64,000 bases of DNA from Polaribacter butkevichii (GTDB lineage Bacteria > Bacteroidota > Bacteroidia > Flavobacteriales > Flavobacteriaceae). This document shows positions 1-64,000 of this stretch, piece after piece. The stretch lies in NCBI RefSeq assembly GCF_038024105.1, contig NZ_CP150661.1:2499001-2563000 (forward strand). Direction: 5' to 3'. The notes beneath the pieces are model-generated. The model saw nothing but the letters and a program-made list of their open reading frames with translations. It did not search any database and was not told the DNA's origin. Position 1 is the first letter of the stretch, and each line of letters begins with the position of its first letter. Position numbers and translations under genes: made by a program.

Positions 1-1
1 T

Positions 2-517
2 GATATTTTAATAAACAATGCAGGAAATGCACATGGTTTATCTAGCATACAAGATGGATCTATTGATGATTGGGATGCAATGATAGATATTAACGTAAAA
101 GGTCTTTTATACGTTTCTAAAGCTATCATTCCACAAATGACGGATAGAAACAACGGTTTTATTGTTAATATAGGCTCTATTGCAGGAAAAGATGTGTATC
201 CTAACGGAAATGTATATTGTGCTTCTAAACATGCCGTAAATGCCTTAAATAAGGCGATGAGAATAGATTTAAACAAACATAACATTCGTGTGTCTGCAAT
301 TCATCCTGGGGCAGTAGAAACAGAATTTTCTGAAGTTCGTTTTAAAGGAGACACCGAAAAAGCAAAATCTGTGTATGCTGGTTATAAAGCTTTGCAAGCT
401 GATGATATTGCCGATATTATTTACTTTGTTATATCTAGACCTTACCATGTTAATATTGAAGATTTAGTGGTATACCCAACAGCACAGGCAACACCTACAA
501 TTTTGAATAGAAATTAA
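2..517 (+). CDS. Short-chain dehydrogenase/reductase, 5' end cut by window
   Basis: The frame is open from base 2, so the N-terminal nucleotide-binding glycine motif lies outside the window. Visible SDR signatures are NNAG near the start of the fragment, the catalytic serine in IGSIAG and the YCASK pair (YxxxK). The end of the protein (NIEDLVVYPTAQ) resembles the YdfG-type group of NADP-dependent 3-hydroxy acid/serine dehydrogenases. That assignment is from family memory and the substrate is not shown by the sequence. The internal ATG at 80 is not the real start because conserved SDR sequence precedes it. Only two bases separate the stop from the next gene, which suggests co-transcription. 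Confidence 0.9.
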   Translation, partial: DILINNAGNAHGLSSIQDGSIDDWDAMIDINVKGLLYVSKAIIPQMTDRNNGFIVNIGSIAGKDVYPNGNVYCASKHAVNALNKAMRIDLNKHNIRVSAIHPGAVETEFSEVRFKGDTEKAKSVYAGYKALQADDIADIIYFVISRPYHVNIEDLVVYPTAQATPTILNRN

Positions 518-519
518 AA

Positions 520-1659
520 ATGATAAACAAACGCTTACTTATTAAAAACTTACTTTCTCATAATGATGAGAATAGTTTTTACGATAAAAAGCAAAAGTTA
601 TCTTTAAATTCTAAAGAAGGTAAAGCAAAGTTTTTAAAACATATTTGTGCACTTTCTAACTCCAATCCAGAAAACAACTCTTACTTGGTAATTGGTATCG
701 AGGACGAAGAAAACAAGATTATTGGTGTCGATTTTTTTGATGATAGCAAAATTCAGAATTTGGTAAACGCGTATTTAAAAAACCCACCAAAAATAGAATA
801 TGAAAATGTTCCTTTTCCGAGGCTACCGCGTCATAAAGTAATTGGTTTGGTTACTATTTATCCGAATAATAAAATTACATCTCTTTTAAAAAATACTTGG
901 AAATATAGAAAAGGAAACACGTTTTACAGACGAGGAAGTAACTCAATACCTTCATCTGGCAATTTTGAATTACGAAACACCAATAAGGAAATTGTTGAAG
1001 CAATAGAAAAAAATGCACGTAACAATATAGAACTAACGTTAGACGGTGTTTTTGATTTCATCAACAATCACAAACCAGCATACAACCCACAATACAAGGT
1101 TTTTAATGAGCAATTTGTGTTGTGTTGGGCAGGAGAAAAGAAAATTATAAATGGGGAAGAATTCTTTTCTAGAGTAGATATTGAATTAATTAATGAACAA
1201 GTAAAACTATTTTTTTCTGCTTTAGATGATGTACAAATTAGTTATAATAATCAATCTTTTATTATTACTGAATACATTTATTTAGGTTTAGAAAAGCAAG
1301 AAAAACTGTATCCTTTAGAGAAAACAATTATCAATTTTAAAGAAAACGGAAAACACGTTATTGTAAAAGAATTTTTATTTGTTCCTCCTAAGTTAGATGT
1401 TGGTATTATGCTACACATTTATAAAAACAACAAAGCTATTATACAAAAAATTGAGAAAGAAATTCCGCTTTCTGATATAGAAAACGAAGCTGTTTTACGC
1501 TTACCTACAAACTACCTTATTTGCTTTCTTCATGGTTTTATAGATGCTGCAGATCAACTAAAAAAAGCAAAAACTTATATCAGAAACTTAGAAGATAAAA
1601 CCACTTATATAAAATACAAAGAGGCCATGCGTGTTATTAGAAAAGTACAGTATAATTAG
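520..1659 (+). CDS. AlbA_2/Schlafen-type putative DNA-binding domain protein
   Basis: 379 residues, starting two bases after the SDR stop. Residues about 25-150 look like the AlbA_2 (Schlafen AlbA) domain: a SLNSKEGKAKFLKHICALSN segment, then YLVIGIEDEENKIIGVD and a strand-rich stretch. Domains of this type are often fused to helix-turn-helix regions and are presumed to bind nucleic acid. The remaining 220 residues have no motif I recognise and no predicted membrane segment. Linkage to the SDR gene is the only functional hint. Domain call moderately sure; role unknown. Confidence 0.7.
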   Translation: MINKRLLIKNLLSHNDENSFYDKKQKLSLNSKEGKAKFLKHICALSNSNPENNSYLVIGIEDEENKIIGVDFFDDSKIQNLVNAYLKNPPKIEYENVPFPRLPRHKVIGLVTIYPNNKITSLLKNTWKYRKGNTFYRRGSNSIPSSGNFELRNTNKEIVEAIEKNARNNIELTLDGVFDFINNHKPAYNPQYKVFNEQFVLCWAGEKKIINGEEFFSRVDIELINEQVKLFFSALDDVQISYNNQSFIITEYIYLGLEKQEKLYPLEKTIINFKENGKHVIVKEFLFVPPKLDVGIMLHIYKNNKAIIQKIEKEIPLSDIENEAVLRLPTNYLICFLHGFIDAADQLKKAKTYIRNLEDKTTYIKYKEAMRVIRKVQYN

Positions 1660-1672
1660 AATTCTTCTAATT
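1654..1672. terminator. Weak hairpin between convergent genes
   Basis: An 8-bp perfect stem (AATTAGAA/TTCTAATT) with a 3-base loop covers the stop codon of the AlbA_2 gene and lies in the 34-bp gap to the convergent YitT gene. There is no clear T-run, so it may be only a weak terminator. Confidence 0.3.
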
Positions 1673-1693
1673 ATTTAAACAAAATAACATTAG

Positions 1694-2668
1694 TTAATGC
1701 AAAGGTCTTTTTTTAATCATCCCTCCTTTTATATCCTTTATACTATTCATAATGATAAAAGCATTTGATTCTATTTTTTCTATTTCTGTATTTAGTTTAT
1801 TTACCTCTAAACGTGTAATTACGGTGTAAATAATGTCCATTTCTTTACTAACACCATGTTTAGCGTAACCACCTTCTCCTTTATAAATAGTAACAGCTCT
1901 ACCTAGCTTTTCTACAATCATTTCTCTTATTCTATTACTTTGTGATGAAATAATAGTAACGCCAATGTATTCTTCGATTCCTTCAATTATAAAATCTAAG
2001 GTTTTTGAGGCTGCCATATAGGTTATCATAGAATAAAGAGCCACTTCTATAGAAAGTAAATAGGCTGCAAAAGAGAAAATGAAAACATTAATTAATATAA
2101 TGATATCGCCAATGGTTGCACCAAACTTTCTACTTAGGTAAATGGCTAAGACCTCTGTACCATCAATTACTGCACCCCCTCTAATTGCAAGTCCTATTCC
2201 TGCTCCAAGAAAAAAACCACCAAAAATTGCAACCAATAAATCATCATCTGTAACATTAGGAAAAGGAACAATTGCCACACAAAGAGCTAGCCCAGTAATT
2301 GCCAAAGCTGTTTTTATAGCAAATTGTTTTCCCATAATTTTATATCCTAAAAACACAAAGGGAACATTAATACCAATAATGAGAATATAAAGCGGAATTC
2401 CGGTAACGGCAGCTATTAATAAAGAAATACCCGTAGCACCACCATCAATAAAATCGTTTGTTAGCAAAAAGCCTTTAAAACCAAAAGAGGCAGAAAAAAT
2501 ACCAATTACTATAAGTACTACATTTTTAAAATTCCGTTTAAAGGTTACCAAAAGTTCTCTATATCTTTTGGCTAATTTATATTCAGAAGGGCTTCCTTTT
2601 GGATATTTTTTTTTGTCTTTAAACTTTAACGTGGTTTTAATAATAATGTTTGCTAAAAATGCTTTCAT
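1694..2668 (-). CDS. YitT family membrane protein
   Basis: 324 residues. After a basic N-terminal cytoplasmic stretch of about 45 residues come five or so hydrophobic segments between residues 48 and 230 (for example LIVIGIFSASFGFKGFLLTN and IFGGFFLGAGIGLAIRGGAV), typical of the YitT/DUF161 family. The soluble C-terminal part (about 235-320, with IISSQSNRIREMIVEKLG and DIIYTVITRLEV) fits the DUF2179 domain normally attached to it. The transported or sensed substrate is unknown for the family. Gene is monocistronic, convergent with the AlbA_2 gene. Confidence 0.85.
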   Translation of the reverse strand: MKAFLANIIIKTTLKFKDKKKYPKGSPSEYKLAKRYRELLVTFKRNFKNVVLIVIGIFSASFGFKGFLLTNDFIDGGATGISLLIAAVTGIPLYILIIGINVPFVFLGYKIMGKQFAIKTALAITGLALCVAIVPFPNVTDDDLLVAIFGGFFLGAGIGLAIRGGAVIDGTEVLAIYLSRKFGATIGDIIILINVFIFSFAAYLLSIEVALYSMITYMAASKTLDFIIEGIEEYIGVTIISSQSNRIREMIVEKLGRAVTIYKGEGGYAKHGVSKEMDIIYTVITRLEVNKLNTEIEKIESNAFIIMNSIKDIKGGMIKKRPLH

Positions 2669-2765
2669 TTATTTCTAAGTTTTTTCCGGTTATAGGGGAA
2701 ATGATAATAAGATAAATCTATCAGGACTTAGACGAAATTAATGGTTTTTTTAACAATAGCAAGCA

Positions 2766-3956
2766 TTAAACAAACCCCAATTTAGAAAATGATTTATTTA
2801 AAATAGCTACATCATCTACTTGTAGCCATTTGTCTAAAATAGTTGCGTAAATTTCTCTAAAATCTATCTCATATGTAAGGTTTCCATTTTTATCTAAGTT
2901 TCCTAAATCTGGCAAATCATTATACAAACCTTGTTTCTTTAAGTTTTTTCCCATTACAAAAACATTATTTGCGGTACCATGATCGGTCCCTTTAGATTCG
3001 TTTTGTTTTACGCGTCTACCAAATTCAGAAAAAGTAAGAATCAAGACATCATCAAAAGCATTATTTTTTTGCAAATCATTAATAAACACCTCCATACTTT
3101 CTGCATATATTTTTAGCAATCTTTCTTGTGTGCCTGCTTGGTTTGCATGTGTATCAAACCCACTTAAACCTGCATAATAAACCTGTGTTTCTAAACCAGA
3201 ATTTATAAATTGAGATATGGTTTTTAGTTGTTTTCCAAAAATATTTTTTGGGTATTCTGCAAATGTGTTTTTGGTATTACTTTGCTCGTAAATATGTTTT
3301 GCAGATGATTTTGCATCAATCATGGTATTGTACAAATACCCCAAGTTGTGCTCACTTAAATGTGCATCTTTATAATTAGCAACCACGTTATTAAAAAATG
3401 GTGCACGCATAGAATTATAAAACATTTTTGGATCTGTAATTGCCAATCCATTTTGGGTTTTTCCTTTTAACATTAAAGACAAACTTTCATCAACTTCAAT
3501 TGCACTATAAGGATTTCCTTTGGTGTAATCTAAATAACGACCTACCCAACCATTTTGCAAATACTCATTACTATCACTAGCGGTTTGCCAAATGTCTGTA
3601 GCTCTAAAATGTGATAAATTAGGGTTTGGATACCCAACATTGTTTATGATGCTTACAAAGCCTTTATTGTACAAATCCTGCAAAGGTTGTAGACTTTTAT
3701 GCAATCCAACTTCATCAGAAATTTTAAATAAATCGTTTTGTTTTATGGCGATGTTACTTCTTTGTTGATAATAAATATCGTTGTTAAAAGGCACAACCGT
3801 ATTTAAACCATCATTCCCTCCTTTTAACTGAATAATGACTACTTTCTTATTGCTAAAAGATTTCATAGAATTGTTCTCGAAAGCCTTTAAAAACTGAGGC
3901 ACAAAAAACATCCCCGAAGCAAAAGTTGTCTGTTTTAAAAAATCTCTACGTTTCAT
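2766..3956 (-). CDS. DUF1501 family exported protein
   Basis: 396 residues with an N-terminal MKRRDFLKQTTFASG signal resembling a twin-arginine or Tat-like leader (RRDFLK). The body carries DUF1501 features: VVIIQLKGGNDGLNTVVPF near residue 40, the LSGFDTHANQ segment and the FSEFGRRVKQNESKGTDHGT motif, which resemble the metal-binding regions of the sulfatase/alkaline phosphatase fold. No enzymatic activity is established for the family as far as I know. It lies downstream of the DUF1800 gene on the same strand; these two families regularly occur as a pair in Bacteroidota and Planctomycetes and probably act together in the periplasm. Confidence 0.85.
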   Translation of the reverse strand: MKRRDFLKQTTFASGMFFVPQFLKAFENNSMKSFSNKKVVIIQLKGGNDGLNTVVPFNNDIYYQQRSNIAIKQNDLFKISDEVGLHKSLQPLQDLYNKGFVSIINNVGYPNPNLSHFRATDIWQTASDSNEYLQNGWVGRYLDYTKGNPYSAIEVDESLSLMLKGKTQNGLAITDPKMFYNSMRAPFFNNVVANYKDAHLSEHNLGYLYNTMIDAKSSAKHIYEQSNTKNTFAEYPKNIFGKQLKTISQFINSGLETQVYYAGLSGFDTHANQAGTQERLLKIYAESMEVFINDLQKNNAFDDVLILTFSEFGRRVKQNESKGTDHGTANNVFVMGKNLKKQGLYNDLPDLGNLDKNGNLTYEIDFREIYATILDKWLQVDDVAILNKSFSKLGFV

Positions 3957-3998
3957 GTGGTCGTTTTTATTTTTTTTTGATGGTCACATGTTGCTTTC

Positions 3999-4006
3999 CA
4001 AAATTA
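3999..4006 (-). promoter_or_regulatory. Candidate -7 box for the DUF1501 gene
   Basis: On the minus strand this reads TAATTTTG, a match to the Bacteroidota TAnnTTTG element, about 45 bases before the start codon at 3956. No good TTTG element is visible at the expected distance, so the pair may instead be transcribed from upstream of the DUF1800 gene. Confidence 0.35.
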
Positions 4007-4057
4007 AATAGAAAAATCATCATGTATTTGTTAGTAGAAAGGTTCATGTGTTTTTAT

Positions 4058-5431
4058 TTAGCAAAGTTGATATTCTGGCAAACTCATTAATTGTACAACA
4101 AAATCGTGTTTAGAAAGTTGCTGATTTCTTTCTAACATTTCTTCTGTTCCTTTATTTATTTTTGAAGTAATTATTTGATGCACCAACTCTTTATTAGAAT
4201 TGTTTTTATAGTTTTCTTCAAAAGAATTCCAATCTGCACTTACTTTTATAAAAGCCTTTCTACGAAGTTTTCTTTTCTTAAAATTGGTAATCATAGTTTC
4301 TTCATCACCAATTTCAGAATAGGCAATTTCAGCATTATTTAGCAGTACAGAGGGCAAACGTAAACGTGTAACAATGGTATTGCTATCAATCCAATTTCTA
4401 CCTGTTTTCCATCCGGAAACATTTGGCGGACTCATTAATATTTGACCTAATAATCTTTGAACCAGAATAATTTGTCTCGTTTTCTCTATTTTATAAGGCA
4501 CAACGGTATTAATGCCTACCAAAAATTCTATGGGCGATTTTATTTTTGTTCCAATATTTTCATCCTCATAAAACCATTTAGAAAGCAATACAAAACGCAT
4601 TAATTTTTCGATGTTGTAATCTTTATAAAAAACAGCAACCATTTCATCAATATGTTTTTTATTGATATTTTCATTTACAAAATAAGTGTAAATTTTTTCT
4701 GAAATAAACCTTGCACATTGTTCCTTTTGTAGAATAATGTCTATAATATCATCCCCATTAAAATTACCCGATTTACCAAAAAAAGTTTTTTCTTTATTGT
4801 CGTGCTGTTTTTCTTTAAAAGTAAATTGCCCCCTAAAATTATGATTATACCCTGTAAAAGACCTTGCAGACTCTTTTATATCTTGTTCTGTATACTGATC
4901 TTGCCCCAAAGTAAATAGCTCCATTAATTCGCGAGCAAAATTCTCATTCGGACTCTTTTTTTTATTTTGTTTGTTGTTTAAATATGCCAACATTGCTGGT
5001 TCTTTAGAAACAATTTTTGTAAAATCTCTAAAATTACCCAAAGCATTTTTACGCAATGCATTATTGTAACTCTCTACAAATAAGATGTTTTTACTCTCAC
5101 ACACAAAATGATTTGCCCAAAACAAGGTCATTTTTTCACGTAAAATTTCAGAAGGATTATTTAATCTTTGAAACCAAGCTGTAGACAATTCTAAAACTTT
5201 TTTTCTACTAATTTTTTGAAGCTCTTTCTTCTGCTCTTTATCTTTAAAATCTTTATACGTTTTACCTTTTAGAAAAGAAATATCAACCTTTAAAACTGTT
5301 GTTTTATTAGAGGCAGTAAATAACTCGTTTACCACATTTTTCTTACTTTTTTTAGATAAACGTGCAAGTTCTTTTGGTGTAATACCAAAACCAATTCTAT
5401 TATATAAGTGTTGTATATGTGCTGATTTCAT
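4058..5431 (-). CDS. DUF1800 family protein
   Basis: 457 residues. It begins directly with the family's typical LYNRIGFGITPKEL segment (residues 10-23), continues with a long basic helical region and the conserved FWANHFVCES, NENFARELMELFTLG and SARSFTGYNHNFRG blocks, then ends with PPNVSGWKTGRNWIDSNT, the usual C-terminal DUF1800 mark. No clear signal peptide is visible at the chosen ATG. It precedes the DUF1501 gene on the same strand with a 101-bp gap. Molecular function is unknown; co-occurrence with DUF1501 is the main clue. Confidence 0.88.
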   Translation of the reverse strand: MKSAHIQHLYNRIGFGITPKELARLSKKSKKNVVNELFTASNKTTVLKVDISFLKGKTYKDFKDKEQKKELQKISRKKVLELSTAWFQRLNNPSEILREKMTLFWANHFVCESKNILFVESYNNALRKNALGNFRDFTKIVSKEPAMLAYLNNKQNKKKSPNENFARELMELFTLGQDQYTEQDIKESARSFTGYNHNFRGQFTFKEKQHDNKEKTFFGKSGNFNGDDIIDIILQKEQCARFISEKIYTYFVNENINKKHIDEMVAVFYKDYNIEKLMRFVLLSKWFYEDENIGTKIKSPIEFLVGINTVVPYKIEKTRQIILVQRLLGQILMSPPNVSGWKTGRNWIDSNTIVTRLRLPSVLLNNAEIAYSEIGDEETMITNFKKRKLRRKAFIKVSADWNSFEENYKNNSNKELVHQIITSKINKGTEEMLERNQQLSKHDFVVQLMSLPEYQLC

Positions 5432-5474
5432 GACCTTTAGACTTAATAACTTAAAGATAGTTTAATTTATCAAT

Positions 5475-5506
5475 AAAAAACCCAACTCTTACGAATTGGG
5501 TTTTTA
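5475..5506 (-). terminator. Terminator of the aldehyde dehydrogenase gene
   Basis: AAAAACCCAA and TTGGGTTTTT form a 10-bp perfect stem around a 10-base loop. On the minus strand it lies about 25 bases after the dehydrogenase stop and ends in a T-run, as expected of an intrinsic terminator. Confidence 0.8.
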
Positions 5507-5530
5507 TATAGAATGATTAAAATGTATCTC

Positions 5531-7072
5531 TTATAAATCGAATTTTATGCCTTGAGCCAAAGGTAACTCATCAGAATAATTTACGGTATTTGTTTGTCTA
5601 CGCATGTATACTTTCCATGCATCAGAACCAGATTCTCTACCTCCACCCGTTTCTTTTTCACCACCAAAAGCTCCTCCAATTTCTGCACCAGAAGTACCAA
5701 TATTTACGTTTGCAATTCCACAATCTGAACCCGAATACGATAAAAACTTCTCTGCTTCTTTTAGTTCATTGGTCATAATTGCAGATGACAATCCTTGGGC
5801 AACCCCGTTTTGTTGATCAATTGCATTTTCTACTTCTCCACTATATTTCATTAGATATAAAATAGGCGCAAAAGTTTCATGTTGTACAATTTCAAAATGA
5901 TTTTCGGCTTCTATAATTGCTGGTTTAACGTAGCAACCGCTTTCGTACCCTTTACCTTCTAAAACACCACCTTCAACTAAAATAGTACCACCTTCGGCTT
6001 TTGCTTTTTCTATAGCAGCTAAATACGTATTTACAGCATCTTTGTCTATTAACGGACCAACATGATTGTTTTCATCTAAAGGATTCCCTATTTTAATTTG
6101 TTTGTAAGCGCCAACAATTGCATCTCTTACTTTATCATACACAGATTCGTGAATAATTAATCTTCTGGTTGATGTGCAACGTTGTCCGCAAGTACCAACA
6201 GCGCCAAAAACAGCACCAGGAACCACCACTTTTAAATCCGCCGTAGGCGTAATAATAATGGCATTATTTCCGCCTAATTCTAATAAGAATTTTCCAAAAC
6301 GTTGTGCAACGGTTGCGCCAACAATTCGTCCCATTTTGGTAGATCCTGTAGCAGAAATTAATGGAATTCTTGTGTCGGTAGTCATCATCTCTCCTACTTT
6401 GTAATCTCCATTGATAATGCAAGAAATTCCTTCTGGTAAATTATTTTCTTTTAAAATTTCAGTAATTATATTTTGGCAAGCAACGGTACATAAAGGTGCT
6501 TTTTCCGAACCTTTCCAAACGCAAACATCACCGCAAATCCACGCTAAAGCGGTGTTCCAAGCCCAAACAGCCACAGGAAAATTAAAGGCAGATATTATAC
6601 CAACAACGCCTATTGGGTGCCATTGTTCTCTCATTACATGCCCTGGTCTTTCAGACGGAATTGTTTGTCCGTTTAATTGACGAGATAAACCTACAGCAAA
6701 ATCACAGATGTCTATCATCTCTTGCACCTCACCTAAACCTTCTTGGTAACTTTTTCCCATTTCGTAAGAAACTAATTTACCAAGTGCTGCCTTCTTTTCT
6801 CTTAATTTATTACCAAACTGACGAATAATTTCTCCTCTTTGTGGCGCAGGAATATTTCTAAATGATAGAAATGCTTTTGTGGCAGCTTCCATCACTTTTT
6901 CATAATCTTCTTTTGTAGTTGTTTTTACTTTTCCAATTAACTTTCCATCAACAGGAGAGTAACTTTCTATCAATTCGCCACTAGAAAAATTATGAGATCC
7001 TGTAGAAGTCCCATTATTGATAGCTTTTAAACCTAATTCTTGTAAAGCTTCTTGTATTCCAAAGTCTGTCAT
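5531..7072 (-). CDS. Aldehyde dehydrogenase, ALDH7/antiquitin type
   Basis: 513 residues, full length for the NAD(P)-dependent aldehyde dehydrogenase superfamily. Catalytic features: Asn164 in SAFNFP, Glu265 in LLELGGN and the nucleophile Cys299 in GQRCTSTRR. The N-terminal GIQEALQELGL and the GGGRESGSDAWKVYMRRQTN block near the end match the ALDH7 (antiquitin, alpha-aminoadipic semialdehyde / piperideine-6-carboxylate dehydrogenase) group, which works in lysine catabolism. The assignment to ALDH7 is recognition from family features and the substrate is inferred. The gene stands alone with its own terminator; no lysine-degradation partner is next to it. Confidence 0.87.
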   Translation of the reverse strand: MTDFGIQEALQELGLKAINNGTSTGSHNFSSGELIESYSPVDGKLIGKVKTTTKEDYEKVMEAATKAFLSFRNIPAPQRGEIIRQFGNKLREKKAALGKLVSYEMGKSYQEGLGEVQEMIDICDFAVGLSRQLNGQTIPSERPGHVMREQWHPIGVVGIISAFNFPVAVWAWNTALAWICGDVCVWKGSEKAPLCTVACQNIITEILKENNLPEGISCIINGDYKVGEMMTTDTRIPLISATGSTKMGRIVGATVAQRFGKFLLELGGNNAIIITPTADLKVVVPGAVFGAVGTCGQRCTSTRRLIIHESVYDKVRDAIVGAYKQIKIGNPLDENNHVGPLIDKDAVNTYLAAIEKAKAEGGTILVEGGVLEGKGYESGCYVKPAIIEAENHFEIVQHETFAPILYLMKYSGEVENAIDQQNGVAQGLSSAIMTNELKEAEKFLSYSGSDCGIANVNIGTSGAEIGGAFGGEKETGGGRESGSDAWKVYMRRQTNTVNYSDELPLAQGIKFDL

Positions 7073-7184
7073 TTTGCTATTCCGTTTTTGTTGTTTACAT
7101 TCGAATGACCAATTTACGAATAATTTTAATTAATTGTAAATTAAACAAAAACAATAAATTTTGTTTAATTATAAACACTTAGCT

Positions 7185-8243
7185 ATGAAAAATGCCTTTT
7201 TTATCATCTTGTTAGTATTAATTTCTGTAGGATGCAAACAAGAAACAGTACCATCATCCGAAGAAAAAAATACAACGAAACAACAACATGAATTTGCAAT
7301 TATAATTCATGGTGGTGCAGGAACAATTTTAAAAAAGAATTTATCTGATGAAAAAGAAGCTGCTTACAAAGCAAAACTAGAAGAAGCTGTAAAAGTAGGT
7401 CATACTATTTTAAAAAACGGAGGAACAAGCCAAGAAGCAGTCATGAAAACAATACAAATAATGGAAGAATCTCCTTTATTTAACGCTGGTAAAGGAGCTG
7501 TTTTTACACATGAAGAAACTAACGAATTGGATGCCTCTTTTATGGATGGAAAAACTTTAAATGCGGGTGCTGTTGCTGGTGTAACGAATGTAAAAAGCCC
7601 TATTGAATTGGCTATAAAAGTAATGACCGATTCTGACCATGTGATGCTTTCTGGTAAAGGAGCTTCTATTTTTGCAAAAGAAAAAGGCTTAGAAATTGTA
7701 GACCCAAGTTATTTTTACACAGAAAAACGTTTTCAATCGCTGCAAAGAATAAAAAATAAAACAAAAACCGAATTAGATCATAACGATAAAAAAGCCGCTT
7801 TTTATGATGCTGATATTAAAAATGCAAAATTTGGAACAGTAGGTTGTGTTGCATTAGATAAAAATGGAAATATTGCTGCAGGTACTTCTACAGGAGGCAT
7901 GACAAATAAACGTTGGGGAAGAATTGGAGACGCGCCAATTATTGGTGCAGGAACTTATGCAAATAATAAAACCTGCGGAGTATCATCTACCGGTTGGGGA
8001 GAATATTTTATAAGAGGTATGGTTGCGTATGATATTTCTGCTCAAATGGAATATCAAAATAAATCTTTAAAAGAAGCTACTACAGATGTTATTAAAAACA
8101 AACTAACAAAACTTGGAGGAACGGGTGGTGTTATTGCTTTAGATAAGAATGGAAATATGTCTTTTGAATTTAATACAGCAGGAATGTATAGAGCTTCTAT
8201 GAATGATAAAGATGAATTGGTTGTTAAAATTTACAAAGAATAA
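7185..8243 (+). CDS. Isoaspartyl peptidase/L-asparaginase, lipoprotein
   Basis: An Ntn-hydrolase of the plant-type asparaginase/isoaspartyl aminopeptidase family, which cleaves beta-aspartyl dipeptides and asparagine after self-cleavage. I start at the ATG at 7185 rather than the upstream TTG at 7161, because this gives MKNAFFIILLVLISVGC, a lipoprotein signal with Cys17 as lipidation site. The self-processing nucleophile is Thr218 in FGTVGCVALD, followed by TSTGGMTNKRWGR and GAGTYANN, as in the family. Membrane anchoring suggests scavenging of peptides in the periplasm. The 3' end overlaps the convergent hypothetical gene by 13 bp. Confidence 0.9.
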   Translation: MKNAFFIILLVLISVGCKQETVPSSEEKNTTKQQHEFAIIIHGGAGTILKKNLSDEKEAAYKAKLEEAVKVGHTILKNGGTSQEAVMKTIQIMEESPLFNAGKGAVFTHEETNELDASFMDGKTLNAGAVAGVTNVKSPIELAIKVMTDSDHVMLSGKGASIFAKEKGLEIVDPSYFYTEKRFQSLQRIKNKTKTELDHNDKKAAFYDADIKNAKFGTVGCVALDKNGNIAAGTSTGGMTNKRWGRIGDAPIIGAGTYANNKTCGVSSTGWGEYFIRGMVAYDISAQMEYQNKSLKEATTDVIKNKLTKLGGTGGVIALDKNGNMSFEFNTAGMYRASMNDKDELVVKIYKE

Positions 8244-8575
8244 GCCAACCATTTTTCTGGAATAGGCTCTAAATCTAATTCTATTTTTTTAGATTTTACA
8301 AGTTTTTTATAACCTAATCTAGATACAACAGGCACCGATAAATTAATATTATTCTTTTTATTAATAATTTCTAAAACCTCTTGCATAGATCTTTTTGTAC
8401 ATAAAACTAAACTATTCATCATAGCATTAGATTCTTTTTCTAAATCGTAAAAATCTACAAAATACGATGGTTTATTATCTTTATAAACAACCCATTGCGT
8501 TGCTTTTTTTTCTAATGTTTCTATAACTTCTTTCGTTCCGCTTAACGTTCTATATGTAGTTGCTAAAAATGTCAT
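8231..8575 (-). CDS. Hypothetical protein, 114 residues
   Basis: No family recognised. The protein is soluble, without signal peptide, with an N-terminal half rich in hydroxyl residues (TFLATTYRTLSGTKEVIE) and a lysine-rich C-terminal half. Codon use resembles the neighbours, and the frame is open over 345 bases with a normal ATG. It converges on and overlaps the isoaspartyl peptidase gene by 13 bp. Confidence 0.6.
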   Translation of the reverse strand: MTFLATTYRTLSGTKEVIETLEKKATQWVVYKDNKPSYFVDFYDLEKESNAMMNSLVLCTKRSMQEVLEIINKKNNINLSVPVVSRLGYKKLVKSKKIELDLEPIPEKWLAYSL

Positions 8576-8721
8576 ATCCTATCTAATTATTAATTTAAGA
8601 GCTTCAAATTAACCAATTCATAAAACAAACGCTTAAACCTTGATAAATATACAAAAAACTCAGTGAGTAAAATTAATTAATTAAAAGTTTCTACTTGTTT
8701 TTTTTCGATTAATGAACAATA

Positions 8722-8740
8722 AAACTCGTTAAACGCACCT
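8722..8740. repeat. 19-nt element shared with 29183-29201
   Basis: The 19-base element around ACTCGTTAAACG is found at both places in the same orientation with a single mismatch (C versus A). Both copies lie in gaps next to the 3' ends of genes. Meaning unknown. Confidence 0.5.
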
Positions 8741-8755
8741 ATTTAAAGACACTCC

Positions 8756-10108
8756 TTAAAATTTATATTTAATACCAGAATATACCCCTAAATTAAAAGG
8801 AGAAAAACCATTAACATCTTCACTAAAAGTATGCAATTGCGCTTTAAACATTGGGGTTAAATTTAAAGACCACTTTTTATTTAAAGAATAATTAAGATCG
8901 AAACCTAAGTTTCCACTAAAATTAATGTTATTTAAATTTTTAGATTTACCTGATGTAGAGATAATGGAAGTGGTAAAGTTTACAGTATTTTTATTTAAAA
9001 ACAAAGAACTAAACCCCACAACCACCTGTGTATTAAATTTTTTAGTGTTTAAAAAATTATATTTTAACTCTAAAGGAATTTCTATGTAGCCATAATTTTG
9101 ACTTAAATCTCCATTTAAACTGGTTTTATTTAATGCAGAGTTACTTATAAAATCTGAACTTTGTGAAACCTCTTCCTCGTTAAAAGAAAAAGAATCTCCA
9201 TTATTAAATACAACTGGTAACGAACTTTTTGAAATTGAAGGAACGGCAGTTACTTGATTGTTTTTAAAACCCATTTCTTGTAAATGAACACCAGATTGAA
9301 TGCTCCACCTTTCAGTAATTTGATATCCTATTTTAAAGCCATAAGAAAAAGAACTTTTACCTTTTGTAGAGTTAGATAAGTGCTCGTTTATAGGCGAACC
9401 GCTTGAAAAAGAATTAGATTTTAACACCGCAAAAACAGGTGCAATAGACCATTTCTTTTTTAACGATTTTGTAGAAAAAACGCTGTCCTTTTTTTCTATA
9501 AATTTATTTAAATCAACTTTATTTTTAAGGGATTCTTTATCTATTTGCGTAACTTTTTTTTCAATACCTGTATTCTTATTTTCGGCAATCACTACATTGT
9601 TTTCATCCAGAATAATCTGCTTATTCTTTACAGAACCTTCTGTTATCTTTGTAAATTTATCAGCTAAAAAATTCTTTTTCATAGCGTTTTTTGTGCTAAC
9701 TAAATTGTTTTTATTCTCGGTATTTTTACTAGTGTTTCTTTTAGGTTTTATTGAGCTAGCATTTAATTTTTTATCAACAACAAACATTTCTTCTTTCCTT
9801 GTTTCGTTTTTAATTACAGCATCTACTTTAAAGTTATCTATTATCTCTAATTCCTTTTTTGGGCTTTCTGTAATTATAATTTTAGAATCCGTTTTAATAG
9901 CATCTGTTTTATCATCAGAAAAAGGAAATAAAAACAATCCTAAAAGCAACATTGCAGCAATGCCACTTGCAAACCACCAAAAAGGTACTACGCGCCTCTT
10001 CTTCTTTTTAAGTTTAGACTCAATATTGTTCCATACTCTTTTATTTGGAGTTGCCTCCAAATTATTAAGTTGTTCTTGAAACAATTTATCTAAATTATTC
10101 TGATTCAT
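8756..10108 (-). CDS. Membrane protein with predicted C-terminal beta-barrel, downstream of ECF sigma gene
   Basis: 450 residues. The N-terminal 40 residues are charged (LDKLFQEQLNNLEATPNKRV), followed by a basic patch KKKKRR and one membrane segment (WWFASGIAAMLLLGLFLF, about 44-61), a layout typical of anti-sigma factors. A long low-complexity K/N/E-rich linker follows. From about residue 220 the strand-rich sequence (SYGFKIGYQITERWSIQSGV, YIEIPLELKYNFL, LGVYSGIKYKF at the end) resembles PorT/OmpW-like outer-membrane barrels of Bacteroidota. The gene overlaps the sigma factor gene by 14 bp. I infer a partner or regulator of that sigma factor; the barrel could be a soluble domain in practice. 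Confidence 0.7.
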   Translation of the reverse strand: MNQNNLDKLFQEQLNNLEATPNKRVWNNIESKLKKKKRRVVPFWWFASGIAAMLLLGLFLFPFSDDKTDAIKTDSKIIITESPKKELEIIDNFKVDAVIKNETRKEEMFVVDKKLNASSIKPKRNTSKNTENKNNLVSTKNAMKKNFLADKFTKITEGSVKNKQIILDENNVVIAENKNTGIEKKVTQIDKESLKNKVDLNKFIEKKDSVFSTKSLKKKWSIAPVFAVLKSNSFSSGSPINEHLSNSTKGKSSFSYGFKIGYQITERWSIQSGVHLQEMGFKNNQVTAVPSISKSSLPVVFNNGDSFSFNEEEVSQSSDFISNSALNKTSLNGDLSQNYGYIEIPLELKYNFLNTKKFNTQVVVGFSSLFLNKNTVNFTTSIISTSGKSKNLNNINFSGNLGFDLNYSLNKKWSLNLTPMFKAQLHTFSEDVNGFSPFNLGVYSGIKYKF

Positions 10109-10658
10109 TTATGAGTATTTTCTGTTGTTTATTTTGATAAATTTCTAACTGATCTCTCAAGATTTTTCTTGCTCTAGACAAGTTAGATTTTGAGGTTCCA
10201 ACAGAAATTTGCAACATTTCTGCAATCTCTTTATGAGAATAATTATCTAAAACATATAAGTTAAATATTAATCGATACTTATCTGGAAGTTGCTGAATAC
10301 ACCTCAACAAAACATCAATACTAAAATTATATGTTTCTAAACTAAGTTCTTCTTCTTCTTCTACCTCTTCAGAAACTTCTTTTACAAATTGTAAAGGAGA
10401 TTTCTTTCGGTACTTTTGTAAAACAGTATGTATGGTAATTCTTTTTAACCACCCCTCAAAAGAACCTTTATTTTTATATTGTTCTATTTTGCTAAAAATA
10501 GTCATAAAACTATCTTGTAAATTATCTTCTGCATCTTGATAATTTCTTGAATATTTTAAACAAACAGCAAAGAGTTTATCAGAAAAAATCTGATAAACCT
10601 TTGCTTGCGCTGCTATATTTTGCTTGCAGCATTCCTTTATGAGTTCTTCTTGTTTGAT
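10095..10658 (-). CDS. ECF sigma factor (sigma-70 family), non-standard start
   Basis: The first in-frame ATG (10505) would give 136 residues lacking most of sigma region 2. Upstream, the same frame stays open to the stop at 10670-10668 and encodes convincing region 2 sequence (LIKECCKQNIAAQAKVYQ, then FAVCLKYSRNYQDAEDNLQD) just before MTIFSKIEQYK. Only ATT (10667) or ATC (10658) precede this, with no ATG, GTG or TTG in frame. I place the start at ATC 10658, giving 187 residues. Region 4 shows IQQLPDKYRLIFNLYVLDN and the HKEIAEMLQISVGTSKSNLSRARK helix-turn-helix. Start is 4 bases beyond the stop of the upstream lipoprotein gene. Confidence 0.85.
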   Translation of the reverse strand: MKQEELIKECCKQNIAAQAKVYQIFSDKLFAVCLKYSRNYQDAEDNLQDSFMTIFSKIEQYKNKGSFEGWLKRITIHTVLQKYRKKSPLQFVKEVSEEVEEEEELSLETYNFSIDVLLRCIQQLPDKYRLIFNLYVLDNYSHKEIAEMLQISVGTSKSNLSRARKILRDQLEIYQNKQQKILINESE

Positions 10659-10662
10659 GGGT

Positions 10663-11070
10663 CTAATTTACAGGAACTATTACTTCCTCAAAAATATTTT
10701 CACCATCACTATCTTTTCCTTTAAAAAATTTAAACACATAGTCTTCTTCTTGTGTTGCTTTTACGGCAATCTTTTTTTCTTCTTGTACAATAGCTTCTGT
10801 ACAGATGTCGTCTAATTTTACAGCCGCAATAATTGCAATAGTTCTTGTAGAATCTTTTGGTTGGTAATAAATTTGATCAAAAGTAAAACAGCTATTTGGT
10901 AAAGAATACTTTACTGTAATTGTATCTATTTGACCGAGAGTAAAACTTGCAGGCGTTATGGCAGAATCTATTGGCACATACTCAAAAGTGTAATTTGGCG
11001 AATCATTGTCGCTATTTAAACAAGAATAAAATACAAGTAATCCAAATAAAAGTAAGGCAGTTTTTTTCAT
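10663..11070 (-). CDS. Hypothetical lipoprotein, 135 residues
   Basis: Signal MKKTALLLFGLLVFYSC with Cys17 as the likely lipidation site, followed by a mature part of about 118 residues with alternating hydrophobic strands and a small beta-sandwich appearance. No family recognised. It lies between another lipoprotein gene (18-bp gap) and the sigma factor gene, so it belongs to the same leftward unit. Confidence 0.7.
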   Translation of the reverse strand: MKKTALLLFGLLVFYSCLNSDNDSPNYTFEYVPIDSAITPASFTLGQIDTITVKYSLPNSCFTFDQIYYQPKDSTRTIAIIAAVKLDDICTEAIVQEEKKIAVKATQEEDYVFKFFKGKDSDGENIFEEVIVPVN

Positions 11071-11088
11071 TTTTTTTGTGTAATTAAG

Positions 11089-11781
11089 TTAATATTTAAG
11101 TGTTGGATATCCGTTTTGGCATACTACAGAAATTGGTGCTTTTGTTATAGAACAGTCTGAAATTATGCCCCATTTAACGTTAAACTCTTTTTCTGCTTGT
11201 GTATAAGTTGCTATTTTATTTAAAAAAGAACTAGTGTCTATTCTAGAGGAATACGCAATATAACCTTGCGCACCTCCACAGGCTTTCGCTCCATAGGCTG
11301 TAAACAACCAATTACTAGCGTTTGAACAAGAAACACTGTAAGACCACTCCTGAATTTCATTAAATAAATCCATTAAATTTCTGTGCTCAATTTCTTGTGC
11401 TGTAAGCTCTCTTTTTACCACCAATTCATTTTCGGTAAGCGATATTATTCTCCATGCATAATCTGTAGGATAGTTTTGTGTAGAAATACGAACAAGTGTA
11501 TTATCTAACTCAAAAGACCCCTCAATATTAAAGTAAGATAAAGGCGGTGTACCACACCAACCAGAAGTTCGTTCTACCAAATTACCGTTTTCGGTAAATG
11601 AAAGCCCATATCCATCATTTGGTAAAGCGTTGGCTCTTTTAAAAGTGGTAGTTTCATCATTATAAACAGGATTTACCCAGGTTCCTAACAATAAATTATC
11701 TGCATCTATAGCAACATCATTCTTTTCGCAAGAAAAAAGTACAGTTACAACGAGTAAAAGGAAAAGGTTTTTTAAATTCAT
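11089..11781 (-). CDS. Hypothetical lipoprotein, lipocalin-like
   Basis: 230 residues. MNLKNLFLLLVVTVLFSC is a lipoprotein signal with Cys18. The next part (LLLGTWVNPVYND, GLSFTENGNLVERTSGWCG, IEGSFELDNTLVRIS, WRIISLTENELVVKRE) has the strand pattern of lipocalin-like domains common in Bacteroidota lipoproteins. The C-terminal third holds five cysteines that could pair in the periplasm. Second gene of the leftward unit; function unknown. Confidence 0.7.
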   Translation of the reverse strand: MNLKNLFLLLVVTVLFSCEKNDVAIDADNLLLGTWVNPVYNDETTTFKRANALPNDGYGLSFTENGNLVERTSGWCGTPPLSYFNIEGSFELDNTLVRISTQNYPTDYAWRIISLTENELVVKRELTAQEIEHRNLMDLFNEIQEWSYSVSCSNASNWLFTAYGAKACGGAQGYIAYSSRIDTSSFLNKIATYTQAEKEFNVKWGIISDCSITKAPISVVCQNGYPTLKY

Positions 11782-11793
11782 TTTTAGCTGTTT

Positions 11794-12138
11794 TTAATTG
11801 GGTAAATTTTCTGATGTTTTTTCTATCTTAGAAATAATACGTATCAATTTATATTCTATTGATGATGCGTCTGCTGGCGGATTTTCTAATTCTTTTTCAG
11901 AAATTAAAATTTCATATTCGAAACCTGCTTCATACGTAAAACCGATTATTGAATCATAAAAAAAGTGCCAATCTTGTTTATCTACTTCTCTTACTAAAAA
12001 ACATTTTTGAGGAGAAATACCCACACAATCTACTTTTTCTGATGCAATTACAAGTGTTTTATTATTTAACCCAAAATCATTTTTTTCGCATGAAACCATC
12101 AAAATAAAAATTGCTAGCATTATAGTTTTTAATTTCAT
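11794..12138 (-). CDS. Hypothetical small lipoprotein
   Basis: The frame is open from 12234, but the best start is the ATG at 12138, which gives MKLKTIMLAIFILMVSC with Cys17 for lipidation and a 114-residue protein. The longer form would overlap the promoter and start of the divergent LuxE-like gene. The mature part contains the phrase CVGISPQKCFLVREVDKQDW, which resembles the short DUF4377-type domain, but I hold that loosely. First gene of the leftward sigma-factor unit. Confidence 0.68.
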   Translation of the reverse strand: MKLKTIMLAIFILMVSCEKNDFGLNNKTLVIASEKVDCVGISPQKCFLVREVDKQDWHFFYDSIIGFTYEAGFEYEILISEKELENPPADASSIEYKLIRIISKIEKTSENLPN

Positions 12139-12195
12139 TATTGGGTTATTTCTTATAAGATGCAGAAATTTTAAAAAGGTTGCGTCTAATAATGT

Positions 12196-12203
12196 TATTT
12201 TTG
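12196..12203 (+). promoter_or_regulatory. Candidate -7 box of the LuxE-like gene
   Basis: TATTTTTG matches the Bacteroidota TAnnTTTG element. The start codon at 12212 is only eight bases further, so the transcript would be almost leaderless. The same short stretch read in reverse (TACTTTGC) could serve the divergent lipoprotein gene. Confidence 0.5.
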
Positions 12204-12211
12204 CAAAGTAT

Positions 12212-13186
12212 ATGGAAAACAATATTTTTAACATCCAAAATCAAGAAGATTTTAAGCAAGTTGCTTTATCCGTTTTTAAACATCAATTTAAAAATAATAG
12301 AGTGTACCGATCTTTTTGCGATTTATTATATATTCATCCTTCAGACGTTACAAAGGTGGATGAAATTCCGTTTTTACCGATTCAGTTTTTTAAGAGTAGA
12401 GAAGTACTTTCTTCTACCAAAGAGATTCAAGAAACTTTTACAAGCTCTGGTACCACAGGTAGCCTAACAAGCAACCATTATGTAACAGACATTAAGCTTT
12501 ACGAGGAAAGTTATTTAAAAGGATTTGCTCATTTTTATGGCAATATAGAAGACTATGTAGTTTTGGCGTTATTACCAAATTATTTAGAAAGAAATGGTTC
12601 TTCTTTAGTCTATATGGTAGATGATTTAATTAAGAAATCTAAAAACTCAGAAAGCGGATTTTATCTTAATAATATAGCAGAATTAGCCAAAAAACTAACA
12701 GATTTAGACCAAAAAGGACAAAAAGTACTTTTAATAGGTGTTTCTTTTGCTTTGTTAGATTTGGTAGAAATGCAACAATTCTACCTAAAAAATACCATTA
12801 TTATGGAAACAGGTGGTATGAAAGGGCGTAGAAAAGAACTCATTAGAGAAGAATTACACGATATTTTACAAAACGGATTTGGAGTTTCTAAAATTCACTC
12901 AGAATACGGAATGACAGAATTATTGAGCCAAGGATATTCTAACGGAAATGGTATTTTTGATACGCCTCCTTGGATGCAGATTCTTACCAGAGACACAGAA
13001 GATGCCTTAACCATTCAACAAGTTGGAAAAACAGGCGGAATTAATGTAATAGATTTGGCCAATTATAATTCTTGCTCTTTTATTGCTACGCAAGATTTAG
13101 GCAAGGTACACCAAAACGGAACTTTTGAGATTATTGGTCGTTTTGACAATTCTGATATTAGAGGTTGTAATTTAATGGTATTGTAA
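12212..13186 (+). CDS. LuxE/PaaK-like acyl-transferase
   Basis: 324 residues. An ANL-type phosphate-binding motif, SSGTTGS (residues 78-84), lies where LuxE acyl-protein synthetase and phenylacetyl-CoA ligase carry it, and IHSEYGMTELLSQGYS near residue 230 is the matching acyl-adenylate motif. The C-terminus ends in GRFDNSDIRGCNLMVL. LuxE proteins activate fatty acids as acyl-AMP and carry the acyl group. No luxCDAB genes are nearby, so a role in bioluminescence is not supported; activation of an unknown carboxylate, perhaps for surface polymer modification, is an inference. MscL follows after 11 bp. Confidence 0.8.
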   Translation: MENNIFNIQNQEDFKQVALSVFKHQFKNNRVYRSFCDLLYIHPSDVTKVDEIPFLPIQFFKSREVLSSTKEIQETFTSSGTTGSLTSNHYVTDIKLYEESYLKGFAHFYGNIEDYVVLALLPNYLERNGSSLVYMVDDLIKKSKNSESGFYLNNIAELAKKLTDLDQKGQKVLLIGVSFALLDLVEMQQFYLKNTIIMETGGMKGRRKELIREELHDILQNGFGVSKIHSEYGMTELLSQGYSNGNGIFDTPPWMQILTRDTEDALTIQQVGKTGGINVIDLANYNSCSFIATQDLGKVHQNGTFEIIGRFDNSDIRGCNLMVL

Positions 13187-13197
13187 AAAAATAAGCG

Positions 13198-13656
13198 ATG
13201 AAATTTAAATTATTAGAAGAATTTAAAGAGTTTGCCGTAAAAGGAAACATGATAGATATTGCTATTGGTGTTATTATTGGCGCTGCTTTTAATAAAGTAG
13301 TTAGTACCTTAGTAAAAGAAGTTTTAATGCCTCCATTAGCGTTTATAACAGATGGTACAAAGTGGGAAAACAAAAAAATTATATTAAGAGAAGCTGTTCT
13401 TGTTAAAGAGAAGATTACTGTTGAAGAAATTGCCATTGGTTATGGTAAACTATTTGAAGCAGGCATCGATTTTTTAATTATTGCTTTTACCGTTTTTATG
13501 GTTGTAAAAGCAATGAATGCCATGAAAAAGAAAGCAGACGACCCAAAAAACAAAGCTATTGTTACTCCTAAAAACATTGAGTTGATGAACAAAACCAATG
13601 AACTTTTAGAAAAACAAAATGAATATCTATTAAAGGTTTTAAATGATAAAAAATAA
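13198..13656 (+). CDS. mscL: Large-conductance mechanosensitive channel
   Basis: 152 residues, slightly longer than most MscL. The first helix carries the conserved MIDIAIGVIIGAAFNKVV pore segment after the amphipathic LLEEFKEFAVKGN, a variable periplasmic loop follows, then the second membrane helix GIDFLIIAFTVFMVVKAMN and a charged cytoplasmic coil (LMNKTNELLEKQNEYLLKVL). It forms a homopentameric pore that opens on membrane tension to release solutes during osmotic downshock. Probably co-transcribed with the LuxE-like gene. Confidence 0.97.
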   Translation: MKFKLLEEFKEFAVKGNMIDIAIGVIIGAAFNKVVSTLVKEVLMPPLAFITDGTKWENKKIILREAVLVKEKITVEEIAIGYGKLFEAGIDFLIIAFTVFMVVKAMNAMKKKADDPKNKAIVTPKNIELMNKTNELLEKQNEYLLKVLNDKK

Positions 13657-13764
13657 CTATAAACTCGTTTTGTAAACTTATTTATAAAAAACGACTTACT
13701 TATTTTTAACCTCTGCATTAAAACCGCTTAATAGTTTTATCAGATAATTAGTAAATCGAAAATT

Positions 13765-14685
13765 ATGAATATTAAAACAACACTTTTTTACCTATTTCTT
13801 TTTTCTTTTATCGGTTGCCAATCCGGACAAACCAATACAGCTCCCCAAGTAACTGTAAATAAAGAAAACAACGCACTTTCTATAAACGATGCATTTAATA
13901 AATACTGGTATTCTGGTAAAGCAGAATTAAGTAGTTATACTTTAAAACAAGCTAGATACGGTGAAATACGCGATGGTGAAGTTGTTTTAGTTTTTGTTAC
14001 AGAACCTTTTTCTATAAGCAAACAAGTTAAATTAGACTACCCCAAAAAGGCAGGTAACGACAACGTTTCTGTAATGAAATTAAACCATGTACGTAAGTTT
14101 TATACTGGTATTTATGATTATTCTATCATCACCTCTACTTTTACACCTGTCAACACTACAAAGCATCCCTTTACATTAAAATCATCTACAAGTATACAAG
14201 AATGGTGCGGACATACTTTTACGCAATTAAACCTTGGTGATAACGCATATAATTTTAAACAATTCTCTTATTTTGAACCTGAAGGCGACGAAGAAAAAAC
14301 AATAAAAAAAGTCTTTTTAGAAGAAGATTTAATGACCCGAATTCGTATTAACAAAGGGCAATTACCAGAAGGAAAAATAGATTTAATTCCATCTACTATT
14401 TACAGTCGTTTTAAGCATAAAAAAATGGACGTAGAAAAAGCAATCATCAGCAAAACAACAACAGACAACACCTTAAATTATCAAATAAAATACCTAAATA
14501 TTGATAGAATAGTTTCTATTGATGTAGAAAAACAATTTCCGTTCAAAATTTTAGGTTGGTCAGAAAGTGATGAAACTAATTTAATAACAACAGCTACACT
14601 AAAAGCAAGTAGAAATGAACCTTATTGGGAACAACATAAATTAGCAAACAAGCCCAAAAGAAAAGAGCTAAAGTTAAATTACTAA
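13765..14685 (+). CDS. Conserved flavobacterial lipoprotein
   Basis: 306 residues with MNIKTTLFYLFLFSFIGC as lipoprotein signal (Cys18). The mature part begins ALSINDAFNKYWYSGKAELSSY and contains a QEWCGHTFTQLNL segment. I recognise the pattern from proteins in flavobacterial genomes that are often labelled 'septum formation inhibitor Maf', but nothing here resembles the true Maf nucleotide pyrophosphatase, so I do not use that name. No catalytic motif identified. Likely monocistronic. Confidence 0.75.
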   Translation: MNIKTTLFYLFLFSFIGCQSGQTNTAPQVTVNKENNALSINDAFNKYWYSGKAELSSYTLKQARYGEIRDGEVVLVFVTEPFSISKQVKLDYPKKAGNDNVSVMKLNHVRKFYTGIYDYSIITSTFTPVNTTKHPFTLKSSTSIQEWCGHTFTQLNLGDNAYNFKQFSYFEPEGDEEKTIKKVFLEEDLMTRIRINKGQLPEGKIDLIPSTIYSRFKHKKMDVEKAIISKTTTDNTLNYQIKYLNIDRIVSIDVEKQFPFKILGWSESDETNLITTATLKASRNEPYWEQHKLANKPKRKELKLNY

Positions 14686-14849
14686 TAGCGTCTTTTTTCT
14701 CTTAAAATCGATATATATTTAATTATTTTACTGATAAATTTTAATTTCCTTACAAAACGATTCTAAGCGTTAAATTTTGATAAAATAAATTAAAATACTC
14801 AACCTTACCAATGCTTAAAATTTTTATAAAATATTTACAACTCAATCAT

Positions 14850-14857
14850 TAACTTTG
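14850..14857 (+). promoter_or_regulatory. Candidate -7 box of the kdpDE-like unit
   Basis: TAACTTTG fits TAnnTTTG. It ends ten bases before the TTG start of the sensor kinase, so the leader would be only a few bases long. No convincing TTTG element is seen 19-21 bases upstream. Confidence 0.45.
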
Positions 14858-14867
14858 AATAAAAAGA

Positions 14868-15950
14868 TTGGACTTATTTAAAACAAGAAAATACAGCAGA
14901 AAAAAACAATACCTAATAAGTGTTTTACTTATTACAATAACGGCTGTATTATGTTTTATATCTATTAATATTATTGGTTACAGAGCTGTTGCCCTTATTT
15001 TGCTTTTAGTAGTTTCTGTTAATGCCATTCTTTTTGACATTTACCCTGTATTACTTTCTTCAATATTAAGTGCCTTAATTTGGAATTTCTTTTTTATTCC
15101 GCCAACATTTAATTTACACATTGGCACAGCAGAAGATGCATTAATGTTTTTAATGTATTTTGTTATTGCCTCTATAAATGCCGTTTTAACTTACAAAATT
15201 AGAGAAGTAGAACGAAAGGAAAGAGATGAGGCTGAAAAAGAAAAATCTATTAAATTATACAATACTTTACTTAATTCACTTTCTCATGAACTAAGAACCC
15301 CCATTGCAACCATAATTGGTGCAATAGACACCATTAAAGACCCCCAAACTAACATTTCTGAAAACAACAAAAATGAACTTTATACAGAGATTGAAATTGC
15401 AAGCTTTCGGTTAAACCAACAAGTAGAAAATCTTTTAAGTATGAGCAGGCTTGAGGCTGGTTTTATTAAACCCAAAATAGACTGGTGCGATTTAAACGAA
15501 CTTGTTTTCGCTGCAATTAAAGACAATGCAGATGACGCTAGCCAGCATAACATTAAGTTTTTAGCAAATGAGCAGCTACCACTTTTTAAAATAGACAACG
15601 GTTTAATACAACAAATTCTTTACAACTTAATTCATAATGCTATTCAGCATACACCAAAAAACACTACTATATCAATTGAATTAGACTATAATGAAACACA
15701 TTGTATTATCTCTATTTTTGATAATGGAAAAGGATTCCCTGACAATGAAATTGATAATGTTTTTAATAAATTTTACCGTTTAACAAGAACCTCTACTGGC
15801 GGAACTGGTTTAGGCCTTTCTATTGTAAAAGGCTTTACAGAAGCAATGAACGGAAAAGTTTATTTAGAAAATTTATTGCAAGGTGGCGCTAAATTTAGAA
15901 TTGAAATTCCTTGTGAATTTTCACTAAACATACATATAGAAAATGAATAA
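14868..15950 (+). CDS. Short KdpD-like sensor histidine kinase
   Basis: 360 residues from a TTG start; the frame is closed by TGA at 14856 and the first in-frame ATG would remove the membrane domain. Four hydrophobic segments (about 15-110, DUF4118-type) precede a HisKA domain with phospho-acceptor His140 in SLSHELRTPIAT, then an HATPase domain with NLIHNAIQH, DNGKGF and GGTGLGLSI. KdpD of E. coli has in addition a large N-terminal KdpD/USP region that is absent here. It phosphorylates the regulator whose gene overlaps its end by 8 bp. Linkage to a TrkH-type channel supports a potassium or turgor signal. Confidence 0.88.
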   Translation: MDLFKTRKYSRKKQYLISVLLITITAVLCFISINIIGYRAVALILLLVVSVNAILFDIYPVLLSSILSALIWNFFFIPPTFNLHIGTAEDALMFLMYFVIASINAVLTYKIREVERKERDEAEKEKSIKLYNTLLNSLSHELRTPIATIIGAIDTIKDPQTNISENNKNELYTEIEIASFRLNQQVENLLSMSRLEAGFIKPKIDWCDLNELVFAAIKDNADDASQHNIKFLANEQLPLFKIDNGLIQQILYNLIHNAIQHTPKNTTISIELDYNETHCIISIFDNGKGFPDNEIDNVFNKFYRLTRTSTGGTGLGLSIVKGFTEAMNGKVYLENLLQGGAKFRIEIPCEFSLNIHIENE

Positions 15951-16620
15951 GGCAGAAATACTCATTATTGATGATGAACCACAAATAAGAAAATTACTTC
16001 AAATAAATTTAGAAAGTAACAATTATAAAGTAACCCAAGCCAGTACCGGAAATGAAGGCTTAATTTTATCTGCCAACCATCCACCAGAGTTAATTTTACT
16101 AGATATTGGGTTACCCGATAAAAGCGGCCACGACATTTTAAAAGAACTAAGAGAATGGTATAATAAACCTATCATTATTCTATCTGTACTAGACAATGAA
16201 ACCGATATTGTTTCTGCGCTAGATAATGGTGCAACCGACTATTTAACCAAACCTTTCCGCACAGGCGAACTTTTGGCTAGAATACGTTCTGCAATAAAAC
16301 GAAGTCAAAATACCGAAAATAATTCTGTTATTATTTGTGGATCTATTATCATTGATTTAGTAGCCCGCATTGTAAAACGAAATGATGAAATTATAAAACT
16401 TACATCTACAGAATATAATTTATTGGCCTTATTTGCTAAAAACGAAGGCAAAGTTTTAACACATCAATATCTTCTAAAAGAAATTTGGGGTTACAGCTAT
16501 CAAACCGAAACGCAATACCTGCGTGTTTTTGTTGGTACACTTCGTAAAAAAATTGAAAAAAACCCAAATAACCCACAACATATTATTACAGAAAGCGGTG
16601 TTGGTTATCGTTTTCAATAG
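15943..16620 (+). CDS. KdpE-like response regulator, OmpR family
   Basis: 225 residues: receiver domain with Asp54 in ILLDIGLPDKSG as the phosphorylation site and Lys103 in YLTKPF, then a C-terminal winged helix (LTSTEYNLLALFAKNEGKVL, VGTLRKKIEKNPNNPQHI, ESGVGYRF). The closest family I recognise is KdpE. The start codon lies inside the kinase gene (8-bp overlap), so the two are translationally linked. No kdpFABC pump genes are in the window; the TrkH-type channel gene 280 bp downstream is the probable target. Confidence 0.9.
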   Translation: MNKAEILIIDDEPQIRKLLQINLESNNYKVTQASTGNEGLILSANHPPELILLDIGLPDKSGHDILKELREWYNKPIIILSVLDNETDIVSALDNGATDYLTKPFRTGELLARIRSAIKRSQNTENNSVIICGSIIIDLVARIVKRNDEIIKLTSTEYNLLALFAKNEGKVLTHQYLLKEIWGYSYQTETQYLRVFVGTLRKKIEKNPNNPQHIITESGVGYRFQ

Positions 16621-16711
16621 TCTTTATAAAATCTTTATAGATACTGTCTAATTATTAATTTTTTACTTATCCCTTTCAGCCCACCTTTGTAGTATCAAAA
16701 AAAACAAAGAA

Positions 16712-16858
16712 ATGAAATGGGATATTTTTTATAATGAGGATAATGCAAAACCATACCAATCTATTAAAAATTGGCATAAAGATATAGCGCATTTAATTAT
16801 TCCTACAATTATAATGGTGGCTTTTGTAATTGCCATTTATCTCTATTTCTCTTTCTAA
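16712..16858 (+). CDS. Small membrane protein, 48 residues
   Basis: Read by hand: MKWDIFYNEDNAKPYQSIKN, then WHKDIAHLIIPTIIMVAFVI, then AIYLYFSF and TAA. A hydrophilic N-terminus of about 27 residues is followed by one membrane segment reaching the C-terminus. It lies between the kdpE-like gene (91 bp upstream) and the TrkH gene (41 bp downstream), with normal codon use. In size and position it recalls small subunits such as KdpF, but I see no sequence similarity I can vouch for. It may be an accessory subunit or regulator of the channel. Confidence 0.6.
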   Translation: MKWDIFYNEDNAKPYQSIKNWHKDIAHLIIPTIIMVAFVIAIYLYFSF

Positions 16859-16899
16859 TTTTATACTATAAACCTTGTTAAATAATAAAATTAAATAAC

Positions 16900-18237
16900 A
16901 TGAAAAAGATTACAAAAACATATCGAAAATTTCAATTATCACTAACTCCCCAACAAAATCTACTTTATGGTTTTTTAACTTATACTATAATAGGTTGGGC
17001 ATTGCTGTGCGTCCCGTTTTTTCACAAGCAAACCATTTCAATAGTAGACAATTTGTTTATTGCCACATCGGCTATTTCAACCACCGGATTAGTAACTGCT
17101 AGTATTTTTGACACTTATAATGGCTTGGGTCAATTTATTATCATGTTGCTTTTTCAAATTGGTGGTATTGGGTATATGACTTTTACTTCCTTTATATTAC
17201 TATCAAAAAAGAGTCCGTTAACACATTGGCATCACCGTGTATTAAATGCAGAATTTACCATGCCTAAAGGTTTTGAATTGAAAGATTTTTTAAAATCGGT
17301 CATCATTTTTACATTTATAGTAGAAACCATTGGTGCATTGTGTTTTTACATTGCCTTTAGACAAGAAGGAGTTGAACATAATTTTGCCATTTGGAGCAGT
17401 ATTTTTCATAGTGTTTCTGCTTTTTGTACTGCTGGTTTTGGACTCTATAACAATAGCTTTGAACAATTTTCTGGTAACACTTCTATAAACACTATTATTT
17501 CTGTATTAGCCATAAGTGGATCATTAGGTTTTATTGTAGTTACCGATATTTGGAATAGAATTGTTGGTAAAACAAAAAATATCACCTTTACAACCAAAAT
17601 TATTTTCGGGGCAATTATTACACTACTATCCATTGGTACAGCAATGATTTACTTTTTTGAACCTTCTGTAAATCATTTAAGCGAAAACAAACTTATGATT
17701 TCCTTTTTTCAATCTATGACTGCCTTAACTACAGTAGGTTTTAACACTGTACCAATAGGTTCGTTTTCTTTAGGTATTATGCTAATAATTATCTTTTTAA
17801 TGTATGTGGGCGCTTCTCCGTCTGGTACAGGCGGTGGTTTAAAAACAACCACTTTAACAGCACTAATTGCTATAATGTGGAACAGAATTAGAAATAATAA
17901 ACAAGTTACTTTTTTAGGAAAAGTAATTCCGTTAGAACGTTTATATGTAGCAACTTCCATTTTTATGTTGTATGCATCTGTTATTTTTATTTCTACCTTT
18001 TTATTAGCTATCACAGAAAATTTACCTCTTCATCAAATTTTATTTGAAACTACATCTGCTATTAGTACCGTGGGTTTAAGTACAGGCATAACTGGTAATC
18101 TAAGTACCTGGGGAAAATTGGTAATAATCTTTGTGATGTTTATAGGCAGGTTAGGCTTGCTAACTTTTGGTTTAGCTATTTTAGCTAGAAAAAACAAACT
18201 TAAAACCATTGAAGATGAAAGCGATTTGGCTGTTTAA
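16900..18237 (+). CDS. TrkH/KtrB-type potassium channel subunit
   Basis: 445 residues with the four-repeat pore architecture of the Trk/Ktr superfamily. The four filter segments are TSAISTTGLVT (about 57-67), SVSAFCTAGFGLY, SMTALTTVGFNTV and TSAISTVGLSTG; each keeps the filter glycine. The length and compact N-terminus are closer to KtrB than to E. coli TrkH. These proteins normally work with an NAD/ATP-binding RCK subunit (TrkA or KtrA); no such gene is within this window. The neighbours are a KdpDE-like two-component pair and a 48-residue membrane protein. Confidence 0.93.
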   Translation: MKKITKTYRKFQLSLTPQQNLLYGFLTYTIIGWALLCVPFFHKQTISIVDNLFIATSAISTTGLVTASIFDTYNGLGQFIIMLLFQIGGIGYMTFTSFILLSKKSPLTHWHHRVLNAEFTMPKGFELKDFLKSVIIFTFIVETIGALCFYIAFRQEGVEHNFAIWSSIFHSVSAFCTAGFGLYNNSFEQFSGNTSINTIISVLAISGSLGFIVVTDIWNRIVGKTKNITFTTKIIFGAIITLLSIGTAMIYFFEPSVNHLSENKLMISFFQSMTALTTVGFNTVPIGSFSLGIMLIIIFLMYVGASPSGTGGGLKTTTLTALIAIMWNRIRNNKQVTFLGKVIPLERLYVATSIFMLYASVIFISTFLLAITENLPLHQILFETTSAISTVGLSTGITGNLSTWGKLVIIFVMFIGRLGLLTFGLAILARKNKLKTIEDESDLAV

Positions 18238-18458
18238 TAAAATAATATCAATTTTAAAAGCACTCTTCTTTTAAAAACATAAATTAACAGGTGTAGTTAA
18301 AAAGAGAATATTTAAAGTTAAATTATTAACAAACTCTTTGGTTTTCTATTCAGTAAATTAGTTTCTTCTATTGTAGAATTATAAGCAGTTATGACTTTTT
18401 TTTGTTAATAGTTTACATTTTATTTAAATTTGATAGGTATTAATTTTTACAATAAACT

Positions 18459-19055
18459 ATGGTATTCTACAACAAAGTAAAATGGGTTCTTGGTATTTTA
18501 ATGGTTTTTATATTAATTATTGCAACAAATCTTATTGATAGAAACAATTTTTCTAGAGTTAAAGATTCTGTTGTTGCAATTTATAAAGATAGACTTATTG
18601 CAAAAGATTTAATCTTTAAAATGTCTAACTCAGTACAAGAAAAAGAGTTGGCTGTTGTTGCTTCAGATTCCGTATTTTTTTCAAACAGAAATAAAAAAGT
18701 TAGCCAAGATATTCAAGATTTTGTTAAGCTGTTTGAACAAACAAATCTAACACTACAAGAGAAAAAAATATTTAGTGATTATAAAAATAATTTAGAAATA
18801 TTAAAAAGCTCAGAAACCAATTTCATCCAGTCTAAATTTGCTGATAAAACACCTTTAATCAATCATATTTCATCAGTAAAACTAAATCTTAATGATTTGT
18901 CAAAAATTCAGTTAGATGAAGGTAAAAGACAAATGTTTTTAAGTGAAAAAGCCATTGATTCGGTAGAGCTTTTTACAAAAATAGAAATTTATATATTGAT
19001 TTTTCTTGCAATTCTAATTCAAGTAATTGTTATTTACAAACCAAAAGAAAACTAA
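18459..19055 (+). CDS. Four-helix-bundle chemoreceptor-like sensor without output domain
   Basis: 198 residues. A first membrane segment (VLGILMVFILIIATNLIDRN) and a second near the C-terminus (IYILIFLAILIQVIVIYKP) enclose about 145 helical residues, the layout of the 4HB_MCP ligand-binding module of methyl-accepting chemoreceptors. Only five residues follow the second helix, so HAMP and signalling domains are missing. Either it signals through a partner, or it works as a stand-alone membrane protein. Downstream DNA shows no receptor remnant in frame. It is 221 bp after the TrkH gene and probably separate. Confidence 0.7.
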   Translation: MVFYNKVKWVLGILMVFILIIATNLIDRNNFSRVKDSVVAIYKDRLIAKDLIFKMSNSVQEKELAVVASDSVFFSNRNKKVSQDIQDFVKLFEQTNLTLQEKKIFSDYKNNLEILKSSETNFIQSKFADKTPLINHISSVKLNLNDLSKIQLDEGKRQMFLSEKAIDSVELFTKIEIYILIFLAILIQVIVIYKPKEN

Positions 19056-19332
19056 AATTTAAAGCATCTATTAATTTTCTACACACAGAATAATAAAAAG
19101 CATTCGCTTTATAAAAAACACAAAACCTAAATTATAAAGCATTAAATACTCATTATTCCTCGGACTATTCTTATTACAAATCGTTGATGATTCTCAATCT
19201 GTTGACGCAAATATTGGCATTAAAAATGTGAAATCTACCCAACGTACAAGCTAATACACTATTATAAAAAATAAATCAAAAGTAACTTAAGCCGTGTATA
19301 ATTAATGGTTTAAACACGCCAATAACCAAACA

Positions 19333-19428
19333 CCTTTAAAAAAACCTTTAAAAAAACCTTTAAAAAAACCTTTAAAAAAACCTTTAAAAAAACCTTTAAA
19401 AAAACCTTTAAAAAAACCTTTAAAAAAA
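19333..19428. repeat. Perfect 8 x 12 bp tandem repeat
   Basis: Eight identical copies of CCTTTAAAAAAA stand head to tail with no interruption (96 bp). Each unit carries an A7 tract with a 12-bp period. The last A tract runs directly into the 46-bp palindrome. Perfect identity suggests recent expansion or slippage; the spacing of A tracts could bend the DNA. Confidence 0.97.
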
Positions 19429-19470
19429 CAAAAAGAGTGAAAATTTTAAAATTTTCACTCTTTTTGTTTT
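19425..19470. terminator. 46-bp perfect palindrome, bidirectional terminator
   Basis: A 23-bp arm with core AAAAAGAGTGAAAATTTT is followed immediately by its exact reverse complement. Both ends have T-runs in the respective reading direction, so it can stop transcription from either side. It separates the potassium/sensor block from the lyase operon. Its GAAAATTT/AAATTTTC core recurs in the terminators at 27301 and 29205. Confidence 0.85.
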
Positions 19471-19730
19471 AATCCTTCCCTACAATACCTCAACTTTATT
19501 TCTTACACAGTTCTTAACCCTAAATCTACCTTTCAATTCCCTGAATTTAAATCACTAGAAACAGAAATTCATCAACAGTTAAAAGTAATATTTCTTTAAC
19601 TATTTTATCTCTTCGAAAAGAAAGCGAAAACACGTACAAAACACCCCTCTTTTTTAATCCGTTAAAGATCAAATTCTTATAAATTTTATAATAATCTGAT
19701 TCTTAAGCACTTTTTTAAATTTAAAAAACA

Positions 19731-19738
19731 TATATTTG
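19731..19738 (+). promoter_or_regulatory. -7 box of the lyase/gluconate operon
   Basis: TATATTTG matches TAnnTTTG and lies 26 bases before the ATG of the first operon gene. It overlaps the left arm of the first palindromic operator, so a bound repressor would block it. No clear TTTG -33 box was found in the A/T-rich upstream sequence. Confidence 0.6.
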
Positions 19739-19759
19739 GGTACCCAAACTGGTTAACCA
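19735..19759. promoter_or_regulatory. Two tandem palindromic operators
   Basis: TTTGGGTACCCAAA (19735-19748) is a perfect 14-bp palindrome and TGGTTAACCA (19750-19759) a perfect 10-bp palindrome. Both share the form TGGkTAmCCA and their centres are 13 bp apart. FadR-subfamily GntR regulators of hexuronate genes such as UxuR/ExuR bind related TGGT-centre-ACCA palindromes. The regulator encoded at 23027 in the same operon is therefore the likely binder (inference). Confidence 0.65.
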
Positions 19760-19764
19760 AAATT

Positions 19765-21663
19765 ATGCTTCAAAAAAAATCAACAATTATCTTTATTATG
19801 GGAGTTTCTGGGGTTGGTAAAAGCACCATAGGAAACTTGCTATCAGAAAAATTAAACATTCCGTTTTTTGATGGAGATGATTTTCATCCCGAAGAAAATA
19901 TTTTAAAAATGTCTAAAGGAGAGGCATTAAATGATAATGACAGATTGGGTTGGTTACAAACCTTAAATAAACTTGCCAAAGAGCAATTAAAAAAAGGCGG
20001 TTGTATTATTGTTTGTTCTGCTTTAAAAGAAAAATATCGCGATATTTTAAATGCAAAAATAAAAGAAAATGCAAAATGGGTTTTTCTAAATGGTTCTTTC
20101 GAGCAAATAAAAGAAAGAGTAAACAATCGTAAAGGGCATTTTATGAGTTCTGATTTGTTAAAATCTCAATTCGATATTTTAGAAACTCCCAAAAACGCCA
20201 TTGATATAAATATAAATTTAACACCAAATAATATAGTAGAAATGATTAGTAAGGAAATCTTAAAAAAGTCAGAATTTGGTTTATTCGGATTAGGGGTTAT
20301 GGGTAAAAGCCTTAGTAGAAACCTAGCAAATAAAGGGTTTAACATATCTCTATTTAACAGACACATTAAAGACACAGAAGAAGATGTTGCAAAAAACTTT
20401 AAAAATGAATTTAAAGAATTGTCAACAAGTCTTCCTTTTGATAATATAGAAGCATTTGTAAATTCTCTAGAAAAACCCAGAAAAATCATGTTAATGGTAA
20501 ATGCTGGTAAAATTGTAGATGATGTTATAGAAGATCTTTTGCCGTTTTTAGATGCTGGAGATATTTTAATAGATGGTGGTAATTCTAACTACAACAAAAC
20601 AAAAGAACGTTTTGATTATTTAAAATCTAAAAACATCCATTTTGTTGGTGCCGGAGTTTCTGGTGGAGAAGAAGGTGCATTAAAAGGTCCTTCTATTATG
20701 CCTGGGTGTCCTAAAGAAGTTTACAAAAATGTACAACCTTTTTTAGAAGCCATTGCCGCTAAAGATGCTAATAATTTGCCTTGTTGTACTCATATAGGAA
20801 CCGAAGGAAGTGGCCATTTTGTAAAAATGGTACACAACGGAATTGAGTATGTAGAAATGCAATTATTAGCAGAAGTGTTTGTAATGTTAAAAGCATTAGG
20901 TAAAAACCCAGATGAAATAGCTAATATTTTAGAATCATGGAAAGCAACTACCAACAGTTATTTATTAGAAATAACTGTTGACATCCTAAGAAAAAAAGAA
21001 GGAGATGACTGGTTAGTTCATAAAATAATGGACAAAGCAGGCAATAAAGGAACAGGAAACTGGACCACCATTGCCACTGCAGAATTAGGAGTGCCTAGTA
21101 CCATGATTGCTTCTGCATTGTTTGCGAGATACACTTCTTTTTATAAAGAGGAACGTGTGAATGCTAGTGAAAGCTTTAAAGAAAATACGACACAAAATTT
21201 AAACTTAACTACGGGTGATATTTTAGAAGGATATCAATTTGCAAGAATTATAAATCATTACCAAGGATTAAAATTAATTCAAGAGGCTTCTAAAAGTTAT
21301 CATTGGGATTTAAACTTAAGCGAATTGGCTAGAATTTGGACAAATGGTTGCATCATTAAATCTGACTTAATGGTAGAATTGGTTACGGTATTTAAATCGA
21401 CCGATAATTTATTGACGGATAAAAGCATAATTCAAAAGATAAAAGCATTAAAACCAAGCATCAAAAAAGTGGTTTCTGAGGGTGTTTTAAACGAATTAGC
21501 AGTTCCTAATTTTAGCGAATCTATTAATTTCTTAAACAGTTTTGCAGTTGCAAATTCATCAGCAAATTTAATACAAGCACAACGCGATTATTTTGGAGCG
21601 CACACCTATCAAAGAATTAATGACGATTCTAATAAATTCTATCATACAGAGTGGAATAATTAA
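19765..21663 (+). CDS. Gluconokinase / 6-phosphogluconate dehydrogenase fusion
   Basis: 632 residues combining two complete enzymes. Residues 1-165 are a GntK-type gluconokinase with Walker A GVSGVGKST (13-21) and FFDGDDFHPEENILKM. Residues about 170-632 are a decarboxylating 6-phosphogluconate dehydrogenase: GLGVMG dinucleotide motif (175-180), LIDGGNSNYNKT (268-279), GGEEGA (300-305) and catalytic Lys354 in GHFVKMVHNGIEY. Lengths match stand-alone GntK and Gnd. One polypeptide would convert gluconate to 6-phosphogluconate and then ribulose 5-phosphate, CO2 and NAD(P)H. First gene of the operon, right behind the operators. Confidence 0.93.
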   Translation: MLQKKSTIIFIMGVSGVGKSTIGNLLSEKLNIPFFDGDDFHPEENILKMSKGEALNDNDRLGWLQTLNKLAKEQLKKGGCIIVCSALKEKYRDILNAKIKENAKWVFLNGSFEQIKERVNNRKGHFMSSDLLKSQFDILETPKNAIDININLTPNNIVEMISKEILKKSEFGLFGLGVMGKSLSRNLANKGFNISLFNRHIKDTEEDVAKNFKNEFKELSTSLPFDNIEAFVNSLEKPRKIMLMVNAGKIVDDVIEDLLPFLDAGDILIDGGNSNYNKTKERFDYLKSKNIHFVGAGVSGGEEGALKGPSIMPGCPKEVYKNVQPFLEAIAAKDANNLPCCTHIGTEGSGHFVKMVHNGIEYVEMQLLAEVFVMLKALGKNPDEIANILESWKATTNSYLLEITVDILRKKEGDDWLVHKIMDKAGNKGTGNWTTIATAELGVPSTMIASALFARYTSFYKEERVNASESFKENTTQNLNLTTGDILEGYQFARIINHYQGLKLIQEASKSYHWDLNLSELARIWTNGCIIKSDLMVELVTVFKSTDNLLTDKSIIQKIKALKPSIKKVVSEGVLNELAVPNFSESINFLNSFAVANSSANLIQAQRDYFGAHTYQRINDDSNKFYHTEWNN

Positions 21664-21684
21664 CTAAATAAAAAACAATTAACT

Positions 21685-22959
21685 ATGACAACAACCCAAA
21701 ATAAAAAGTCATTTCTAAAAAAAATAATAGCAGTTATTTTAGGATTTGGCCCTGGGATTTTCGCCATTGGATATACCATTGGCACTGGTAGTGTAACTTC
21801 TATGATTGTTGCAGGTAGTAAATTTAACATGCAATTATTATGGGTGTTATTGTTAAGTTGTATTTTCTCTGGAATTTTAATGTTTGCCTACGGAAATTAC
21901 GCTTTACTAACAGGAGAAACTGCCCTTTACGGATTTAAAAAACATTTAAAATATGGTAAAGTTTTAGCCATTTTAGTTATTGTGGGTATTACGTTTGGTC
22001 AATGGAATTCTCTAATGGGAATTTTAGGTATTTCTGCCAATATTATTTTTGAAATACTTGCCGTAAATTTTGAAGGTTTAGCTGCATATAAATATGAAAC
22101 CGTTTTAATTACAGCCATTATAATTATAATTACTTTTTACTTATTAATGTTGGTCGGTAAATATACTTTCTTCGAGAAAATACTTGTCATATTTGTAACC
22201 TTAATGGGATTCTCGTTTATACTATCACTATGTTTTGTACAACCTTTACCATTAGATGTTGTAAAAGGATTAATACCAACCATACCAAACGTTGTTGGTG
22301 GTAAAATGTTGGTGGCCGCCTTTGTAGGTACCACTATGGCATCGGCAACATTCTTATCGAGACCATTATTTGTAAAAGGAAAAGGCTGGACTATTAAAAA
22401 CTTAGATCAACAAAAAAAAGACTCTATAACCGCCGCTATTTTAATCTTTATTATTAGTGGTGTTATCATGGCAGTGGCTGCAGGAGCTTTGTTTTACCAA
22501 GGTAAAGAAGTTACACAAGTATTAGATATGGCAAATACTTTAGAACCTGTGGCAGGTAAATGGGCGGTTTCTATTTTCTTTTTTGGTGCTTTAAGCGCAG
22601 GTTTGTCATCAATTTTTCCTTGTTTGTTAATTGCACCTTTATTAATTGCAGATTATCAATCTGGCAAGTTAGATACCAATTCGCGTCAGTTTAGAATCAT
22701 CACTGCTATTGCTTGTTTAGTTGCATTAATTGGGCCAGCATTTGGTGCAAATCCTATAGAAATTCAAATTTTATCGCAAGTATTTAATGTATTTGTATTA
22801 CCCATTGTAATCCTCGGAATTATATTAATGTTAAGTAGCAAAAAAGTAATGAAAGACTATAAGACAACTTTAGGTGTATACATTGGTTTGTTTGCTGCCT
22901 TGTTCTTTTCTCTAGTAATTTCTTACAACGGCATATTGGCACTTTTAAATTACTTTTAA
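21685..22959 (+). CDS. Nramp-fold transporter lacking metal-site motifs
   Basis: 424 residues, about eleven hydrophobic segments. The start (ILGFGPGIFAIGYTIGTGSV) aligns with helix 1 of Nramp transporters, but their metal-binding DPGN is replaced by IGTG. The helix 6 region reads FVGTTMASATFLSRPLFVKG, where Nramp proteins have MPH. So the fold is Nramp (LeuT-like), yet the ligands for divalent metals are absent. Being 21 bp after the gluconokinase fusion and before the regulator and lyases, it is more plausibly an importer of the acid sugar used by this operon. The substrate is inferred, not shown. Confidence 0.82.
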   Translation: MTTTQNKKSFLKKIIAVILGFGPGIFAIGYTIGTGSVTSMIVAGSKFNMQLLWVLLLSCIFSGILMFAYGNYALLTGETALYGFKKHLKYGKVLAILVIVGITFGQWNSLMGILGISANIIFEILAVNFEGLAAYKYETVLITAIIIIITFYLLMLVGKYTFFEKILVIFVTLMGFSFILSLCFVQPLPLDVVKGLIPTIPNVVGGKMLVAAFVGTTMASATFLSRPLFVKGKGWTIKNLDQQKKDSITAAILIFIISGVIMAVAAGALFYQGKEVTQVLDMANTLEPVAGKWAVSIFFFGALSAGLSSIFPCLLIAPLLIADYQSGKLDTNSRQFRIITAIACLVALIGPAFGANPIEIQILSQVFNVFVLPIVILGIILMLSSKKVMKDYKTTLGVYIGLFAALFFSLVISYNGILALLNYF

Positions 22960-23026
22960 ACAACTAAGAGCGGTTTCTAAATGTATTTAAAAAAGAGAGT
23001 ATCATCAATTAAAACAATCAATTAAA

Positions 23027-23746
23027 GTGAAAATAAGTTTAATAAATGAAAATTCTAACAGAATTGTACAGAATGATGTGATCTGTAAAATTCGTGATTT
23101 AATTAACGCTAAAAATTTAGAGCGTGGAGATAAATTGCCTTCTGAGAGAATGATGTCAGAAAAATTTAATGTAAAAAGAAACCATATTAGAGAAGCCATA
23201 AGAAAGCTAGAGTTTTACGGAATCTTAAAATCCATGTCTCAGAGTGGTACTATTCTAGCCATAGGGTTAACTGGGTTTAATGGCATGGTAGAAGAAATAA
23301 TAGCGCTAGATGCACCTACTTTTAATGAATTAGTAGAAACCAGAATCTCATTAGAATTAAAGACCGTAAGATTAGCGGCAGAAAGAAGAACAGAGGTAGA
23401 TTTAAAACGAATAAAAGACACTTTAAATGCTTTTAAAGAAAAAATTACTATTGGAGACGATTATTTAGAAGAAGACTTATTGTTTCACTTAGCAATTGCA
23501 AAGGCTAGCCAAAACAGTACAATGGTTTCTCTAATGCTTTTAATAACGCCACCTATTTTAATTACTTACGATAGAGCAACTGTATGTGAAGGTGATAAAG
23601 TAATTTCTGAAATTAAAAAACACGAAGATATTTATTTAGCAATAGCAGCTAAAGACGTAGAACTTGCTTCAAAGATGATGAATGATCACTTTTTTAAATT
23701 ATCAAAACACATAGAAAACGAAGAAACAATTAAACCTAAATTATAA
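23027..23746 (+). CDS. FadR-type GntR transcriptional regulator
   Basis: 239 residues from a GTG start. N-terminal winged helix (KIRDLINAKNLERGDKLPSE, then MMSEKFNVKRNHIREAIRKL) and a C-terminal all-helical FCD ligand domain (about 90-225) with LEEDLLFHLAIAKASQNSTM, whose Asp/His positions bind metal and acid ligands in this family. FCD regulators commonly sense uronate or gluconate derivatives and usually repress. It is encoded inside the operon, four bases before the first lyase gene, and probably controls it through the palindromes at 19735-19759. Confidence 0.9.
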   Translation: MKISLINENSNRIVQNDVICKIRDLINAKNLERGDKLPSERMMSEKFNVKRNHIREAIRKLEFYGILKSMSQSGTILAIGLTGFNGMVEEIIALDAPTFNELVETRISLELKTVRLAAERRTEVDLKRIKDTLNAFKEKITIGDDYLEEDLLFHLAIAKASQNSTMVSLMLLITPPILITYDRATVCEGDKVISEIKKHEDIYLAIAAKDVELASKMMNDHFFKLSKHIENEETIKPKL

Positions 23747-23750
23747 AAAA

Positions 23751-24863
23751 ATGAAAAATAATAAAATAACATCGGTAGCTGCATGCCTAATTCTTGGCGT
23801 TTTTCTAACCCTTAACAGTTGTTCTAAAACCGCTAAAAAGGAAGAAAAAAAAGAAACAGAAAAAACCGTTTACGCAAGTGACGTAATTCCGTTTTTTGAT
23901 CATTGGAAATTAATTTTAGGTGATGGATCTAACGCTGGAGTTGCAAATAATTTTGAGCATAAAGACTTCTTTTTTACTGCAAATGAAGGTAATGAAAATT
24001 GGGTTGTTTTTAAAACGCCAAATGCCGGACATACACACGGAACCTCTAACAATACAAGAACAGAATTAGCACAATCTAAAAAATGGACGCCTAAAACCGA
24101 TGCCAATTTAAAAGCAACTTTAAAAGTAAAGAATGTATCTGTTACTGGCGATGCTCGTGTAGCAGCATCTTACTCGGTTGTTGTAGGTCAAATTCATAGT
24201 GCCGATGGTTTAGAGAATGAGCCATTAAAAATATTTTACAAAAAATTTCCTGGTCATACCAAAGGTTCTGTTTTTTGGGATTACGAAATTAACACCGCTG
24301 GTGATGACAATGCTGGAAGATGGGATTTTTCTACAGCTGTTTGGGGATATGATTTATCTGTTGTAGGTAGCGATGTAAGCACATATCCAGAAGAGCCGAA
24401 AGACGGAATTGCTTTAGACGAAGAATTTAGTTATGAAATAGATATTAAAGATGGTATTATGACCTTAACTTTTACAAGTGAAGGACATGAAACGAAAACA
24501 TTTACAAAAAACATAATCGTTTCAGAATACACAACAAAGGCAGATATTCCAGAGCAAACTCAAAAATTATTTGTATCCATTGGTCAAGACGGAGTAGAAC
24601 GTCCAGAGGCATATACTGGTGAAGGCTGTTTCTTTAAACTAGGAAACTACAACCAAACAAACGGAAAATCTCCTGAAATAAATAAAAACTGGTGTTCTGG
24701 TGCAGAAACTCATGGAGGAGACATTCAAAAACAATACGCAGACGGAAATTATACAGAAGTTTGGTTTAAAACAGCCAACATTACCATAAGTGATGATGCT
24801 TATTCTAACGATGGTTATTTTGCTAAAAATGATTTCTTGTACAAAAAACAAGCAAAACAGTAA
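23751..24863 (+). CDS. PL7 alginate-lyase-family lipoprotein (copy 1)
   Basis: 370 residues. Lipoprotein signal ending LNSC with Cys24. The catalytic domain (about 43-345) shows the three PL7 regions: RTEL (103-106), QIH (147-149) and FFKLGNYNQ (294-302, catalytic Tyr300). PL7 enzymes cleave mannuronate or guluronate linkages in alginate by beta-elimination. Here RTEL is followed by Ala where many PL7 enzymes have Arg, so the substrate range may differ. Lipidation places it at the outer membrane or cell surface. It is a paralogue of the lyase at 26200. Confidence 0.88.
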   Translation: MKNNKITSVAACLILGVFLTLNSCSKTAKKEEKKETEKTVYASDVIPFFDHWKLILGDGSNAGVANNFEHKDFFFTANEGNENWVVFKTPNAGHTHGTSNNTRTELAQSKKWTPKTDANLKATLKVKNVSVTGDARVAASYSVVVGQIHSADGLENEPLKIFYKKFPGHTKGSVFWDYEINTAGDDNAGRWDFSTAVWGYDLSVVGSDVSTYPEEPKDGIALDEEFSYEIDIKDGIMTLTFTSEGHETKTFTKNIIVSEYTTKADIPEQTQKLFVSIGQDGVERPEAYTGEGCFFKLGNYNQTNGKSPEINKNWCSGAETHGGDIQKQYADGNYTEVWFKTANITISDDAYSNDGYFAKNDFLYKKQAKQ

Positions 24864-24927
24864 AACTTAGCTACAATATAGCATTACACTTTTTAAAAAC
24901 AAAACACCTTATAGACACAGAAACATC

Positions 24928-25698
24928 ATGAAAATCAATCATAAATTAGCAGGTAAAAACGTACTTATAACTGCTGGAGCACAAGGAATTGGAGAATCTA
25001 TTACCAAACATTTTATAGATAGTGGAGCCAATGTAGCTATCCATTATTTTTCGAGTTCAGATACAGCCAATCAATTAGTAGCAGATGCAACTAGTAAAGG
25101 AGTAAAAGCAATTGCTATTGCTGGTGATTTAACAAAAGAAACCGATGCAATTACAATAGTAGAAAAAACGATAGCCGCGTTTGGAAGTTTAGACATCCTT
25201 ATTAACAACGCAGGCTCACTTGTTGCTCGTAAAATGCTAAACGAAATGGAAGCTGAATTTTGGCACAAGGTTATGGACATTAACATGACCTCTATGATGT
25301 TTGTTACAAAAGCAGCAGCGCCACATTTAGCAAAGAACAACACTAGTAGTATTGTTAATTTGGCATCACTTGCGGGGCGTAAAGGTGGTCATCCAGGATC
25401 ATTGGTCTACGCTACAAGTAAAGGAGCTATTTTAACATTTACAAGAGCATTATCTACAGAATTAGGTCCTCAGGGAACTAGAGTAAACGCTGTTGCCCCA
25501 GGTTTAATTTTAGGTACTTCGTTTCATAACACACACACAACAAAAGAATCTGCAGCTGCAACAACAGCAGGTATACCAATTCAAAGAGCAGGTAATGCAG
25601 CAGACGTAGCAAGAGCAGTTTTGTATTTAGCATCAGAATACGATGGTTTTATTACCGGAGCTACCCTAGATATTAATGGAGGTGTTTATAATATGTAA
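24928..25698 (+). CDS. SDR oxidoreductase of the lyase operon
   Basis: 256 residues, classical SDR: coenzyme motif ITAGAQGIG (about 13-21), NNAG near residue 91, catalytic Ser in NLASLAG and YATSK (YxxxK), C-terminus LYLASEYDGFITGATLDING. It begins LAGKNVLITAGAQGIG, similar to gluconate 5-dehydrogenase (IdnO) and related keto-acid reductases. In alginate pathways an SDR reduces DEH to KDG; in idonate pathways IdnO reduces 5-ketogluconate to gluconate. The gluconokinase fusion in the same operon favours a reaction leading to gluconate, but this is inference. Confidence 0.87.
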   Translation: MKINHKLAGKNVLITAGAQGIGESITKHFIDSGANVAIHYFSSSDTANQLVADATSKGVKAIAIAGDLTKETDAITIVEKTIAAFGSLDILINNAGSLVARKMLNEMEAEFWHKVMDINMTSMMFVTKAAAPHLAKNNTSSIVNLASLAGRKGGHPGSLVYATSKGAILTFTRALSTELGPQGTRVNAVAPGLILGTSFHNTHTTKESAAATTAGIPIQRAGNAADVARAVLYLASEYDGFITGATLDINGGVYNM

Positions 25699-25724
25699 TT
25701 CATAATTTTTTAAAATATAATTTT

Positions 25725-26159
25725 ATGCTAAAAACTCCGATTATACACCCAACAATTATGGAAACACTTGCGCGTTCTGGTCATTTTGCGCAAGTGGTTA
25801 TTGCAGACGGTAATTTACCTGTTGGCGCCATGACAGGTCCTAACTCTACAACGGTACATCTTAATTTTAAACCAGGATTGTTAGATGCACTTACCGTACT
25901 AGAAGGCATCTTAGAAGTTTGCCCTGTACAAGGAGCAATCGTTATGGAAAAACCTGCCGAAGCAAATGCAGAAATACATGATGCTTATAAAAAATTACTA
26001 GGAGATGTAACTTGGGATGAAATGGAACGTTGGGCTTTCTACGATAAAATTAGAGACCCAAACACCACTTTAATTATTCAAACAGGAGAACAGCGTAGAT
26101 TTGCTAATTTAATACTAACTGTTGGCGTTGTAAAAATGGCAGAAGAAAGTGGATTTTAG
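25725..26159 (+). CDS. RbsD/FucU-type sugar mutarotase
   Basis: 144 residues of the RbsD/FucU family, which interconverts anomeric or ring forms of monosaccharides. Family marks: HPTIMETLARSGHFAQVVIADGN split around the conserved His and Asp, and the C-terminal YDKIRDPNTTLIIQTGEQRR followed by FANLILTVGVV, which resembles FucU (fucose mutarotase) more than RbsD. It lies 26 bp after the SDR gene. In this operon it would prepare an aldose or uronate released by the lyases; the exact sugar is unknown. Confidence 0.88.
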   Translation: MLKTPIIHPTIMETLARSGHFAQVVIADGNLPVGAMTGPNSTTVHLNFKPGLLDALTVLEGILEVCPVQGAIVMEKPAEANAEIHDAYKKLLGDVTWDEMERWAFYDKIRDPNTTLIIQTGEQRRFANLILTVGVVKMAEESGF

Positions 26160-26199
26160 GAAATTGAACACCTTATTTTATTTATAAAAAACAAACAAA

Positions 26200-27264
26200 A
26201 TGAATATAAAACTCACAAAAGCATTCGTACAACCATTTTTTTTGATAGGCGTTGCTTTATTAGTTAGCAGTTGTTCTAACACACCCAAAAAACCGACTGT
26301 TAGAAAAGAAGCAACATCAATAACATATCCAAGTGATGTTATTCCGTTTATGGATCAATGGAATATTCTTTGTGGAGATGGAAAGAAAATTAAAAACTTA
26401 ACAAACAAAGAACATAAAGACTTTTTTTATGTTGCTAATGATGGAAAAACAGATTGGGTAGTTTATAAAACACCTAATTCTGGAATTACTTCTAGAACCT
26501 CTAGTAATACAAGAACAGAACTAGGACAAAATAAAAAATGGTTAACTGAAGTTGGAGGTAAGTTAACAGGTACCGGAAAAGTAATGCATGTTTCCACCTC
26601 TGGTGATGCAAGAGTTGCCGCTTCTTATTCGGTGGTTATTGGACAAATACATGGAAATGGCGGACATGAAAATGAACCTTTAAAAATATTTTATAAAAAA
26701 TTTCCGGGACACAAAAAAGGGTCTATTTTTTGGAATTATGAAATTAACACCAAAGGTGATAACGCTAAAAGGTGGGATTATTCTACAGCAGTTTGGGGAT
26801 ATGATATGTCTGTAGTTGGAGACACTGCTACTTCTTACCCAGAAGAACCAGAAAATGGTATTGCGTTAGGCGAAGAATTCAGTTATACAATAAACGTATT
26901 TAACGGCGTAATGTATCTTACTTTTAAAAGCGAAGGTCACAAAACTAAAAAGTTTACAAAGAGCTTAATCAAATCAGAATTTTCTAAAAAGTCAGATATT
27001 CCTCAACAAATTTTAACACTGTACGCAGCAATTGGTCGTGATGGTGTAGAACAAGAAAATGGATATGCAGGAGAACTACAAAACTTTAAGCAAGGTGCCT
27101 ACAACCAAACAAACGGTAAAGACCCAAAAGACAATATCGTTTGGCATACCGGCTCAGAAACCTATAATGGTGATATTGCAAAACAATATGCAAATGGATG
27201 CTATGCAGAAGTATGGTTTAAACAAGCAACCGTTGGCGCGGGTACAAAGCCAAGTGAAGAGTAG
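26200..27264 (+). CDS. PL7 alginate-lyase-family lipoprotein (copy 2)
   Basis: 354 residues. Lipoprotein signal ending VSSC with Cys25. PL7 marks: RTEL (105-108), QIH (149-151) and FKQGAYNQ near residue 300. Long identical blocks with copy 1 (for example GDARVAASYSVV and EPLKIFYKKFPGH) show that the two arose by duplication. Here RTEL is followed by Gly, again not the usual Arg. Last gene of the operon, followed within 40 bp by a terminator. Both lyases seem surface lipoproteins, so they may act successively on polymer and oligomers. Confidence 0.88.
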   Translation: MNIKLTKAFVQPFFLIGVALLVSSCSNTPKKPTVRKEATSITYPSDVIPFMDQWNILCGDGKKIKNLTNKEHKDFFYVANDGKTDWVVYKTPNSGITSRTSSNTRTELGQNKKWLTEVGGKLTGTGKVMHVSTSGDARVAASYSVVIGQIHGNGGHENEPLKIFYKKFPGHKKGSIFWNYEINTKGDNAKRWDYSTAVWGYDMSVVGDTATSYPEEPENGIALGEEFSYTINVFNGVMYLTFKSEGHKTKKFTKSLIKSEFSKKSDIPQQILTLYAAIGRDGVEQENGYAGELQNFKQGAYNQTNGKDPKDNIVWHTGSETYNGDIAKQYANGCYAEVWFKQATVGAGTKPSEE

Positions 27265-27300
27265 TTTTTAACGAGTATCAACTCGTATTTGATAAGAAGC

Positions 27301-27337
27301 AAAAAAGGTGAAAATTTAAAAATTTTCGCTTTTTTTT
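27301..27337 (+). terminator. Terminator of the lyase operon
   Basis: AAAAAAG and GAAAATTT on the left pair with AAATTTTC and CTTTTTT on the right, with a small bulge (gt opposite g). A long T-run follows. The stem core is the same as in the 46-bp palindrome at the other end of the operon. Confidence 0.8.
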
Positions 27338-27877
27338 TATGTATTTTTTTTGTTTAGGTTACTCAATTATTTAAAGCATTAAAACTCAGAAAGAATTAAA
27401 TGCTTTTTTTGGATTAAAAGAATCAAACGACATTTTTGTAAATGGATACTTATTAAATAAATAAGTATGCTATTATTAATGAATGTATAAGGGAAATTCA
27501 GTTAATAAAAGAGGGGAATCTGTTATTAAAGGATAAAGTATTAAACATAATAATCTGATGAAATATTTTTCAACACAGTTTATAAAAAATTGCTTGTTTA
27601 ACTAAATCTATGTTTGTTGCTCGTTTGCTAACTTCTAATTTTTCTTCAGAAAATCTTCTTACATAAACACACAACCTACCATATACATTAAAGTTAAACA
27701 AACCTTTCTCAAAAAAACACCCTTGACTTTCTCAAAAAAACAGCTAACTTCGTTTAACTTCTGATAAAATGAATTAAAACTCACCTTATCATTTTAGTTG
27801 TAAAACATTAAATAAGTCTACCCACTAATTAAGTATACACTTAAAATCTTAATTAACACCTATCACTATTTAATTTA

Positions 27878-27909
27878 TTTGTGTAATTCTTAAATAACGA
27901 ATACCTTTG
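27878..27909 (+). promoter_or_regulatory. Full Bacteroidota-type promoter of the Fic gene
   Basis: TTTG (27878-27881), a 20-base spacer and TACCTTTG (27902-27909) match the TTTG-N19-21-TAnnTTTG consensus closely. The start codon is 22 bases after the -7 box. Confidence 0.75.
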
Positions 27910-27931
27910 TTTAAGTTTAAACATAATTACA

Positions 27932-29056
27932 ATGAAAACATTCAAATCAGGAAATCGTATAAATCAAGGAACTTATAAAAGCTTCCAACCTAATAAGATA
28001 AATCAACAATGGGGAATTGAGGATATGGAAGTATTGAACCTTTTAAGTCAAGCCGATAGGCAACTAGGAAGACTTGATATGTATTCGGAATATATTCCAA
28101 ATATTGAATTATTTATTAGTATGCACGTCTTAAAAGAAGCAACTCAATCAAGTAAAATAGAAGGAACTAAAACGAATATTGAAGATGCTCTATTAGATAA
28201 AGAAGATGTAAATGATGAAAAAAGAGACGATTGGGAAGAAGTTCAGAATTATATAGAAGCTTTAAACTCTGCAATAAAAAACCTCGAAAAATTACCGTTT
28301 TCTTCACGATTAATTAGAGAAACTCACAAGATATTATTACAAGGTGTAAGAGGGAAACACAAACTTCCTGGAGAATTTAGGAGTAGTCAAAATTGGATAG
28401 GTGGCGCAAGCATTAATGATGCTACTTTTATCCCTCCTATTCACTCTAGCATCAATGAATATATGGGAGATTTAGAAAATTTTGCACATAATTCTGAATC
28501 ATTTTTTCCTGACTTACTTAAAATAGCATTAATCCATTATCAATTTGAAACAATCCATCCATTTTTAGATGGAAACGGAAGAGTTGGACGATTAATGATT
28601 ACTTTATATTTAGTAGAAAAAGGAATACTAAAAAAACCAATCCTATACCTTTCAGACTTTTTTGAAAGAAATAGAATTCTATATTATGATAACCTTACAA
28701 AGGTTAGAGAAAAAGATGACTTAAGTCAATGGTTTAAATTTTTCTTAGTTGGAGTTATAGAAACGACTAAAAGTGGTATAAATACATTTGATAGTATTTT
28801 AAAACTACAAAAAGAAGTTGAAATTAAACTTCAAACATTAGGAAGTAGGTCTCATAATGCTCAACTTATTTTGAATCATTTATTTCAAAAACCAATTATA
28901 GATGCTCAAAAAGTGAAGGAATTAACAAGCCTTTCTTCTCCATCTGTTTATAAACTAATAGATGAGCTAGAAAAGCTTGAAATATTAACAGAAATAACAG
29001 GAGCAAAAAGAGGGAAAATATATTCGTTTAGAGAATACACTAGACTTTTTAAATAA
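27932..29056 (+). CDS. Fic family protein, class II (self-inhibited)
   Basis: 374 residues. Core motif HPFLDGNGRVGR (209-220) matches HxFx(D/E)GNGRxxR with catalytic His209, so AMP transfer to a target hydroxyl is expected. The N-terminal inhibitory helix motif SSKIEG (73-78, Glu77) fits [S/T]xxxE[G/N] and precedes the core, which defines class II Fic proteins. The flap region GASINDATFIPP is intact. A C-terminal winged-helix segment (about 305-370, VKELTSLSSPSVYKLIDELE) suggests DNA binding or autoregulation. Single gene with its own promoter and terminator; target protein unknown. Confidence 0.93.
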   Translation: MKTFKSGNRINQGTYKSFQPNKINQQWGIEDMEVLNLLSQADRQLGRLDMYSEYIPNIELFISMHVLKEATQSSKIEGTKTNIEDALLDKEDVNDEKRDDWEEVQNYIEALNSAIKNLEKLPFSSRLIRETHKILLQGVRGKHKLPGEFRSSQNWIGGASINDATFIPPIHSSINEYMGDLENFAHNSESFFPDLLKIALIHYQFETIHPFLDGNGRVGRLMITLYLVEKGILKKPILYLSDFFERNRILYYDNLTKVREKDDLSQWFKFFLVGVIETTKSGINTFDSILKLQKEVEIKLQTLGSRSHNAQLILNHLFQKPIIDAQKVKELTSLSSPSVYKLIDELEKLEILTEITGAKRGKIYSFREYTRLFK

Positions 29057-29182
29057 GACTTTTACAACACCATGTATAAAAAATTACTGCTTTTTGCTTT
29101 ATTCCTTGTTCCATTTTTTTCCTATTTATTTTATTAATTAATCGGAAATTATACGCTTATTTATTCGTAAATTTCCATACAC

Positions 29183-29201
29183 AAACTCGTTAAACGAACC
29201 T
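29183..29201. repeat. Second copy of the 19-nt element
   Basis: Matches 8722-8740 in 18 of 19 positions, in the same orientation. It directly precedes the terminator shared by the Fic and thiL genes. Confidence 0.5.
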
Positions 29202-29204
29202 TCC

Positions 29205-29243
29205 AAAAAAAAGGCGAAAATTTAAAATTTTCGCCTTTTTTTT
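29205..29243. terminator. Bidirectional terminator between fic and thiL
   Basis: A 19-bp perfect stem with core GGCGAAAATTT/AAATTTTCGCC and A8/T8 outer ends lies between two convergent genes. Only one base separates the arms. It is the third member of the GAAAATTT/AAATTTTC terminator group in this window. Confidence 0.88.
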
Positions 29244-29263
29244 ATACATTATTTTCACTGAAA

Positions 29264-30313
29264 CTACTCATTTTTTAAAGCATTCCAACCTTGTGCTTTC
29301 AATTCAATTTCTTGTGCTGCTCTTGTTACCAAATTTAACCCTTGGTTTTCTGCAGTAATATGACCAATAATAGAAAAATTAGGATTTCCTTTTATTTTAT
29401 CAAAATCTGCAATAGGCACTGTAAATAACAGTTCGTAATCTTCACCTCCGCTTAAAGCAACCATGGTAGAATCTAATTCAAACTCTTCACAAGCAGAAAT
29501 TACTTGCGGATCTAAAGGCAATTTATCTTCATACACCTTACAACCTACTTTACTTTGCGTACAAATATGAAAAAGTTCTGACGAAAGTCCATCAGAAATA
29601 TCAATCATAGAAGTTGGTTTTACCTCCAATTCTTTTAATAAGCCAGCAATATCTCTACGTGCTTCTGGCTTTAATTGACGTTCAATTAAATAAGTATAGC
29701 TATCTAAATCTGGCTGATTATTAGGGTCTACTTTAAAAACTTGTTTCTCTCTTTCTAAAACCTGTAAACCTAAATAAGCCGCACCTAAATCTCCAGAAAC
29801 CACAATTAAGTCTGTTTCTTTTGCGCCATCTCTATACACAACATCGGCTTTTTCTGCCTTACCAATTGCGGTAACAGAAATTAAGATTCCTTTGGTAGAC
29901 GAAGTAGTGTCTCCACCAATTAAATCTACTTTATAGGTTTCACAAGCCAACTGAATACCCGCATACAATTCTTCTATTGCTTCTAACGGAAACCTGTTAG
30001 AAACCGCAATAGAAACGGTAACTTGTTCTGCAACTCCATTCATTGCATACACATCAGATAAGTTTACCATAACCGCTTTGTAACCTAAATGTTTTAGCGG
30101 CATATAACTTAAATCGAAATGTACACCTTCTATCAACAAATCTGTGGTTACTAGAGTTTGTTTATCCGAAGCATCTAAAACAGCAGCATCATCTCCAACA
30201 GCTTTTACTGTTGATGTATTTTGTACCTTAAAATATTTTGTAATATGATTGATTAAACCAAACTCACCTAGTTCGGCTAACGATGTCTTTTGTGTATTTT
30301 TATCTTCTAACAT
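29264..30313 (-). CDS. thiL: Thiamine-monophosphate kinase
   Basis: 349 residues, normal length. It phosphorylates thiamine monophosphate to the active cofactor thiamine diphosphate using ATP. Family signatures: GEFGLINHITKYF at the start, AVGDDAAVLD, TTDLLIEGVHFDL (metal-binding Asp residues), LIGGDTTSS, MIDISDGLSSELFHIC and ALSGGEDYELLFTV. Cytoplasmic. It is alone on its strand, as is usual for thiL in flavobacteria. Confidence 0.96.
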   Translation of the reverse strand: MLEDKNTQKTSLAELGEFGLINHITKYFKVQNTSTVKAVGDDAAVLDASDKQTLVTTDLLIEGVHFDLSYMPLKHLGYKAVMVNLSDVYAMNGVAEQVTVSIAVSNRFPLEAIEELYAGIQLACETYKVDLIGGDTTSSTKGILISVTAIGKAEKADVVYRDGAKETDLIVVSGDLGAAYLGLQVLEREKQVFKVDPNNQPDLDSYTYLIERQLKPEARRDIAGLLKELEVKPTSMIDISDGLSSELFHICTQSKVGCKVYEDKLPLDPQVISACEEFELDSTMVALSGGEDYELLFTVPIADFDKIKGNPNFSIIGHITAENQGLNLVTRAAQEIELKAQGWNALKNE

Positions 30314-30463
30314 TTTGCAAAGATAGGTACATTCTAAAAAAGGACAGAACTACTTTAATACCTAATATGAATCTTTTTTATATTTTAAATAGTATTTTTG
30401 ATTTACAGTCTACAACAATAATAAAATCATAAGAAACGTTTCATAGATTCTAAAAGTAATTAA

Positions 30464-31660
30464 ATGTTTAAAAATATATTTTTCTTAGTGCTAATATCCC
30501 TTATTTATAGTTGTACAAAAAAGGATGTTTTTGATAGAGAAAACCAAGTTATTATTAATCCTATTGCCAAATGCGAGAATGGTTTAGCCGGAGAATACCC
30601 TTGTAATGACTACGATTTATTAACGCATTTTTCTTTAGAAGATATTGGCGGAACAGACACTACAATTTCTACTTGTTGGGGTTGGTCTGATACAGAAACC
30701 AAAAAAGAATTTGCTTTAGTTGGCACCAATAAAGGGGTTACGTTTATAGAAATCACAAACCCTGCAGATGCTAAAATTTTGGGTACACTTAAAACAACAG
30801 GTACTCGTATTTTAGATATAAAAAGATATCAATCTTTTGCATTTATTGTTAATAATGATGCCACTAATAATTTACAGATTTTTAACCTAGAACAACTAAG
30901 AAATGTTGGTACTACGCCAACAGATTTTATAAGCCATAAAGAAGGTGTTTATAATGATAACCCGCAAAGTATTGCTATTAATGAAGAAAGCAACTTTATT
31001 TATTTTTTAGGCTCTAAGAATAACAAAGGCGGACCAATATTTTACAACATATCTGTAGTTCCTGAACCTAAATTTAAAGGAAGTTACCAAGAAAACTCTT
31101 ACGATAATCCTGCAAAAGTGGTCACCTACAACGGACCTGATGCAGCTTATATAGGTCAAGAAATTTTAATAGGAAGTAATGAAGATGAACTTGTTATTTT
31201 AAATGTAACTGATAAAGAAAACCCTGTTAAAATAGCGACTATAAGCTACGTAAATAGTAGCAAAACAACCAAAGCATCTTTTACTGAAGATTATAAATAT
31301 GTTATTATTGGTGATGAAAGCGATGCACAAAACAAAACTGTAATTTTAGATGTATCTGATCTAGATAATCCTGTGCATCATTTAGATTTTGAAGGAACTA
31401 CAACTGCAATTGACCACGCAGGTTTTGTAAAAAACGACAAATATTACCAAGCAAATACAACTGCTGGCTTACGAGTTTTAGATCTTTCTGATATAGAAAA
31501 TAAAATAGTAACAGAAAGTGGTTTTTTTGATACTTATCCAGAAAATGATACGCAAGAAACCAAAGGAGCTTTGAATGTTTTTCCTAATTTATCAAGTGGA
31601 AACATCTTAATTACAGATACAGAAAAAGGTTTTTTTGTAGTAAGAAAAAGTAAATCGTAA
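30464..31660 (+). CDS. Choice-of-anchor B family lipoprotein
   Basis: 398 residues; lipoprotein signal MFKNIFFLVLISLIYSC (Cys17). The region around residues 35-100 (NGLAGEYPCNDYDLLTHFSL, STCWGWSD) is the typical start of choice-of-anchor B proteins, followed by LVIVD-like beta-propeller repeats (VTFIEITNPADAKILGTL, LVILNVTDKENPVKIATI, TVILDVSDLDNPVHHLDF, LRVLDLSDIENKIV). No enzymatic role is known; such proteins are surface or periplasmic. It is followed by the secreted peptidase 62 bp downstream, possibly co-transcribed. Confidence 0.87.
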   Translation: MFKNIFFLVLISLIYSCTKKDVFDRENQVIINPIAKCENGLAGEYPCNDYDLLTHFSLEDIGGTDTTISTCWGWSDTETKKEFALVGTNKGVTFIEITNPADAKILGTLKTTGTRILDIKRYQSFAFIVNNDATNNLQIFNLEQLRNVGTTPTDFISHKEGVYNDNPQSIAINEESNFIYFLGSKNNKGGPIFYNISVVPEPKFKGSYQENSYDNPAKVVTYNGPDAAYIGQEILIGSNEDELVILNVTDKENPVKIATISYVNSSKTTKASFTEDYKYVIIGDESDAQNKTVILDVSDLDNPVHHLDFEGTTTAIDHAGFVKNDKYYQANTTAGLRVLDLSDIENKIVTESGFFDTYPENDTQETKGALNVFPNLSSGNILITDTEKGFFVVRKSKS

Positions 31661-31722
31661 CCATAAGCTTATTAATTTTCTAAAAAAAAAGAAGTACTTT
31701 TAGTATTCAAATACTTTTAGAT

Positions 31723-33642
31723 ATGATTCGTTTTATTGTAGTCTGTTTTTTTATTTTTAGTTGTACCTTAACCTCAACTGCACAAGAATTACAAGAAATT
31801 GCAGAAGCGGAAGCTAAATCTGCGGCAACAAAAATTCAGTTTAAAGCAAACCCAAACACCTCAAATTATAATATTACTTATCATAAATTAGAGTTTACTG
31901 TAGATCCTGCAATAGCAGATATTGCAGGAAAAGTAACCACAAATTTTACTGCTTTAGAAAACCTAACTACAGTTACTTTTGATTTAGATGATCACATGAC
32001 GGTAACTTCGGTTACTCAAAACAACAATTCAGTTTCCTTTACTCAAAATTCAAATGACGAATTAGTAATTACACTTCTAAACACTATAAGTAAAGGAGAC
32101 TCTGCATCTGTTTTAATAGCGTATCATGGAACCCCAATAAGTAAAGGTTTTGATTCTTTTGAAGCTTCAACCCATGGAGAAAACGCTACACCAATTCTTT
32201 GGACACTCTCTGAGCCTTATGGCGCTTTAGATTGGTGGCCTTGTAAACAAGATTTAAATGATAAAATAGACACTATTGACGTGTACATTACAGCACCAGA
32301 ACAATATGTTTCCGTTTCCAACGGATTAGAGCAAGGCACAACAACTAGCTTAGGACTTAAAACAACACACTTTAAACATCAATACCCAATTCCGGCTTAT
32401 TTAATTGCCATTGCAGTTACAAATTATACTACGTATTCGCATCAAGTTTCTCATAAAGACAACAACTTTCCGATTGTGAATTATGTGTACCCAGAAAACA
32501 TAGCGTATGCACAAAGTAATACAGGTATTACAGTGGATATTATGAAAAATTTTATCGATTTGTTTGGCGATTATCCTTACAAAAACGAAAAATACGGACA
32601 CGCTCAGTTTGGTTGGGGCGGAGGAATGGAACACACAACAGTTTCTTTTATGGGAAATTTTGGTAGAGGTTTAATTGCCCACGAACTAGCGCACCAATGG
32701 TTTGGTGATAAAGTCACTTGCGGTAGTTGGAAAGATATTTGGTTAAATGAAGGTTTTGCAACCTACTTATCTGGTTTAACAATAGAACATTTAGATGGAG
32801 ATGCTTCTTTTAAAAACTGGAGAAATACTACTATAAATACGGTAACCAAATCTACAAGCGGAGCCGTTTACCTTTCTGATATAGACACCACAAGTGTTAG
32901 CAGAATTTTTGATAGTAGATTAACCTATAATAAAGGTGCCATGGTTTTGCACATGCTTCGTAAAAAACTAGGAGATACTAACTTTTTTAAAGGTGTAAAA
33001 AACTACATAACCGATCCTAATTTGGCATACGGTTACGCTAAAACTCCAGATTTAATAGCACATCTAGAAACTGCAAGTAGTTTAGATTTAAACGAGTTTT
33101 TTAACGATTGGGTGTACAATCAAGGATATCCAACTTACAACATAAATTGGCATCAACCAACAACAAACACCATAAGCATACAGTTAAACCAAGCGCAGAG
33201 TCATCCTTCTGTTTCTTTCTTTGAAGCCAATGTTCCAATACGCTTAAATGGAACAAACGGAGAAGTTTTAGATTTGGTTTTAAACAACTTAACTAACGGA
33301 GAAATATTTGTAGAAAATGTAAATTTTACTGTAAGTTCTATCGATTTTGACCCAGATTATCACTTAATTTCTAGAAACAGTACTATAACCTTAGGTTTAG
33401 AAAACAATAATTTTACATCAGAAAATATCTCTTTGTTTCCGAACCCAGTAAGTGATTTTTTAACAATTGAAACATCAGAAAATAATACGTTTAAAAATGC
33501 ACTTCTTTTTAATGCTTTTGGTAAAGAAATACTAAAATCTAGTAACAAACAGATAAACCTTAGTGAGCTAAGTGCTGGTGTTTATTTTATTGAAATTTTT
33601 ACAGATGTTGGAAACTTATATAGAAAGATTATTAAAGAGTAA
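31723..33642 (+). CDS. Secreted M1 family metallopeptidase with T9SS sorting domain
   Basis: 639 residues. Signal peptide of about 20 residues ending STAQ. The M1 aminopeptidase core shows GGGMEH (299-304, exopeptidase motif), zinc ligands His320 and His324 in HELAH with catalytic Glu321, and Glu343 in NEGFATYLS. After residue 560 a T9SS type A sorting domain follows (ISLFPNPVSDFLTI, LSAGVYFIEIFTD, KIIKE). The enzyme should trim N-terminal residues from peptides outside the cell after export by the type IX system. The long C-terminal helical domain of larger M1 enzymes is missing. Confidence 0.93.
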   Translation: MIRFIVVCFFIFSCTLTSTAQELQEIAEAEAKSAATKIQFKANPNTSNYNITYHKLEFTVDPAIADIAGKVTTNFTALENLTTVTFDLDDHMTVTSVTQNNNSVSFTQNSNDELVITLLNTISKGDSASVLIAYHGTPISKGFDSFEASTHGENATPILWTLSEPYGALDWWPCKQDLNDKIDTIDVYITAPEQYVSVSNGLEQGTTTSLGLKTTHFKHQYPIPAYLIAIAVTNYTTYSHQVSHKDNNFPIVNYVYPENIAYAQSNTGITVDIMKNFIDLFGDYPYKNEKYGHAQFGWGGGMEHTTVSFMGNFGRGLIAHELAHQWFGDKVTCGSWKDIWLNEGFATYLSGLTIEHLDGDASFKNWRNTTINTVTKSTSGAVYLSDIDTTSVSRIFDSRLTYNKGAMVLHMLRKKLGDTNFFKGVKNYITDPNLAYGYAKTPDLIAHLETASSLDLNEFFNDWVYNQGYPTYNINWHQPTTNTISIQLNQAQSHPSVSFFEANVPIRLNGTNGEVLDLVLNNLTNGEIFVENVNFTVSSIDFDPDYHLISRNSTITLGLENNNFTSENISLFPNPVSDFLTIETSENNTFKNALLFNAFGKEILKSSNKQINLSELSAGVYFIEIFTDVGNLYRKIIKE

Positions 33643-33670
33643 TTTTTTTAATTGAAATGTTCTAGACACA

Positions 33671-33705
33671 AAATTTCTGAAAAAGAAATTTCACTCGAAC
33701 TGACA
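33671..33705. repeat. Partial copy of the TCACTCGA hairpin repeat
   Basis: AAATTTC/GAAATTT form a short hairpin followed by TCACTCGAACTGACA. The same order (hairpin, then TTCACTCGATGTGACA) is found at 38943-38978, so this looks like one member of a dispersed family. Confidence 0.55.
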
Positions 33706-33782
33706 ATAAGTATTATTCAAAAGACTTCTTAAGCGGAAATGACAAAACTGGGTGTAATAAAAACATACAATAACACGTTCAA

Positions 33783-33878
33783 TTTGTCATTTCGAAGTAT
33801 TGAGAAATCTCATAACAGTGATAACACAACACCTTCCAAACTTTATGTGATTTCTCCCAAAAAGGTCGAAATGACAAA
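33783..33878. repeat. 96-bp palindromic intergenic element
   Basis: Outer arms TTTGTCATTTCGA (33783-33795) and TCGAAATGACAAA (33866-33878) are exact inverted repeats. Inner arms GAGAAATCTCATAA and TTATGTGATTTCTC pair with one mismatch. The whole unit would fold as one long hairpin. It resembles the small palindromic elements common between flavobacterial genes and could be a MITE- or REP-like sequence. Confidence 0.75.
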
Positions 33879-33934
33879 ACTGGATGGAAACAAAACTGAA
33901 CGCAGAAAAAACTAAACGAAAAAAAACACAAAGC

Positions 33935-34010
33935 TTGTCACTTCGAAATATTGAGAAGTCTCATAACAGTGATACCACAAAATTGTGGTAACAAAAATTG
34001 TATCGAGATG
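33935..34010. repeat. Partial copy of the 96-bp element joined to other repeat end
   Basis: The left arm (TTGTCACTTCGAAATATTGA and the following GAAGTCTCATAACAGTGATA) repeats 33785-33822 with few changes. The right arm is missing and is replaced by a TACCACAA/TTGTGGTA hairpin and TATCGAGATG, the reverse complement of CATCTCGATA found at 38932. Confidence 0.6.
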
Positions 34011-34077
34011 TTTTTAATCCCTATCACCAGTTTATAAATTAGTTTTTCTATTTTTACCGATATAAATAAACAACTCC

Positions 34078-34854
34078 TTGATTTCTATAACAACTTCAGA
34101 AAATAAAAAAGTCTATTTTGCATCCGATCAACATTTTGGAGCACCAACGCCAGAAGCTAGTTTTCCTCGCGAAAAAAAGTTTGTTGCTTGGTTAGACGAA
34201 GTAAAAAAAGATGCAGAAGCTATTTTTTTATTAGGTGATTTATTCGACTTTTGGTTCGAGTATAAAACAGTTGTGCCAAAAGGTTTTGTTAGAGTTTTAG
34301 GTAAATTAGCCGAAATAAAAGATAGCGGAATTCCTATTTACTTTTTTATTGGTAATCATGATTTATGGATGAATGATTATTTCGAAAAAGAACTAAACAT
34401 ACCAATATATCATGAACCTCAAGAATTTTTAATCAACAATAAAAAGTTTTTAATTGGGCATGGAGATGGTTTAGGCCCTGGAGATCATGGTTACAAACGT
34501 ATGAAAAAAGTGTTTACATTTCCTTTATTTAAATGGATGTTTAGATGGTTACATCCAGACTTAGGTGTACGTTTAGGACATTATATGTCTGTAAAAAACA
34601 AACTAATTTCTGGGGATGATGATGCTAAATATTTAGGGGATGATAATGAATGGTTGGTACTGTATTGTAAAGAAAAACTAACCCAACAACATTACGATTA
34701 TTTTGTGTTTGGGCACAGACACCTTCCTTTAGAAATAAGTCTTAAACAAAATTCAACTTATATAAATCTAGGAGATTGGATTCAATATTTTACCTACGGA
34801 AAATTTAATGATTCCGAATTTAAACTGTTAAAATACAATAATAATTCCCTTTAA
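34078..34854 (+). CDS. lpxH: UDP-2,3-diacylglucosamine diphosphatase (LpxH-type)
   Basis: 258 residues from a TTG start; no in-frame ATG precedes the conserved N-terminus. Calcineurin-like metallophosphoesterase with ASDQHFG (metal ligands), GDLFDFWFEY, GNHDLWM, IGHGDGLGPGDHGYKR and FGHRHLPLE. In lipid A synthesis LpxH hydrolyses UDP-diacylglucosamine to lipid X and UMP at the inner membrane face. The Flavobacteria version is this length. Gene is separate from both neighbours. Confidence 0.9.
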   Translation: MISITTSENKKVYFASDQHFGAPTPEASFPREKKFVAWLDEVKKDAEAIFLLGDLFDFWFEYKTVVPKGFVRVLGKLAEIKDSGIPIYFFIGNHDLWMNDYFEKELNIPIYHEPQEFLINNKKFLIGHGDGLGPGDHGYKRMKKVFTFPLFKWMFRWLHPDLGVRLGHYMSVKNKLISGDDDAKYLGDDNEWLVLYCKEKLTQQHYDYFVFGHRHLPLEISLKQNSTYINLGDWIQYFTYGKFNDSEFKLLKYNNNSL

Positions 34855-34959
34855 ATTAAACAGAAACTTACGAAATCTTTAACCTACTTTTAACAAATAG
34901 CAATATGTTAAAATTGTAGCTTTGTTTTCGTAAAAAATAACACCTAATACAATATTACA

Positions 34960-35949
34960 ATGGATGTAGATGTAAGAGCTATTAATGAAAAAATAGAAAG
35001 AGAAAGTGCCTTTATAGACATTCTTACTTTAGAAATGAATAAAGTAATTGTTGGGCAAAAACAAATGATAGAAAGTTTGTTAATTGGCTTAATTGGTAAT
35101 GGACACATTTTGTTAGAAGGGGTTCCTGGATTGGCAAAAACATTAGCAATTAATACTTTGTCTAAAGCGGTACAAGCTAGTTTTAGTAGAGTACAATTTA
35201 CACCAGATTTATTACCTGCAGATGTTGTTGGAACCATGATTTACAACATGAAAGAAAATGGTTTCGAAATTAAAAAAGGACCTATTTTTGCAAACTTTGT
35301 GTTAGCAGATGAGATTAACAGAGCGCCAGCAAAAGTGCAATCTGCTTTATTAGAGGCAATGCAAGAACGCCAAATTACTATTGGTGATACTACTTTTAAA
35401 TTAGATGAGCCTTTCTTGGTAATGGCAACTCAAAACCCGGTAGAACAAGAAGGAACCTATCCTTTACCAGAAGCACAAGTAGATAGGTTTATGCTAAAAG
35501 TGGTAATTGATTATCCTAAATTACAAGACGAGCAAATTATTATGCGTCAAAATTTATCTGGCGGATTTTCAAAAGTAAATCCTGTAGTTTCTGTAGATCA
35601 AATTATAAGAGCAAGAGAAGTTGCTAACGAAGTGTATATGGATGAAAAAATTGAGAAATACATTCTTGATATCATCTTTGCAACTCGTTATCCTGAGAAA
35701 TACAACTTACCACAATTAAAAGATTTAATTAGTTTCGGTGCATCACCAAGGGGAAGTATTAACCTTGCAAAAGCTGCAAAATGTTATGCTTTCATCAAAA
35801 GAAGAGGGTATGTAATACCAGAAGATGTTAGAGCAGTTGTTTTTGATATTTTACGTCACAGAATAGGAATTACCTATGAAGCGGAAGCAGAAAACGTAAC
35901 TTCTGTAGACATTATCAATTCTATTATTAACGAGATTGAAGTACCATAG
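34960..35949 (+). CDS. MoxR-type AAA+ ATPase of the Bat operon
   Basis: 329 residues. Walker A GVPGLAKT (about 49-56), Walker B VLADEINRAP and the sensor segment MATQNPVEQEGTYPLPEAQV, with LPEAQVDRFMLK, all as in MoxR proteins (AAA_3). MoxR ATPases act as chaperones for assembly or metal insertion of partner proteins containing VWA domains, which are encoded downstream. First gene of the aerotolerance cluster; the DUF58 gene follows after about 96 bp. Confidence 0.95.
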   Translation: MDVDVRAINEKIERESAFIDILTLEMNKVIVGQKQMIESLLIGLIGNGHILLEGVPGLAKTLAINTLSKAVQASFSRVQFTPDLLPADVVGTMIYNMKENGFEIKKGPIFANFVLADEINRAPAKVQSALLEAMQERQITIGDTTFKLDEPFLVMATQNPVEQEGTYPLPEAQVDRFMLKVVIDYPKLQDEQIIMRQNLSGGFSKVNPVVSVDQIIRAREVANEVYMDEKIEKYILDIIFATRYPEKYNLPQLKDLISFGASPRGSINLAKAAKCYAFIKRRGYVIPEDVRAVVFDILRHRIGITYEAEAENVTSVDIINSIINEIEVP

Positions 35950-36045
35950 ATAGTTGGCAGTAAAAACAGTAGCAGTAGGCAGTTGCTTACTCATGTTTTA
36001 AAAAACCGATTCAATTACACGCTTCAACAATTAAACAATTACACG

Positions 36046-36915
36046 TTGCAAACTAAGGAGATACTTAAAAAAGTTCGTAAAATAGAAATTAAGACAAAGC
36101 GTTTGTCTAATGATATTTTTGGAGGTGAATACCATTCATCATTCAAAGGACGTGGTATGACTTTTTCTGAAGTAAGACAATACCAATTTGGCGATGATGT
36201 AAGAGCCATTGATTGGAATGTTACTGCGCGTTATAACGAACCTTATATAAAGGTTTTTGAAGAAGAGCGTGAGTTAACCATGATGCTTTTGGTAGATGTT
36301 TCTGGCTCTGAATTATTTGGTACATCAACGCAGTTTAAAAAAGATACTGTTACAGAAATTGCCGCTACATTAGCCTTTTCTGCCACGCAAAATAACGATA
36401 AAGTAGGTTTAATTTTATTTTCTGATGATGTAGAACTTTTTATCCCTCCTAAAAAAGGAAAAAGTCACGTTTTACGAATTATTAGAGAATTAATAGAATT
36501 TAAACCTAAAAGTAAAAAAACCAATATTGCTGCCGCTTTAAAATTTTTATCTAGTGTGATGAAAAAAAGAGCCATTGTTTTTATGTTATCAGATTTTATG
36601 GATGATGATTACGAAAAAACATTAAAAATTGCGGCAAATAAACATGACTTAACAGGAATTAGAATTTTTGATAAACATGATGAGGAAATTCCTAATTTAG
36701 GGATGGTACCAATGTTAGATTCAGAAACTAGAGAAGTTAAGCTGATAAATACAGCATCGAAATCTGTAAGAACAAGCTACAAAGCAAACGCACTACGTTT
36801 AACAGATTATTATATAAACATGTTTAAAAGAAGCGGTGCTGGTGCTGTAAATGCTAGAGTTGATGAAAACTATGTGAAAAAATTACTAGGTTATTTTAAA
36901 CATAAAGGAAGATAG
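36046..36915 (+). CDS. DUF58 protein of the Bat operon
   Basis: The frame opens from a TTG at 35983, but the conserved start of this family (EILKKVRKIEIKTKRLSNDI) follows directly after a second TTG at 36046, so I use that one (289 residues). The sequence between looks like spacer DNA and includes GGCAGT-rich repeats. The body contains FKGRGMTFSEVRQY, DWNVTARYNEPYIK and a VWA-like LLVDVSGSELFG with DxSxS. DUF58 proteins regularly follow MoxR and are thought to be its substrate or partner. Confidence 0.88.
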   Translation: MQTKEILKKVRKIEIKTKRLSNDIFGGEYHSSFKGRGMTFSEVRQYQFGDDVRAIDWNVTARYNEPYIKVFEEERELTMMLLVDVSGSELFGTSTQFKKDTVTEIAATLAFSATQNNDKVGLILFSDDVELFIPPKKGKSHVLRIIRELIEFKPKSKKTNIAAALKFLSSVMKKRAIVFMLSDFMDDDYEKTLKIAANKHDLTGIRIFDKHDEEIPNLGMVPMLDSETREVKLINTASKSVRTSYKANALRLTDYYINMFKRSGAGAVNARVDENYVKKLLGYFKHKGR

Positions 36916-36934
36916 TAACGTAGTTACCCTAAAA

Positions 36935-37852
36935 ATGAAAAAACAAATACTTTACATACTACTATTTATTTCTACCATAGGTTTTGCACAAAACCCAATG
37001 GTAAAAGCAGAAATAGATACCACCAATATTAGAATTGGTGAACAGTTTCAATTAAAAATTACGGTAGATGAAACTCAGAATGTTATCGTACCTAAATTAC
37101 ATTTAAAAGGTTTAGAGGTAATAGATTCTACCCAAGTAGATACTATTAAAAATTCTTTAATCAGAAAGTATATTTTAACTGGTTTTGATAGTGGTGCATT
37201 TTACATTCCGCAACAACAAATATTTGTAAAGAACCAAGCATTTTTAACAGATTCTCTATTAGTAAATGTAGCTACAATTGCTATTGACACAACTAAGGTG
37301 AAGAAATTTCCTATTAAATCTATTAAAAGCGAACCTTATACTTTTGATGATTTTAAAATATACGTTTACATACTTTTAGCTGCTTTGGCAATTATAGGTT
37401 TCTGGATTTACTGGTTTGTTATTAGAAAACGAAAAGAAGAGGAAGAAGAACCAACTTACAGAGCATTACCGCCTTACGAAGAAGCTATTTATAGGCTAAA
37501 TGAATTAGACGAAAAATTATTGTGGCAAAACAATAAAGTAAAAGAATATTATTCTGAATTAACCGAAATTGTTCGTGGTTATATAGAACGAGAATTAAAG
37601 GTACCTGCATTAGAAAAAACAACTGACGAAGTTTTAGATATGTTAAAAGATTTTAAAGATGCAGAAACAATTCAGACCTCAGAAGACACCATTAAAAAGT
37701 TAAAAGCGTTATTACAAGAAGCAGATTTGGTGAAATTTGCAAAATCGAAACCTTTAGCTATAGAAATTGAAGAAGACAGAAAAGACGCACAAGACATTGT
37801 GAGTAATTTAAAACCTAAACCAATTATTGAAGAAAATGATGAATTGGAGTAA
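36935..37852 (+). CDS. BatD-like membrane protein, shorter paralogue
   Basis: 305 residues. Signal peptide (MKKQILYILLFISTIGFAQ), then a periplasmic beta-rich domain (about 20-135), one membrane segment (IYVYILLAALAIIGFWIYWF) and a charged helical cytoplasmic tail (EEAIYRLNELDEKL, EIVRGYIERELKVPALEKTT). This order resembles the larger BatD at 43343 and DUF4381 proteins. It stands between the DUF58 and BatA genes and overlaps the latter by 14 bp, so it is part of the complex. Confidence 0.75.
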   Translation: MKKQILYILLFISTIGFAQNPMVKAEIDTTNIRIGEQFQLKITVDETQNVIVPKLHLKGLEVIDSTQVDTIKNSLIRKYILTGFDSGAFYIPQQQIFVKNQAFLTDSLLVNVATIAIDTTKVKKFPIKSIKSEPYTFDDFKIYVYILLAALAIIGFWIYWFVIRKRKEEEEEPTYRALPPYEEAIYRLNELDEKLLWQNNKVKEYYSELTEIVRGYIERELKVPALEKTTDEVLDMLKDFKDAETIQTSEDTIKKLKALLQEADLVKFAKSKPLAIEIEEDRKDAQDIVSNLKPKPIIEENDELE

Positions 37853-38843
37853 TTTTGAATTTCATAGTCCGGGTTTTTTGTGGCTGTTAGCAATCATACC
37901 ATTATTAGCAATTTGGCACTTTTTTATGCGTAAAAAAGATGCCGCAGTTTTAACAATGCCTAGTATAAAAGGTTTTAATACAGACTCTCTTTTATCTAAA
38001 TTAAAACCCGCTTTATATCTTTTAAGACTATTCGCCTTGGCAGCAATTATTATTGCCTTGGCAAGACCAAGAAACGTTGCTGTAAGTAAAAAAACAAAAA
38101 CGAATAAAGGGATAGATATTGTTATGGCCATTGATGTTTCTGCAAGTATGTTGGCTAGAGATTTAGAACCAAACAGACTAGAGGCTCTTAAAAAAGTAGC
38201 TATAGATTTTGTAGATAGAAGACCTAACGACAGAATAGGAATTGTAGTTTACGCCGGAGAGAGTTTTACACAAACACCAATTACAAGCGATAAAGGGATT
38301 GTAAAACGTACTATTTCTGAATTAAAATGGGGACAATTAGAAGGCGGAACTGCCATAGGAATGGGCTTAGGTTCTGCAGTTAACAGATTAAAAGAAAGTA
38401 CCGCAAAAAGTAAGGTTATCATTTTACTAACCGATGGTGTAAATAACTCAGGAAACATAGATCCTAGAACTGCTACAGAACTAGCCAAAGAATTAAACAT
38501 TAAAACCTACACCATAGGAATTGGAACAAACGGAATGGCAGATTTTCCTTATAGTAGAGATCCTAGAACTGGTAATTTACAATTTAGAAAGCTACCAGTA
38601 GAAATTGATGAAGAGTTACTAAAAGAAATTGCCACAGAAACACAAGGAAAATACTTTAGAGCAACAGACAACGAGTCGTTAAAAGAAATTTATGATGAAA
38701 TTGACAAGCTTGAAAAAACAAAAATAGAAGAATTTAAGTATTACAATTATCAAGAAAAATATAGAATTTTTGTCTTTTTAGGACTAGGATTCTTATTGTT
38801 AGAATTCTTGTTAAGAAATACCATCTTTAAATCGTTTATTTAA
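37839..38843 (+). CDS. batA: BatA, VWA-domain membrane protein
   Basis: I use the ATG at 37839 (334 residues) instead of a TTG at 37827, because MNWSNFEFHSPGFLWLL is the usual family start. Two N-terminal membrane segments and one at the end (IFVFLGLGFLLLEFLL) flank a VWA domain with MIDAS motif DVSASM, then TPITSDKGIVKRTI and LLTDGVNNSGN. The protein probably forms a periplasmic or membrane complex with BatB. Function in aerotolerance was described for the Bacteroides Bat cluster; the biochemical role is still unclear. Confidence 0.9.
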   Translation: MNWSNFEFHSPGFLWLLAIIPLLAIWHFFMRKKDAAVLTMPSIKGFNTDSLLSKLKPALYLLRLFALAAIIIALARPRNVAVSKKTKTNKGIDIVMAIDVSASMLARDLEPNRLEALKKVAIDFVDRRPNDRIGIVVYAGESFTQTPITSDKGIVKRTISELKWGQLEGGTAIGMGLGSAVNRLKESTAKSKVIILLTDGVNNSGNIDPRTATELAKELNIKTYTIGIGTNGMADFPYSRDPRTGNLQFRKLPVEIDEELLKEIATETQGKYFRATDNESLKEIYDEIDKLEKTKIEEFKYYNYQEKYRIFVFLGLGFLLLEFLLRNTIFKSFI

Positions 38844-38931
38844 AGTGCTCTATTTTTTTTAAAGCTTGTACGTATTTACAAAATAAGGTTAGAAAACACA
38901 GTATTAAATAGTTGTATCTAGAATAGAATAA

Positions 38932-38978
38932 CATCTCGATACAAATTTGATAAAAAATCAAATTCACTCGATGTGACA
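38932..38978. repeat. Dispersed hairpin repeat inside the Bat operon
   Basis: CATCTCGATACAAATTTGAT is followed by a loop and TCAAATTCACTCGATGTGAC, so the centre folds into an AATTTGA/TCAAATT hairpin. Related pieces occur at 33671-33705 and, reversed, at 34001-34010. It lies in the 163-bp gap between batA and batB. Confidence 0.65.
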
Positions 38979-39006
38979 GAGTGAATAAAAATTACAAGAC
39001 CAAACA

Positions 39007-40053
39007 ATGTATAAAATTGAAGAACCAATTTATTTTTCCCTACTAATAATCGTTCCAGCAATGATTGTTGTTTTCTTGTTGGTTTTATGGTGGAAAAAAA
39101 GAACACAACGTAAATTTTCTGATTTAAATTTACTAAAAAAATTAGCACCAAATTCATCAACATTTAAATCGGTTTTAAAACTGGTATTTTTACTTTTAGG
39201 AATTACATTTTTAATAATTGCTTTGGTAAACCCTAAAATGGGAACCAAATTAAAAACGGTAAAAAGAGAAGGTGTAGATATTGTTTTTGCCTTAGATGTT
39301 TCTAAAAGTATGTTGGCAGAAGATATTGCGCCTAACCGATTAGAAAAAGCAAAACAAATTATCTCTAAAACAATAGATCAATTAGGGTCTGATAGAGTGG
39401 GAATTATAATTTATGCAGGAAACGCATATCCGCTTTTACCTATTACTACAGATCATGCAGCGGCAAATATGTTTTTGCAAAACGCAAATCCAGATATGGT
39501 TTCTAGCCAAGGAACAGATATAAATGGAGCCTTAGAATTAGCCAAAACATATTATAATAATGACGAACAAACCAATCGTTTTTTAGTAATTATATCTGAT
39601 GGAGAAGATCATCAAGAAGAAACAAAACAAGTTGCTAAGAATTTAGCAAACGAGGGCATTAAAATTTACACCATTGGTGTAGGATTAGAAAAAGGAGCAC
39701 CTATACCTATGCGCGTAAATGGCTCTATGATTGGCTATAAAAAAGACAACAAAGGAGAAACTGTTATTACCAAGCGAATGCCAGATGTTTTACAAGGTAT
39801 TGCAGATGCTGCCGATGGAAATTACATTGATGGTAATGTTACAGAAAGACCGGTTAAGGTTATTGCTGATGTGATTGCAAATGCTGAAAAAAGCGAATTT
39901 GAAACCAAACAATTCTCTGATTACAAAGACCAATTTCAGTGGTTTTTAGCCATCGGTTTACTATTTTTATTGATTGATATTTTCTTATTTGATAAGAAAA
40001 CAAAATGGTTACGAAAAGTAGATTTGTTTAATGAAGAAAAAACAAATAAATAA
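39007..40053 (+). CDS. batB: BatB, VWA-domain membrane protein
   Basis: 348 residues. Two N-terminal membrane segments (SLLIIVPAMIVVFLLVLWW and VLKLVFLLLGITFLIIALV), VWA domain with MIDAS motif DVSKSM (about 96-101), then LLPITTDHAAANMFL and VIISDGEDHQEE, and a final membrane segment (FLAIGLLFLLIDIFLF). Closely related to BatA in layout and in phrases such as EDIAPNRLEKAK. It ends the first half of the Bat cluster; a terminator follows 55 bp later. Confidence 0.92.
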   Translation: MYKIEEPIYFSLLIIVPAMIVVFLLVLWWKKRTQRKFSDLNLLKKLAPNSSTFKSVLKLVFLLLGITFLIIALVNPKMGTKLKTVKREGVDIVFALDVSKSMLAEDIAPNRLEKAKQIISKTIDQLGSDRVGIIIYAGNAYPLLPITTDHAAANMFLQNANPDMVSSQGTDINGALELAKTYYNNDEQTNRFLVIISDGEDHQEETKQVAKNLANEGIKIYTIGVGLEKGAPIPMRVNGSMIGYKKDNKGETVITKRMPDVLQGIADAADGNYIDGNVTERPVKVIADVIANAEKSEFETKQFSDYKDQFQWFLAIGLLFLLIDIFLFDKKTKWLRKVDLFNEEKTNK

Positions 40054-40608
40054 CCTAAGTTACTTCTAAAAAAGACACAATTTTATCAACTAAAATTACA
40101 TAATATCAAAAGAGCCGATTAAGTTTTAATCGGCTCTTTTGGTGTGAACCCATAAAATTTCAGTTTTAAAACCCTCTTTCCTCCTATTTTTTCATCAACA
40201 GAAAAAACTAATAAAACAGATTCAATAAGAAAGTATTCTTTGCTAATAAAGTTGATATAGCTTCTAAATATCAATCCAAATTTATGTATTATAGTTATAT
40301 CTAAATTCTTATTTCCATCCATAAAAAACTCCCAAAACTTAAAAACAACCTTCTATTTTTTTAAATCTAGTTTCAATTATCAATTGGTAGCTGCTACCTA
40401 TACTTTTTTACAAGGGTTCAACTATCAAAAACCACAATAAAAAAAAAGTAATCTGCACAACAATAAGGTATATATTTTACACACCAAGTGGGTAAAAATT
40501 ACACATAAAAACACACTAAAAACTTATAAACACCAGTAAATAGGCACTTATTTCTAACGGCACGCAAATTGGTTTAGATGTATACACAAGATCTAAATAA
40601 TTTTTAAA
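40054..40608. other. Gene-free stretch between batB and the glycosyltransferase gene
   Basis: It contains the terminator at 40108-40140 and otherwise A/T-rich sequence without conserved coding frames. A 67-codon open frame on the minus strand (40119-40322) ends inside the terminator stem and is not accepted as a gene. Confidence 0.65.
40108..40140. terminator. Terminator after batB
   Basis: AAAAGAGCCGATTAA and TTAATCGGCTCTTTT form a perfect 15-bp stem around gtt, with A and T tracts at both ends. It closes the moxR-to-batB transcription unit. Confidence 0.93.
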
Positions 40609-42003
40609 ATGAAATCAGCAACCTTTAATTTAAAATTACAGAATAACAAATTTTCTATAGAAAATAAGAAAACCTCTCCAATTAATTATAGAGCTCTTAT
40701 TATTCTTGTAAGTTCATTTGTTATAATGATTGGCGCTGCTTATTCCGTTTATGTATTACAAGATGATTTTTCAAAATTTAATTTTAATAGATTAAATAAC
40801 AATTTTGGATTTCTATTTTTTACACTAGCAGCTGCACTATTTGTCTTTGGAGCAATGACTTTTATTTACGATGTATACTTGTACTTTAAATACAAACCAA
40901 TTGCCTCTGTAAGTGATAACGAACTCCCTACTGTTACAGTAATTGTACCTGCATATAACGAAGGAAAACAAGTTTGGGCTACGCTAGAAAGTTTAGCCAA
41001 AAGCGATTATCCAAAAGAAAAATTACAATTACTATCTATTGATGATGGTAGTAAAGACGATACTTGGTATTGGATGAAAGAAGCTAAAAGAATTTTAGGA
41101 GATCAAGTAACCATAATGCAACAACCTAAAAACATGGGTAAAAGACACGCATTGTACCGTGGTTTTCATATGGGTACGGGAGAAGTTTTTGTAACGGTAG
41201 ATAGTGATTCTATTGTAAAAAAGGATACCCTTCGTAATTTAGTAAGTCCAATAGTTACAGATAAAAAATGTGGTGCTGTAGCAGGTAACATTCAGGTGTT
41301 GAATAATAAAAAAGCCTTGTTGCCAAAAATGCTAAATGTTAGTTTTGTAATGAGTTTCGAATTTAAACGATCTGCAGAAAGCAGTTTAAATTCTGTTTTA
41401 TGCACTCCTGGAGCATTAGCGGCTTACAAAGCAACTGCCGTATTTGCATGTTTACCAGAATGGATCGATCAAAAATTTATGGGGAAAGCTTCGGATATTG
41501 GTGAAGATAGAGCCTTAACCAATATGATTTTAAAACAAGGTTACAGCGTGTTATTTCAAAAAAACGCCTATGCCTATACAAATGTACCAGAAGACTATAC
41601 GGGCTTGTATAAAATGTTTATTAGATGGGGCAGAAGTAATGTTAGAGAAAACATTGCCATGTATAAATATGTTTTTACCAATTTTAAAGAAGGTAGCAAA
41701 TTTGGATCGAGATTGTTATTTGTTACGCAATCAATAAAAATGATAATGTCTTACCCTTTTTTAATATTCATGTTCTATTTCGTCTTAACACATCCCGTTT
41801 TATTTATAAGTTCTACACTATTAAGTATTTTAATATTCTCTACATTCCCTGTATTATTTTACTCAAAAAAATATGATTTAAAAGAAGCTTTGTGGGCATA
41901 CTCGTACAGTATTTTATACACCTTCGGATTATTCTGGATTACTCCATATGCAATTGCAACAGCAGGTAAAAGTGGTTGGTTAACTCGTGAACTAGCCGCA
42001 TAA
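40609..42003 (+). CDS. Membrane glycosyltransferase family 2
   Basis: 464 residues. Two N-terminal membrane segments (about 28-52 and 67-93), then a GT2 catalytic domain: VTVIVPAYNEGKQVWATLES, SIDDGSKDDTW, VTVDSDSIV (DxD), the acceptor-site GEDRALT and FIRWGRSNVREN in place of the QxxRW motif of processive enzymes. Three or four membrane segments follow. The closest pattern is hyaluronan/chitin synthase-like enzymes that polymerise and export a polysaccharide. The gene is isolated, with terminators on both sides, and separates batB from batC; no other polysaccharide genes are nearby. Confidence 0.88.
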   Translation: MKSATFNLKLQNNKFSIENKKTSPINYRALIILVSSFVIMIGAAYSVYVLQDDFSKFNFNRLNNNFGFLFFTLAAALFVFGAMTFIYDVYLYFKYKPIASVSDNELPTVTVIVPAYNEGKQVWATLESLAKSDYPKEKLQLLSIDDGSKDDTWYWMKEAKRILGDQVTIMQQPKNMGKRHALYRGFHMGTGEVFVTVDSDSIVKKDTLRNLVSPIVTDKKCGAVAGNIQVLNNKKALLPKMLNVSFVMSFEFKRSAESSLNSVLCTPGALAAYKATAVFACLPEWIDQKFMGKASDIGEDRALTNMILKQGYSVLFQKNAYAYTNVPEDYTGLYKMFIRWGRSNVRENIAMYKYVFTNFKEGSKFGSRLLFVTQSIKMIMSYPFLIFMFYFVLTHPVLFISSTLLSILIFSTFPVLFYSKKYDLKEALWAYSYSILYTFGLFWITPYAIATAGKSGWLTRELAA

Positions 42004-42070
42004 ATAGATTAAGAATTAAGGACAAAACAACCTTTGTAAACATCGGTTAAAGAAGTAACCCCTAATTCTA

Positions 42071-42111
42071 TTGATGAACAGTAAATACTATTTATTGTTC
42101 ATCAATTTTTT
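42071..42111 (+). terminator. Terminator of the glycosyltransferase gene
   Basis: TTGATGAACAGTAAATA pairs with TATTTATTGTTCATCAA over 17 bp with one G-T wobble, and six T follow. Very clear intrinsic terminator. Confidence 0.92.
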
Positions 42112-42317
42112 GTTTATAGGTGTTTTATGCAAAGCCATACAAAAACACCTACCTTTTTAGGTAACTGACAGCAAACAACATACCCCAACTACAACCCTAA
42201 AAAAACTTTAGTTTTATAGATTATAAAGGTCTTTTAACTAAAAAAGAATGTAATTTTTACACTGTATAAATTATTAAAAATAACAACTTATTAACAAAAT
42301 ACTTTTTTTGAATGCCT

Positions 42318-42325
42318 TACTTTTG
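42318..42325 (+). promoter_or_regulatory. -7 box of the batCDE unit
   Basis: TACTTTTG, a good TAnnTTTG match, lies 35 bases before the batC start. It supports separate transcription of batCDE from the first half of the cluster. No TTTG at the expected distance. Confidence 0.55.
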
Positions 42326-42360
42326 TAATCATTAATTTTTATGAAAAATGATACAGAATT

Positions 42361-43212
42361 ATGAAAGAAATTCAAAATAAGATGAAGAATTTACAATACA
42401 TCCTTATCGTTTTCTTAATGCTATTTTCATCTAAAGAAATTTTAGCACAAAAAGATTCTATTGCTTTACAACGACAAGCAAGAAAGTTGTTAAGACAAGG
42501 AAATGAATTGTACAGTAAAAAGCAATTTACAGACGCCTCTGTTGCTTATCAAAAATCATTAAGTAACAACTCTAATTACGATAAAGCCTCTTATAATTTA
42601 GGGAATGCTTTTTATCAAAATAAAAATTTTAAAGAGGCTGTACCTCAATACGAATTAACTGCAAAAACGGCAAAAGATAAATTTACAAAGGCAGAAGCGT
42701 TTCATAATATCGGTAACGCTATGATGGAGCAAAAACAATATCAACCAGCGGTTGATGCCTATAAAAATTCTTTAAGAAATAATCCTAATGATGATGAAAC
42801 TCGCTATAATTTAGCCGTTGCCCAGAAATTATTAGAGAAAGAAAATCAAGATAATAAAGACGACAAAAACAAGGATAATAAAGACAATAAGGATAAAAAA
42901 GATAAGGATAAGAAAGACAAAGACGATAAAAATAAAGACAAGGATAAAGACAAAAAAGACGGAGACGACAAGGACAAAAAAGACGACAAAGATAAAGATG
43001 GTAAGGGAGACAAGGATCAAAAGAAAAACCAAGATCCTAAAAAAGATGAGAAAAAAGAGCAACAAAAACCCAAACCTCAACAAGGAAAAATGTCTCCGCA
43101 ACAAATAAAACAATTGCTAGAAAGCTTAAATAATGAGGAAAAGAAAACTCAGAAAAAAATGAATGCTAAAAAAGCAAAAGGTAAAAAAGTAAAACAAGAG
43201 AAAGATTGGTAA
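42361..43212 (+). CDS. batC: BatC, TPR protein with K/D-rich tail
   Basis: 283 residues. An N-terminal signal or anchor segment (YILIVFLMLFSSKEILAQ, about 13-30) precedes TPR-like helical repeats at about 40-160 (LRQGNELYSKKQFTDASVAY, KASYNLGNAFYQNKNFKEAV, HNIGNAMMEQKQYQPAVDAY). Residues 161-240 are almost only Lys, Asp, Asn and Glu. The last part carries MSPQQIKQLLESLNNEEKKT, a conserved C-terminal Bat motif. A second ATG at 42382 is an alternative start. TPR domains mediate protein contacts, here presumably within the Bat complex. Confidence 0.88.
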   Translation: MKEIQNKMKNLQYILIVFLMLFSSKEILAQKDSIALQRQARKLLRQGNELYSKKQFTDASVAYQKSLSNNSNYDKASYNLGNAFYQNKNFKEAVPQYELTAKTAKDKFTKAEAFHNIGNAMMEQKQYQPAVDAYKNSLRNNPNDDETRYNLAVAQKLLEKENQDNKDDKNKDNKDNKDKKDKDKKDKDDKNKDKDKDKKDGDDKDKKDDKDKDGKGDKDQKKNQDPKKDEKKEQQKPKPQQGKMSPQQIKQLLESLNNEEKKTQKKMNAKKAKGKKVKQEKDW

Positions 43213-43342
43213 AAAAATCCCATCTTTACTTCTTCAAAAAAGAAGAAACTCAAACTTTAAGGACTATTTATAGTTGAGGAAAATATAGTTTAAAATAAAA
43301 TAAGCGTGTTTCTCCCATTTTGGGAGATTTAGAGAAACGAAT

Positions 43343-45106
43343 ATGAAGTTGAAATTTTACATAACATTATTTATAAGTTTGCTTTCGCTTACAGGAGTTG
43401 CCCAAGAAGCAACCTTATTAGCAAAAGTGAGTAAAAATAAGTTGGGCGTAAACCAACGATTGCGAATTGAATTCTCAATAAACAAACAAGGTGGAGATGA
43501 TTTTTCTCCTCCTAAATTTTCTAATTTCAAAGTTGTTGGCGGACCAAGCCAATCGGTAAGTCAATCTTGGATAAACGGAAAAGCTAGTTTTACACAGTCT
43601 TACTCGTACATTATTCAACCCAAAAGAAAAGGAGAATTAACTATTGGGCCAGCAAGCATTAAAATTGGTGGAAAAACAATAAAATCTGAACCCATAAAAA
43701 TTATTGTTTCAGATGCTGTTGCTGTACCCAAAAACCCAAATGACCCTAATTATGTTGCACAACAAAACATACATTTGGTTGCAGAAATTTCTAAATCTAG
43801 CCCTTATGTAGGCGAAGGAATCTATGTAGAATATAGACTTTATGTAAGCGAAAATGTTAGTGTTTACGATACCAATGTTACAGAAGCACCACAATACAAT
43901 GGTTTTTGGAATCAGGCTATTAAAATAGATGCGTACCCTGTAAAAATGGGAAAATATAATGGAGAAGATTACAGATACATTGTGCTTCAAAAAGCTTTAT
44001 TAATACCTACAAAAACAGGAAAATTAGCAATAGATCCTATGAAAATGGATATTGTTATTGGTGTTCCTACAGGGAGAGCAGATTTTTTTGGAAACGTAAT
44101 TACCAGAAATGTTAGAAAAGAATTTGCTTCCGTAAAAAAAACAATTACTCCTAAAAGTCTTCCTTTAAAAGGCAAACCTACAAATTATAATGGTGCTGTT
44201 GGAGATTTTAATTTTGATGTTTCTTTAAATAAAGATGTTTTAAAAGCAAATGAAAGTTCTCAAATTAAAGTAGCCGTTTCTGGAGAAGGAAATTTAAAAT
44301 TATTTGAATTACCAGAAATTACAACTCCGGTTGAATTAGAAAAATATCAACCAGAAAGAAAAGAAAAAGTTAGAGTAAATTCTGGCGGAATTTCGGGTTC
44401 AGTATCCGATTTATACACCATTGTACCACAGTATAAAGGAAAATATAAAATTCCGAATGTTTCTTTCTCTTATTTTAATCCGAAGGAAGAAAAATACCAC
44501 ACTATTACAACCGATGATTTCTATGTAAACGTATTAGAAGGCAAAGAATTAAAACCAGTTACAGACACTAATACAGTTCAAAAACAAACCGTAACTTCTA
44601 CAGGTAAAAACTTTAGATACATACAAACAAAAAGTAATTTAGAGCTTGTAGACACAAGTGATTTCTTTAAATCGAACTTGTTTTATATTTTATTATTATT
44701 ACCTCTAATTACAATTCCGATTGGTATTTTTATTGCTAAAAAGAACGAAGAAAGAAGTAACGATCTTATTGGAAACAAACTTAGAAAAGCAGAAAGATTG
44801 GCTAAGAAATATTTATCTAAAGCACAAAAACAATTAGGTAAAAAAGAAGCTTTCTACGAAGCTTTAGAACGCGCATTACACAATTACTTAAAAGCAAAAT
44901 TAGGTATTGAGACGGCAGATATCAGTAAAGAAAAAATTACTGAAATTTTAGAAAATAAAAAGATTGAAACAACCACAATTCATCAATTTATAGAAGTATT
45001 AAAACATTCTGATATGGCACGTTACTCTCAAATAACCAACACAGAAATGGAAGCTGAATTTGAAAGAGCTAAACAAGTTATTGTTGAATTAGATAAACAA
45101 TTATAA
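43343..45106 (+). CDS. batD: BatD, large membrane-anchored beta-domain protein
   Basis: 587 residues. Signal peptide (MKLKFYITLFISLLSLTGVAQ split around the hydrophobic core), a long periplasmic part with repeated Ig-like strands (LLAKVSKNKLGVNQRLRIEF, FTQSYSYIIQPKRKGELTIG, YVGEGIYVEYRLYVSENV), one membrane segment (FYILLLLPLITIPIGIFI, about 447-464) and a helical cytoplasmic tail. This is the normal BatD design. It lies 130 bp after batC and one base before batE. Confidence 0.9.
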   Translation: MKLKFYITLFISLLSLTGVAQEATLLAKVSKNKLGVNQRLRIEFSINKQGGDDFSPPKFSNFKVVGGPSQSVSQSWINGKASFTQSYSYIIQPKRKGELTIGPASIKIGGKTIKSEPIKIIVSDAVAVPKNPNDPNYVAQQNIHLVAEISKSSPYVGEGIYVEYRLYVSENVSVYDTNVTEAPQYNGFWNQAIKIDAYPVKMGKYNGEDYRYIVLQKALLIPTKTGKLAIDPMKMDIVIGVPTGRADFFGNVITRNVRKEFASVKKTITPKSLPLKGKPTNYNGAVGDFNFDVSLNKDVLKANESSQIKVAVSGEGNLKLFELPEITTPVELEKYQPERKEKVRVNSGGISGSVSDLYTIVPQYKGKYKIPNVSFSYFNPKEEKYHTITTDDFYVNVLEGKELKPVTDTNTVQKQTVTSTGKNFRYIQTKSNLELVDTSDFFKSNLFYILLLLPLITIPIGIFIAKKNEERSNDLIGNKLRKAERLAKKYLSKAQKQLGKKEAFYEALERALHNYLKAKLGIETADISKEKITEILENKKIETTTIHQFIEVLKHSDMARYSQITNTEMEAEFERAKQVIVELDKQL

Positions 45107-45107
45107 A

Positions 45108-45866
45108 ATGAAGAAACTATTTTTTTTATTGTTGATAATTGTCAACTCGGTTACTGCACAAAATGTAGATAGCTTATTTGTATCTGCAAATAATTTATAT
45201 AAAAACGGTAAATTTAACGAAGCTATTGAGTTATATAAAAAAGTAGAATCGCAAAAATTAGTATCGTCAGAGTTGTATTATAATTTAGGTAATTCTTATT
45301 ATAAACTTAACAAAGTAGGTCCATCTATCTATTATTATGAAAAAGCTTTAAAATTAAATCCTTTAAATGAAGATGTAAAAAACAATTTGGTTTTTGCAAA
45401 ACGCTTAGCGCTAGATAATATTGAGGTATTACCAAAAACAGTTTTACAAAAGTTTTCTGTAAATTATTTACAAAAACTATCTTATAACCAGTGGGCAGTA
45501 GTAGTTATTGCATGCTCTATTTTAGGTAGTTTGTTATTTTTATTATTTTACTTTGCAGAAAGCCCTTCTAAAAAACGATTCTATTTTACAACAAGTAGCA
45601 TTAGTTTTATACTTTTAATTGCTTCATTATTTATTACTTATAATCAATATCATTTTTCTATAAATAACAAAGAAGCCATTGTTTTTGCAGAGAAAACAGA
45701 AGTTAGAAATGCGCCAACATTAAATTCTGAAGAAGTTTTTACGTTACATGAAGGCACCAAAGTATTTGTTTTAGATGCAGTAGATAACTGGAAAAAGATT
45801 AAACTAGCAGATGGTAAATTAGGATGGATAATTGCTGACGAAATTAAAATAATAAGCGATTTTTAA
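45108..45866 (+). CDS. batE: BatE, TPR and SH3-like membrane protein
   Basis: 252 residues. Signal peptide (MKKLFFLLLIIVNSVTAQ), TPR repeats at about 20-105 (NLYKNGKFNEAIELYKKVES, LYYNLGNSYYKLNKVGPSIY), two membrane segments (VVIACSILGSLLFLLFYF and SISFILLIASLFITYN), then a bacterial SH3-like domain (EVRNAPTLNSEEVFTLHEGT and LADGKLGWI). Last gene of the Bat cluster, starting one base after the batD stop. Confidence 0.9.
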   Translation: MKKLFFLLLIIVNSVTAQNVDSLFVSANNLYKNGKFNEAIELYKKVESQKLVSSELYYNLGNSYYKLNKVGPSIYYYEKALKLNPLNEDVKNNLVFAKRLALDNIEVLPKTVLQKFSVNYLQKLSYNQWAVVVIACSILGSLLFLLFYFAESPSKKRFYFTTSSISFILLIASLFITYNQYHFSINNKEAIVFAEKTEVRNAPTLNSEEVFTLHEGTKVFVLDAVDNWKKIKLADGKLGWIIADEIKIISDF

Positions 45867-45900
45867 TGTTTAATTAACAAGTTTTTAAGATTTGCTTTGC

Positions 45901-45908
45901 TATTTTTG
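45901..45908 (+). promoter_or_regulatory. -7 box before the small protein of the first SulP module
   Basis: TATTTTTG fits TAnnTTTG and lies 25 bases before the TTG start at 45933. It overlaps the longer open frame beginning at 45897, which is the main reason for choosing the later start. Confidence 0.5.
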
Positions 45909-45932
45909 CAATTCAGGAAAAATAAAAAATAT

Positions 45933-46229
45933 TTGAAAATTAAAATTGCAATCTTATTCGCTATACTTTTTGTAAGTGTTATTACAGCACCAACAATTAT
46001 AAGTTTTGTTGATGAAAATCAAGATATTTCAATTTTCTTAAGTTTAAATGAAGAGGAAGAAGACAATTACGAGTCAGAAACTTTTAAAGAACTAAAAGTA
46101 TATCCGCATTCCTCATTACAAGTATTTTTTAGAAAAATTGAAAGAAGAGAAATTGTACGTTTTACATCTAAAGACTACACCTCTTTGTTTCCTAAGATAA
46201 CTACCCCACCACCTAAGTTTGTACTTTAA
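45933..46229 (+). CDS. Hypothetical small membrane/exported protein, 98 residues
   Basis: From the TTG at 45933 the protein reads MKIKIAILFAILFVSVITAP, a clear signal or anchor helix, followed by a short acidic stretch (LNEEEEDNYESETFKELK) and a basic C-terminal part. No family recognised. It lies 83 bp upstream of the first SulP gene on the same strand, so it may belong to that module or be an independent small gene. Confidence 0.55.
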   Translation: MKIKIAILFAILFVSVITAPTIISFVDENQDISIFLSLNEEEEDNYESETFKELKVYPHSSLQVFFRKIERREIVRFTSKDYTSLFPKITTPPPKFVL

Positions 46230-46274
46230 CCTTCGTACAAAAAAAACAACAATTTATTTAACTTAACAAAAAAA

Positions 46275-46296
46275 CTCTATTCTTATAAGAACGGAG
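46275..46296. promoter_or_regulatory. Palindrome upstream of first SulP gene
   Basis: TTCTTATAAGAA (46280-46291) is a perfect 12-bp palindrome, extended by CTC and GAG around two mismatched pairs. It lies 17 bases before the start codon and could be an operator or a leader hairpin. Confidence 0.4.
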
Positions 46297-46312
46297 TAAA
46301 AACACATTACAT

Positions 46313-47905
46313 ATGTTTAAAAACATTAAAAACGATTTACCTGCAAGTATTGTAGTGTTTTTCGTAGCATTACCTTTATGTTTAGGTATTGCTTTAGCAA
46401 GTGGGGCACCATTATTTTCTGGAGTTATTGCCGGTATTATTGGAGGTGTTATAGTAGGTAGCCTTAGTGGCTCTAAATTAGGTGTTAGTGGTCCTGCAGC
46501 AGGATTAGCAGCTATTGTATTAACCGCTATTGGAACCTTAGGTAGTTATGAAAACTTTTTAGTTGCTGTAGTATTAGCAGGTATTATTCAATTAATTTTT
46601 GGGGTATTAAAAGCCGGAGTTATTGGTTATTATTTTCCATCTTCTGTAATTAAAGGGATGTTAACCGGTATTGGTATCATCATTATTTTAAAACAAATCC
46701 CACACTTTTTTGGGTATGATGCAGAACCAGAAGGAGCTGATGCTTTCTTAGAAACTTCAGGAGAAAACACTTTTTCTTCTATTTTTAATATATTTGATCA
46801 TCTTATTTTAGGATCTGTTGTAATTGGTCTTTTAGGGTTAGCTGTAATTTTATTTTGGGATACTGTTTTGGCTAAAAAAGCCAAATTTTTTACGGTTATT
46901 CAAGGGCCATTAATTGCAGTTGTTTTAGGTATTATATACCATTTACTTACAAGTAGTAATGAAACATTAGCTATTTCTGCATCACATTTAGTAAGTGTAC
47001 CTATTCCTGATGATATTGATTCTTTTCTAGGTCAATTTAGTTTTCCTAATTTTGGTGCAATTACAAATCCAGAAGTATGGGTAGTAGCTTTTACAATTGC
47101 ATTAGTAGCAAGTTTAGAAACTTTATTAAGTGTAGAAGCTTGTGATAAATTAGATCCAGACAAAAACGTTACACCAACCAATAGAGAATTATTGGCACAA
47201 GGAGCAGGAAACATCGTTTCTGGTTTAGTAGGAGGTTTACCAATTACGCAAGTAATTGTAAGAAGTTCTGCAAATGTACAATCTGGCGGAAAAACAAAAT
47301 TATCTACTATTATACATGGTTTCCTTTTGTTAATTTCTGTAATTTTAATTCCAACTTTATTAAATAAAATTCCATTATCCGTACTAGCTGCCATTTTATT
47401 AGTTGTTGGTTACAAATTAGCAAAACCAGCATTATTTAAACAAATGTATAAACTAGGATGGAAACAGTTTGTACCGTTTATTGCAACGGTTGTTGGTATT
47501 GTTTTTACAGATTTGTTAGTAGGTATTGGTCTAGGATTAGCGGTAGGAATTGTAGTTATTTTATTAAAAAGTTACCAAAACTCTCACTTTCTTCATATTG
47601 AAGATAAAAGTAATGGTAAACACAAAATAAAAATGACTTTAGCCGAAGAGGTAACATTTTTTAACAAAGGTGCTATTTTAAAAGAATTAGATAGCCTACC
47701 AAGAGATACCTATTTAGAAATAAATCTTATTAAAACAAGGTATTTAGATAACGACATTATAGAAATTCTAGAAGATTTCTTGTTTAAAGCAAAAGAACGA
47801 AACATTGAAATAAAATTAATATCTAAACGTGGTACGGTAGAAAATCCGGCAAGTTTTATTCACTTCTTTAATGATAGACCTAAATCTAATTTAAGTTTAA
47901 GTTAA
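46313..47905 (+). CDS. SulP family anion (bicarbonate) transporter
   Basis: 530 residues, about 11-12 hydrophobic segments beginning at DLPASIVVFFVALPLCLGIA, with the SulP signatures GVIAGIIGGVIVGSLSGS, LGVSGPAAG and SLETLLSVEACDKLDPDKNV. The C-terminal 100 residues (VTFFNKGAILKELDSLP, YLDNDIIEILEDFL) form a STAS-like domain. SulP proteins carry sulfate, bicarbonate or chloride; adjacency to carbonic anhydrase genes favours bicarbonate uptake, as proposed for other marine Bacteroidota. It starts a SulP / stress protein / carbonic anhydrase unit with 5- and 14-bp gaps. Confidence 0.92.
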   Translation: MFKNIKNDLPASIVVFFVALPLCLGIALASGAPLFSGVIAGIIGGVIVGSLSGSKLGVSGPAAGLAAIVLTAIGTLGSYENFLVAVVLAGIIQLIFGVLKAGVIGYYFPSSVIKGMLTGIGIIIILKQIPHFFGYDAEPEGADAFLETSGENTFSSIFNIFDHLILGSVVIGLLGLAVILFWDTVLAKKAKFFTVIQGPLIAVVLGIIYHLLTSSNETLAISASHLVSVPIPDDIDSFLGQFSFPNFGAITNPEVWVVAFTIALVASLETLLSVEACDKLDPDKNVTPTNRELLAQGAGNIVSGLVGGLPITQVIVRSSANVQSGGKTKLSTIIHGFLLLISVILIPTLLNKIPLSVLAAILLVVGYKLAKPALFKQMYKLGWKQFVPFIATVVGIVFTDLLVGIGLGLAVGIVVILLKSYQNSHFLHIEDKSNGKHKIKMTLAEEVTFFNKGAILKELDSLPRDTYLEINLIKTRYLDNDIIEILEDFLFKAKERNIEIKLISKRGTVENPASFIHFFNDRPKSNLSLS

Positions 47906-47910
47906 AGACG

Positions 47911-48696
47911 ATGGAAAAAAAGAAAAAATATAAAATTTTAGTACTATCAGATCTAAAAGAAAACACGCTAAGTGTCTTAAAAAGCTCTGTAAGTTTAGCT
48001 AAAATAATAGATGCAGACATTCATTTTTTTTATGCCAAATCACCTACAGATATTGTAAAAAACGACAATCAATTATCCGCCAAAAGGGCGATAAATGAAT
48101 CGTCTTTTATAATTGATAAAGAAATTAAAAACATTGTAAATTCGTTTACTAAAGATAATAACGTACCTATTAAATATTCTTTTACTATTGGCAATGTAAA
48201 AAACGAAATCGATACTTATTTAAAAGAAAACAACACAGATATTGTTGTTTTAGGAAAAAGAAAATCGAAATCTTTACATTTTCTTGGAGATAATATTACA
48301 GACTTTGTTTTACAACAACACAAAGGGACAATTGTTATTGCAGATGAGCATAATTCTTTAGAGCAACCTAAAGAAATGTCTTTAGGTATATTTAACCAGA
48401 CAAAATCTAATAATATACTTGTAGAGCATATTTTAAGTTCTTCTAACAAACAGTTAACTTCTTTTAAAATAGTAGATAGTTCTAGTCATTTAAAAGAAGA
48501 ACCTTTATCTAACGATAAAAAAACAACTGAGTACGTTTTTGAAAAAGGAGACAATGCCATGAAAAACATTTGCAATTATTTATCAAAAAGTAGTATCAAT
48601 TTACTTTTTGTAAATAGAAATCATAGTAACACAACAAAATCAAATATTAAAGAGGCAATTAAAAACCTTAATTGCTCTCTTATTTTAACAACATAA
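47911..48696 (+). CDS. Universal stress protein-like protein
   Basis: 261 residues starting five bases after the SulP gene. The first half has the UspA layout: KILVLSDLKENTLSVLKSSV, ADIHFFYAKSP, then DIVVLGKRKSKSLHFLGDNI and TIVIADE, the usual ATP-loop region (GxxxxxG) being only partly kept. The second half is a weaker repeat of the same fold. Usp proteins fused to or linked with SulP transporters are known. I infer a regulatory role for bicarbonate transport. Confidence 0.75.
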   Translation: MEKKKKYKILVLSDLKENTLSVLKSSVSLAKIIDADIHFFYAKSPTDIVKNDNQLSAKRAINESSFIIDKEIKNIVNSFTKDNNVPIKYSFTIGNVKNEIDTYLKENNTDIVVLGKRKSKSLHFLGDNITDFVLQQHKGTIVIADEHNSLEQPKEMSLGIFNQTKSNNILVEHILSSSNKQLTSFKIVDSSSHLKEEPLSNDKKTTEYVFEKGDNAMKNICNYLSKSSINLLFVNRNHSNTTKSNIKEAIKNLNCSLILTT

Positions 48697-48710
48697 AAAA
48701 CAAAAAGATT

Positions 48711-49340
48711 ATGAAAGCACATACAAGAGAAACGCAAGCTACAATGACACCAGAAAAGTCATTACAGTATTTAAAAGAAGGAAACCAAAGATTTCAAGAC
48801 AATTTAAAAGCACATAGAAACTTATTAGAACAAGTTAACGATACCAGTTCTGGTCAATTTCCTTTTGCAACTATTTTAAGTTGTATCGATTCTAGAGTTT
48901 CTGCAGAACTTGTTTTTGACCAAGGTTTAGGAGATGTTTTTAGTATTAGAATTGCTGGTAACTTTGTAAACCAAGATATTTTAGGATCTATGGAGTTTGG
49001 TTGTAAATTAGCAGGCACAAAACTTATAGTTGTTTTAGGACACACAAGCTGTGGAGCCATAAAAGGAGCTTGCGATAACGCTAGATTAGGAAACTTAACA
49101 GCAATGCTTAATAAAATAAAACCAGCAGTAAACGCTATTTCAGAACCAAAAGATCCTTCTTTAAGAAATTCTTCTAACCTAGAATTTGTAGACAATGTTG
49201 CTGCAAAAAACGTAGCACTTACTATAGAAAGAATTAGACACGAAAGTGAAGTTTTATCTACCATGGAAGAAAATGGAGAAATTATGATTGTGGGTGCCAT
49301 GTATAATATTAACGACGGTGGCGTAACCTTCCTTAATTAA
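48711..49340 (+). CDS. Beta-carbonic anhydrase (first copy)
   Basis: Start taken at ATG 48711 (209 residues), since the upstream start at 48672 lies inside the preceding gene. Zinc ligands and catalytic pair: Cys58, Asp60 and Arg62 in LSCIDSRVSAEL, His111 and Cys114 in GHTSCGAIKG. The enzyme interconverts CO2 and bicarbonate. The IRIAGNFVNQDILGSMEFG segment is typical of beta-class enzymes. Placed 14 bp after the stress-protein gene and followed by a hairpin before the second SulP gene. Confidence 0.95.
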   Translation: MKAHTRETQATMTPEKSLQYLKEGNQRFQDNLKAHRNLLEQVNDTSSGQFPFATILSCIDSRVSAELVFDQGLGDVFSIRIAGNFVNQDILGSMEFGCKLAGTKLIVVLGHTSCGAIKGACDNARLGNLTAMLNKIKPAVNAISEPKDPSLRNSSNLEFVDNVAAKNVALTIERIRHESEVLSTMEENGEIMIVGAMYNINDGGVTFLN

Positions 49341-49355
49341 AAAAGCACCCTATTA

Positions 49356-49392
49356 CTTAATAAAAGAGACCTTAAAAATCTCTTTTATTAAG
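49356..49392. terminator. Hairpin between the two SulP/carbonic anhydrase modules
   Basis: CTTAATAAAAGAGA pairs with TCTCTTTTATTAAG over 14 bp with a 9-base loop. The T4 tract lies inside the stem and no T-run follows, so it may be a partial terminator or an RNA-stability hairpin. Confidence 0.6.
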
Positions 49393-49433
49393 TATATATT
49401 AATTATATTACCTAGAATATTTAGAACTACTAT

Positions 49434-51296
49434 ATGAAAAATTTATTCTCAAATATAAAAGGTGATATTTTTGGTGGTATTACAGCAGGTATTGTAGCAC
49501 TACCACTAGCACTTGCTTTTGGAGTATCTTCTGGTTTAGGCCCTAGCGCAGGTTTATATGGCGCTATTTTTATAAGTTTTTTTGCGGCACTTTTTGGAGG
49601 GACAAGCACCCAAATTTCTGGACCAACAGCACCAATGACCGCTGTTAGTATGGTTGTTATTGCAGGTCTTATTGCAGCAAATGATGGAGATGTATCTAAA
49701 GCTCTACCCGCAATTTTAACCGTTTTTTTATTAGCAGGTTTATTTCAAATAGGTTTAGGATTAATTGGCTTAGGAAAATATATTAGATATATTCCTTATC
49801 CAGTAGTTTCTGGTTTTATGACCGCAATTGGTCTAATTATTTTACTAACACAAGTATTGCCTTCTGTAGGGTATTATCCTAAAGATGATGTAGAATTTGT
49901 AAGTAAATTTAATGCACAAGCACAACAAGTTATTTTAGAAAACATCTTAAAAGATGAAGTTGGAGACGGAGTTTTAGTCATCGATAACTTTAAAGAAACA
50001 ATTACTACAGCACAAAAAACAACATCTAAAGACATTGAAAAAGAAGCACAAATACTAGCTACCAAAGAAACTTCTGGCGCATTAGGTGCTATTAAAGCAA
50101 TTCCTAGAGCACTACAAAATATAGATTGGTTAGAACTTTTACTGGCCTTAGGTACCATTTTTATAATCTATGGCTTTAAACGAATTACCACTAAAGTACC
50201 AAGTACATTGGTGGCACTTGTGGTAATGTCTGGTATTGCAGTTGCTTTTGGCTTAGAATATAGAACGATACAAGAAATTCCAAGCGGAATACCATCTATT
50301 AAATGGGAAATATTTACCGGATTTTCTTTAAACAGCATTACTCCTTATATTTTTACAGCATTAACATTAGCGCTCTTAGGTGCCATAGATTCTCTTTTAA
50401 CAAGTGTTGTTGCAGACAACATGACCAAAACAAAACACAAACCAAATAATGAATTAGTAGGCCAAGGGATAGGAAATAGTATTGCCGCTTTGTTTGGTGG
50501 AATTCCAGGTGCTGGGGCAACTATTAGAACTGTAGTAAACATTAATGCAGGAGGGAAAACAAAACTTTCTGGAATGATTGCTGGTGTTATGCTACTAATT
50601 GTAATGCTTGGTTTAGGTCCTATTGCCTCTAAAATACCCGCAGCAGTGTTAGCAGGTATCTTAATTACCGTTGGTATTGGAGTTATGGATTACAAAGGAT
50701 TAAAGGCAATACCTAGTTTACCTAGAGATATTAAAATAGGTCCTTTAAAATTAAGTTCAGAGGTGTTAATTATGATGGTAGTAATGCTGCTTTCTACTTT
50801 TTGGAATTTAGTATATGCAGTAGGTATTGGTTTGATTATTGCATCACTCATGTTCATGAAAAAAATTGGAGATTTAACGGCAGAAAGATCTGATGTAAAA
50901 TCATTAAAAGAAGAAGAATGGTCTGATGAGAAAGAGTTTCCTTCTATATTAAAAGAAGAAGTGTTTATAAAACACATTAAAGGGCCTTTATTTTTTGGCT
51001 CTACAAGCGATTTTCAAGCACTTTATCAACAAATACCTAATACTGCTAAAATAGTAATTATGCGTTTGGGCAGAATGCAATATATGGACCAATCTGGTCT
51101 GTATGCTATGGAAGATATGTTGTTAGATTTAAAAACTAAAAACGTAGAGGTTTTATTTGTTGATCTTTTAAAACAGCCTAGATATATGATGGAAAGAATT
51201 GACATCATTCCAGATTTTATTCCAAAAGAACACATTTTTAAATCTTTTGATGCCTGTACCAATTGGATTAAACAAAACAGAAAAAACACTAATTAA
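49434..51296 (+). CDS. SulP family anion transporter with STAS domain
   Basis: 620 residues. The membrane part begins DIFGGITAGIVALPLALAFG and holds STQISGPTAPMT, ALTLALLGAIDSLLTSVVAD and NSIAALFGGIPGAGATIRT, all typical of SulP. A larger insertion between residues 140 and 225 is soluble and Lys/Glu-rich. The C-terminal STAS domain (about 505-615) has VIMRLGRMQYMDQSGLYAME, close to the anti-sigma-antagonist motif. Sulfate is the classical substrate, but the carbonic anhydrase gene 11 bp downstream favours bicarbonate. Confidence 0.93.
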   Translation: MKNLFSNIKGDIFGGITAGIVALPLALAFGVSSGLGPSAGLYGAIFISFFAALFGGTSTQISGPTAPMTAVSMVVIAGLIAANDGDVSKALPAILTVFLLAGLFQIGLGLIGLGKYIRYIPYPVVSGFMTAIGLIILLTQVLPSVGYYPKDDVEFVSKFNAQAQQVILENILKDEVGDGVLVIDNFKETITTAQKTTSKDIEKEAQILATKETSGALGAIKAIPRALQNIDWLELLLALGTIFIIYGFKRITTKVPSTLVALVVMSGIAVAFGLEYRTIQEIPSGIPSIKWEIFTGFSLNSITPYIFTALTLALLGAIDSLLTSVVADNMTKTKHKPNNELVGQGIGNSIAALFGGIPGAGATIRTVVNINAGGKTKLSGMIAGVMLLIVMLGLGPIASKIPAAVLAGILITVGIGVMDYKGLKAIPSLPRDIKIGPLKLSSEVLIMMVVMLLSTFWNLVYAVGIGLIIASLMFMKKIGDLTAERSDVKSLKEEEWSDEKEFPSILKEEVFIKHIKGPLFFGSTSDFQALYQQIPNTAKIVIMRLGRMQYMDQSGLYAMEDMLLDLKTKNVEVLFVDLLKQPRYMMERIDIIPDFIPKEHIFKSFDACTNWIKQNRKNTN

Positions 51297-51307
51297 AACT
51301 TAAAAAA

Positions 51308-51934
51308 ATGGATTTAAATAAGGTTTTCAAGAACAATGAAGATTGGGTAAAAGAAAAATTATCTGTCAATAAAAATTTTTTTGAAGAATTGGGGAAAGGC
51401 CAAAACCCAGAGTTATTATACATTGGTTGTTCAGACAGTAGAGCTACAGCAGAAGAACTTATGGGCGCAAAACCCGGAGAAGTTTTTGTGCATAGAAATA
51501 TTGCTAATATGGTTATTAGTATCGATTTAAATGTAATGTCTGTTGTAAATTATGCCGTAGACCAATTAAAAGTTAAACACGTTATTGTTTGTGGTCATTA
51601 TGGTTGTGGTGGTGTAAAAGCGGCAATGCAATCTGCAGATTTAGGTATTTTAAATCCTTGGTTACGTAATATTAGAGACGTCTATAGAATTCATGCAGAC
51701 GAACTAAATACAATTGATTCTGAAGAAAAAAAGTATGAACGATTGGTAGAATTAAATGTTAAAGAACAATGTGTAAACCTAATTAAAACTGCGGCAGTGC
51801 AAAAAGCATACAGAGATCGTGGCTTAAAAGTACATGGTTGGGTTTTTGATATTCATACAGGAAAACTAATAGATCTTAAGATTGATTTTGAAAAATATCT
51901 AGAAGATATTATGAAAATTTACCATCTAGATTAG
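51308..51934 (+). CDS. can: Beta-carbonic anhydrase (second copy)
   Basis: 208 residues. Zinc ligands Cys41, His97 and Cys100 with the Asp43/Arg45 dyad (IGCSDSRATAEEL, CGHYGCGGVKAAM). The HRNIANMV and GILNPWLRNIRDVY segments match the E. coli Can-like beta class, so this copy belongs to a different subgroup from the one at 48711. Eleven bases after the second SulP gene, and followed by a terminator: a compact transporter-enzyme pair. Confidence 0.95.
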   Translation: MDLNKVFKNNEDWVKEKLSVNKNFFEELGKGQNPELLYIGCSDSRATAEELMGAKPGEVFVHRNIANMVISIDLNVMSVVNYAVDQLKVKHVIVCGHYGCGGVKAAMQSADLGILNPWLRNIRDVYRIHADELNTIDSEEKKYERLVELNVKEQCVNLIKTAAVQKAYRDRGLKVHGWVFDIHTGKLIDLKIDFEKYLEDIMKIYHLD

Positions 51935-51943
51935 AAATTAAAA

Positions 51944-51994
51944 AGGCTGTTTAAAAAGTTTTTTTTGGCAAGCTTTACCCTTTTTAAACAGCCT
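51944..51994. terminator. Bidirectional terminator between can and cvpA-type gene
   Basis: AGGCTGTTTAAAAAG and CTTTTTAAACAGCCT form a 15-bp perfect stem with a 21-base loop, between two convergent genes. The T-rich arm ends serve both directions. Confidence 0.82.
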
Positions 51995-52024
51995 ATTCTT
52001 TATTATCAAAAAAACTTAAAATTT

Positions 52025-52528
52025 CTATAAAGGTTTTTCCGCTTTATCTTCTTTAATTATCGATGGAAAAATAGTTGGTGCTACTTTTTTTACAGGAGCA
52101 TATAATATAGATGCTTCTAAAGTTTCTTTTTCTATAAACGGAATGGTATCATTCATTTTACCAAAGAAAATAAAAACAACACTTAGTATTAAGCCAATCT
52201 TTAAAGCGCCAAAAACACCACCTAGTATTTTATTTAGAATTCCTAAAGAGGCAAAATCAGCAATTTTAGTTAATGCTTTTCCTAAAAGTGCAATTACTAC
52301 AATTATAATTACAAAAGTAATTGCAAAAGAGGTTAAAGAAATATATTCTGGTTTCCAAGAAACATATTCTTTTAAAAAATCTGAAACAAAATACGAAAAA
52401 TGGATTGCACCGTACACACCGCCTATTAATGCAACCAAAGAAGCTACTTCTACAAACAACCCTTTTAACAATCCTCTTACAAAACCAAAAAGGAGTAAAG
52501 AAGCAATAATAATATCAAAAATATTCAT
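52025..52528 (-). CDS. CvpA family membrane protein
   Basis: 167 residues with four hydrophobic segments. MNIFDIIIASLLLFGFVRGL with the following LKGLFVEVASLVALIGGVYG is the usual CvpA start, and FASLGILNKILGGVFGALKI is the conserved middle motif. CvpA of E. coli is needed for colicin V production; in other bacteria homologues affect envelope integrity. Monocistronic, with a divergent neighbour 83 bp away. Confidence 0.9.
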   Translation of the reverse strand: MNIFDIIIASLLLFGFVRGLLKGLFVEVASLVALIGGVYGAIHFSYFVSDFLKEYVSWKPEYISLTSFAITFVIIIVVIALLGKALTKIADFASLGILNKILGGVFGALKIGLILSVVFIFFGKMNDTIPFIEKETLEASILYAPVKKVAPTIFPSIIKEDKAEKPL

Positions 52529-52611
52529 GGAATTAATTTTCTCAAACCTACATAATTTTTAGTCAATTTAAAAATGCCAGTTGTATCTTTACAACTTATA
52601 AAAAAAGTAAG

Positions 52612-52962
52612 ATGTCTAAAACACTCACCTTAAAAGAAAAATGGGATTTGTTAGTTGGTAAATTAACAGGTCAATTTGCAGATGGAGACGAATTAAATAT
52701 GGATGGAATTATCTATTTAATTGGCGTACAAGAATTAGGGCAAGGTCATAGAGAATTTAAGAAAGACGAAAAAGTAAACCTAATGCATATTGCCATTTGT
52801 AAGCTTTTAGAACCGTATGGTTATTACGAATTCGATTTTTATGATGATGATGCTTGGCCACATTATAAAACACTTACAGAATTACCAAACTTAAAACCAG
52901 GAGAACAAACTGTGTTAATGAAAGAAGCTATTATAAACTATTTCGACACGCTAAATTATTAA
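52612..52962 (+). CDS. Conserved hypothetical protein, 116 residues
   Basis: Acidic soluble protein without signal peptide or membrane segment (LKEKWDLLVGKLTGQFADGD, YLIGVQELGQGHREFKKDEK, FYDDDAWPHYKTL). I recognise it as a small flavobacterial protein of unknown function and can name no domain. Divergent from the CvpA gene. Confidence 0.75.
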   Translation: MSKTLTLKEKWDLLVGKLTGQFADGDELNMDGIIYLIGVQELGQGHREFKKDEKVNLMHIAICKLLEPYGYYEFDFYDDDAWPHYKTLTELPNLKPGEQTVLMKEAIINYFDTLNY

Positions 52963-53055
52963 CAATACGCTAATAACCTGTAATATTGTTTTCTTTTTAG
53001 AACCTTTTTATGGAGAGAATTTATTAAATAAATTCCTAATTTAATAGAGAAATAG

Positions 53056-53063
53056 TACTTTTG
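53056..53063 (+). promoter_or_regulatory. -7 box of the TlpA-like gene pair
   Basis: TACTTTTG fits TAnnTTTG, 47 bases before the start codon at 53111. No TTTG found 19-21 bases upstream. Confidence 0.5.
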
Positions 53064-53110
53064 GTACGTTTCTTGAAATTAGCTTAATAAGAACAAATCA
53101 AACTTAAAAA

Positions 53111-54475
53111 ATGAAAAAAATACTTGCTTTTATCTTCTTAATTTCTTCATTTGCACAAGCACAATACACTGTTAACGGTACAATGTATCCTACTTTAAAA
53201 AGTGATTGGGTTATTTTATATAAAATAGAAGGAGCCACACAAAAGTTTGTACAAAATTCTAAAATAGCAATAGATACTGTTACAATTCAAGGAAAAAAAC
53301 AAGCAATAGGTAAGTTTAGTTTTACACTACCAACAAACACAAAACCGGGTTCTTATAGAGTAACTTATAAATTAGAGGAAGCTGGTTTTGTAGATTTTAT
53401 TTTTAATAAAGAAGATGTAAGTTTTAGTTTTAATCCTAATTACGGAAACCAAACCGTTTTTTTTACAGCTTCAAAAGAAAATATTTTATATAAAAGTTAT
53501 TTAGACAAAAGTTCTGCAGCGCAACAAACATTAGATTCTATACAAGTTGTAGGGTTACAAAATAAAAGTTTAAATTTAAATAAAGAATATAAAAAAGCTT
53601 TAAAGCAAGTAAATGATATTCAAAAAGAATATTTAGAAACTTCAAACGGCATGTATGTTCAGCCTTTTATTAAAGCTTCGTTAAAAAATAATTCTTCGGA
53701 TATTTTAAAAACTCCAGAAGAATATATGTCTAGCATGAATAATACTTTTTTTAACAACATAGATTTTGATAATAAAACGCTTTTAAACTCTTCTTTTTTA
53801 ATCAGTAGAATTACAGACTATGTTTTTTATATTAATTATTCTGAAGACCAAGAAACACAACAAAAATTATATAAAAAATCGGTAGATACCGTACTTTCTA
53901 AAATTGAAAATATCACTTATAAAAAAGATGTAATTGAGTTTTTGGTTACTCAGTTTGAATCTTCTATGAATTTAGATTTAATAGATTATTTGTTTGAAAC
54001 TTATTACAACAAATTACCAGCTAACATTCAAGATAAAAACTTTAAAAAAGCTAAGCAAGCCCTATTTGCTGCTGAAGTAGGTAGAATTGCACCAGATTTT
54101 TCTTGGAAAGAAAACGGTAAAGAATTAAAACTTTCTAAGTTAGACGATGCAGAAAATTATTTATTAATTTTTTGGAGTACCACTTGCTCACATTGTTTAA
54201 ACGAAGTACCACAAGTACATAAATTTTTAAAAGATAATAAAAAAGTAAAAGTAGTTGCTTTCTCTTTAGAAAAAGAGGCTTTTGGATGGAACAGTTTTAA
54301 GAAAACACTACCAAATTGGCATCATGTTTTAGGATTAAACAAATGGGAAAACAAAATTGCAAGAACCTATAATATTGTTTCTACACCAAGTTATTTTATT
54401 TTAGATGCTAACAAAAAAATTATTGCAAAACCAGAACATTTAAAAGATGTAAAAGATTTTTTTACCGAAAAGTAA
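53111..54475 (+). CDS. Periplasmic TlpA-like thioredoxin with N-terminal DUF4369-like domain
   Basis: 454 residues. Signal peptide (MKKILAFIFLISSFAQAQ), a beta-rich domain of about 100 residues, a long helical middle part and a C-terminal thioredoxin domain (about 318-454) with the redox motif CSHC in FWSTTCSHCLNEVPQ and the cis-proline segment VSTPSYFILD. Such proteins reduce or oxidise disulfides in the periplasm, for instance in cytochrome maturation or oxidative defence. The stop codon shares a base with the start of the next gene (TAATG). Confidence 0.88.
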   Translation: MKKILAFIFLISSFAQAQYTVNGTMYPTLKSDWVILYKIEGATQKFVQNSKIAIDTVTIQGKKQAIGKFSFTLPTNTKPGSYRVTYKLEEAGFVDFIFNKEDVSFSFNPNYGNQTVFFTASKENILYKSYLDKSSAAQQTLDSIQVVGLQNKSLNLNKEYKKALKQVNDIQKEYLETSNGMYVQPFIKASLKNNSSDILKTPEEYMSSMNNTFFNNIDFDNKTLLNSSFLISRITDYVFYINYSEDQETQQKLYKKSVDTVLSKIENITYKKDVIEFLVTQFESSMNLDLIDYLFETYYNKLPANIQDKNFKKAKQALFAAEVGRIAPDFSWKENGKELKLSKLDDAENYLLIFWSTTCSHCLNEVPQVHKFLKDNKKVKVVAFSLEKEAFGWNSFKKTLPNWHHVLGLNKWENKIARTYNIVSTPSYFILDANKKIIAKPEHLKDVKDFFTEK

Positions 54476-54966
54476 TGGTAAAAAAATGGGTAGTTATTTT
54501 TGCGTTATTTATTAATTATAATGTTGTTAGTCAACAATATTTTAAAATTAATGATGACGCTCCTAGCTTTAAATTATGGCTTACAGATGGTACAAAATTA
54601 ACCAATAAAGAAATTAAAGAAAAAGTAGTTATTTTTAAATTTTGGTTTACCTCTTGCATGCCTTGTTTAACAGACATTCCTAACTTAAATAACCTTGTAA
54701 AAGAGTTTGAAAAAAGAGATGATATTTTATTTATTGCACCTGCATTAGATAGAAAACCAGTAATAGAAAAACTATTAAAAGTACATCCTTTTAACTTTCA
54801 AATTGCTTATTCAGCAATGGATGTAAGTCAGAAATTTAACAAACAACAAGTATACCCCTCTTATTTTATCATCAATAAAAAAGGAAAAATTACCTACATA
54901 GATAGTGGCAGTAAAAAAACTGATATTAGTGATTTAAGAAAAGCTATTTTAAAAGCTTTAAAGTAG
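54475..54966 (+). CDS. TlpA-like thioredoxin
   Basis: 163 residues. Short signal peptide (MVKKWVVIFALFINYNVVSQ), then a single thioredoxin domain with CMPC in FTSCMPCLTDIPNL and the cis-proline segment VYPSYFIINKKG. Translationally coupled to the larger TlpA-like protein by a TAATG overlap, so the two very likely work in one redox relay. The stop is only two bases from the end of the convergent transporter gene. Confidence 0.9.
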   Translation: MVKKWVVIFALFINYNVVSQQYFKINDDAPSFKLWLTDGTKLTNKEIKEKVVIFKFWFTSCMPCLTDIPNLNNLVKEFEKRDDILFIAPALDRKPVIEKLLKVHPFNFQIAYSAMDVSQKFNKQQVYPSYFIINKKGKITYIDSGSKKTDISDLRKAILKALK

Positions 54967-54968
54967 TC

Positions 54969-55871
54969 TTACTTTTTCTTTGCTTGATTTAAAGAGGTTA
55001 TAATAATACCAATTACCACTAAAAAGGCTCCAAAAAACTGAAGTAAAGTTAACCGTTCTCCTAAGAAAAAAGACGCTAATATTATGGTAGATATTGGCCC
55101 AACACCAGCAACAATAGCAAAGTTAGACGAGCTAATCATTTTAATAGAAGTACTTACTAAAAACGAAGGTATTACGGTTGCAAATATTGCTATTAAAAAC
55201 CCAAAACCATATACCTGCCAAGGTAGATGAAACAAATCTGTATCACCAATAATGCTAAAGTGAACAAACACACAAAAGCAAGAAACTAACATGGCATAAG
55301 CCGTAAACCTTACCACACCAAATTTAGGAATTAACCAGCCGCTACCTACCAAATAAGAAGCATAGGTTATTGCACTTAAAAGCACAAAGAAGCCTCCTAA
55401 ATACACATTATTACCAGAAATATCAACCTCATCAGAAAAAGCAATTACAATACCTACGTATGATAAAAAGATGGCAAGCGCCTGAAATTTAGTAATAGGT
55501 TGTTTAAAGAATAATCTATTTAATAAAATAACAATGGTAGGATATACAAATAAAATAATACGCTCTAAACTTGCTTTTATGTAGCTTAAGCCTTCAAAAT
55601 CGAAATAACTTGCTAAATAATAACCAACCAAACCAAAAAATACTACCCAATAATAATCTTTATGAGTCGTTTTAATATGCTCATTTTGTTTCCGGTACAA
55701 AAACGCAATCACCACATAAAAAGGAAAAGAAAATAACATCCTTAACAATAACATAGTAATGGCATCTACATTATAATTGTACGCCAGTTTTACCATTACA
55801 GCTTTAGAAGAAAAAAGGACAATACCTAAAACACCTAAAAGAACACCAAACCAAAACTTTTTTGTAACCAT
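54969..55871 (-). CDS. EamA/DMT family transporter
   Basis: 300 residues with ten hydrophobic segments in two EamA repeats. The first repeat begins FGVLLGVLGIVLFSSKAVMV, the second includes GGFFVLLSAITYASYLVGSG and ISSSNFAIVAGVGPISTIIL. Members export amino acids or other metabolites. The substrate is not evident. It ends two bases from the convergent thioredoxin gene and no terminator lies between, so the two transcripts probably overlap. Confidence 0.88.
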   Translation of the reverse strand: MVTKKFWFGVLLGVLGIVLFSSKAVMVKLAYNYNVDAITMLLLRMLFSFPFYVVIAFLYRKQNEHIKTTHKDYYWVVFFGLVGYYLASYFDFEGLSYIKASLERIILFVYPTIVILLNRLFFKQPITKFQALAIFLSYVGIVIAFSDEVDISGNNVYLGGFFVLLSAITYASYLVGSGWLIPKFGVVRFTAYAMLVSCFCVFVHFSIIGDTDLFHLPWQVYGFGFLIAIFATVIPSFLVSTSIKMISSSNFAIVAGVGPISTIILASFFLGERLTLLQFFGAFLVVIGIIITSLNQAKKK

Positions 55872-55949
55872 AGAACGAAACTAAAACTTAGGCTTTTAAA
55901 AAGATCTTTTATTGAATATTGATTACGATGTTCAGCTGAAAAGGAATTG

Positions 55950-56309
55950 TTAAAAATGAAGAAAAGCATCTTCTAAATGCTCTATTTTTGTTTCTTTTTT
56001 TTGATAGATAATCGCAATAATATCAAAACGGACATCAACATCTAAATCTTTATCAACCACGTAATAATCAATTGCAGACAGTAAGAGTTTTATTTTCTTC
56101 GGATTTACAAAGTCTTGCGGATTACCAAAATAATCGGTACTTCTTGTTTTTACTTCTACAACCGCTAAAGTGTTATCTTTTTTAGCAATAATATCTACTT
56201 CTGCTTTTAAATAACGGTAATTGGTTTCTAAAATTTTATAACCATTTTTTAATAAAAAATCAATGGCTAATTTTTCTCCTTCTTTTCCAAGTTCATTGTG
56301 TTCTGCCAT
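55950..56309 (-). CDS. YraN/UPF0102 family nuclease-like protein
   Basis: 119 residues, the typical length. Conserved GKEGEKLAIDFLLKNGYKIL, then AEVDIIAKKDNTLAVVEVKT with the Asp...Glu-x-Lys pattern of the restriction-endonuclease-like fold, and FVNPKKIKLL. The family is found in nearly all bacteria; biochemical role not settled. Single gene, 78 bp downstream of the EamA transporter start. Confidence 0.93.
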   Translation of the reverse strand: MAEHNELGKEGEKLAIDFLLKNGYKILETNYRYLKAEVDIIAKKDNTLAVVEVKTRSTDYFGNPQDFVNPKKIKLLLSAIDYYVVDKDLDVDVRFDIIAIIYQKKETKIEHLEDAFLHF

Positions 56310-56327
56310 TTTTTTGAGTTTTTAGTC

Positions 56328-56350
56328 TTCAGTTGGCAGTTTTCAGTCTG
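56328..56350. repeat. AGT/GGCAGT-rich spacer repeat
   Basis: CAGTTGGCAGTTTTCAGTC between YraN and the next gene resembles TAGTTGGCAGT and AGTAGGCAGTTG at 35951-35985 before the DUF58 gene. It may be a fragment of a small dispersed low-complexity repeat. Confidence 0.35.
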
Positions 56351-56408
56351 TTGTTAAATTGAAAATTGCAGCATGTTAATTTACAAATTATTACTTACTT
56401 TTATAATA

Positions 56409-56762
56409 ATGGAAAAAGAAACGCTTATTAAATATTTAGAGTTCTTAAAAACAGAATCCAAAAGACATCAAAATGATAAAATTATTACTGATGATGAGTT
56501 AAATCAATTAGAAATTGAAATAAAAAGATTTATACAGAAAGTTAAAGAAAGCTTATTTTCTAAAGAAATAAAATTCATAATATCACAAATAGACTTTAAC
56601 CTAAATGAAGAAAATCACAATAAACCAAAACACAAATGGCTGAATTTTATTGGTGGTTTTCAGGCTAATGAATTTAAGCAACAAGAAAATCGTAAACAAC
56701 GGTTTTTAAAACTTTACAATGAGCTAGACGCTACTTTATTTAAAGTAAAATCTATTTTGTAA
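56409..56762 (+). CDS. Hypothetical protein, 117 residues
   Basis: Start at ATG 56409 (MEKETLIKYLEFLKTESKRH), because the upstream 12 residues from 56373 look like translated spacer. All-helical, charged, no signal peptide. I recognise no family. The 3' end overlaps the convergent LD-carboxypeptidase gene by 11 bp. Confidence 0.65.
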   Translation: MEKETLIKYLEFLKTESKRHQNDKIITDDELNQLEIEIKRFIQKVKESLFSKEIKFIISQIDFNLNEENHNKPKHKWLNFIGGFQANEFKQQENRKQRFLKLYNELDATLFKVKSIL

Positions 56763-57741
56763 ACTTAACAAAATACTGTCCGTTACCAACAGATAGCTTT
56801 ATGTTTCGTCCAAAAATCATTGCTCTATTATCTGCTTCATGTCCCGCAGGGAAATCAAAGAAAACAGGAATATCCTCTGGAACAACATCTAAAATTAATT
56901 GCTCAATAGTACTTCCCCATTTAGTAGAATTCTTTCTGATAGAAGACATATTACCTATAATTACAGCACTTACATTTGTAAAATATCCGGCACGTTTTAA
57001 ACTTTGTAACATTCTATCAATAGAATATTTATACTCGCCAATTTCTTCAATAAACAACACTTTACCATCCGTATTTAACTGACTTTTAGAACCTAACATA
57101 GATGCTAAAATAGCCAAGTTTCCTCCTACTATTTGTCCTTCTATTATTTCTGATGATGGAATTCTATTATATTTTGATGATGGAATTTTATAAGAAATAG
57201 CTGTACCAAACAACGCATTTTTAAAACTCGAAATTGTTTTAATAATTTCCTCTGGCTTCTCCTCTAAACTACTTGCCATCATTCCATGAATGGTTTCTAC
57301 ACCTAAATTATGAATGTGGTTGTGAAACGCAGTAATATCAGAATACCCAATGATCCATTTTGGGTGCTCCATAAACGTTGTGTAATCTAATAAGTCTAAA
57401 ATTCTTACAGAACCGTAACCGCCTCTTGCAGCCCAAATTGCTTTAATGTTTGGGTTATCTAACGCATCCTGAAAATCTTGACAACGTTCTACATCCGTTC
57501 CTGCAAAATGATTGTTTTGTTTGAATACGTTTTTACCTATAACTACTTTTAAACCCCAACTTTCTGCTAATTTTTTAGCTTTAAGAATGGTTGCTTGTCT
57601 GTTTTTTAAAATTCCAGCAGGCGCAACAATAGCAATTGTATCTCCTTTTTTTAAATAAGCAGGTGTACTTAGTTTTTCTTGTGCTTTTATCGATGAAAAA
57701 ATCATCAATAAAAACGTAATAAATAGCATATTTTTCTTCAA
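56752..57741 (-). CDS. LD-carboxypeptidase (peptidase family S66)
   Basis: The frame is open from ATG 57807, but a TTG at 57741 gives MKKNMLFITFLLMIFSSIKA, a clean signal peptide, so I prefer that start (329 residues). S66 marks: GDTIAIVAPAG, WAARGGYGSVRILDLLD with the nucleophile region, IIGYSDITAFHNHI (Ser in GYSD), LFIEEIGEYKYSIDRMLQSL and DFPAGHEADN (catalytic His). These serine peptidases remove the terminal D-Ala from murein tetrapeptides or cleave related LD-bonds. Divergent from metG. Confidence 0.9.
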   Translation of the reverse strand: MKKNMLFITFLLMIFSSIKAQEKLSTPAYLKKGDTIAIVAPAGILKNRQATILKAKKLAESWGLKVVIGKNVFKQNNHFAGTDVERCQDFQDALDNPNIKAIWAARGGYGSVRILDLLDYTTFMEHPKWIIGYSDITAFHNHIHNLGVETIHGMMASSLEEKPEEIIKTISSFKNALFGTAISYKIPSSKYNRIPSSEIIEGQIVGGNLAILASMLGSKSQLNTDGKVLFIEEIGEYKYSIDRMLQSLKRAGYFTNVSAVIIGNMSSIRKNSTKWGSTIEQLILDVVPEDIPVFFDFPAGHEADNRAMIFGRNIKLSVGNGQYFVKFTK

Positions 57742-57831
57742 AATAGGTGTTGTTTCTTGTTTCTGATTGTATAAAAATCTTATTATGGTAAATGTATCAA
57801 TTTTCAATGGTTTTTAAAACTCCGTTTTTCG

Positions 57832-57839
57832 TACTTTTG
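57832..57839 (+). promoter_or_regulatory. -7 box of metG
   Basis: TACTTTTG, a good TAnnTTTG match, 38 bases before the metG start. No good TTTG at the matching upstream distance. Confidence 0.55.
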
Positions 57840-57877
57840 CACTTCAAAAATCAGTCCACAATTAATACATAGAACAC

Positions 57878-59932
57878 ATGAGTGCTCCTAAAAGATATAC
57901 AATTACTGCCGCTTTACCTTATACAAATGGTCCAATTCATATTGGTCATTTAGCAGGTGTTTACGTTCCTGCAGATATTTATGCGCGTTATTTACGCTTA
58001 ACTGGTAATGATGTTGCCTACATTTCTGGTTCAGATGAACACGGAGCTGCCATACCAATGAGAGCTAAAAAAGAAGGCGTTTCTCCGCAAGTAATTATTG
58101 ATAAATACCACGGAATCATCAAAAAATCTTTCGAAGATTTCGGAATTTCTTTTGATAATTATTCTAGAACCTCATCTAAAATTCATCATGAAACTGCATC
58201 TGATTTTTTTACAAAAATGTATAATGATGGTGAGTTTATAGAAGAAGTTTCTGCACAATTGTATGATGAGGAAGCAAATCAGTTTTTAGCAGATAGGTTT
58301 GTAGTAGGAACTTGCCCTAAATGTGGTTTCGAAGAAAGTTATGGAGATCAATGTGAAAACTGTGGTACTTCTCATAACGCAACAGATTTAATTAACCCTA
58401 AATCTGCAATTACAGGTAATGTACCAACAGTAAAAGAAACAAAACACTGGTTTTTACCTTTAGATAAACACGAAGCTTTTTTACGTGAGTGGATTTTAGA
58501 AGGTCATAAAAAAGATTGGAAACCTAATGTTTACGGCCAAGTAAAAAGTTGGGTAGAAGATGGTTTAAGACCAAGAGCAGTAACAAGAGATTTAGATTGG
58601 GGAATTCCGGTTCCTTTAAAAGATGCCGAAGGAAAAGTTTTATATGTTTGGTTTGATGCGCCAATTGGCTACATTTCATCTACCAAAGAATGGGCTGCAA
58701 GAGAAGGAAAAAACTGGGAAGATTATTGGAAAAAAGATGATACCAAATTGGTTCATTTTATAGGGAAAGACAATATTGTTTTTCACTGTATAATTTTCCC
58801 TGCAATGCTAAAAGCTCACGGAGATTTTATTTTGCCAGACAATGTACCTGCCAATGAATTTTTAAATTTAGAAGGAAATAAATTATCGACTTCTAAAAAT
58901 TGGGCAGTTTGGCTGCACGAATATTTAGAAGAATTTCCAGATCAGCAAGATGTTTTACGTTATACATTAACTGCAAACGCACCAGAAAGTAAAGACAACG
59001 ATTTTACTTGGAAAGATTTTCAGGCTAAAAACAACAACGAATTGGTTGCTATTTTTGGTAACTTTATTAATAGAGTTGTGGTTTTAACTAACAAATATTA
59101 CGAGGGAATTGTACCTGCACCAAATGATTTTACAGAAGTAGATGAAGATGTTTTAGCAGCTGTAAAAGAGTTTCCGAATATTATTGGTAAGTCTATTGAA
59201 AGATACAGATTTAGAGAAGCTAGCCAAGAATTAATGAATTTAGCAAGACTTGGTAACAAGTATTTAGCGGATGAAGAACCTTGGAAAGTTATAAAAGTTG
59301 ATGCAGCACGTGTACAAACAATTATGTATGTTGCTTTGCAAATTTCTACAGCATTGGCAGTGGCTTCTAAACCATTTTTACCGTTTACTTCGGATAAATT
59401 AAAAGGAATTTTAAATATTGATGACTCGCTTTCTTGGACAGATGTTACCGAAAAAGATGTTTTATTACCAGCAGCTCATCAAATAAACAAAGCAGAATTG
59501 TTGTTTTCTAAAATTGAAGATAAAACAATTGATGCTCAGATAGAAAAATTAGAAGCAACTAAAATTGCCAACGAGCAAGAAAATAAAGTGCTAGAACCTC
59601 AAAAAGAAACTATTGAATTTGAAGATTTTACCAAACTAGATATTAGAATTGGTACTATTTTAGAAGCAGAAAAAGTGGCTAAAACTAAAAAGCTTTTAAA
59701 ATTAAAGGTTGATGTTGGTATAGATACAAGAACTATTGTTTCTGGTATTGCAGAAAGCTTTTCGCCAGAAGATATTATTGGTCAGCAAGTTTCTGTTTTG
59801 GTAAACTTAGCACCTAGAAAAATTAGAGGTGTAGAAAGCCAAGGTATGATTTTAATGACAGATACTCCTGATGGAAAATTAGCTTTTGTAGAGCCAGAAA
59901 AAGCCGTTAAAAACGGACAACAAGTAAGTTAA
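57878..59932 (+). CDS. metG: Methionine--tRNA ligase
   Basis: 684 residues, the long bacterial form. HIGH motif at residues 21-24, zinc knuckle with Cys146, Cys149, Cys159 and Cys162, KLSTS (335-339) in the KMSKS position, and a C-terminal EMAP/tRNA-binding domain from about residue 575 ([20 protein letters not shown]). It charges initiator and elongator tRNA(Met) with methionine. Own promoter and a strong terminator. Confidence 0.98.
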
Positions 59933-59946
59933 ATCTATTTTATTTA

Positions 59947-59996
59947 CTGATAAACTAAAAAAAGTCACTTTTAAGTGGCTTTTTTTAGTTTATCAG
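59947..59996 (+). terminator. Terminator of metG
   Basis: CTGATAAACTAAAAAAAGTC with ACTT pairs to its complement on the right over 24 bp with a single T-G wobble and a 2-base loop; the right arm has a T7 tract. Confidence 0.88.
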
Positions 59997-60102
59997 CAAT
60001 TTTACACGACTAAAGATACTCTTTTAATCGACAGATTATTGTCAATAACCGAAAGACACTTACACTTTGTAAGCATTTAAAAAATTACTTTTAGAAACGC
60101 TT

Positions 60103-60110
60103 TATATTTG
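60103..60110 (+). promoter_or_regulatory. -7 box of the candidate small RNA
   Basis: TATATTTG matches TAnnTTTG. No rightward gene follows it; the next gene is on the opposite strand, and a terminator lies about 100 bases downstream. Confidence 0.5.
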
Positions 60111-60116
60111 TATCAT

Positions 60117-60245
60117 ATTAGCAATGCCCCCATAAATGTGCTAAATATTGAGTAGCAAGTTAAAAGGTTCCCTAAGAATTTTAACAAAAAAAGTTACTCA
60201 CATCCAATTGTCAAAACCATGTATTTGGTTTTGGCAATTTTTTTG
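60117..60245 (+). ncRNA. Candidate structured small RNA, about 130 nt
   Basis: Between the -7 box at 60103 and a T-run terminator at 60245 there is no open frame, but three hairpins. Hairpin 1 is TTAGCA/TGCTAA (60118-60144) with a C-rich loop. Hairpin 2 spans 60150-60199: GAGTAGC pairs with GTTACTC (one wobble), then an asymmetric A-rich internal loop, GTTAAAA pairs with TTTTAAC, and a 13-base apical loop containing GGTTCCC. Hairpin 3 is the terminator. Size and bubble-like loop would suit a 6S-type RNA (the Rfam 6S-Flavo or Flavo-1 motifs come to mind), but I cannot confirm identity. Confidence 0.55.
60206..60245. terminator. Terminator of the candidate RNA
   Basis: AATTGTCAAAACC and GGTTTTGGCAATT form a 13-bp stem with one wobble and an 8-base loop, followed by a T-run. 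It may also end the leftward molybdenum hydroxylase transcript. Confidence 0.85.
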
Positions 60246-60263
60246 TTTTAAACTCATTTAAAA

Positions 60264-62480
60264 TTAGCTTAAAATTGAATCTTGTTTTAATTCATTTATA
60301 AACGGCTGCTTGTAAATTCTCTTACCTAAAGCCGCATTAATTGCGTTGGCAACTGCCCCACCTGCTGGAGGTAAACCTGGTTCTCCCAAACCTGTAGGAG
60401 ATAAATCATTTTCTACAAAATGAACGGCGACTTTTGGCGTTTCTTGCATTCTGATTAATCTATATGTATCAAAATTTTTGTGTGTTGGTTTTCCATCCTT
60501 TAAAGAAAAATCAGCATACATAGCGTGCCCTATTCCATCTAAAACACCACCTTCTAATTGGTTTCTTGCTCCTGTTGGGTTTACTACAACACCACAATCT
60601 ACCGCAACAGTTACTTTTTTAACTATAGGAAAACCATCTTTTAAAACAATATCTGCAATTTCTGCAACATGTGTATTATGGCTATAATATGCAGAAAAAC
60701 CTTGGTAAACACCTTCTTTTGTTTTTCCCCAATTTCCTTTTTCTCTCACTAATTTAATAGTGTCTTGCATTCTTTGTCCGGAATATTCAATTTTTTTATC
60801 AGTAGTCCCTTTTACATTTTGCAATAAATCTAAACGTAATTGAATAGGATCTATATTTAATTCTGATGCCAATTCATCAAAGAAACTTTGTTCTGCAAAT
60901 GCTAAAAAATTGGTATAAGGAGCTCTCCACGCACCTGTTGTAACGTTACTTTTAGAATTGCCTGTTTCTACTTTATAATTAGGAATACATCCTGCAGGAA
61001 AAAAATTAGGAATTAATCCATACATATTACTACCAACAGCTGCTTCAATTAAATGATATCCAATTACTTTTCCGTCTTTTAAAGCGGCTTTTATTCTATA
61101 TTTTACAGAAGGCTTGTAAACTCCTGTAGTCATATCATCTTCTCTTGTAGAAATTAATTTAATCGGTTTTTTTATAACACTAGATATTTCTGCGGCTTCG
61201 TATACAAAATCTCCGTAGAGTCTTCTACCAAAACCACCTCCCATTCTTGTCATTTCTACAGACACCTTATCAACATCAAAATCTAACATTTCTGCAACCA
61301 CTTGTGCTGCAAATTCTGGTGTTTGTACAGGACCTGCTAATTGAATATTTTCTGCAGTTACATTTGCATAAAAATTCATAGGTTCCATACAATTGTGTGG
61401 TAAAAAAGGAGAATGATATGTTTTTTCAATCACCTTATCTGCCGTTGCAAAAGCCTTTTTTAAATCACCATCTTCTCTTCTTGTAGTTAACCCTTTACCT
61501 TCTAATATCTTCGTTAATGCTTTATTTTGATTTTCTGTAGATTCTAATTTAGAGTCTTCTTTCCAAATTGCAGTAAGTGCTTTTTTTCCTTTAATTGCAG
61601 CCCAAGTATTTGTTGCAATTACCACTACTTTATCGGTTTCTGACATTTTAAAAGTCCAGTTTTTCTTCCCAGAATTCAAAAATTTTCTCGCTTTATCGCC
61701 AATGGTAATTACATCAATAACACCATTTATTTTTTTTGCTTCAGAAGCGTCAAAACTTTCTAATATTTGCCCAAAAGCTGGAGGTCTTAAAACAGATGCA
61801 TATAACATACCTTCTGCCTTATAATCCAATCCAAAAAGAGGTTTTCCTGTAATAATTTTATCAATATCTACGTTTACTATTTCTTGACCAATAATTGTAA
61901 AATCTTTAATTTCTTTCAACTTTACATCTTCTGGAATTGATAACAAAGCTGCTTCTTTTACAACATCTCCATAGCCTAATTTATCTCCGTTTGCATTTGT
62001 AATAATTCCTTTTGATGCTTTACAAGTACTAGCATCTACATTCCACTTTACGGCAGCCGCATTTACTAACAATTGTTTTGTAGTTGCACCTGTTTGCCTT
62101 AAAGCATCCCAACCAAAACGTATCGATTGGCTACCTCCTGCAACTTGTCTTTTAAAATTTTTAGTATCTAAATTAGCTTGTACAACACGTACTTTGCTCC
62201 ATTCTACATCTAATTCTTCTGCAATAATCATAGGCATTGCTGTTTTTACACCTTGCCCAATTTCTGGATTTGGAGAAAAAATAGTAACGTAACCATCATC
62301 AGAGATTTTAATAAATGCGTTAAAATCATTAAAGTTTAAACTATCAATATCTACTGGCATTACGGCTTCTGGTTTGCAAGCCGTTAATAAATTAAAACCA
62401 ACTAAAAGGCCACCACTTGCTAAAACAGATGCCTTTAAAAAGTTTCTTCTGCTAAAATTATTCTTTGATTTAGATTCCAT
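60264..62480 (-). CDS. Molybdopterin-binding subunit, IorB-type molybdenum hydroxylase
   Basis: 738 residues of the xanthine dehydrogenase / isoquinoline 1-oxidoreductase beta-subunit family. The twin-arginine signal FSRRNFLKASVLASGGLLVG marks folded export to the periplasm. Cofactor regions: EIGQGVKTAMPMIIAEEL, AGGSQSIRFGW, MTRMGGGFGRRLYGDFVYEA, GAWRAPYTNFLAFAEQSFFD and the active-site Glu in GLGEPGLPPAGGA. It should hydroxylate an N-heterocycle or oxidise an aldehyde, passing electrons to the iron-sulfur subunit encoded 59 bp upstream. Actual substrate unknown. Confidence 0.93.
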   Translation of the reverse strand: MESKSKNNFSRRNFLKASVLASGGLLVGFNLLTACKPEAVMPVDIDSLNFNDFNAFIKISDDGYVTIFSPNPEIGQGVKTAMPMIIAEELDVEWSKVRVVQANLDTKNFKRQVAGGSQSIRFGWDALRQTGATTKQLLVNAAAVKWNVDASTCKASKGIITNANGDKLGYGDVVKEAALLSIPEDVKLKEIKDFTIIGQEIVNVDIDKIITGKPLFGLDYKAEGMLYASVLRPPAFGQILESFDASEAKKINGVIDVITIGDKARKFLNSGKKNWTFKMSETDKVVVIATNTWAAIKGKKALTAIWKEDSKLESTENQNKALTKILEGKGLTTRREDGDLKKAFATADKVIEKTYHSPFLPHNCMEPMNFYANVTAENIQLAGPVQTPEFAAQVVAEMLDFDVDKVSVEMTRMGGGFGRRLYGDFVYEAAEISSVIKKPIKLISTREDDMTTGVYKPSVKYRIKAALKDGKVIGYHLIEAAVGSNMYGLIPNFFPAGCIPNYKVETGNSKSNVTTGAWRAPYTNFLAFAEQSFFDELASELNIDPIQLRLDLLQNVKGTTDKKIEYSGQRMQDTIKLVREKGNWGKTKEGVYQGFSAYYSHNTHVAEIADIVLKDGFPIVKKVTVAVDCGVVVNPTGARNQLEGGVLDGIGHAMYADFSLKDGKPTHKNFDTYRLIRMQETPKVAVHFVENDLSPTGLGEPGLPPAGGAVANAINAALGKRIYKQPFINELKQDSILS

Positions 62481-62539
62481 TTTGTGAAGTAATTTTTAGG
62501 TTTTCCTCTTCGAAAAATTTGAGGAACCACTTTTTTATA

Positions 62540-63001
62540 TTAAGACATTTTTTCTGCAGCAACTTTTACCGCTTTTTCTATTCTATTATAAGAAGCACAT
62601 CTACAAATATTACCATGCATAGCTTCTCTTATTTCTTCTTCTGAAGGATTTTTATTTTCTGATAAAAACGCAGAAGCAGTCATTATTTGTCCTGCCTGAC
62701 AATATCCACATTGTGGTACATCAATTTCTTTCCAAGCCTCTTGTACAGGGTGTTTTCCATCATCAGACAACCCTTCTATCGTTGTAATTTTTACATCATC
62801 TAAAATAGAAACTTGCATTTGGCAACTTCTTGTAGCAACACCGTCTATATGTACTGTACAAGCACCACATTGTGCAATACCACAACCAAATTTTGTGCCT
62901 ACTAAATTTAGTTCATCCCTTAAAACCCATAACAAGGGTGTATCTGCATCCGCAGAAACTGCACGTACTTTTCCGTTAATATGAAGCTTATAATTTGGCA
63001 T
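62540..63001 (-). CDS. [2Fe-2S] subunit of the molybdenum hydroxylase
   Basis: 153 residues of the IorA/CoxS type. Plant-type ferredoxin cluster: CGIAQCGACTVHIDG with a further Cys in RSCQMQ; second cluster: CGYCQAGQIM and GNICRCASYNRI. It moves electrons from the molybdenum centre to an outside acceptor. No signal peptide, so it would be exported together with the large subunit by the Tat route. First gene of the two-gene unit; no FAD subunit or XdhC/CoxI-type maturation gene is within the window. Confidence 0.95.
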   Translation of the reverse strand: MPNYKLHINGKVRAVSADADTPLLWVLRDELNLVGTKFGCGIAQCGACTVHIDGVATRSCQMQVSILDDVKITTIEGLSDDGKHPVQEAWKEIDVPQCGYCQAGQIMTASAFLSENKNPSEEEIREAMHGNICRCASYNRIEKAVKVAAEKMS

Positions 63002-63101
63002 AGAAAGAGGTTTATAATTTAACTTGAAAGTTACAAAAAATTGCCTTTGTTATTTTAACCAGATGTAAAACCAAGAGTATTTGTGATTTTTTTAACAAAA
63101 A

Positions 63102-63131
63102 AAGAACCCGTTCAATAATGAACGAGTTCTT
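63102..63131 (-). terminator. Terminator of the 149-residue hypothetical gene
   Basis: AAGAACCCGTTCA pairs with TGAACGAGTTCTT (one mismatch). On the minus strand a T7 run follows, which fits termination of the hypothetical gene ending at 63182. Confidence 0.75.
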
Positions 63132-63181
63132 AATTTTCATTGCAATTTTCTGCAGCTTTATCTTAATATTTTACAATAATC

Positions 63182-63631
63182 TTATTCTACATCTATTATT
63201 CGTTTTCCTTTTTCTGTTTTTTTAATTTTTTTTAAAATCTCAAATAAATTTAATTTTAGAGCTCTGTGCTCTTTTAAATGATTTTTAAACAGAACAAGAA
63301 CTGTTTTGTGTTCTGTTTTATAAGCTTCCTCTTTTTTAGGTTCATCTTTTACGTCTACTAAAACTTCAAGACCATTTTTATGCTTTTTAACCAACTCAAT
63401 TAACTTGTCATTGGTTTTTTTAGAGTTACTTAAAATTTCGATAAATTCTTTACTTTTAGAATAGGCTTGAAAATCGATTAATTGAAGCGTATTCCACTTT
63501 ATTAAATCTTCAAAAAAAAGATATTCATCATTTAAAAATTCTAAATCTATAAGCCATTCTTTAGAGTCATTATGCATTTCTTCTGCACTTAACCATTTTA
63601 TAAAACTTGTATTTACTTGTGCTATTTTCAT
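63182..63631 (-). CDS. Hypothetical helical protein, 149 residues
   Basis: Soluble, charged, all-helical and probably coiled-coil (EFIEILSNSKKTNDKLIELV, TVLVLFKNHLKEHRALKLNL, FEILKKIKKTEKGKRIID). No signal peptide, no family recognised. Monocistronic with its own terminator. Confidence 0.65.
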   Translation of the reverse strand: MKIAQVNTSFIKWLSAEEMHNDSKEWLIDLEFLNDEYLFFEDLIKWNTLQLIDFQAYSKSKEFIEILSNSKKTNDKLIELVKKHKNGLEVLVDVKDEPKKEEAYKTEHKTVLVLFKNHLKEHRALKLNLFEILKKIKKTEKGKRIIDVE

Positions 63632-64000
63632 GATGTTATTTTTAAATCTAATCAGTAGAAAGGAGTTCCCCCGAACTCCTAACTACTTATTAATTACATT
63701 TACACAACCTTAGAAGTTACTTTGGTTGCTGTTTTTATATTTTTATAAACTAAAAAAAAGTGATTTTTATTTATAAAAATATAAGGTACTCTTAAAAACT
63801 CTTTGTCATCATTAATTCTCGTACCAAATTACGAATAACAAAAAACCCATAAACTGATAATTATCAGTTAATTAATATTTATATTTTTAAAACACTTTCT
63901 AGATATTGAAACATTTGAATTTTAAAGGCCTTGCATTTCCTGAAAAAATTATATGTTTTTTCTTCTAACTCATTGTGCTTATTTATAAAGAAATTATCGC
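63632..64000. other. Gene-free right edge
   Basis: No coding frame is convincing. AACTGATAATTATCAGTT (63852-63869) is a perfect 18-bp palindrome without T-run and might be an operator for a gene beyond the window. Confidence 0.5.

Follow-up and report, generated by a model that had tools for sequence, protein, structure and literature searches.

How could genes for the depolymerization of a uronate polymer be joined, in one operon, to enzymes that act on gluconate? The question is raised by the window analysed here, a 64-kb stretch of Polaribacter butkevichii DNA, in which seven rightward open reading frames separated by short gaps fill positions 19765-27264 (all features of the operon and its flanks lie on the + strand). 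They encode, in order, a fusion of gluconokinase (GntK) and 6-phosphogluconate dehydrogenase (Gnd), an Nramp-fold carrier, a FadR-type regulator, a PL7 lyase, an SDR reductase, an RbsD/FucU-family mutarotase and a second PL7 lyase. Pfam and NCBIfam models back every gene name, bearing out the original prediction of one rightward seven-gene unit. That prediction also placed a terminator at each end, and two related stems do fit this description: a perfect intrinsic-terminator-like hairpin (19428..19467; 18 pairs, loop of 4, -20.1 kcal/mol), which would end the upstream unit, and an intrinsic-terminator-like hairpin with a T run at the operon end (27301..27336; 16 pairs, -12.9 kcal/mol). The palindrome at the left edge, however, is better read as part of a promoter and operator. 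A predicted -7 box, TATATTTG (19731..19738), conforms to TAnnTTTG, which we take to be the Bacteroidota-type consensus, and its end is overlapped by the tandem palindromic operator TTGGGTACCCAA-A-CTGGTTAACCAA (19736..19760), directly 5' of the ATG at 19765. An Rfam search of the 64-kb window returned no match.

In the fusion (19765..21663), the GntK half scored 168.5 bits against TIGR01313 (cut-off 113.75), with the P-loop GVSGVGKS at residues 13-20, and fell below the cut-offs of both E. coli-type equivalogs, NF008583 and NF007336; the Gnd half scored 524.4 bits against TIGR00873 (cut-off 426.7) and carries KMVHNGIE at 354 (motif KMxHNGxE). The predicted end of the route, from gluconate to 6-phosphogluconate to ribulose 5-phosphate, is supported. 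The fusion is the only 6-phosphogluconate dehydrogenase found in the genome (one PF00393 match) and a search of the genome for G6PDH gave no match, which leaves gluconate as the only evident source of 6-phosphogluconate and rules out an ordinary oxidative pentose phosphate pathway. KDG and KDPG, having no C3 hydroxyl, were ruled out on chemical grounds as substrates of GntK-Gnd. The same pattern extends to relatives: in a survey for which 35 loci were chosen and 33 searched (L046 and L087 were left out), G6PDH was absent from all 31 relatives whose locus carries gnd and present in both of the 2 that lack it there (Fisher p 0.0019). Within a chosen subset of 14 loci, 10 of the 11 genomes lacking gntK at the locus had a GntK match elsewhere, the exception being G008/L090. 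Four checks of relatives used such chosen subsets (14 loci; 12 loci; 33 loci searched of 35; 37 genomes).

The operator ties the operon to alginate. Its promoter carries the tandem palindrome type found before alginate-locus genes, and in the genome as a whole seven exact tandem sites occur at six promoters, all of them 5' of alginate genes or of this operon, which thus shares its operator with the alginate regulon. With up to two mismatches, 24 forward sites were found in this genome versus 7 in the control; in 80 related loci (the best of 260), up to one mismatch gave 254 sites versus 0 for the reversed-pattern control, 32 of the 254 lying 5' of unlabelled genes, within genes or near none. 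A scan for single palindromes gave 86 sites, the same number as its control. The regulator gene (23027..23746; named from Pfam and NCBIfam models) encodes a GntR/FCD protein 55% identical to its paralogue in the genome's alginate locus, and the candidate operators for the two paralogues are the TTGGGTACCCAA and TTGGTAAACCAA forms. FadR types were set by the closer of two references, and the division into types holds by construction. The operon's FadR paralogue probably controls the operon through the alginate-type tandem palindrome, and since the window operator is a variant with a TGGG/CCCA half, this regulator may act alone.

The search for the same gene order in other genomes that the original prediction called for gave a concordant picture, with the module mostly found among alginate genes. 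As several of the 80 loci (the best of 260 relatives) lie on short contigs, the per-locus counts are lower bounds: fused gntK-gnd was present in at least 61, gntK in fused or separate form in at least 69, the SDR in at least 65 (15 had none in the fetched stretch), PL6, PL17 or KdgF in at least 59, any PL in at least 73 and rbsD in at least 7. Ten of the 65 SDR loci had no gntK in the fetched stretch, and four of the 65 SDRs are just 43-45% identical to ours. Three minimal loci (L055, L067 and L068) contain the SDR with gntK-gnd and the carrier alone, and the fetched DNA of these three has no such operator. The predicted link to a uronate polymer is supported.

The alginate-type operator and the occurrence of PL6, PL17 or KdgF in at least 59 of the best 80 of 260 loci count against the further claim that the operon forms a polymer module of its own and circumvents the KDG route. 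The canonical alginate genes are indeed missing from 19731-27337, where no KDG-route gene other than a possible reductase occurs, but not from the genome. The alginate locus at C1:1838-1863 kb includes SusC/SusD, a KdgF-type cupin, PL17, PL6, PL7 and a FlRed-type reductase, and near C1:125 kb an Eda gene (NF005499, 383.8 versus 275 bits) adjoins one for a PfkB kinase, which resembles KDG kinases and is only putatively labelled as such because it does not reach any of the NCBIfam cut-offs listed. These genes rule out that the KDG route is replaced, and many relatives among the best 80 of 260 have the module and KDG-route genes in a single locus, so that a separate, KDG-bypassing module is very hard to credit. 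The operon would run alongside the usual alginate pathway and not take its place.

What, then, would the lyases supply? The first PL7 (23751..24863; PF08787, 164.3 bits; PDB 4be3, 439 bits) has QIH147-149, Tyr300 and the exo-determining Trp314, and the second (26200..27264; PF08787, 161.1 bits; PDB 4be3, 554 bits) has QIH149-151, Tyr301 and Trp315. The two paralogues are 59% identical and, on a reading of their N-termini, both appear to be lipoproteins. They resemble AlyA5 (PL7 subfamily 5, PDB 4BE3) over the whole domain, and by these domain and residue features both are predicted to be exolytic, AlyA5-type members of subfamily 5. Some fungal PL7 enzymes cut glucuronan; the AlyA5 identity of both lyases disfavours another polymer of this kind as the substrate here. 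The AlyA5 relative VxAly7D, according to the accessible part of its description, yields saturated DP1, that is, saturated monouronate (PMC7268478), and by analogy the operon's own lyases may release monomer.

The original prediction rightly singled out the conversion of a uronate to gluconate as the unexplained step; its stereochemical candidate is now L-guluronate reduced at C1, the only one of five uronates for which the computed reduction gave D-gluconate. The enzyme in place for such a step is the SDR (24928..25698; S147, Y161, K165). There is a partial precedent in the DEH reductase A1-R' (SpsADH, PDB 4TKM), which, in the portion of the report available, oxidises D-gluconate, yielding L-guluronate, with 79% of the efficiency that it shows on KDG and takes D-mannonate at 37% relative efficiency; guluronate activity is given there in the oxidation direction only, uronates being scarce in quantity, and C5 and C6 aldoses gave no measurable reduction, for which the authors point to a need for the open chain (PMC6011931). 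FlRed is described, in the accessible text, as almost inactive on other aldehydes and on aldoses (PMC4306948). The FlRed result and the oxidation-only result with A1-R' count against a guluronate reading.

In an alignment, the SDR shares R101, F199-H200 and a GG-PG loop with the NADPH-dependent DEH reductase A1-R; R101 and F-H also occur in 4yqy and 3edm, both of unassigned function, and the F-H motif is not shown by the generic SDRs 3i3o and 3sj7. These residues fit a uronate and equally fit DEH, as in A1-R. The SDR could thus be a second, NADPH-using DEH reductase, comparable to A1-R beside A1-R' in Sphingomonas A1, with GntK-Gnd burning gluconate from elsewhere, mainly for NADPH where G6PDH is missing. 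Consistent with this, the SDR often adjoins PL17 and KdgF, and it has His39-Tyr40 in place of the NADH residues Glu39-Asp40 of the FlRed type; it is 37% identical to the genome's own FlRed-type enzyme, showing neither close orthology nor the Glu39-Asp40 pair. However, a survey of 37 genomes (this genome and 37 chosen loci; L033 was left out) found a FlRed-type SDR in all 37, this one included, and the module SDR in 32, it being not seen in 5 of the 36 relatives; the module SDR is therefore not needed as a DEH reductase. Moreover, a second DEH reductase supplies no source of gluconate, the three minimal loci pair the SDR with gntK-gnd and the carrier alone, and an aldose mutarotase beside the SDR would have no clear role for DEH. 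We regard this explanation as unlikely, though the most credible of the alternatives.

Two further substrates come into question. The best NCBIfam model for the SDR is a glucose 1-dehydrogenase subfamily, with 213.6 bits just below the cut-off of 215, and several homologue source entries bear that name; given the lack of a G6PDH match, the SDR and mutarotase could act on glucose and, with GntK and Gnd, replace the missing enzyme. Against such a glucose shunt stand the position of the genes among alginate genes, with alginate-type operators, where no glucose would be made, and the F-H motif common to A1-R; we consider it improbable. The substrate might also be another saturated uronate, or both monomers: D-mannuronate would give D-mannonate, which A1-R' accepts and which UxuA, encoded at C1:163980-165137, could pass to KDG. 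Yet mannonate would be useless to GntK-Gnd, and uxuA has a KduI gene as its neighbour and is remote from all seven exact operator sites, making this option, if anything, slightly less probable than glucose. From the gene linkage and the A1-R' precedent, we infer instead that the SDR is an NADPH-type L-guluronate reductase with D-gluconate as its product.

The genes on either side of this step can be accommodated in the guluronate reading. The mutarotase (25725..26159), directly 3' of the SDR, matches RbsD_FucU (PF05025, 107.6 versus a cut-off of 25 bits) without reaching the thresholds of the NCBIfam models of ribose pyranase and fucose mutarotase; it may open the uronate ring, which, given the open-chain need of A1-R'-type reduction, would ease the SDR step. 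Where rbsD is present it directly follows the SDR gene (7 of 7 loci), and being found in 7 of the best 80 of 260 loci it cannot be essential. The carrier (21685..22959; PF01566, 211.9 bits; NF037982, 74 with a cut-off of 50) lacks DPGN and MPH, the metal-site motifs of Nramp divalent-metal transporters, as do all of the best 80 of 260 relatives (0 of 80). Metal import is thereby disfavoured, and the protein may be an inner-membrane importer of saturated uronate.

On balance, we lean towards the operon being an alginate side branch that leads from saturated L-guluronate through gluconate to the pentose phosphates. The AlyA5-type lyases would trim oligoalginates from the non-reducing end, a saturated end residue coming off as free uronate in place of the unsaturated unit; the carrier would take this uronate across the inner membrane, the mutarotase would speed its ring opening and the SDR would reduce the C1 aldehyde of L-guluronate to give D-gluconate. 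The GntK half would then form 6-phosphogluconate and the Gnd half ribulose 5-phosphate, CO2 and NADPH, so that the reducing power would be recovered if NADPH is the cofactor of the SDR. Unsaturated units would follow the ordinary route through KdgF, the FlRed-type reductase, KDG kinase and Eda, encoded at other loci. A weak point is that, by lyase chemistry, each starting chain ends up with roughly one saturated residue, so that little flux would be expected from long alginate, despite how conserved the branch is. Also against this reading count the loci in which the SDR or gntK was not seen, the genome with no GntK match, the four divergent SDRs, the three minimal loci without an operator and the 32 operator sites away from labelled genes. 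At the sequence level, this reading draws on gene identities, operator type, alginate linkage, the lack of G6PDH and a separate FlRed-type reductase. In relatives, exolytic action of AlyA5, release of saturated monouronate and oxidation of gluconate to guluronate by an SDR-family DEH reductase are established in vitro; the substrates of the SDR, carrier and mutarotase are proposed, and so is the direction in which the SDR works.

More broadly, marine Bacteroidota of many genera may have, in or beside their alginate loci, a hitherto undescribed pathway that takes up free L-guluronate reductively by way of the mutarotase, a guluronate reductase, the gluconokinase-6PGDH fusion and an Nramp-fold carrier. 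It would also provide the sole evident oxidative way into the pentose phosphates where G6PDH is missing, and its carrier would be a member of the Nramp fold that has switched from metals to sugar acids; we give this wider proposal an even chance. A literature search, with subscription journals mostly outside its scope, found no description of a guluronate reductase or dehydrogenase or of guluronate catabolism or metabolism, nor any paper that brings alginate and 6-phosphogluconate dehydrogenase together with flavobacteria and polysaccharide utilization. If the proposal is true, a second funnel for saturated guluronate would account for the SDR, the gluconokinase-6PGDH fusion and the 'Nramp metal transporter' in many marine alginate loci, the database names of all three would be corrected, and brown-algal carbon would have a direct link to the NADPH and pentose supply of bacteria without G6PDH.

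Several known systems share parts of this arrangement. The GntII (L-idonate) route leads from a uronate-derived acid to D-gluconate and 6-phosphogluconate. So does the fungal D-glucuronate route, as far as the available text describes it (PMC6353982); both differ in taking several steps via keto acids, whereas one reduction would suffice here. In the reports consulted, alginate breakdown is portrayed as converging on DEH and leading from there mostly to KDG; the systems of Zobellia galactanivorans and Flavobacterium sp. UMI-01 comprise PL6/PL7/PL17, SusC/SusD, KdgF, SDR, KdgK, Eda and a GntR repressor, a set like that of the present genome, but the accessible text gives the DEH-KDG route only and do not name gntK-gnd, the Nramp-fold carrier, a second SDR or the mutarotase (PMC8073546, PMC5334617, PMC4306948). 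The alginolytic systems of Alteromonas sp. 76-1 come close in combining FabG with an 'Nramp, metal-ion transporter' (Figure S3 legend), although the available portion of that report reads these as an extra DEH reductase and metal transport and makes no gluconate link (PMC6431674). AlyA5 shares the QIH/Tyr residues and the exo-determining Trp with both lyases, which differ in being two paralogues in one operon with gluconate enzymes. Finally, the DEH reductases A1-R, A1-R' (SpsADH) and FlRed have the SDR family and catalytic residues in common with the operon's SDR, and A1-R also R101 and F-H, but the operon's enzyme is linked to gntK-gnd, not to kdgK-eda.

The seven genes of the operon, all rightward (window positions 19765-27264), encode from 5′ to 3′ a GntK-Gnd fusion, an Nramp-fold carrier, a FadR-type regulator, a PL7 lyase, an SDR, an RbsD/FucU mutarotase and a second PL7 lyase. 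Open reading frames, domain matches and a hairpin on either side bear out this architecture as originally predicted, and each half of the fusion protein scored above its curated cut-off (TIGR01313; TIGR00873). At the left edge of the operon are a predicted promoter with a TAnnTTTG box (19731-19738, + strand) and a tandem palindrome (19736-19760, + strand) directly 5′ of the ATG at 19765. Immediately 5′ of the upstream terminator lies a 12-bp tandem repeat, AAAAACCTTTAA (19328-19429; 8.5 copies, 98% matches), and a Fic/DOC-family protein (Fic_N + Fic; 27932-29056) is encoded outside the operon, 667 bases past it.

The original prediction that the operon feeds a gluconate/pentose phosphate branch instead of the KDG route does not hold for the whole genome (4.08 Mb, single contig C1, with the window at C1:2499001-2563000), where KDG-route genes are found at 1838-1863 kb and ~125 kb. 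Besides the two operon PL7 genes, the genome carries two others, at 1859613 and 860266. The alginate locus at ~1838-1863 kb contains an SDR, an MFS permease, a GntR/FCD regulator, two SusC/SusD pairs, a PKD protein, one protein matching no Pfam model, a KdgF-type cupin, PL17 (Alginate_lyase + Hepar_II_III_C), two PL6 (PF14592) and the third PL7, where KdgF, PL17 and PL6 are our interpretation of the matched domains. The SDR of this locus (254 residues) has Glu39-Asp40 at the position of the NADH residues of FlRed, the DEH reductase of Flavobacterium sp. UMI-01, whose cluster has the order regulator, permease, SDR in common with the locus (PMC4306948). Near 125 kb, a gene for Eda, which scores over the curated cut-off, has as its neighbour a gene for a PfkB kinase that looks like a KDG kinase but scores under the NCBIfam cut-offs. 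The alginate-locus genes, the FlRed-type SDR and the Eda/PfkB pair thus place the KDG route in this genome. UxuA (C1:163980-165137), flanked by an SDR and a KduI gene, marks a second uronate locus that could convert D-mannonate to KDG.

Reduction of the C1 aldehyde, as computed, converts L-guluronate to D-gluconate, D-mannuronate to D-mannonate, D-glucuronate to L-gulonate and D-galacturonate to L-galactonate. A1-R′ (SpsADH, 4TKM), an SDR-family DEH reductase of Sphingomonas A1, oxidizes D-gluconate to L-guluronate with 79% of its efficiency on KDG; in those assays uronate reduction was untried for want of material, C5/C6 aldose reduction was unmeasurable, and the authors pointed out the open-chain requirement of aldoses (PMC6011931). 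The mutarotase gene follows the SDR gene in 7/7 relatives having one, an adjacency that fits the open-chain limit seen with A1-R′. The mutarotase would open the uronate ring, and the SDR would reduce L-guluronate at C1 to D-gluconate.

The module SDR shares R101 and F199-H200 with A1-R (3afm), another DEH reductase of Sphingomonas A1, and with the FlRed-type enzyme. In alignments these residues were not seen in the generic SDRs 3i3o and 3sj7; they also occur in two entries of unknown function (4yqy and 3edm). When gluconate 5-dehydrogenase 1vl8 is aligned to the FlRed-type enzyme, an Arg stands at the same place without the F-H, so that the Arg by itself is not specific. A FlRed-type reductase is present in all 37 genomes considered, that of the window included (82-100% identity; single copy in 36), so the module SDR, present in the fetched stretch or window of 32 of them, is not needed as a DEH reductase. 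The SDR of the operon is 37% identical to the FlRed-type enzyme of this genome and does not have the acidic residues of the FlRed type, making NADPH use plausible, and an NADPH-using SDR would balance Gnd.

Both operon PL7 lyases match AlyA5 (4be3; 439 and 554 bits) and keep the catalytic QIH + Tyr (PMC8065536) and the groove-blocking Trp (PMC7268478). Saturated DP1 was detected by MS for VxAly7D, 39.7% identical to AlyA5 (PMC7268478), and saturated M and G are reported as products of exo-lyases besides the unsaturated unit (PMC5809466). Judging from the mechanism, the one place where a residue stays saturated after lyase action is the original end of the chain, so that long alginate yields little, a weak point of the proposal; the natural substrate would be short saturated oligomers.

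The fusion protein is the single 6PGDH of the genome, which gave no match to G6PDH (PF02781) in a search positive in 9/14 control genomes. G6PDH occurs in 2/33 relatives, precisely those two whose locus has no gnd, and in 0/31 of the others (30 with fused gnd, one unfused; p 0.0019). Given no PF02781 match, 6-phosphogluconate would come from gluconate only, as far as the searches reach.

The carrier as query retrieved 260 related loci, of which the best 80 were counted; the closest named carrier among the matches listed is from a Polaribacter MAG (95%). A frequent order is PL6, PL7, gntK-gnd, carrier, PL7, SDR, PL17, KdgF, SusC, SusD. A polysaccharide lyase of any family is found in 73/80 loci, PL6/PL17/KdgF in 59, rbsD in 7, the SDR in 65 (4 of these at just 43-45% identity) and fused gntK-gnd in 61, with separate gntK in 8 further loci, 5 of which also have separate gnd. 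Three loci (L055, L067, L068) contain only gntK-gnd, carrier and SDR; their genomes encode PL7 elsewhere. PL7 was present in 12/12 genomes tested. Counting against the proposed guluronate route, the SDR was not seen in 15/80 loci, nor gntK in 10/65 SDR loci, within the fetched stretches. Genomes without gntK at the locus number 11; in 10 of them a GntK match occurs elsewhere (43-59% identity), and the remaining one (G008) gave no match. In two MAGs (L081:10001-12116 and L092:4877-6992) the same carrier adjoins another SDR, of 43% identity, and the locus has no gntK; a sister route for a further sugar acid may be encoded there. A gene family with an RraA-like member (L056:13239-13958) lies near alginate genes in 8/80 loci; the RraA-like family also includes FlDet, which belongs to the oxidative DEH route (PMC8563752).

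A whole-genome scan for the tandem form TGGNNNNCCAANYTGGNNNNCCA found seven exact sites at six promoters: four within the alginate locus (SusC, PL17, PL7, PL6), that of the operon, and that of a PL6 gene near 3630 kb (L124:6825-9488). The last gene, away from the alginate locus, likely joins the alginate regulon by virtue of this operator. Allowing up to one mismatch, the set of 80 related loci (1.6 Mb) contains 254 sites versus 0 for the reversed pattern, at least one in 76/80 loci; 32/254 lie 5′ of unlabelled genes, within genes or near none. The two FadR paralogues of the genome, from the operon and the alginate locus, are 55% identical. Sorting regulators by the closer paralogue gave groups of 13 and 12, both references counted, and over the part of the DNA-binding region compared, the groups differ consistently at one position only, residue 43 (Met or Leu). 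The TGGG/CCCA half is present in 21/28 palindromes at operons with the window-type FadR versus 6/402 elsewhere (Fisher p about 1e-24). The operon thus looks, from its sequence, to have its own regulator and a related operator, one of its two palindromes being of the main alginate type; such kinship is a weaker tie than identical control with the alginate locus would be.

The carrier scores as Nramp, over the NF037982 cut-off. DPGN or MPH was found in 0/80 carrier relatives, and IGTGSVTSM occupies the corresponding region in 74/80. From gene position alone, we infer a uronate transporter.

On balance, we lean somewhat towards a guluronate route through the operon, with L-guluronate as its presumed substrate. 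Literature phrase searches found no report of a guluronate reductase or guluronate catabolism; the passage headed L-guluronate in a hexuronate review gives the DEH route only (PMC6353982), and the sole mention of gluconate in a transcriptome study of Zobellia relates to laminarin rather than alginate (PMC5613140). The parts are ordinary, and their arrangement points to one undescribed step in alginate utilisation. UMI-01 has a known oxidative branch that starts from DEH (PMC8563752), and Alteromonas alginate systems also have FabG and Nramp proteins, labelled there as DEH-reductase-like and metal-ion transporter (PMC6431674).
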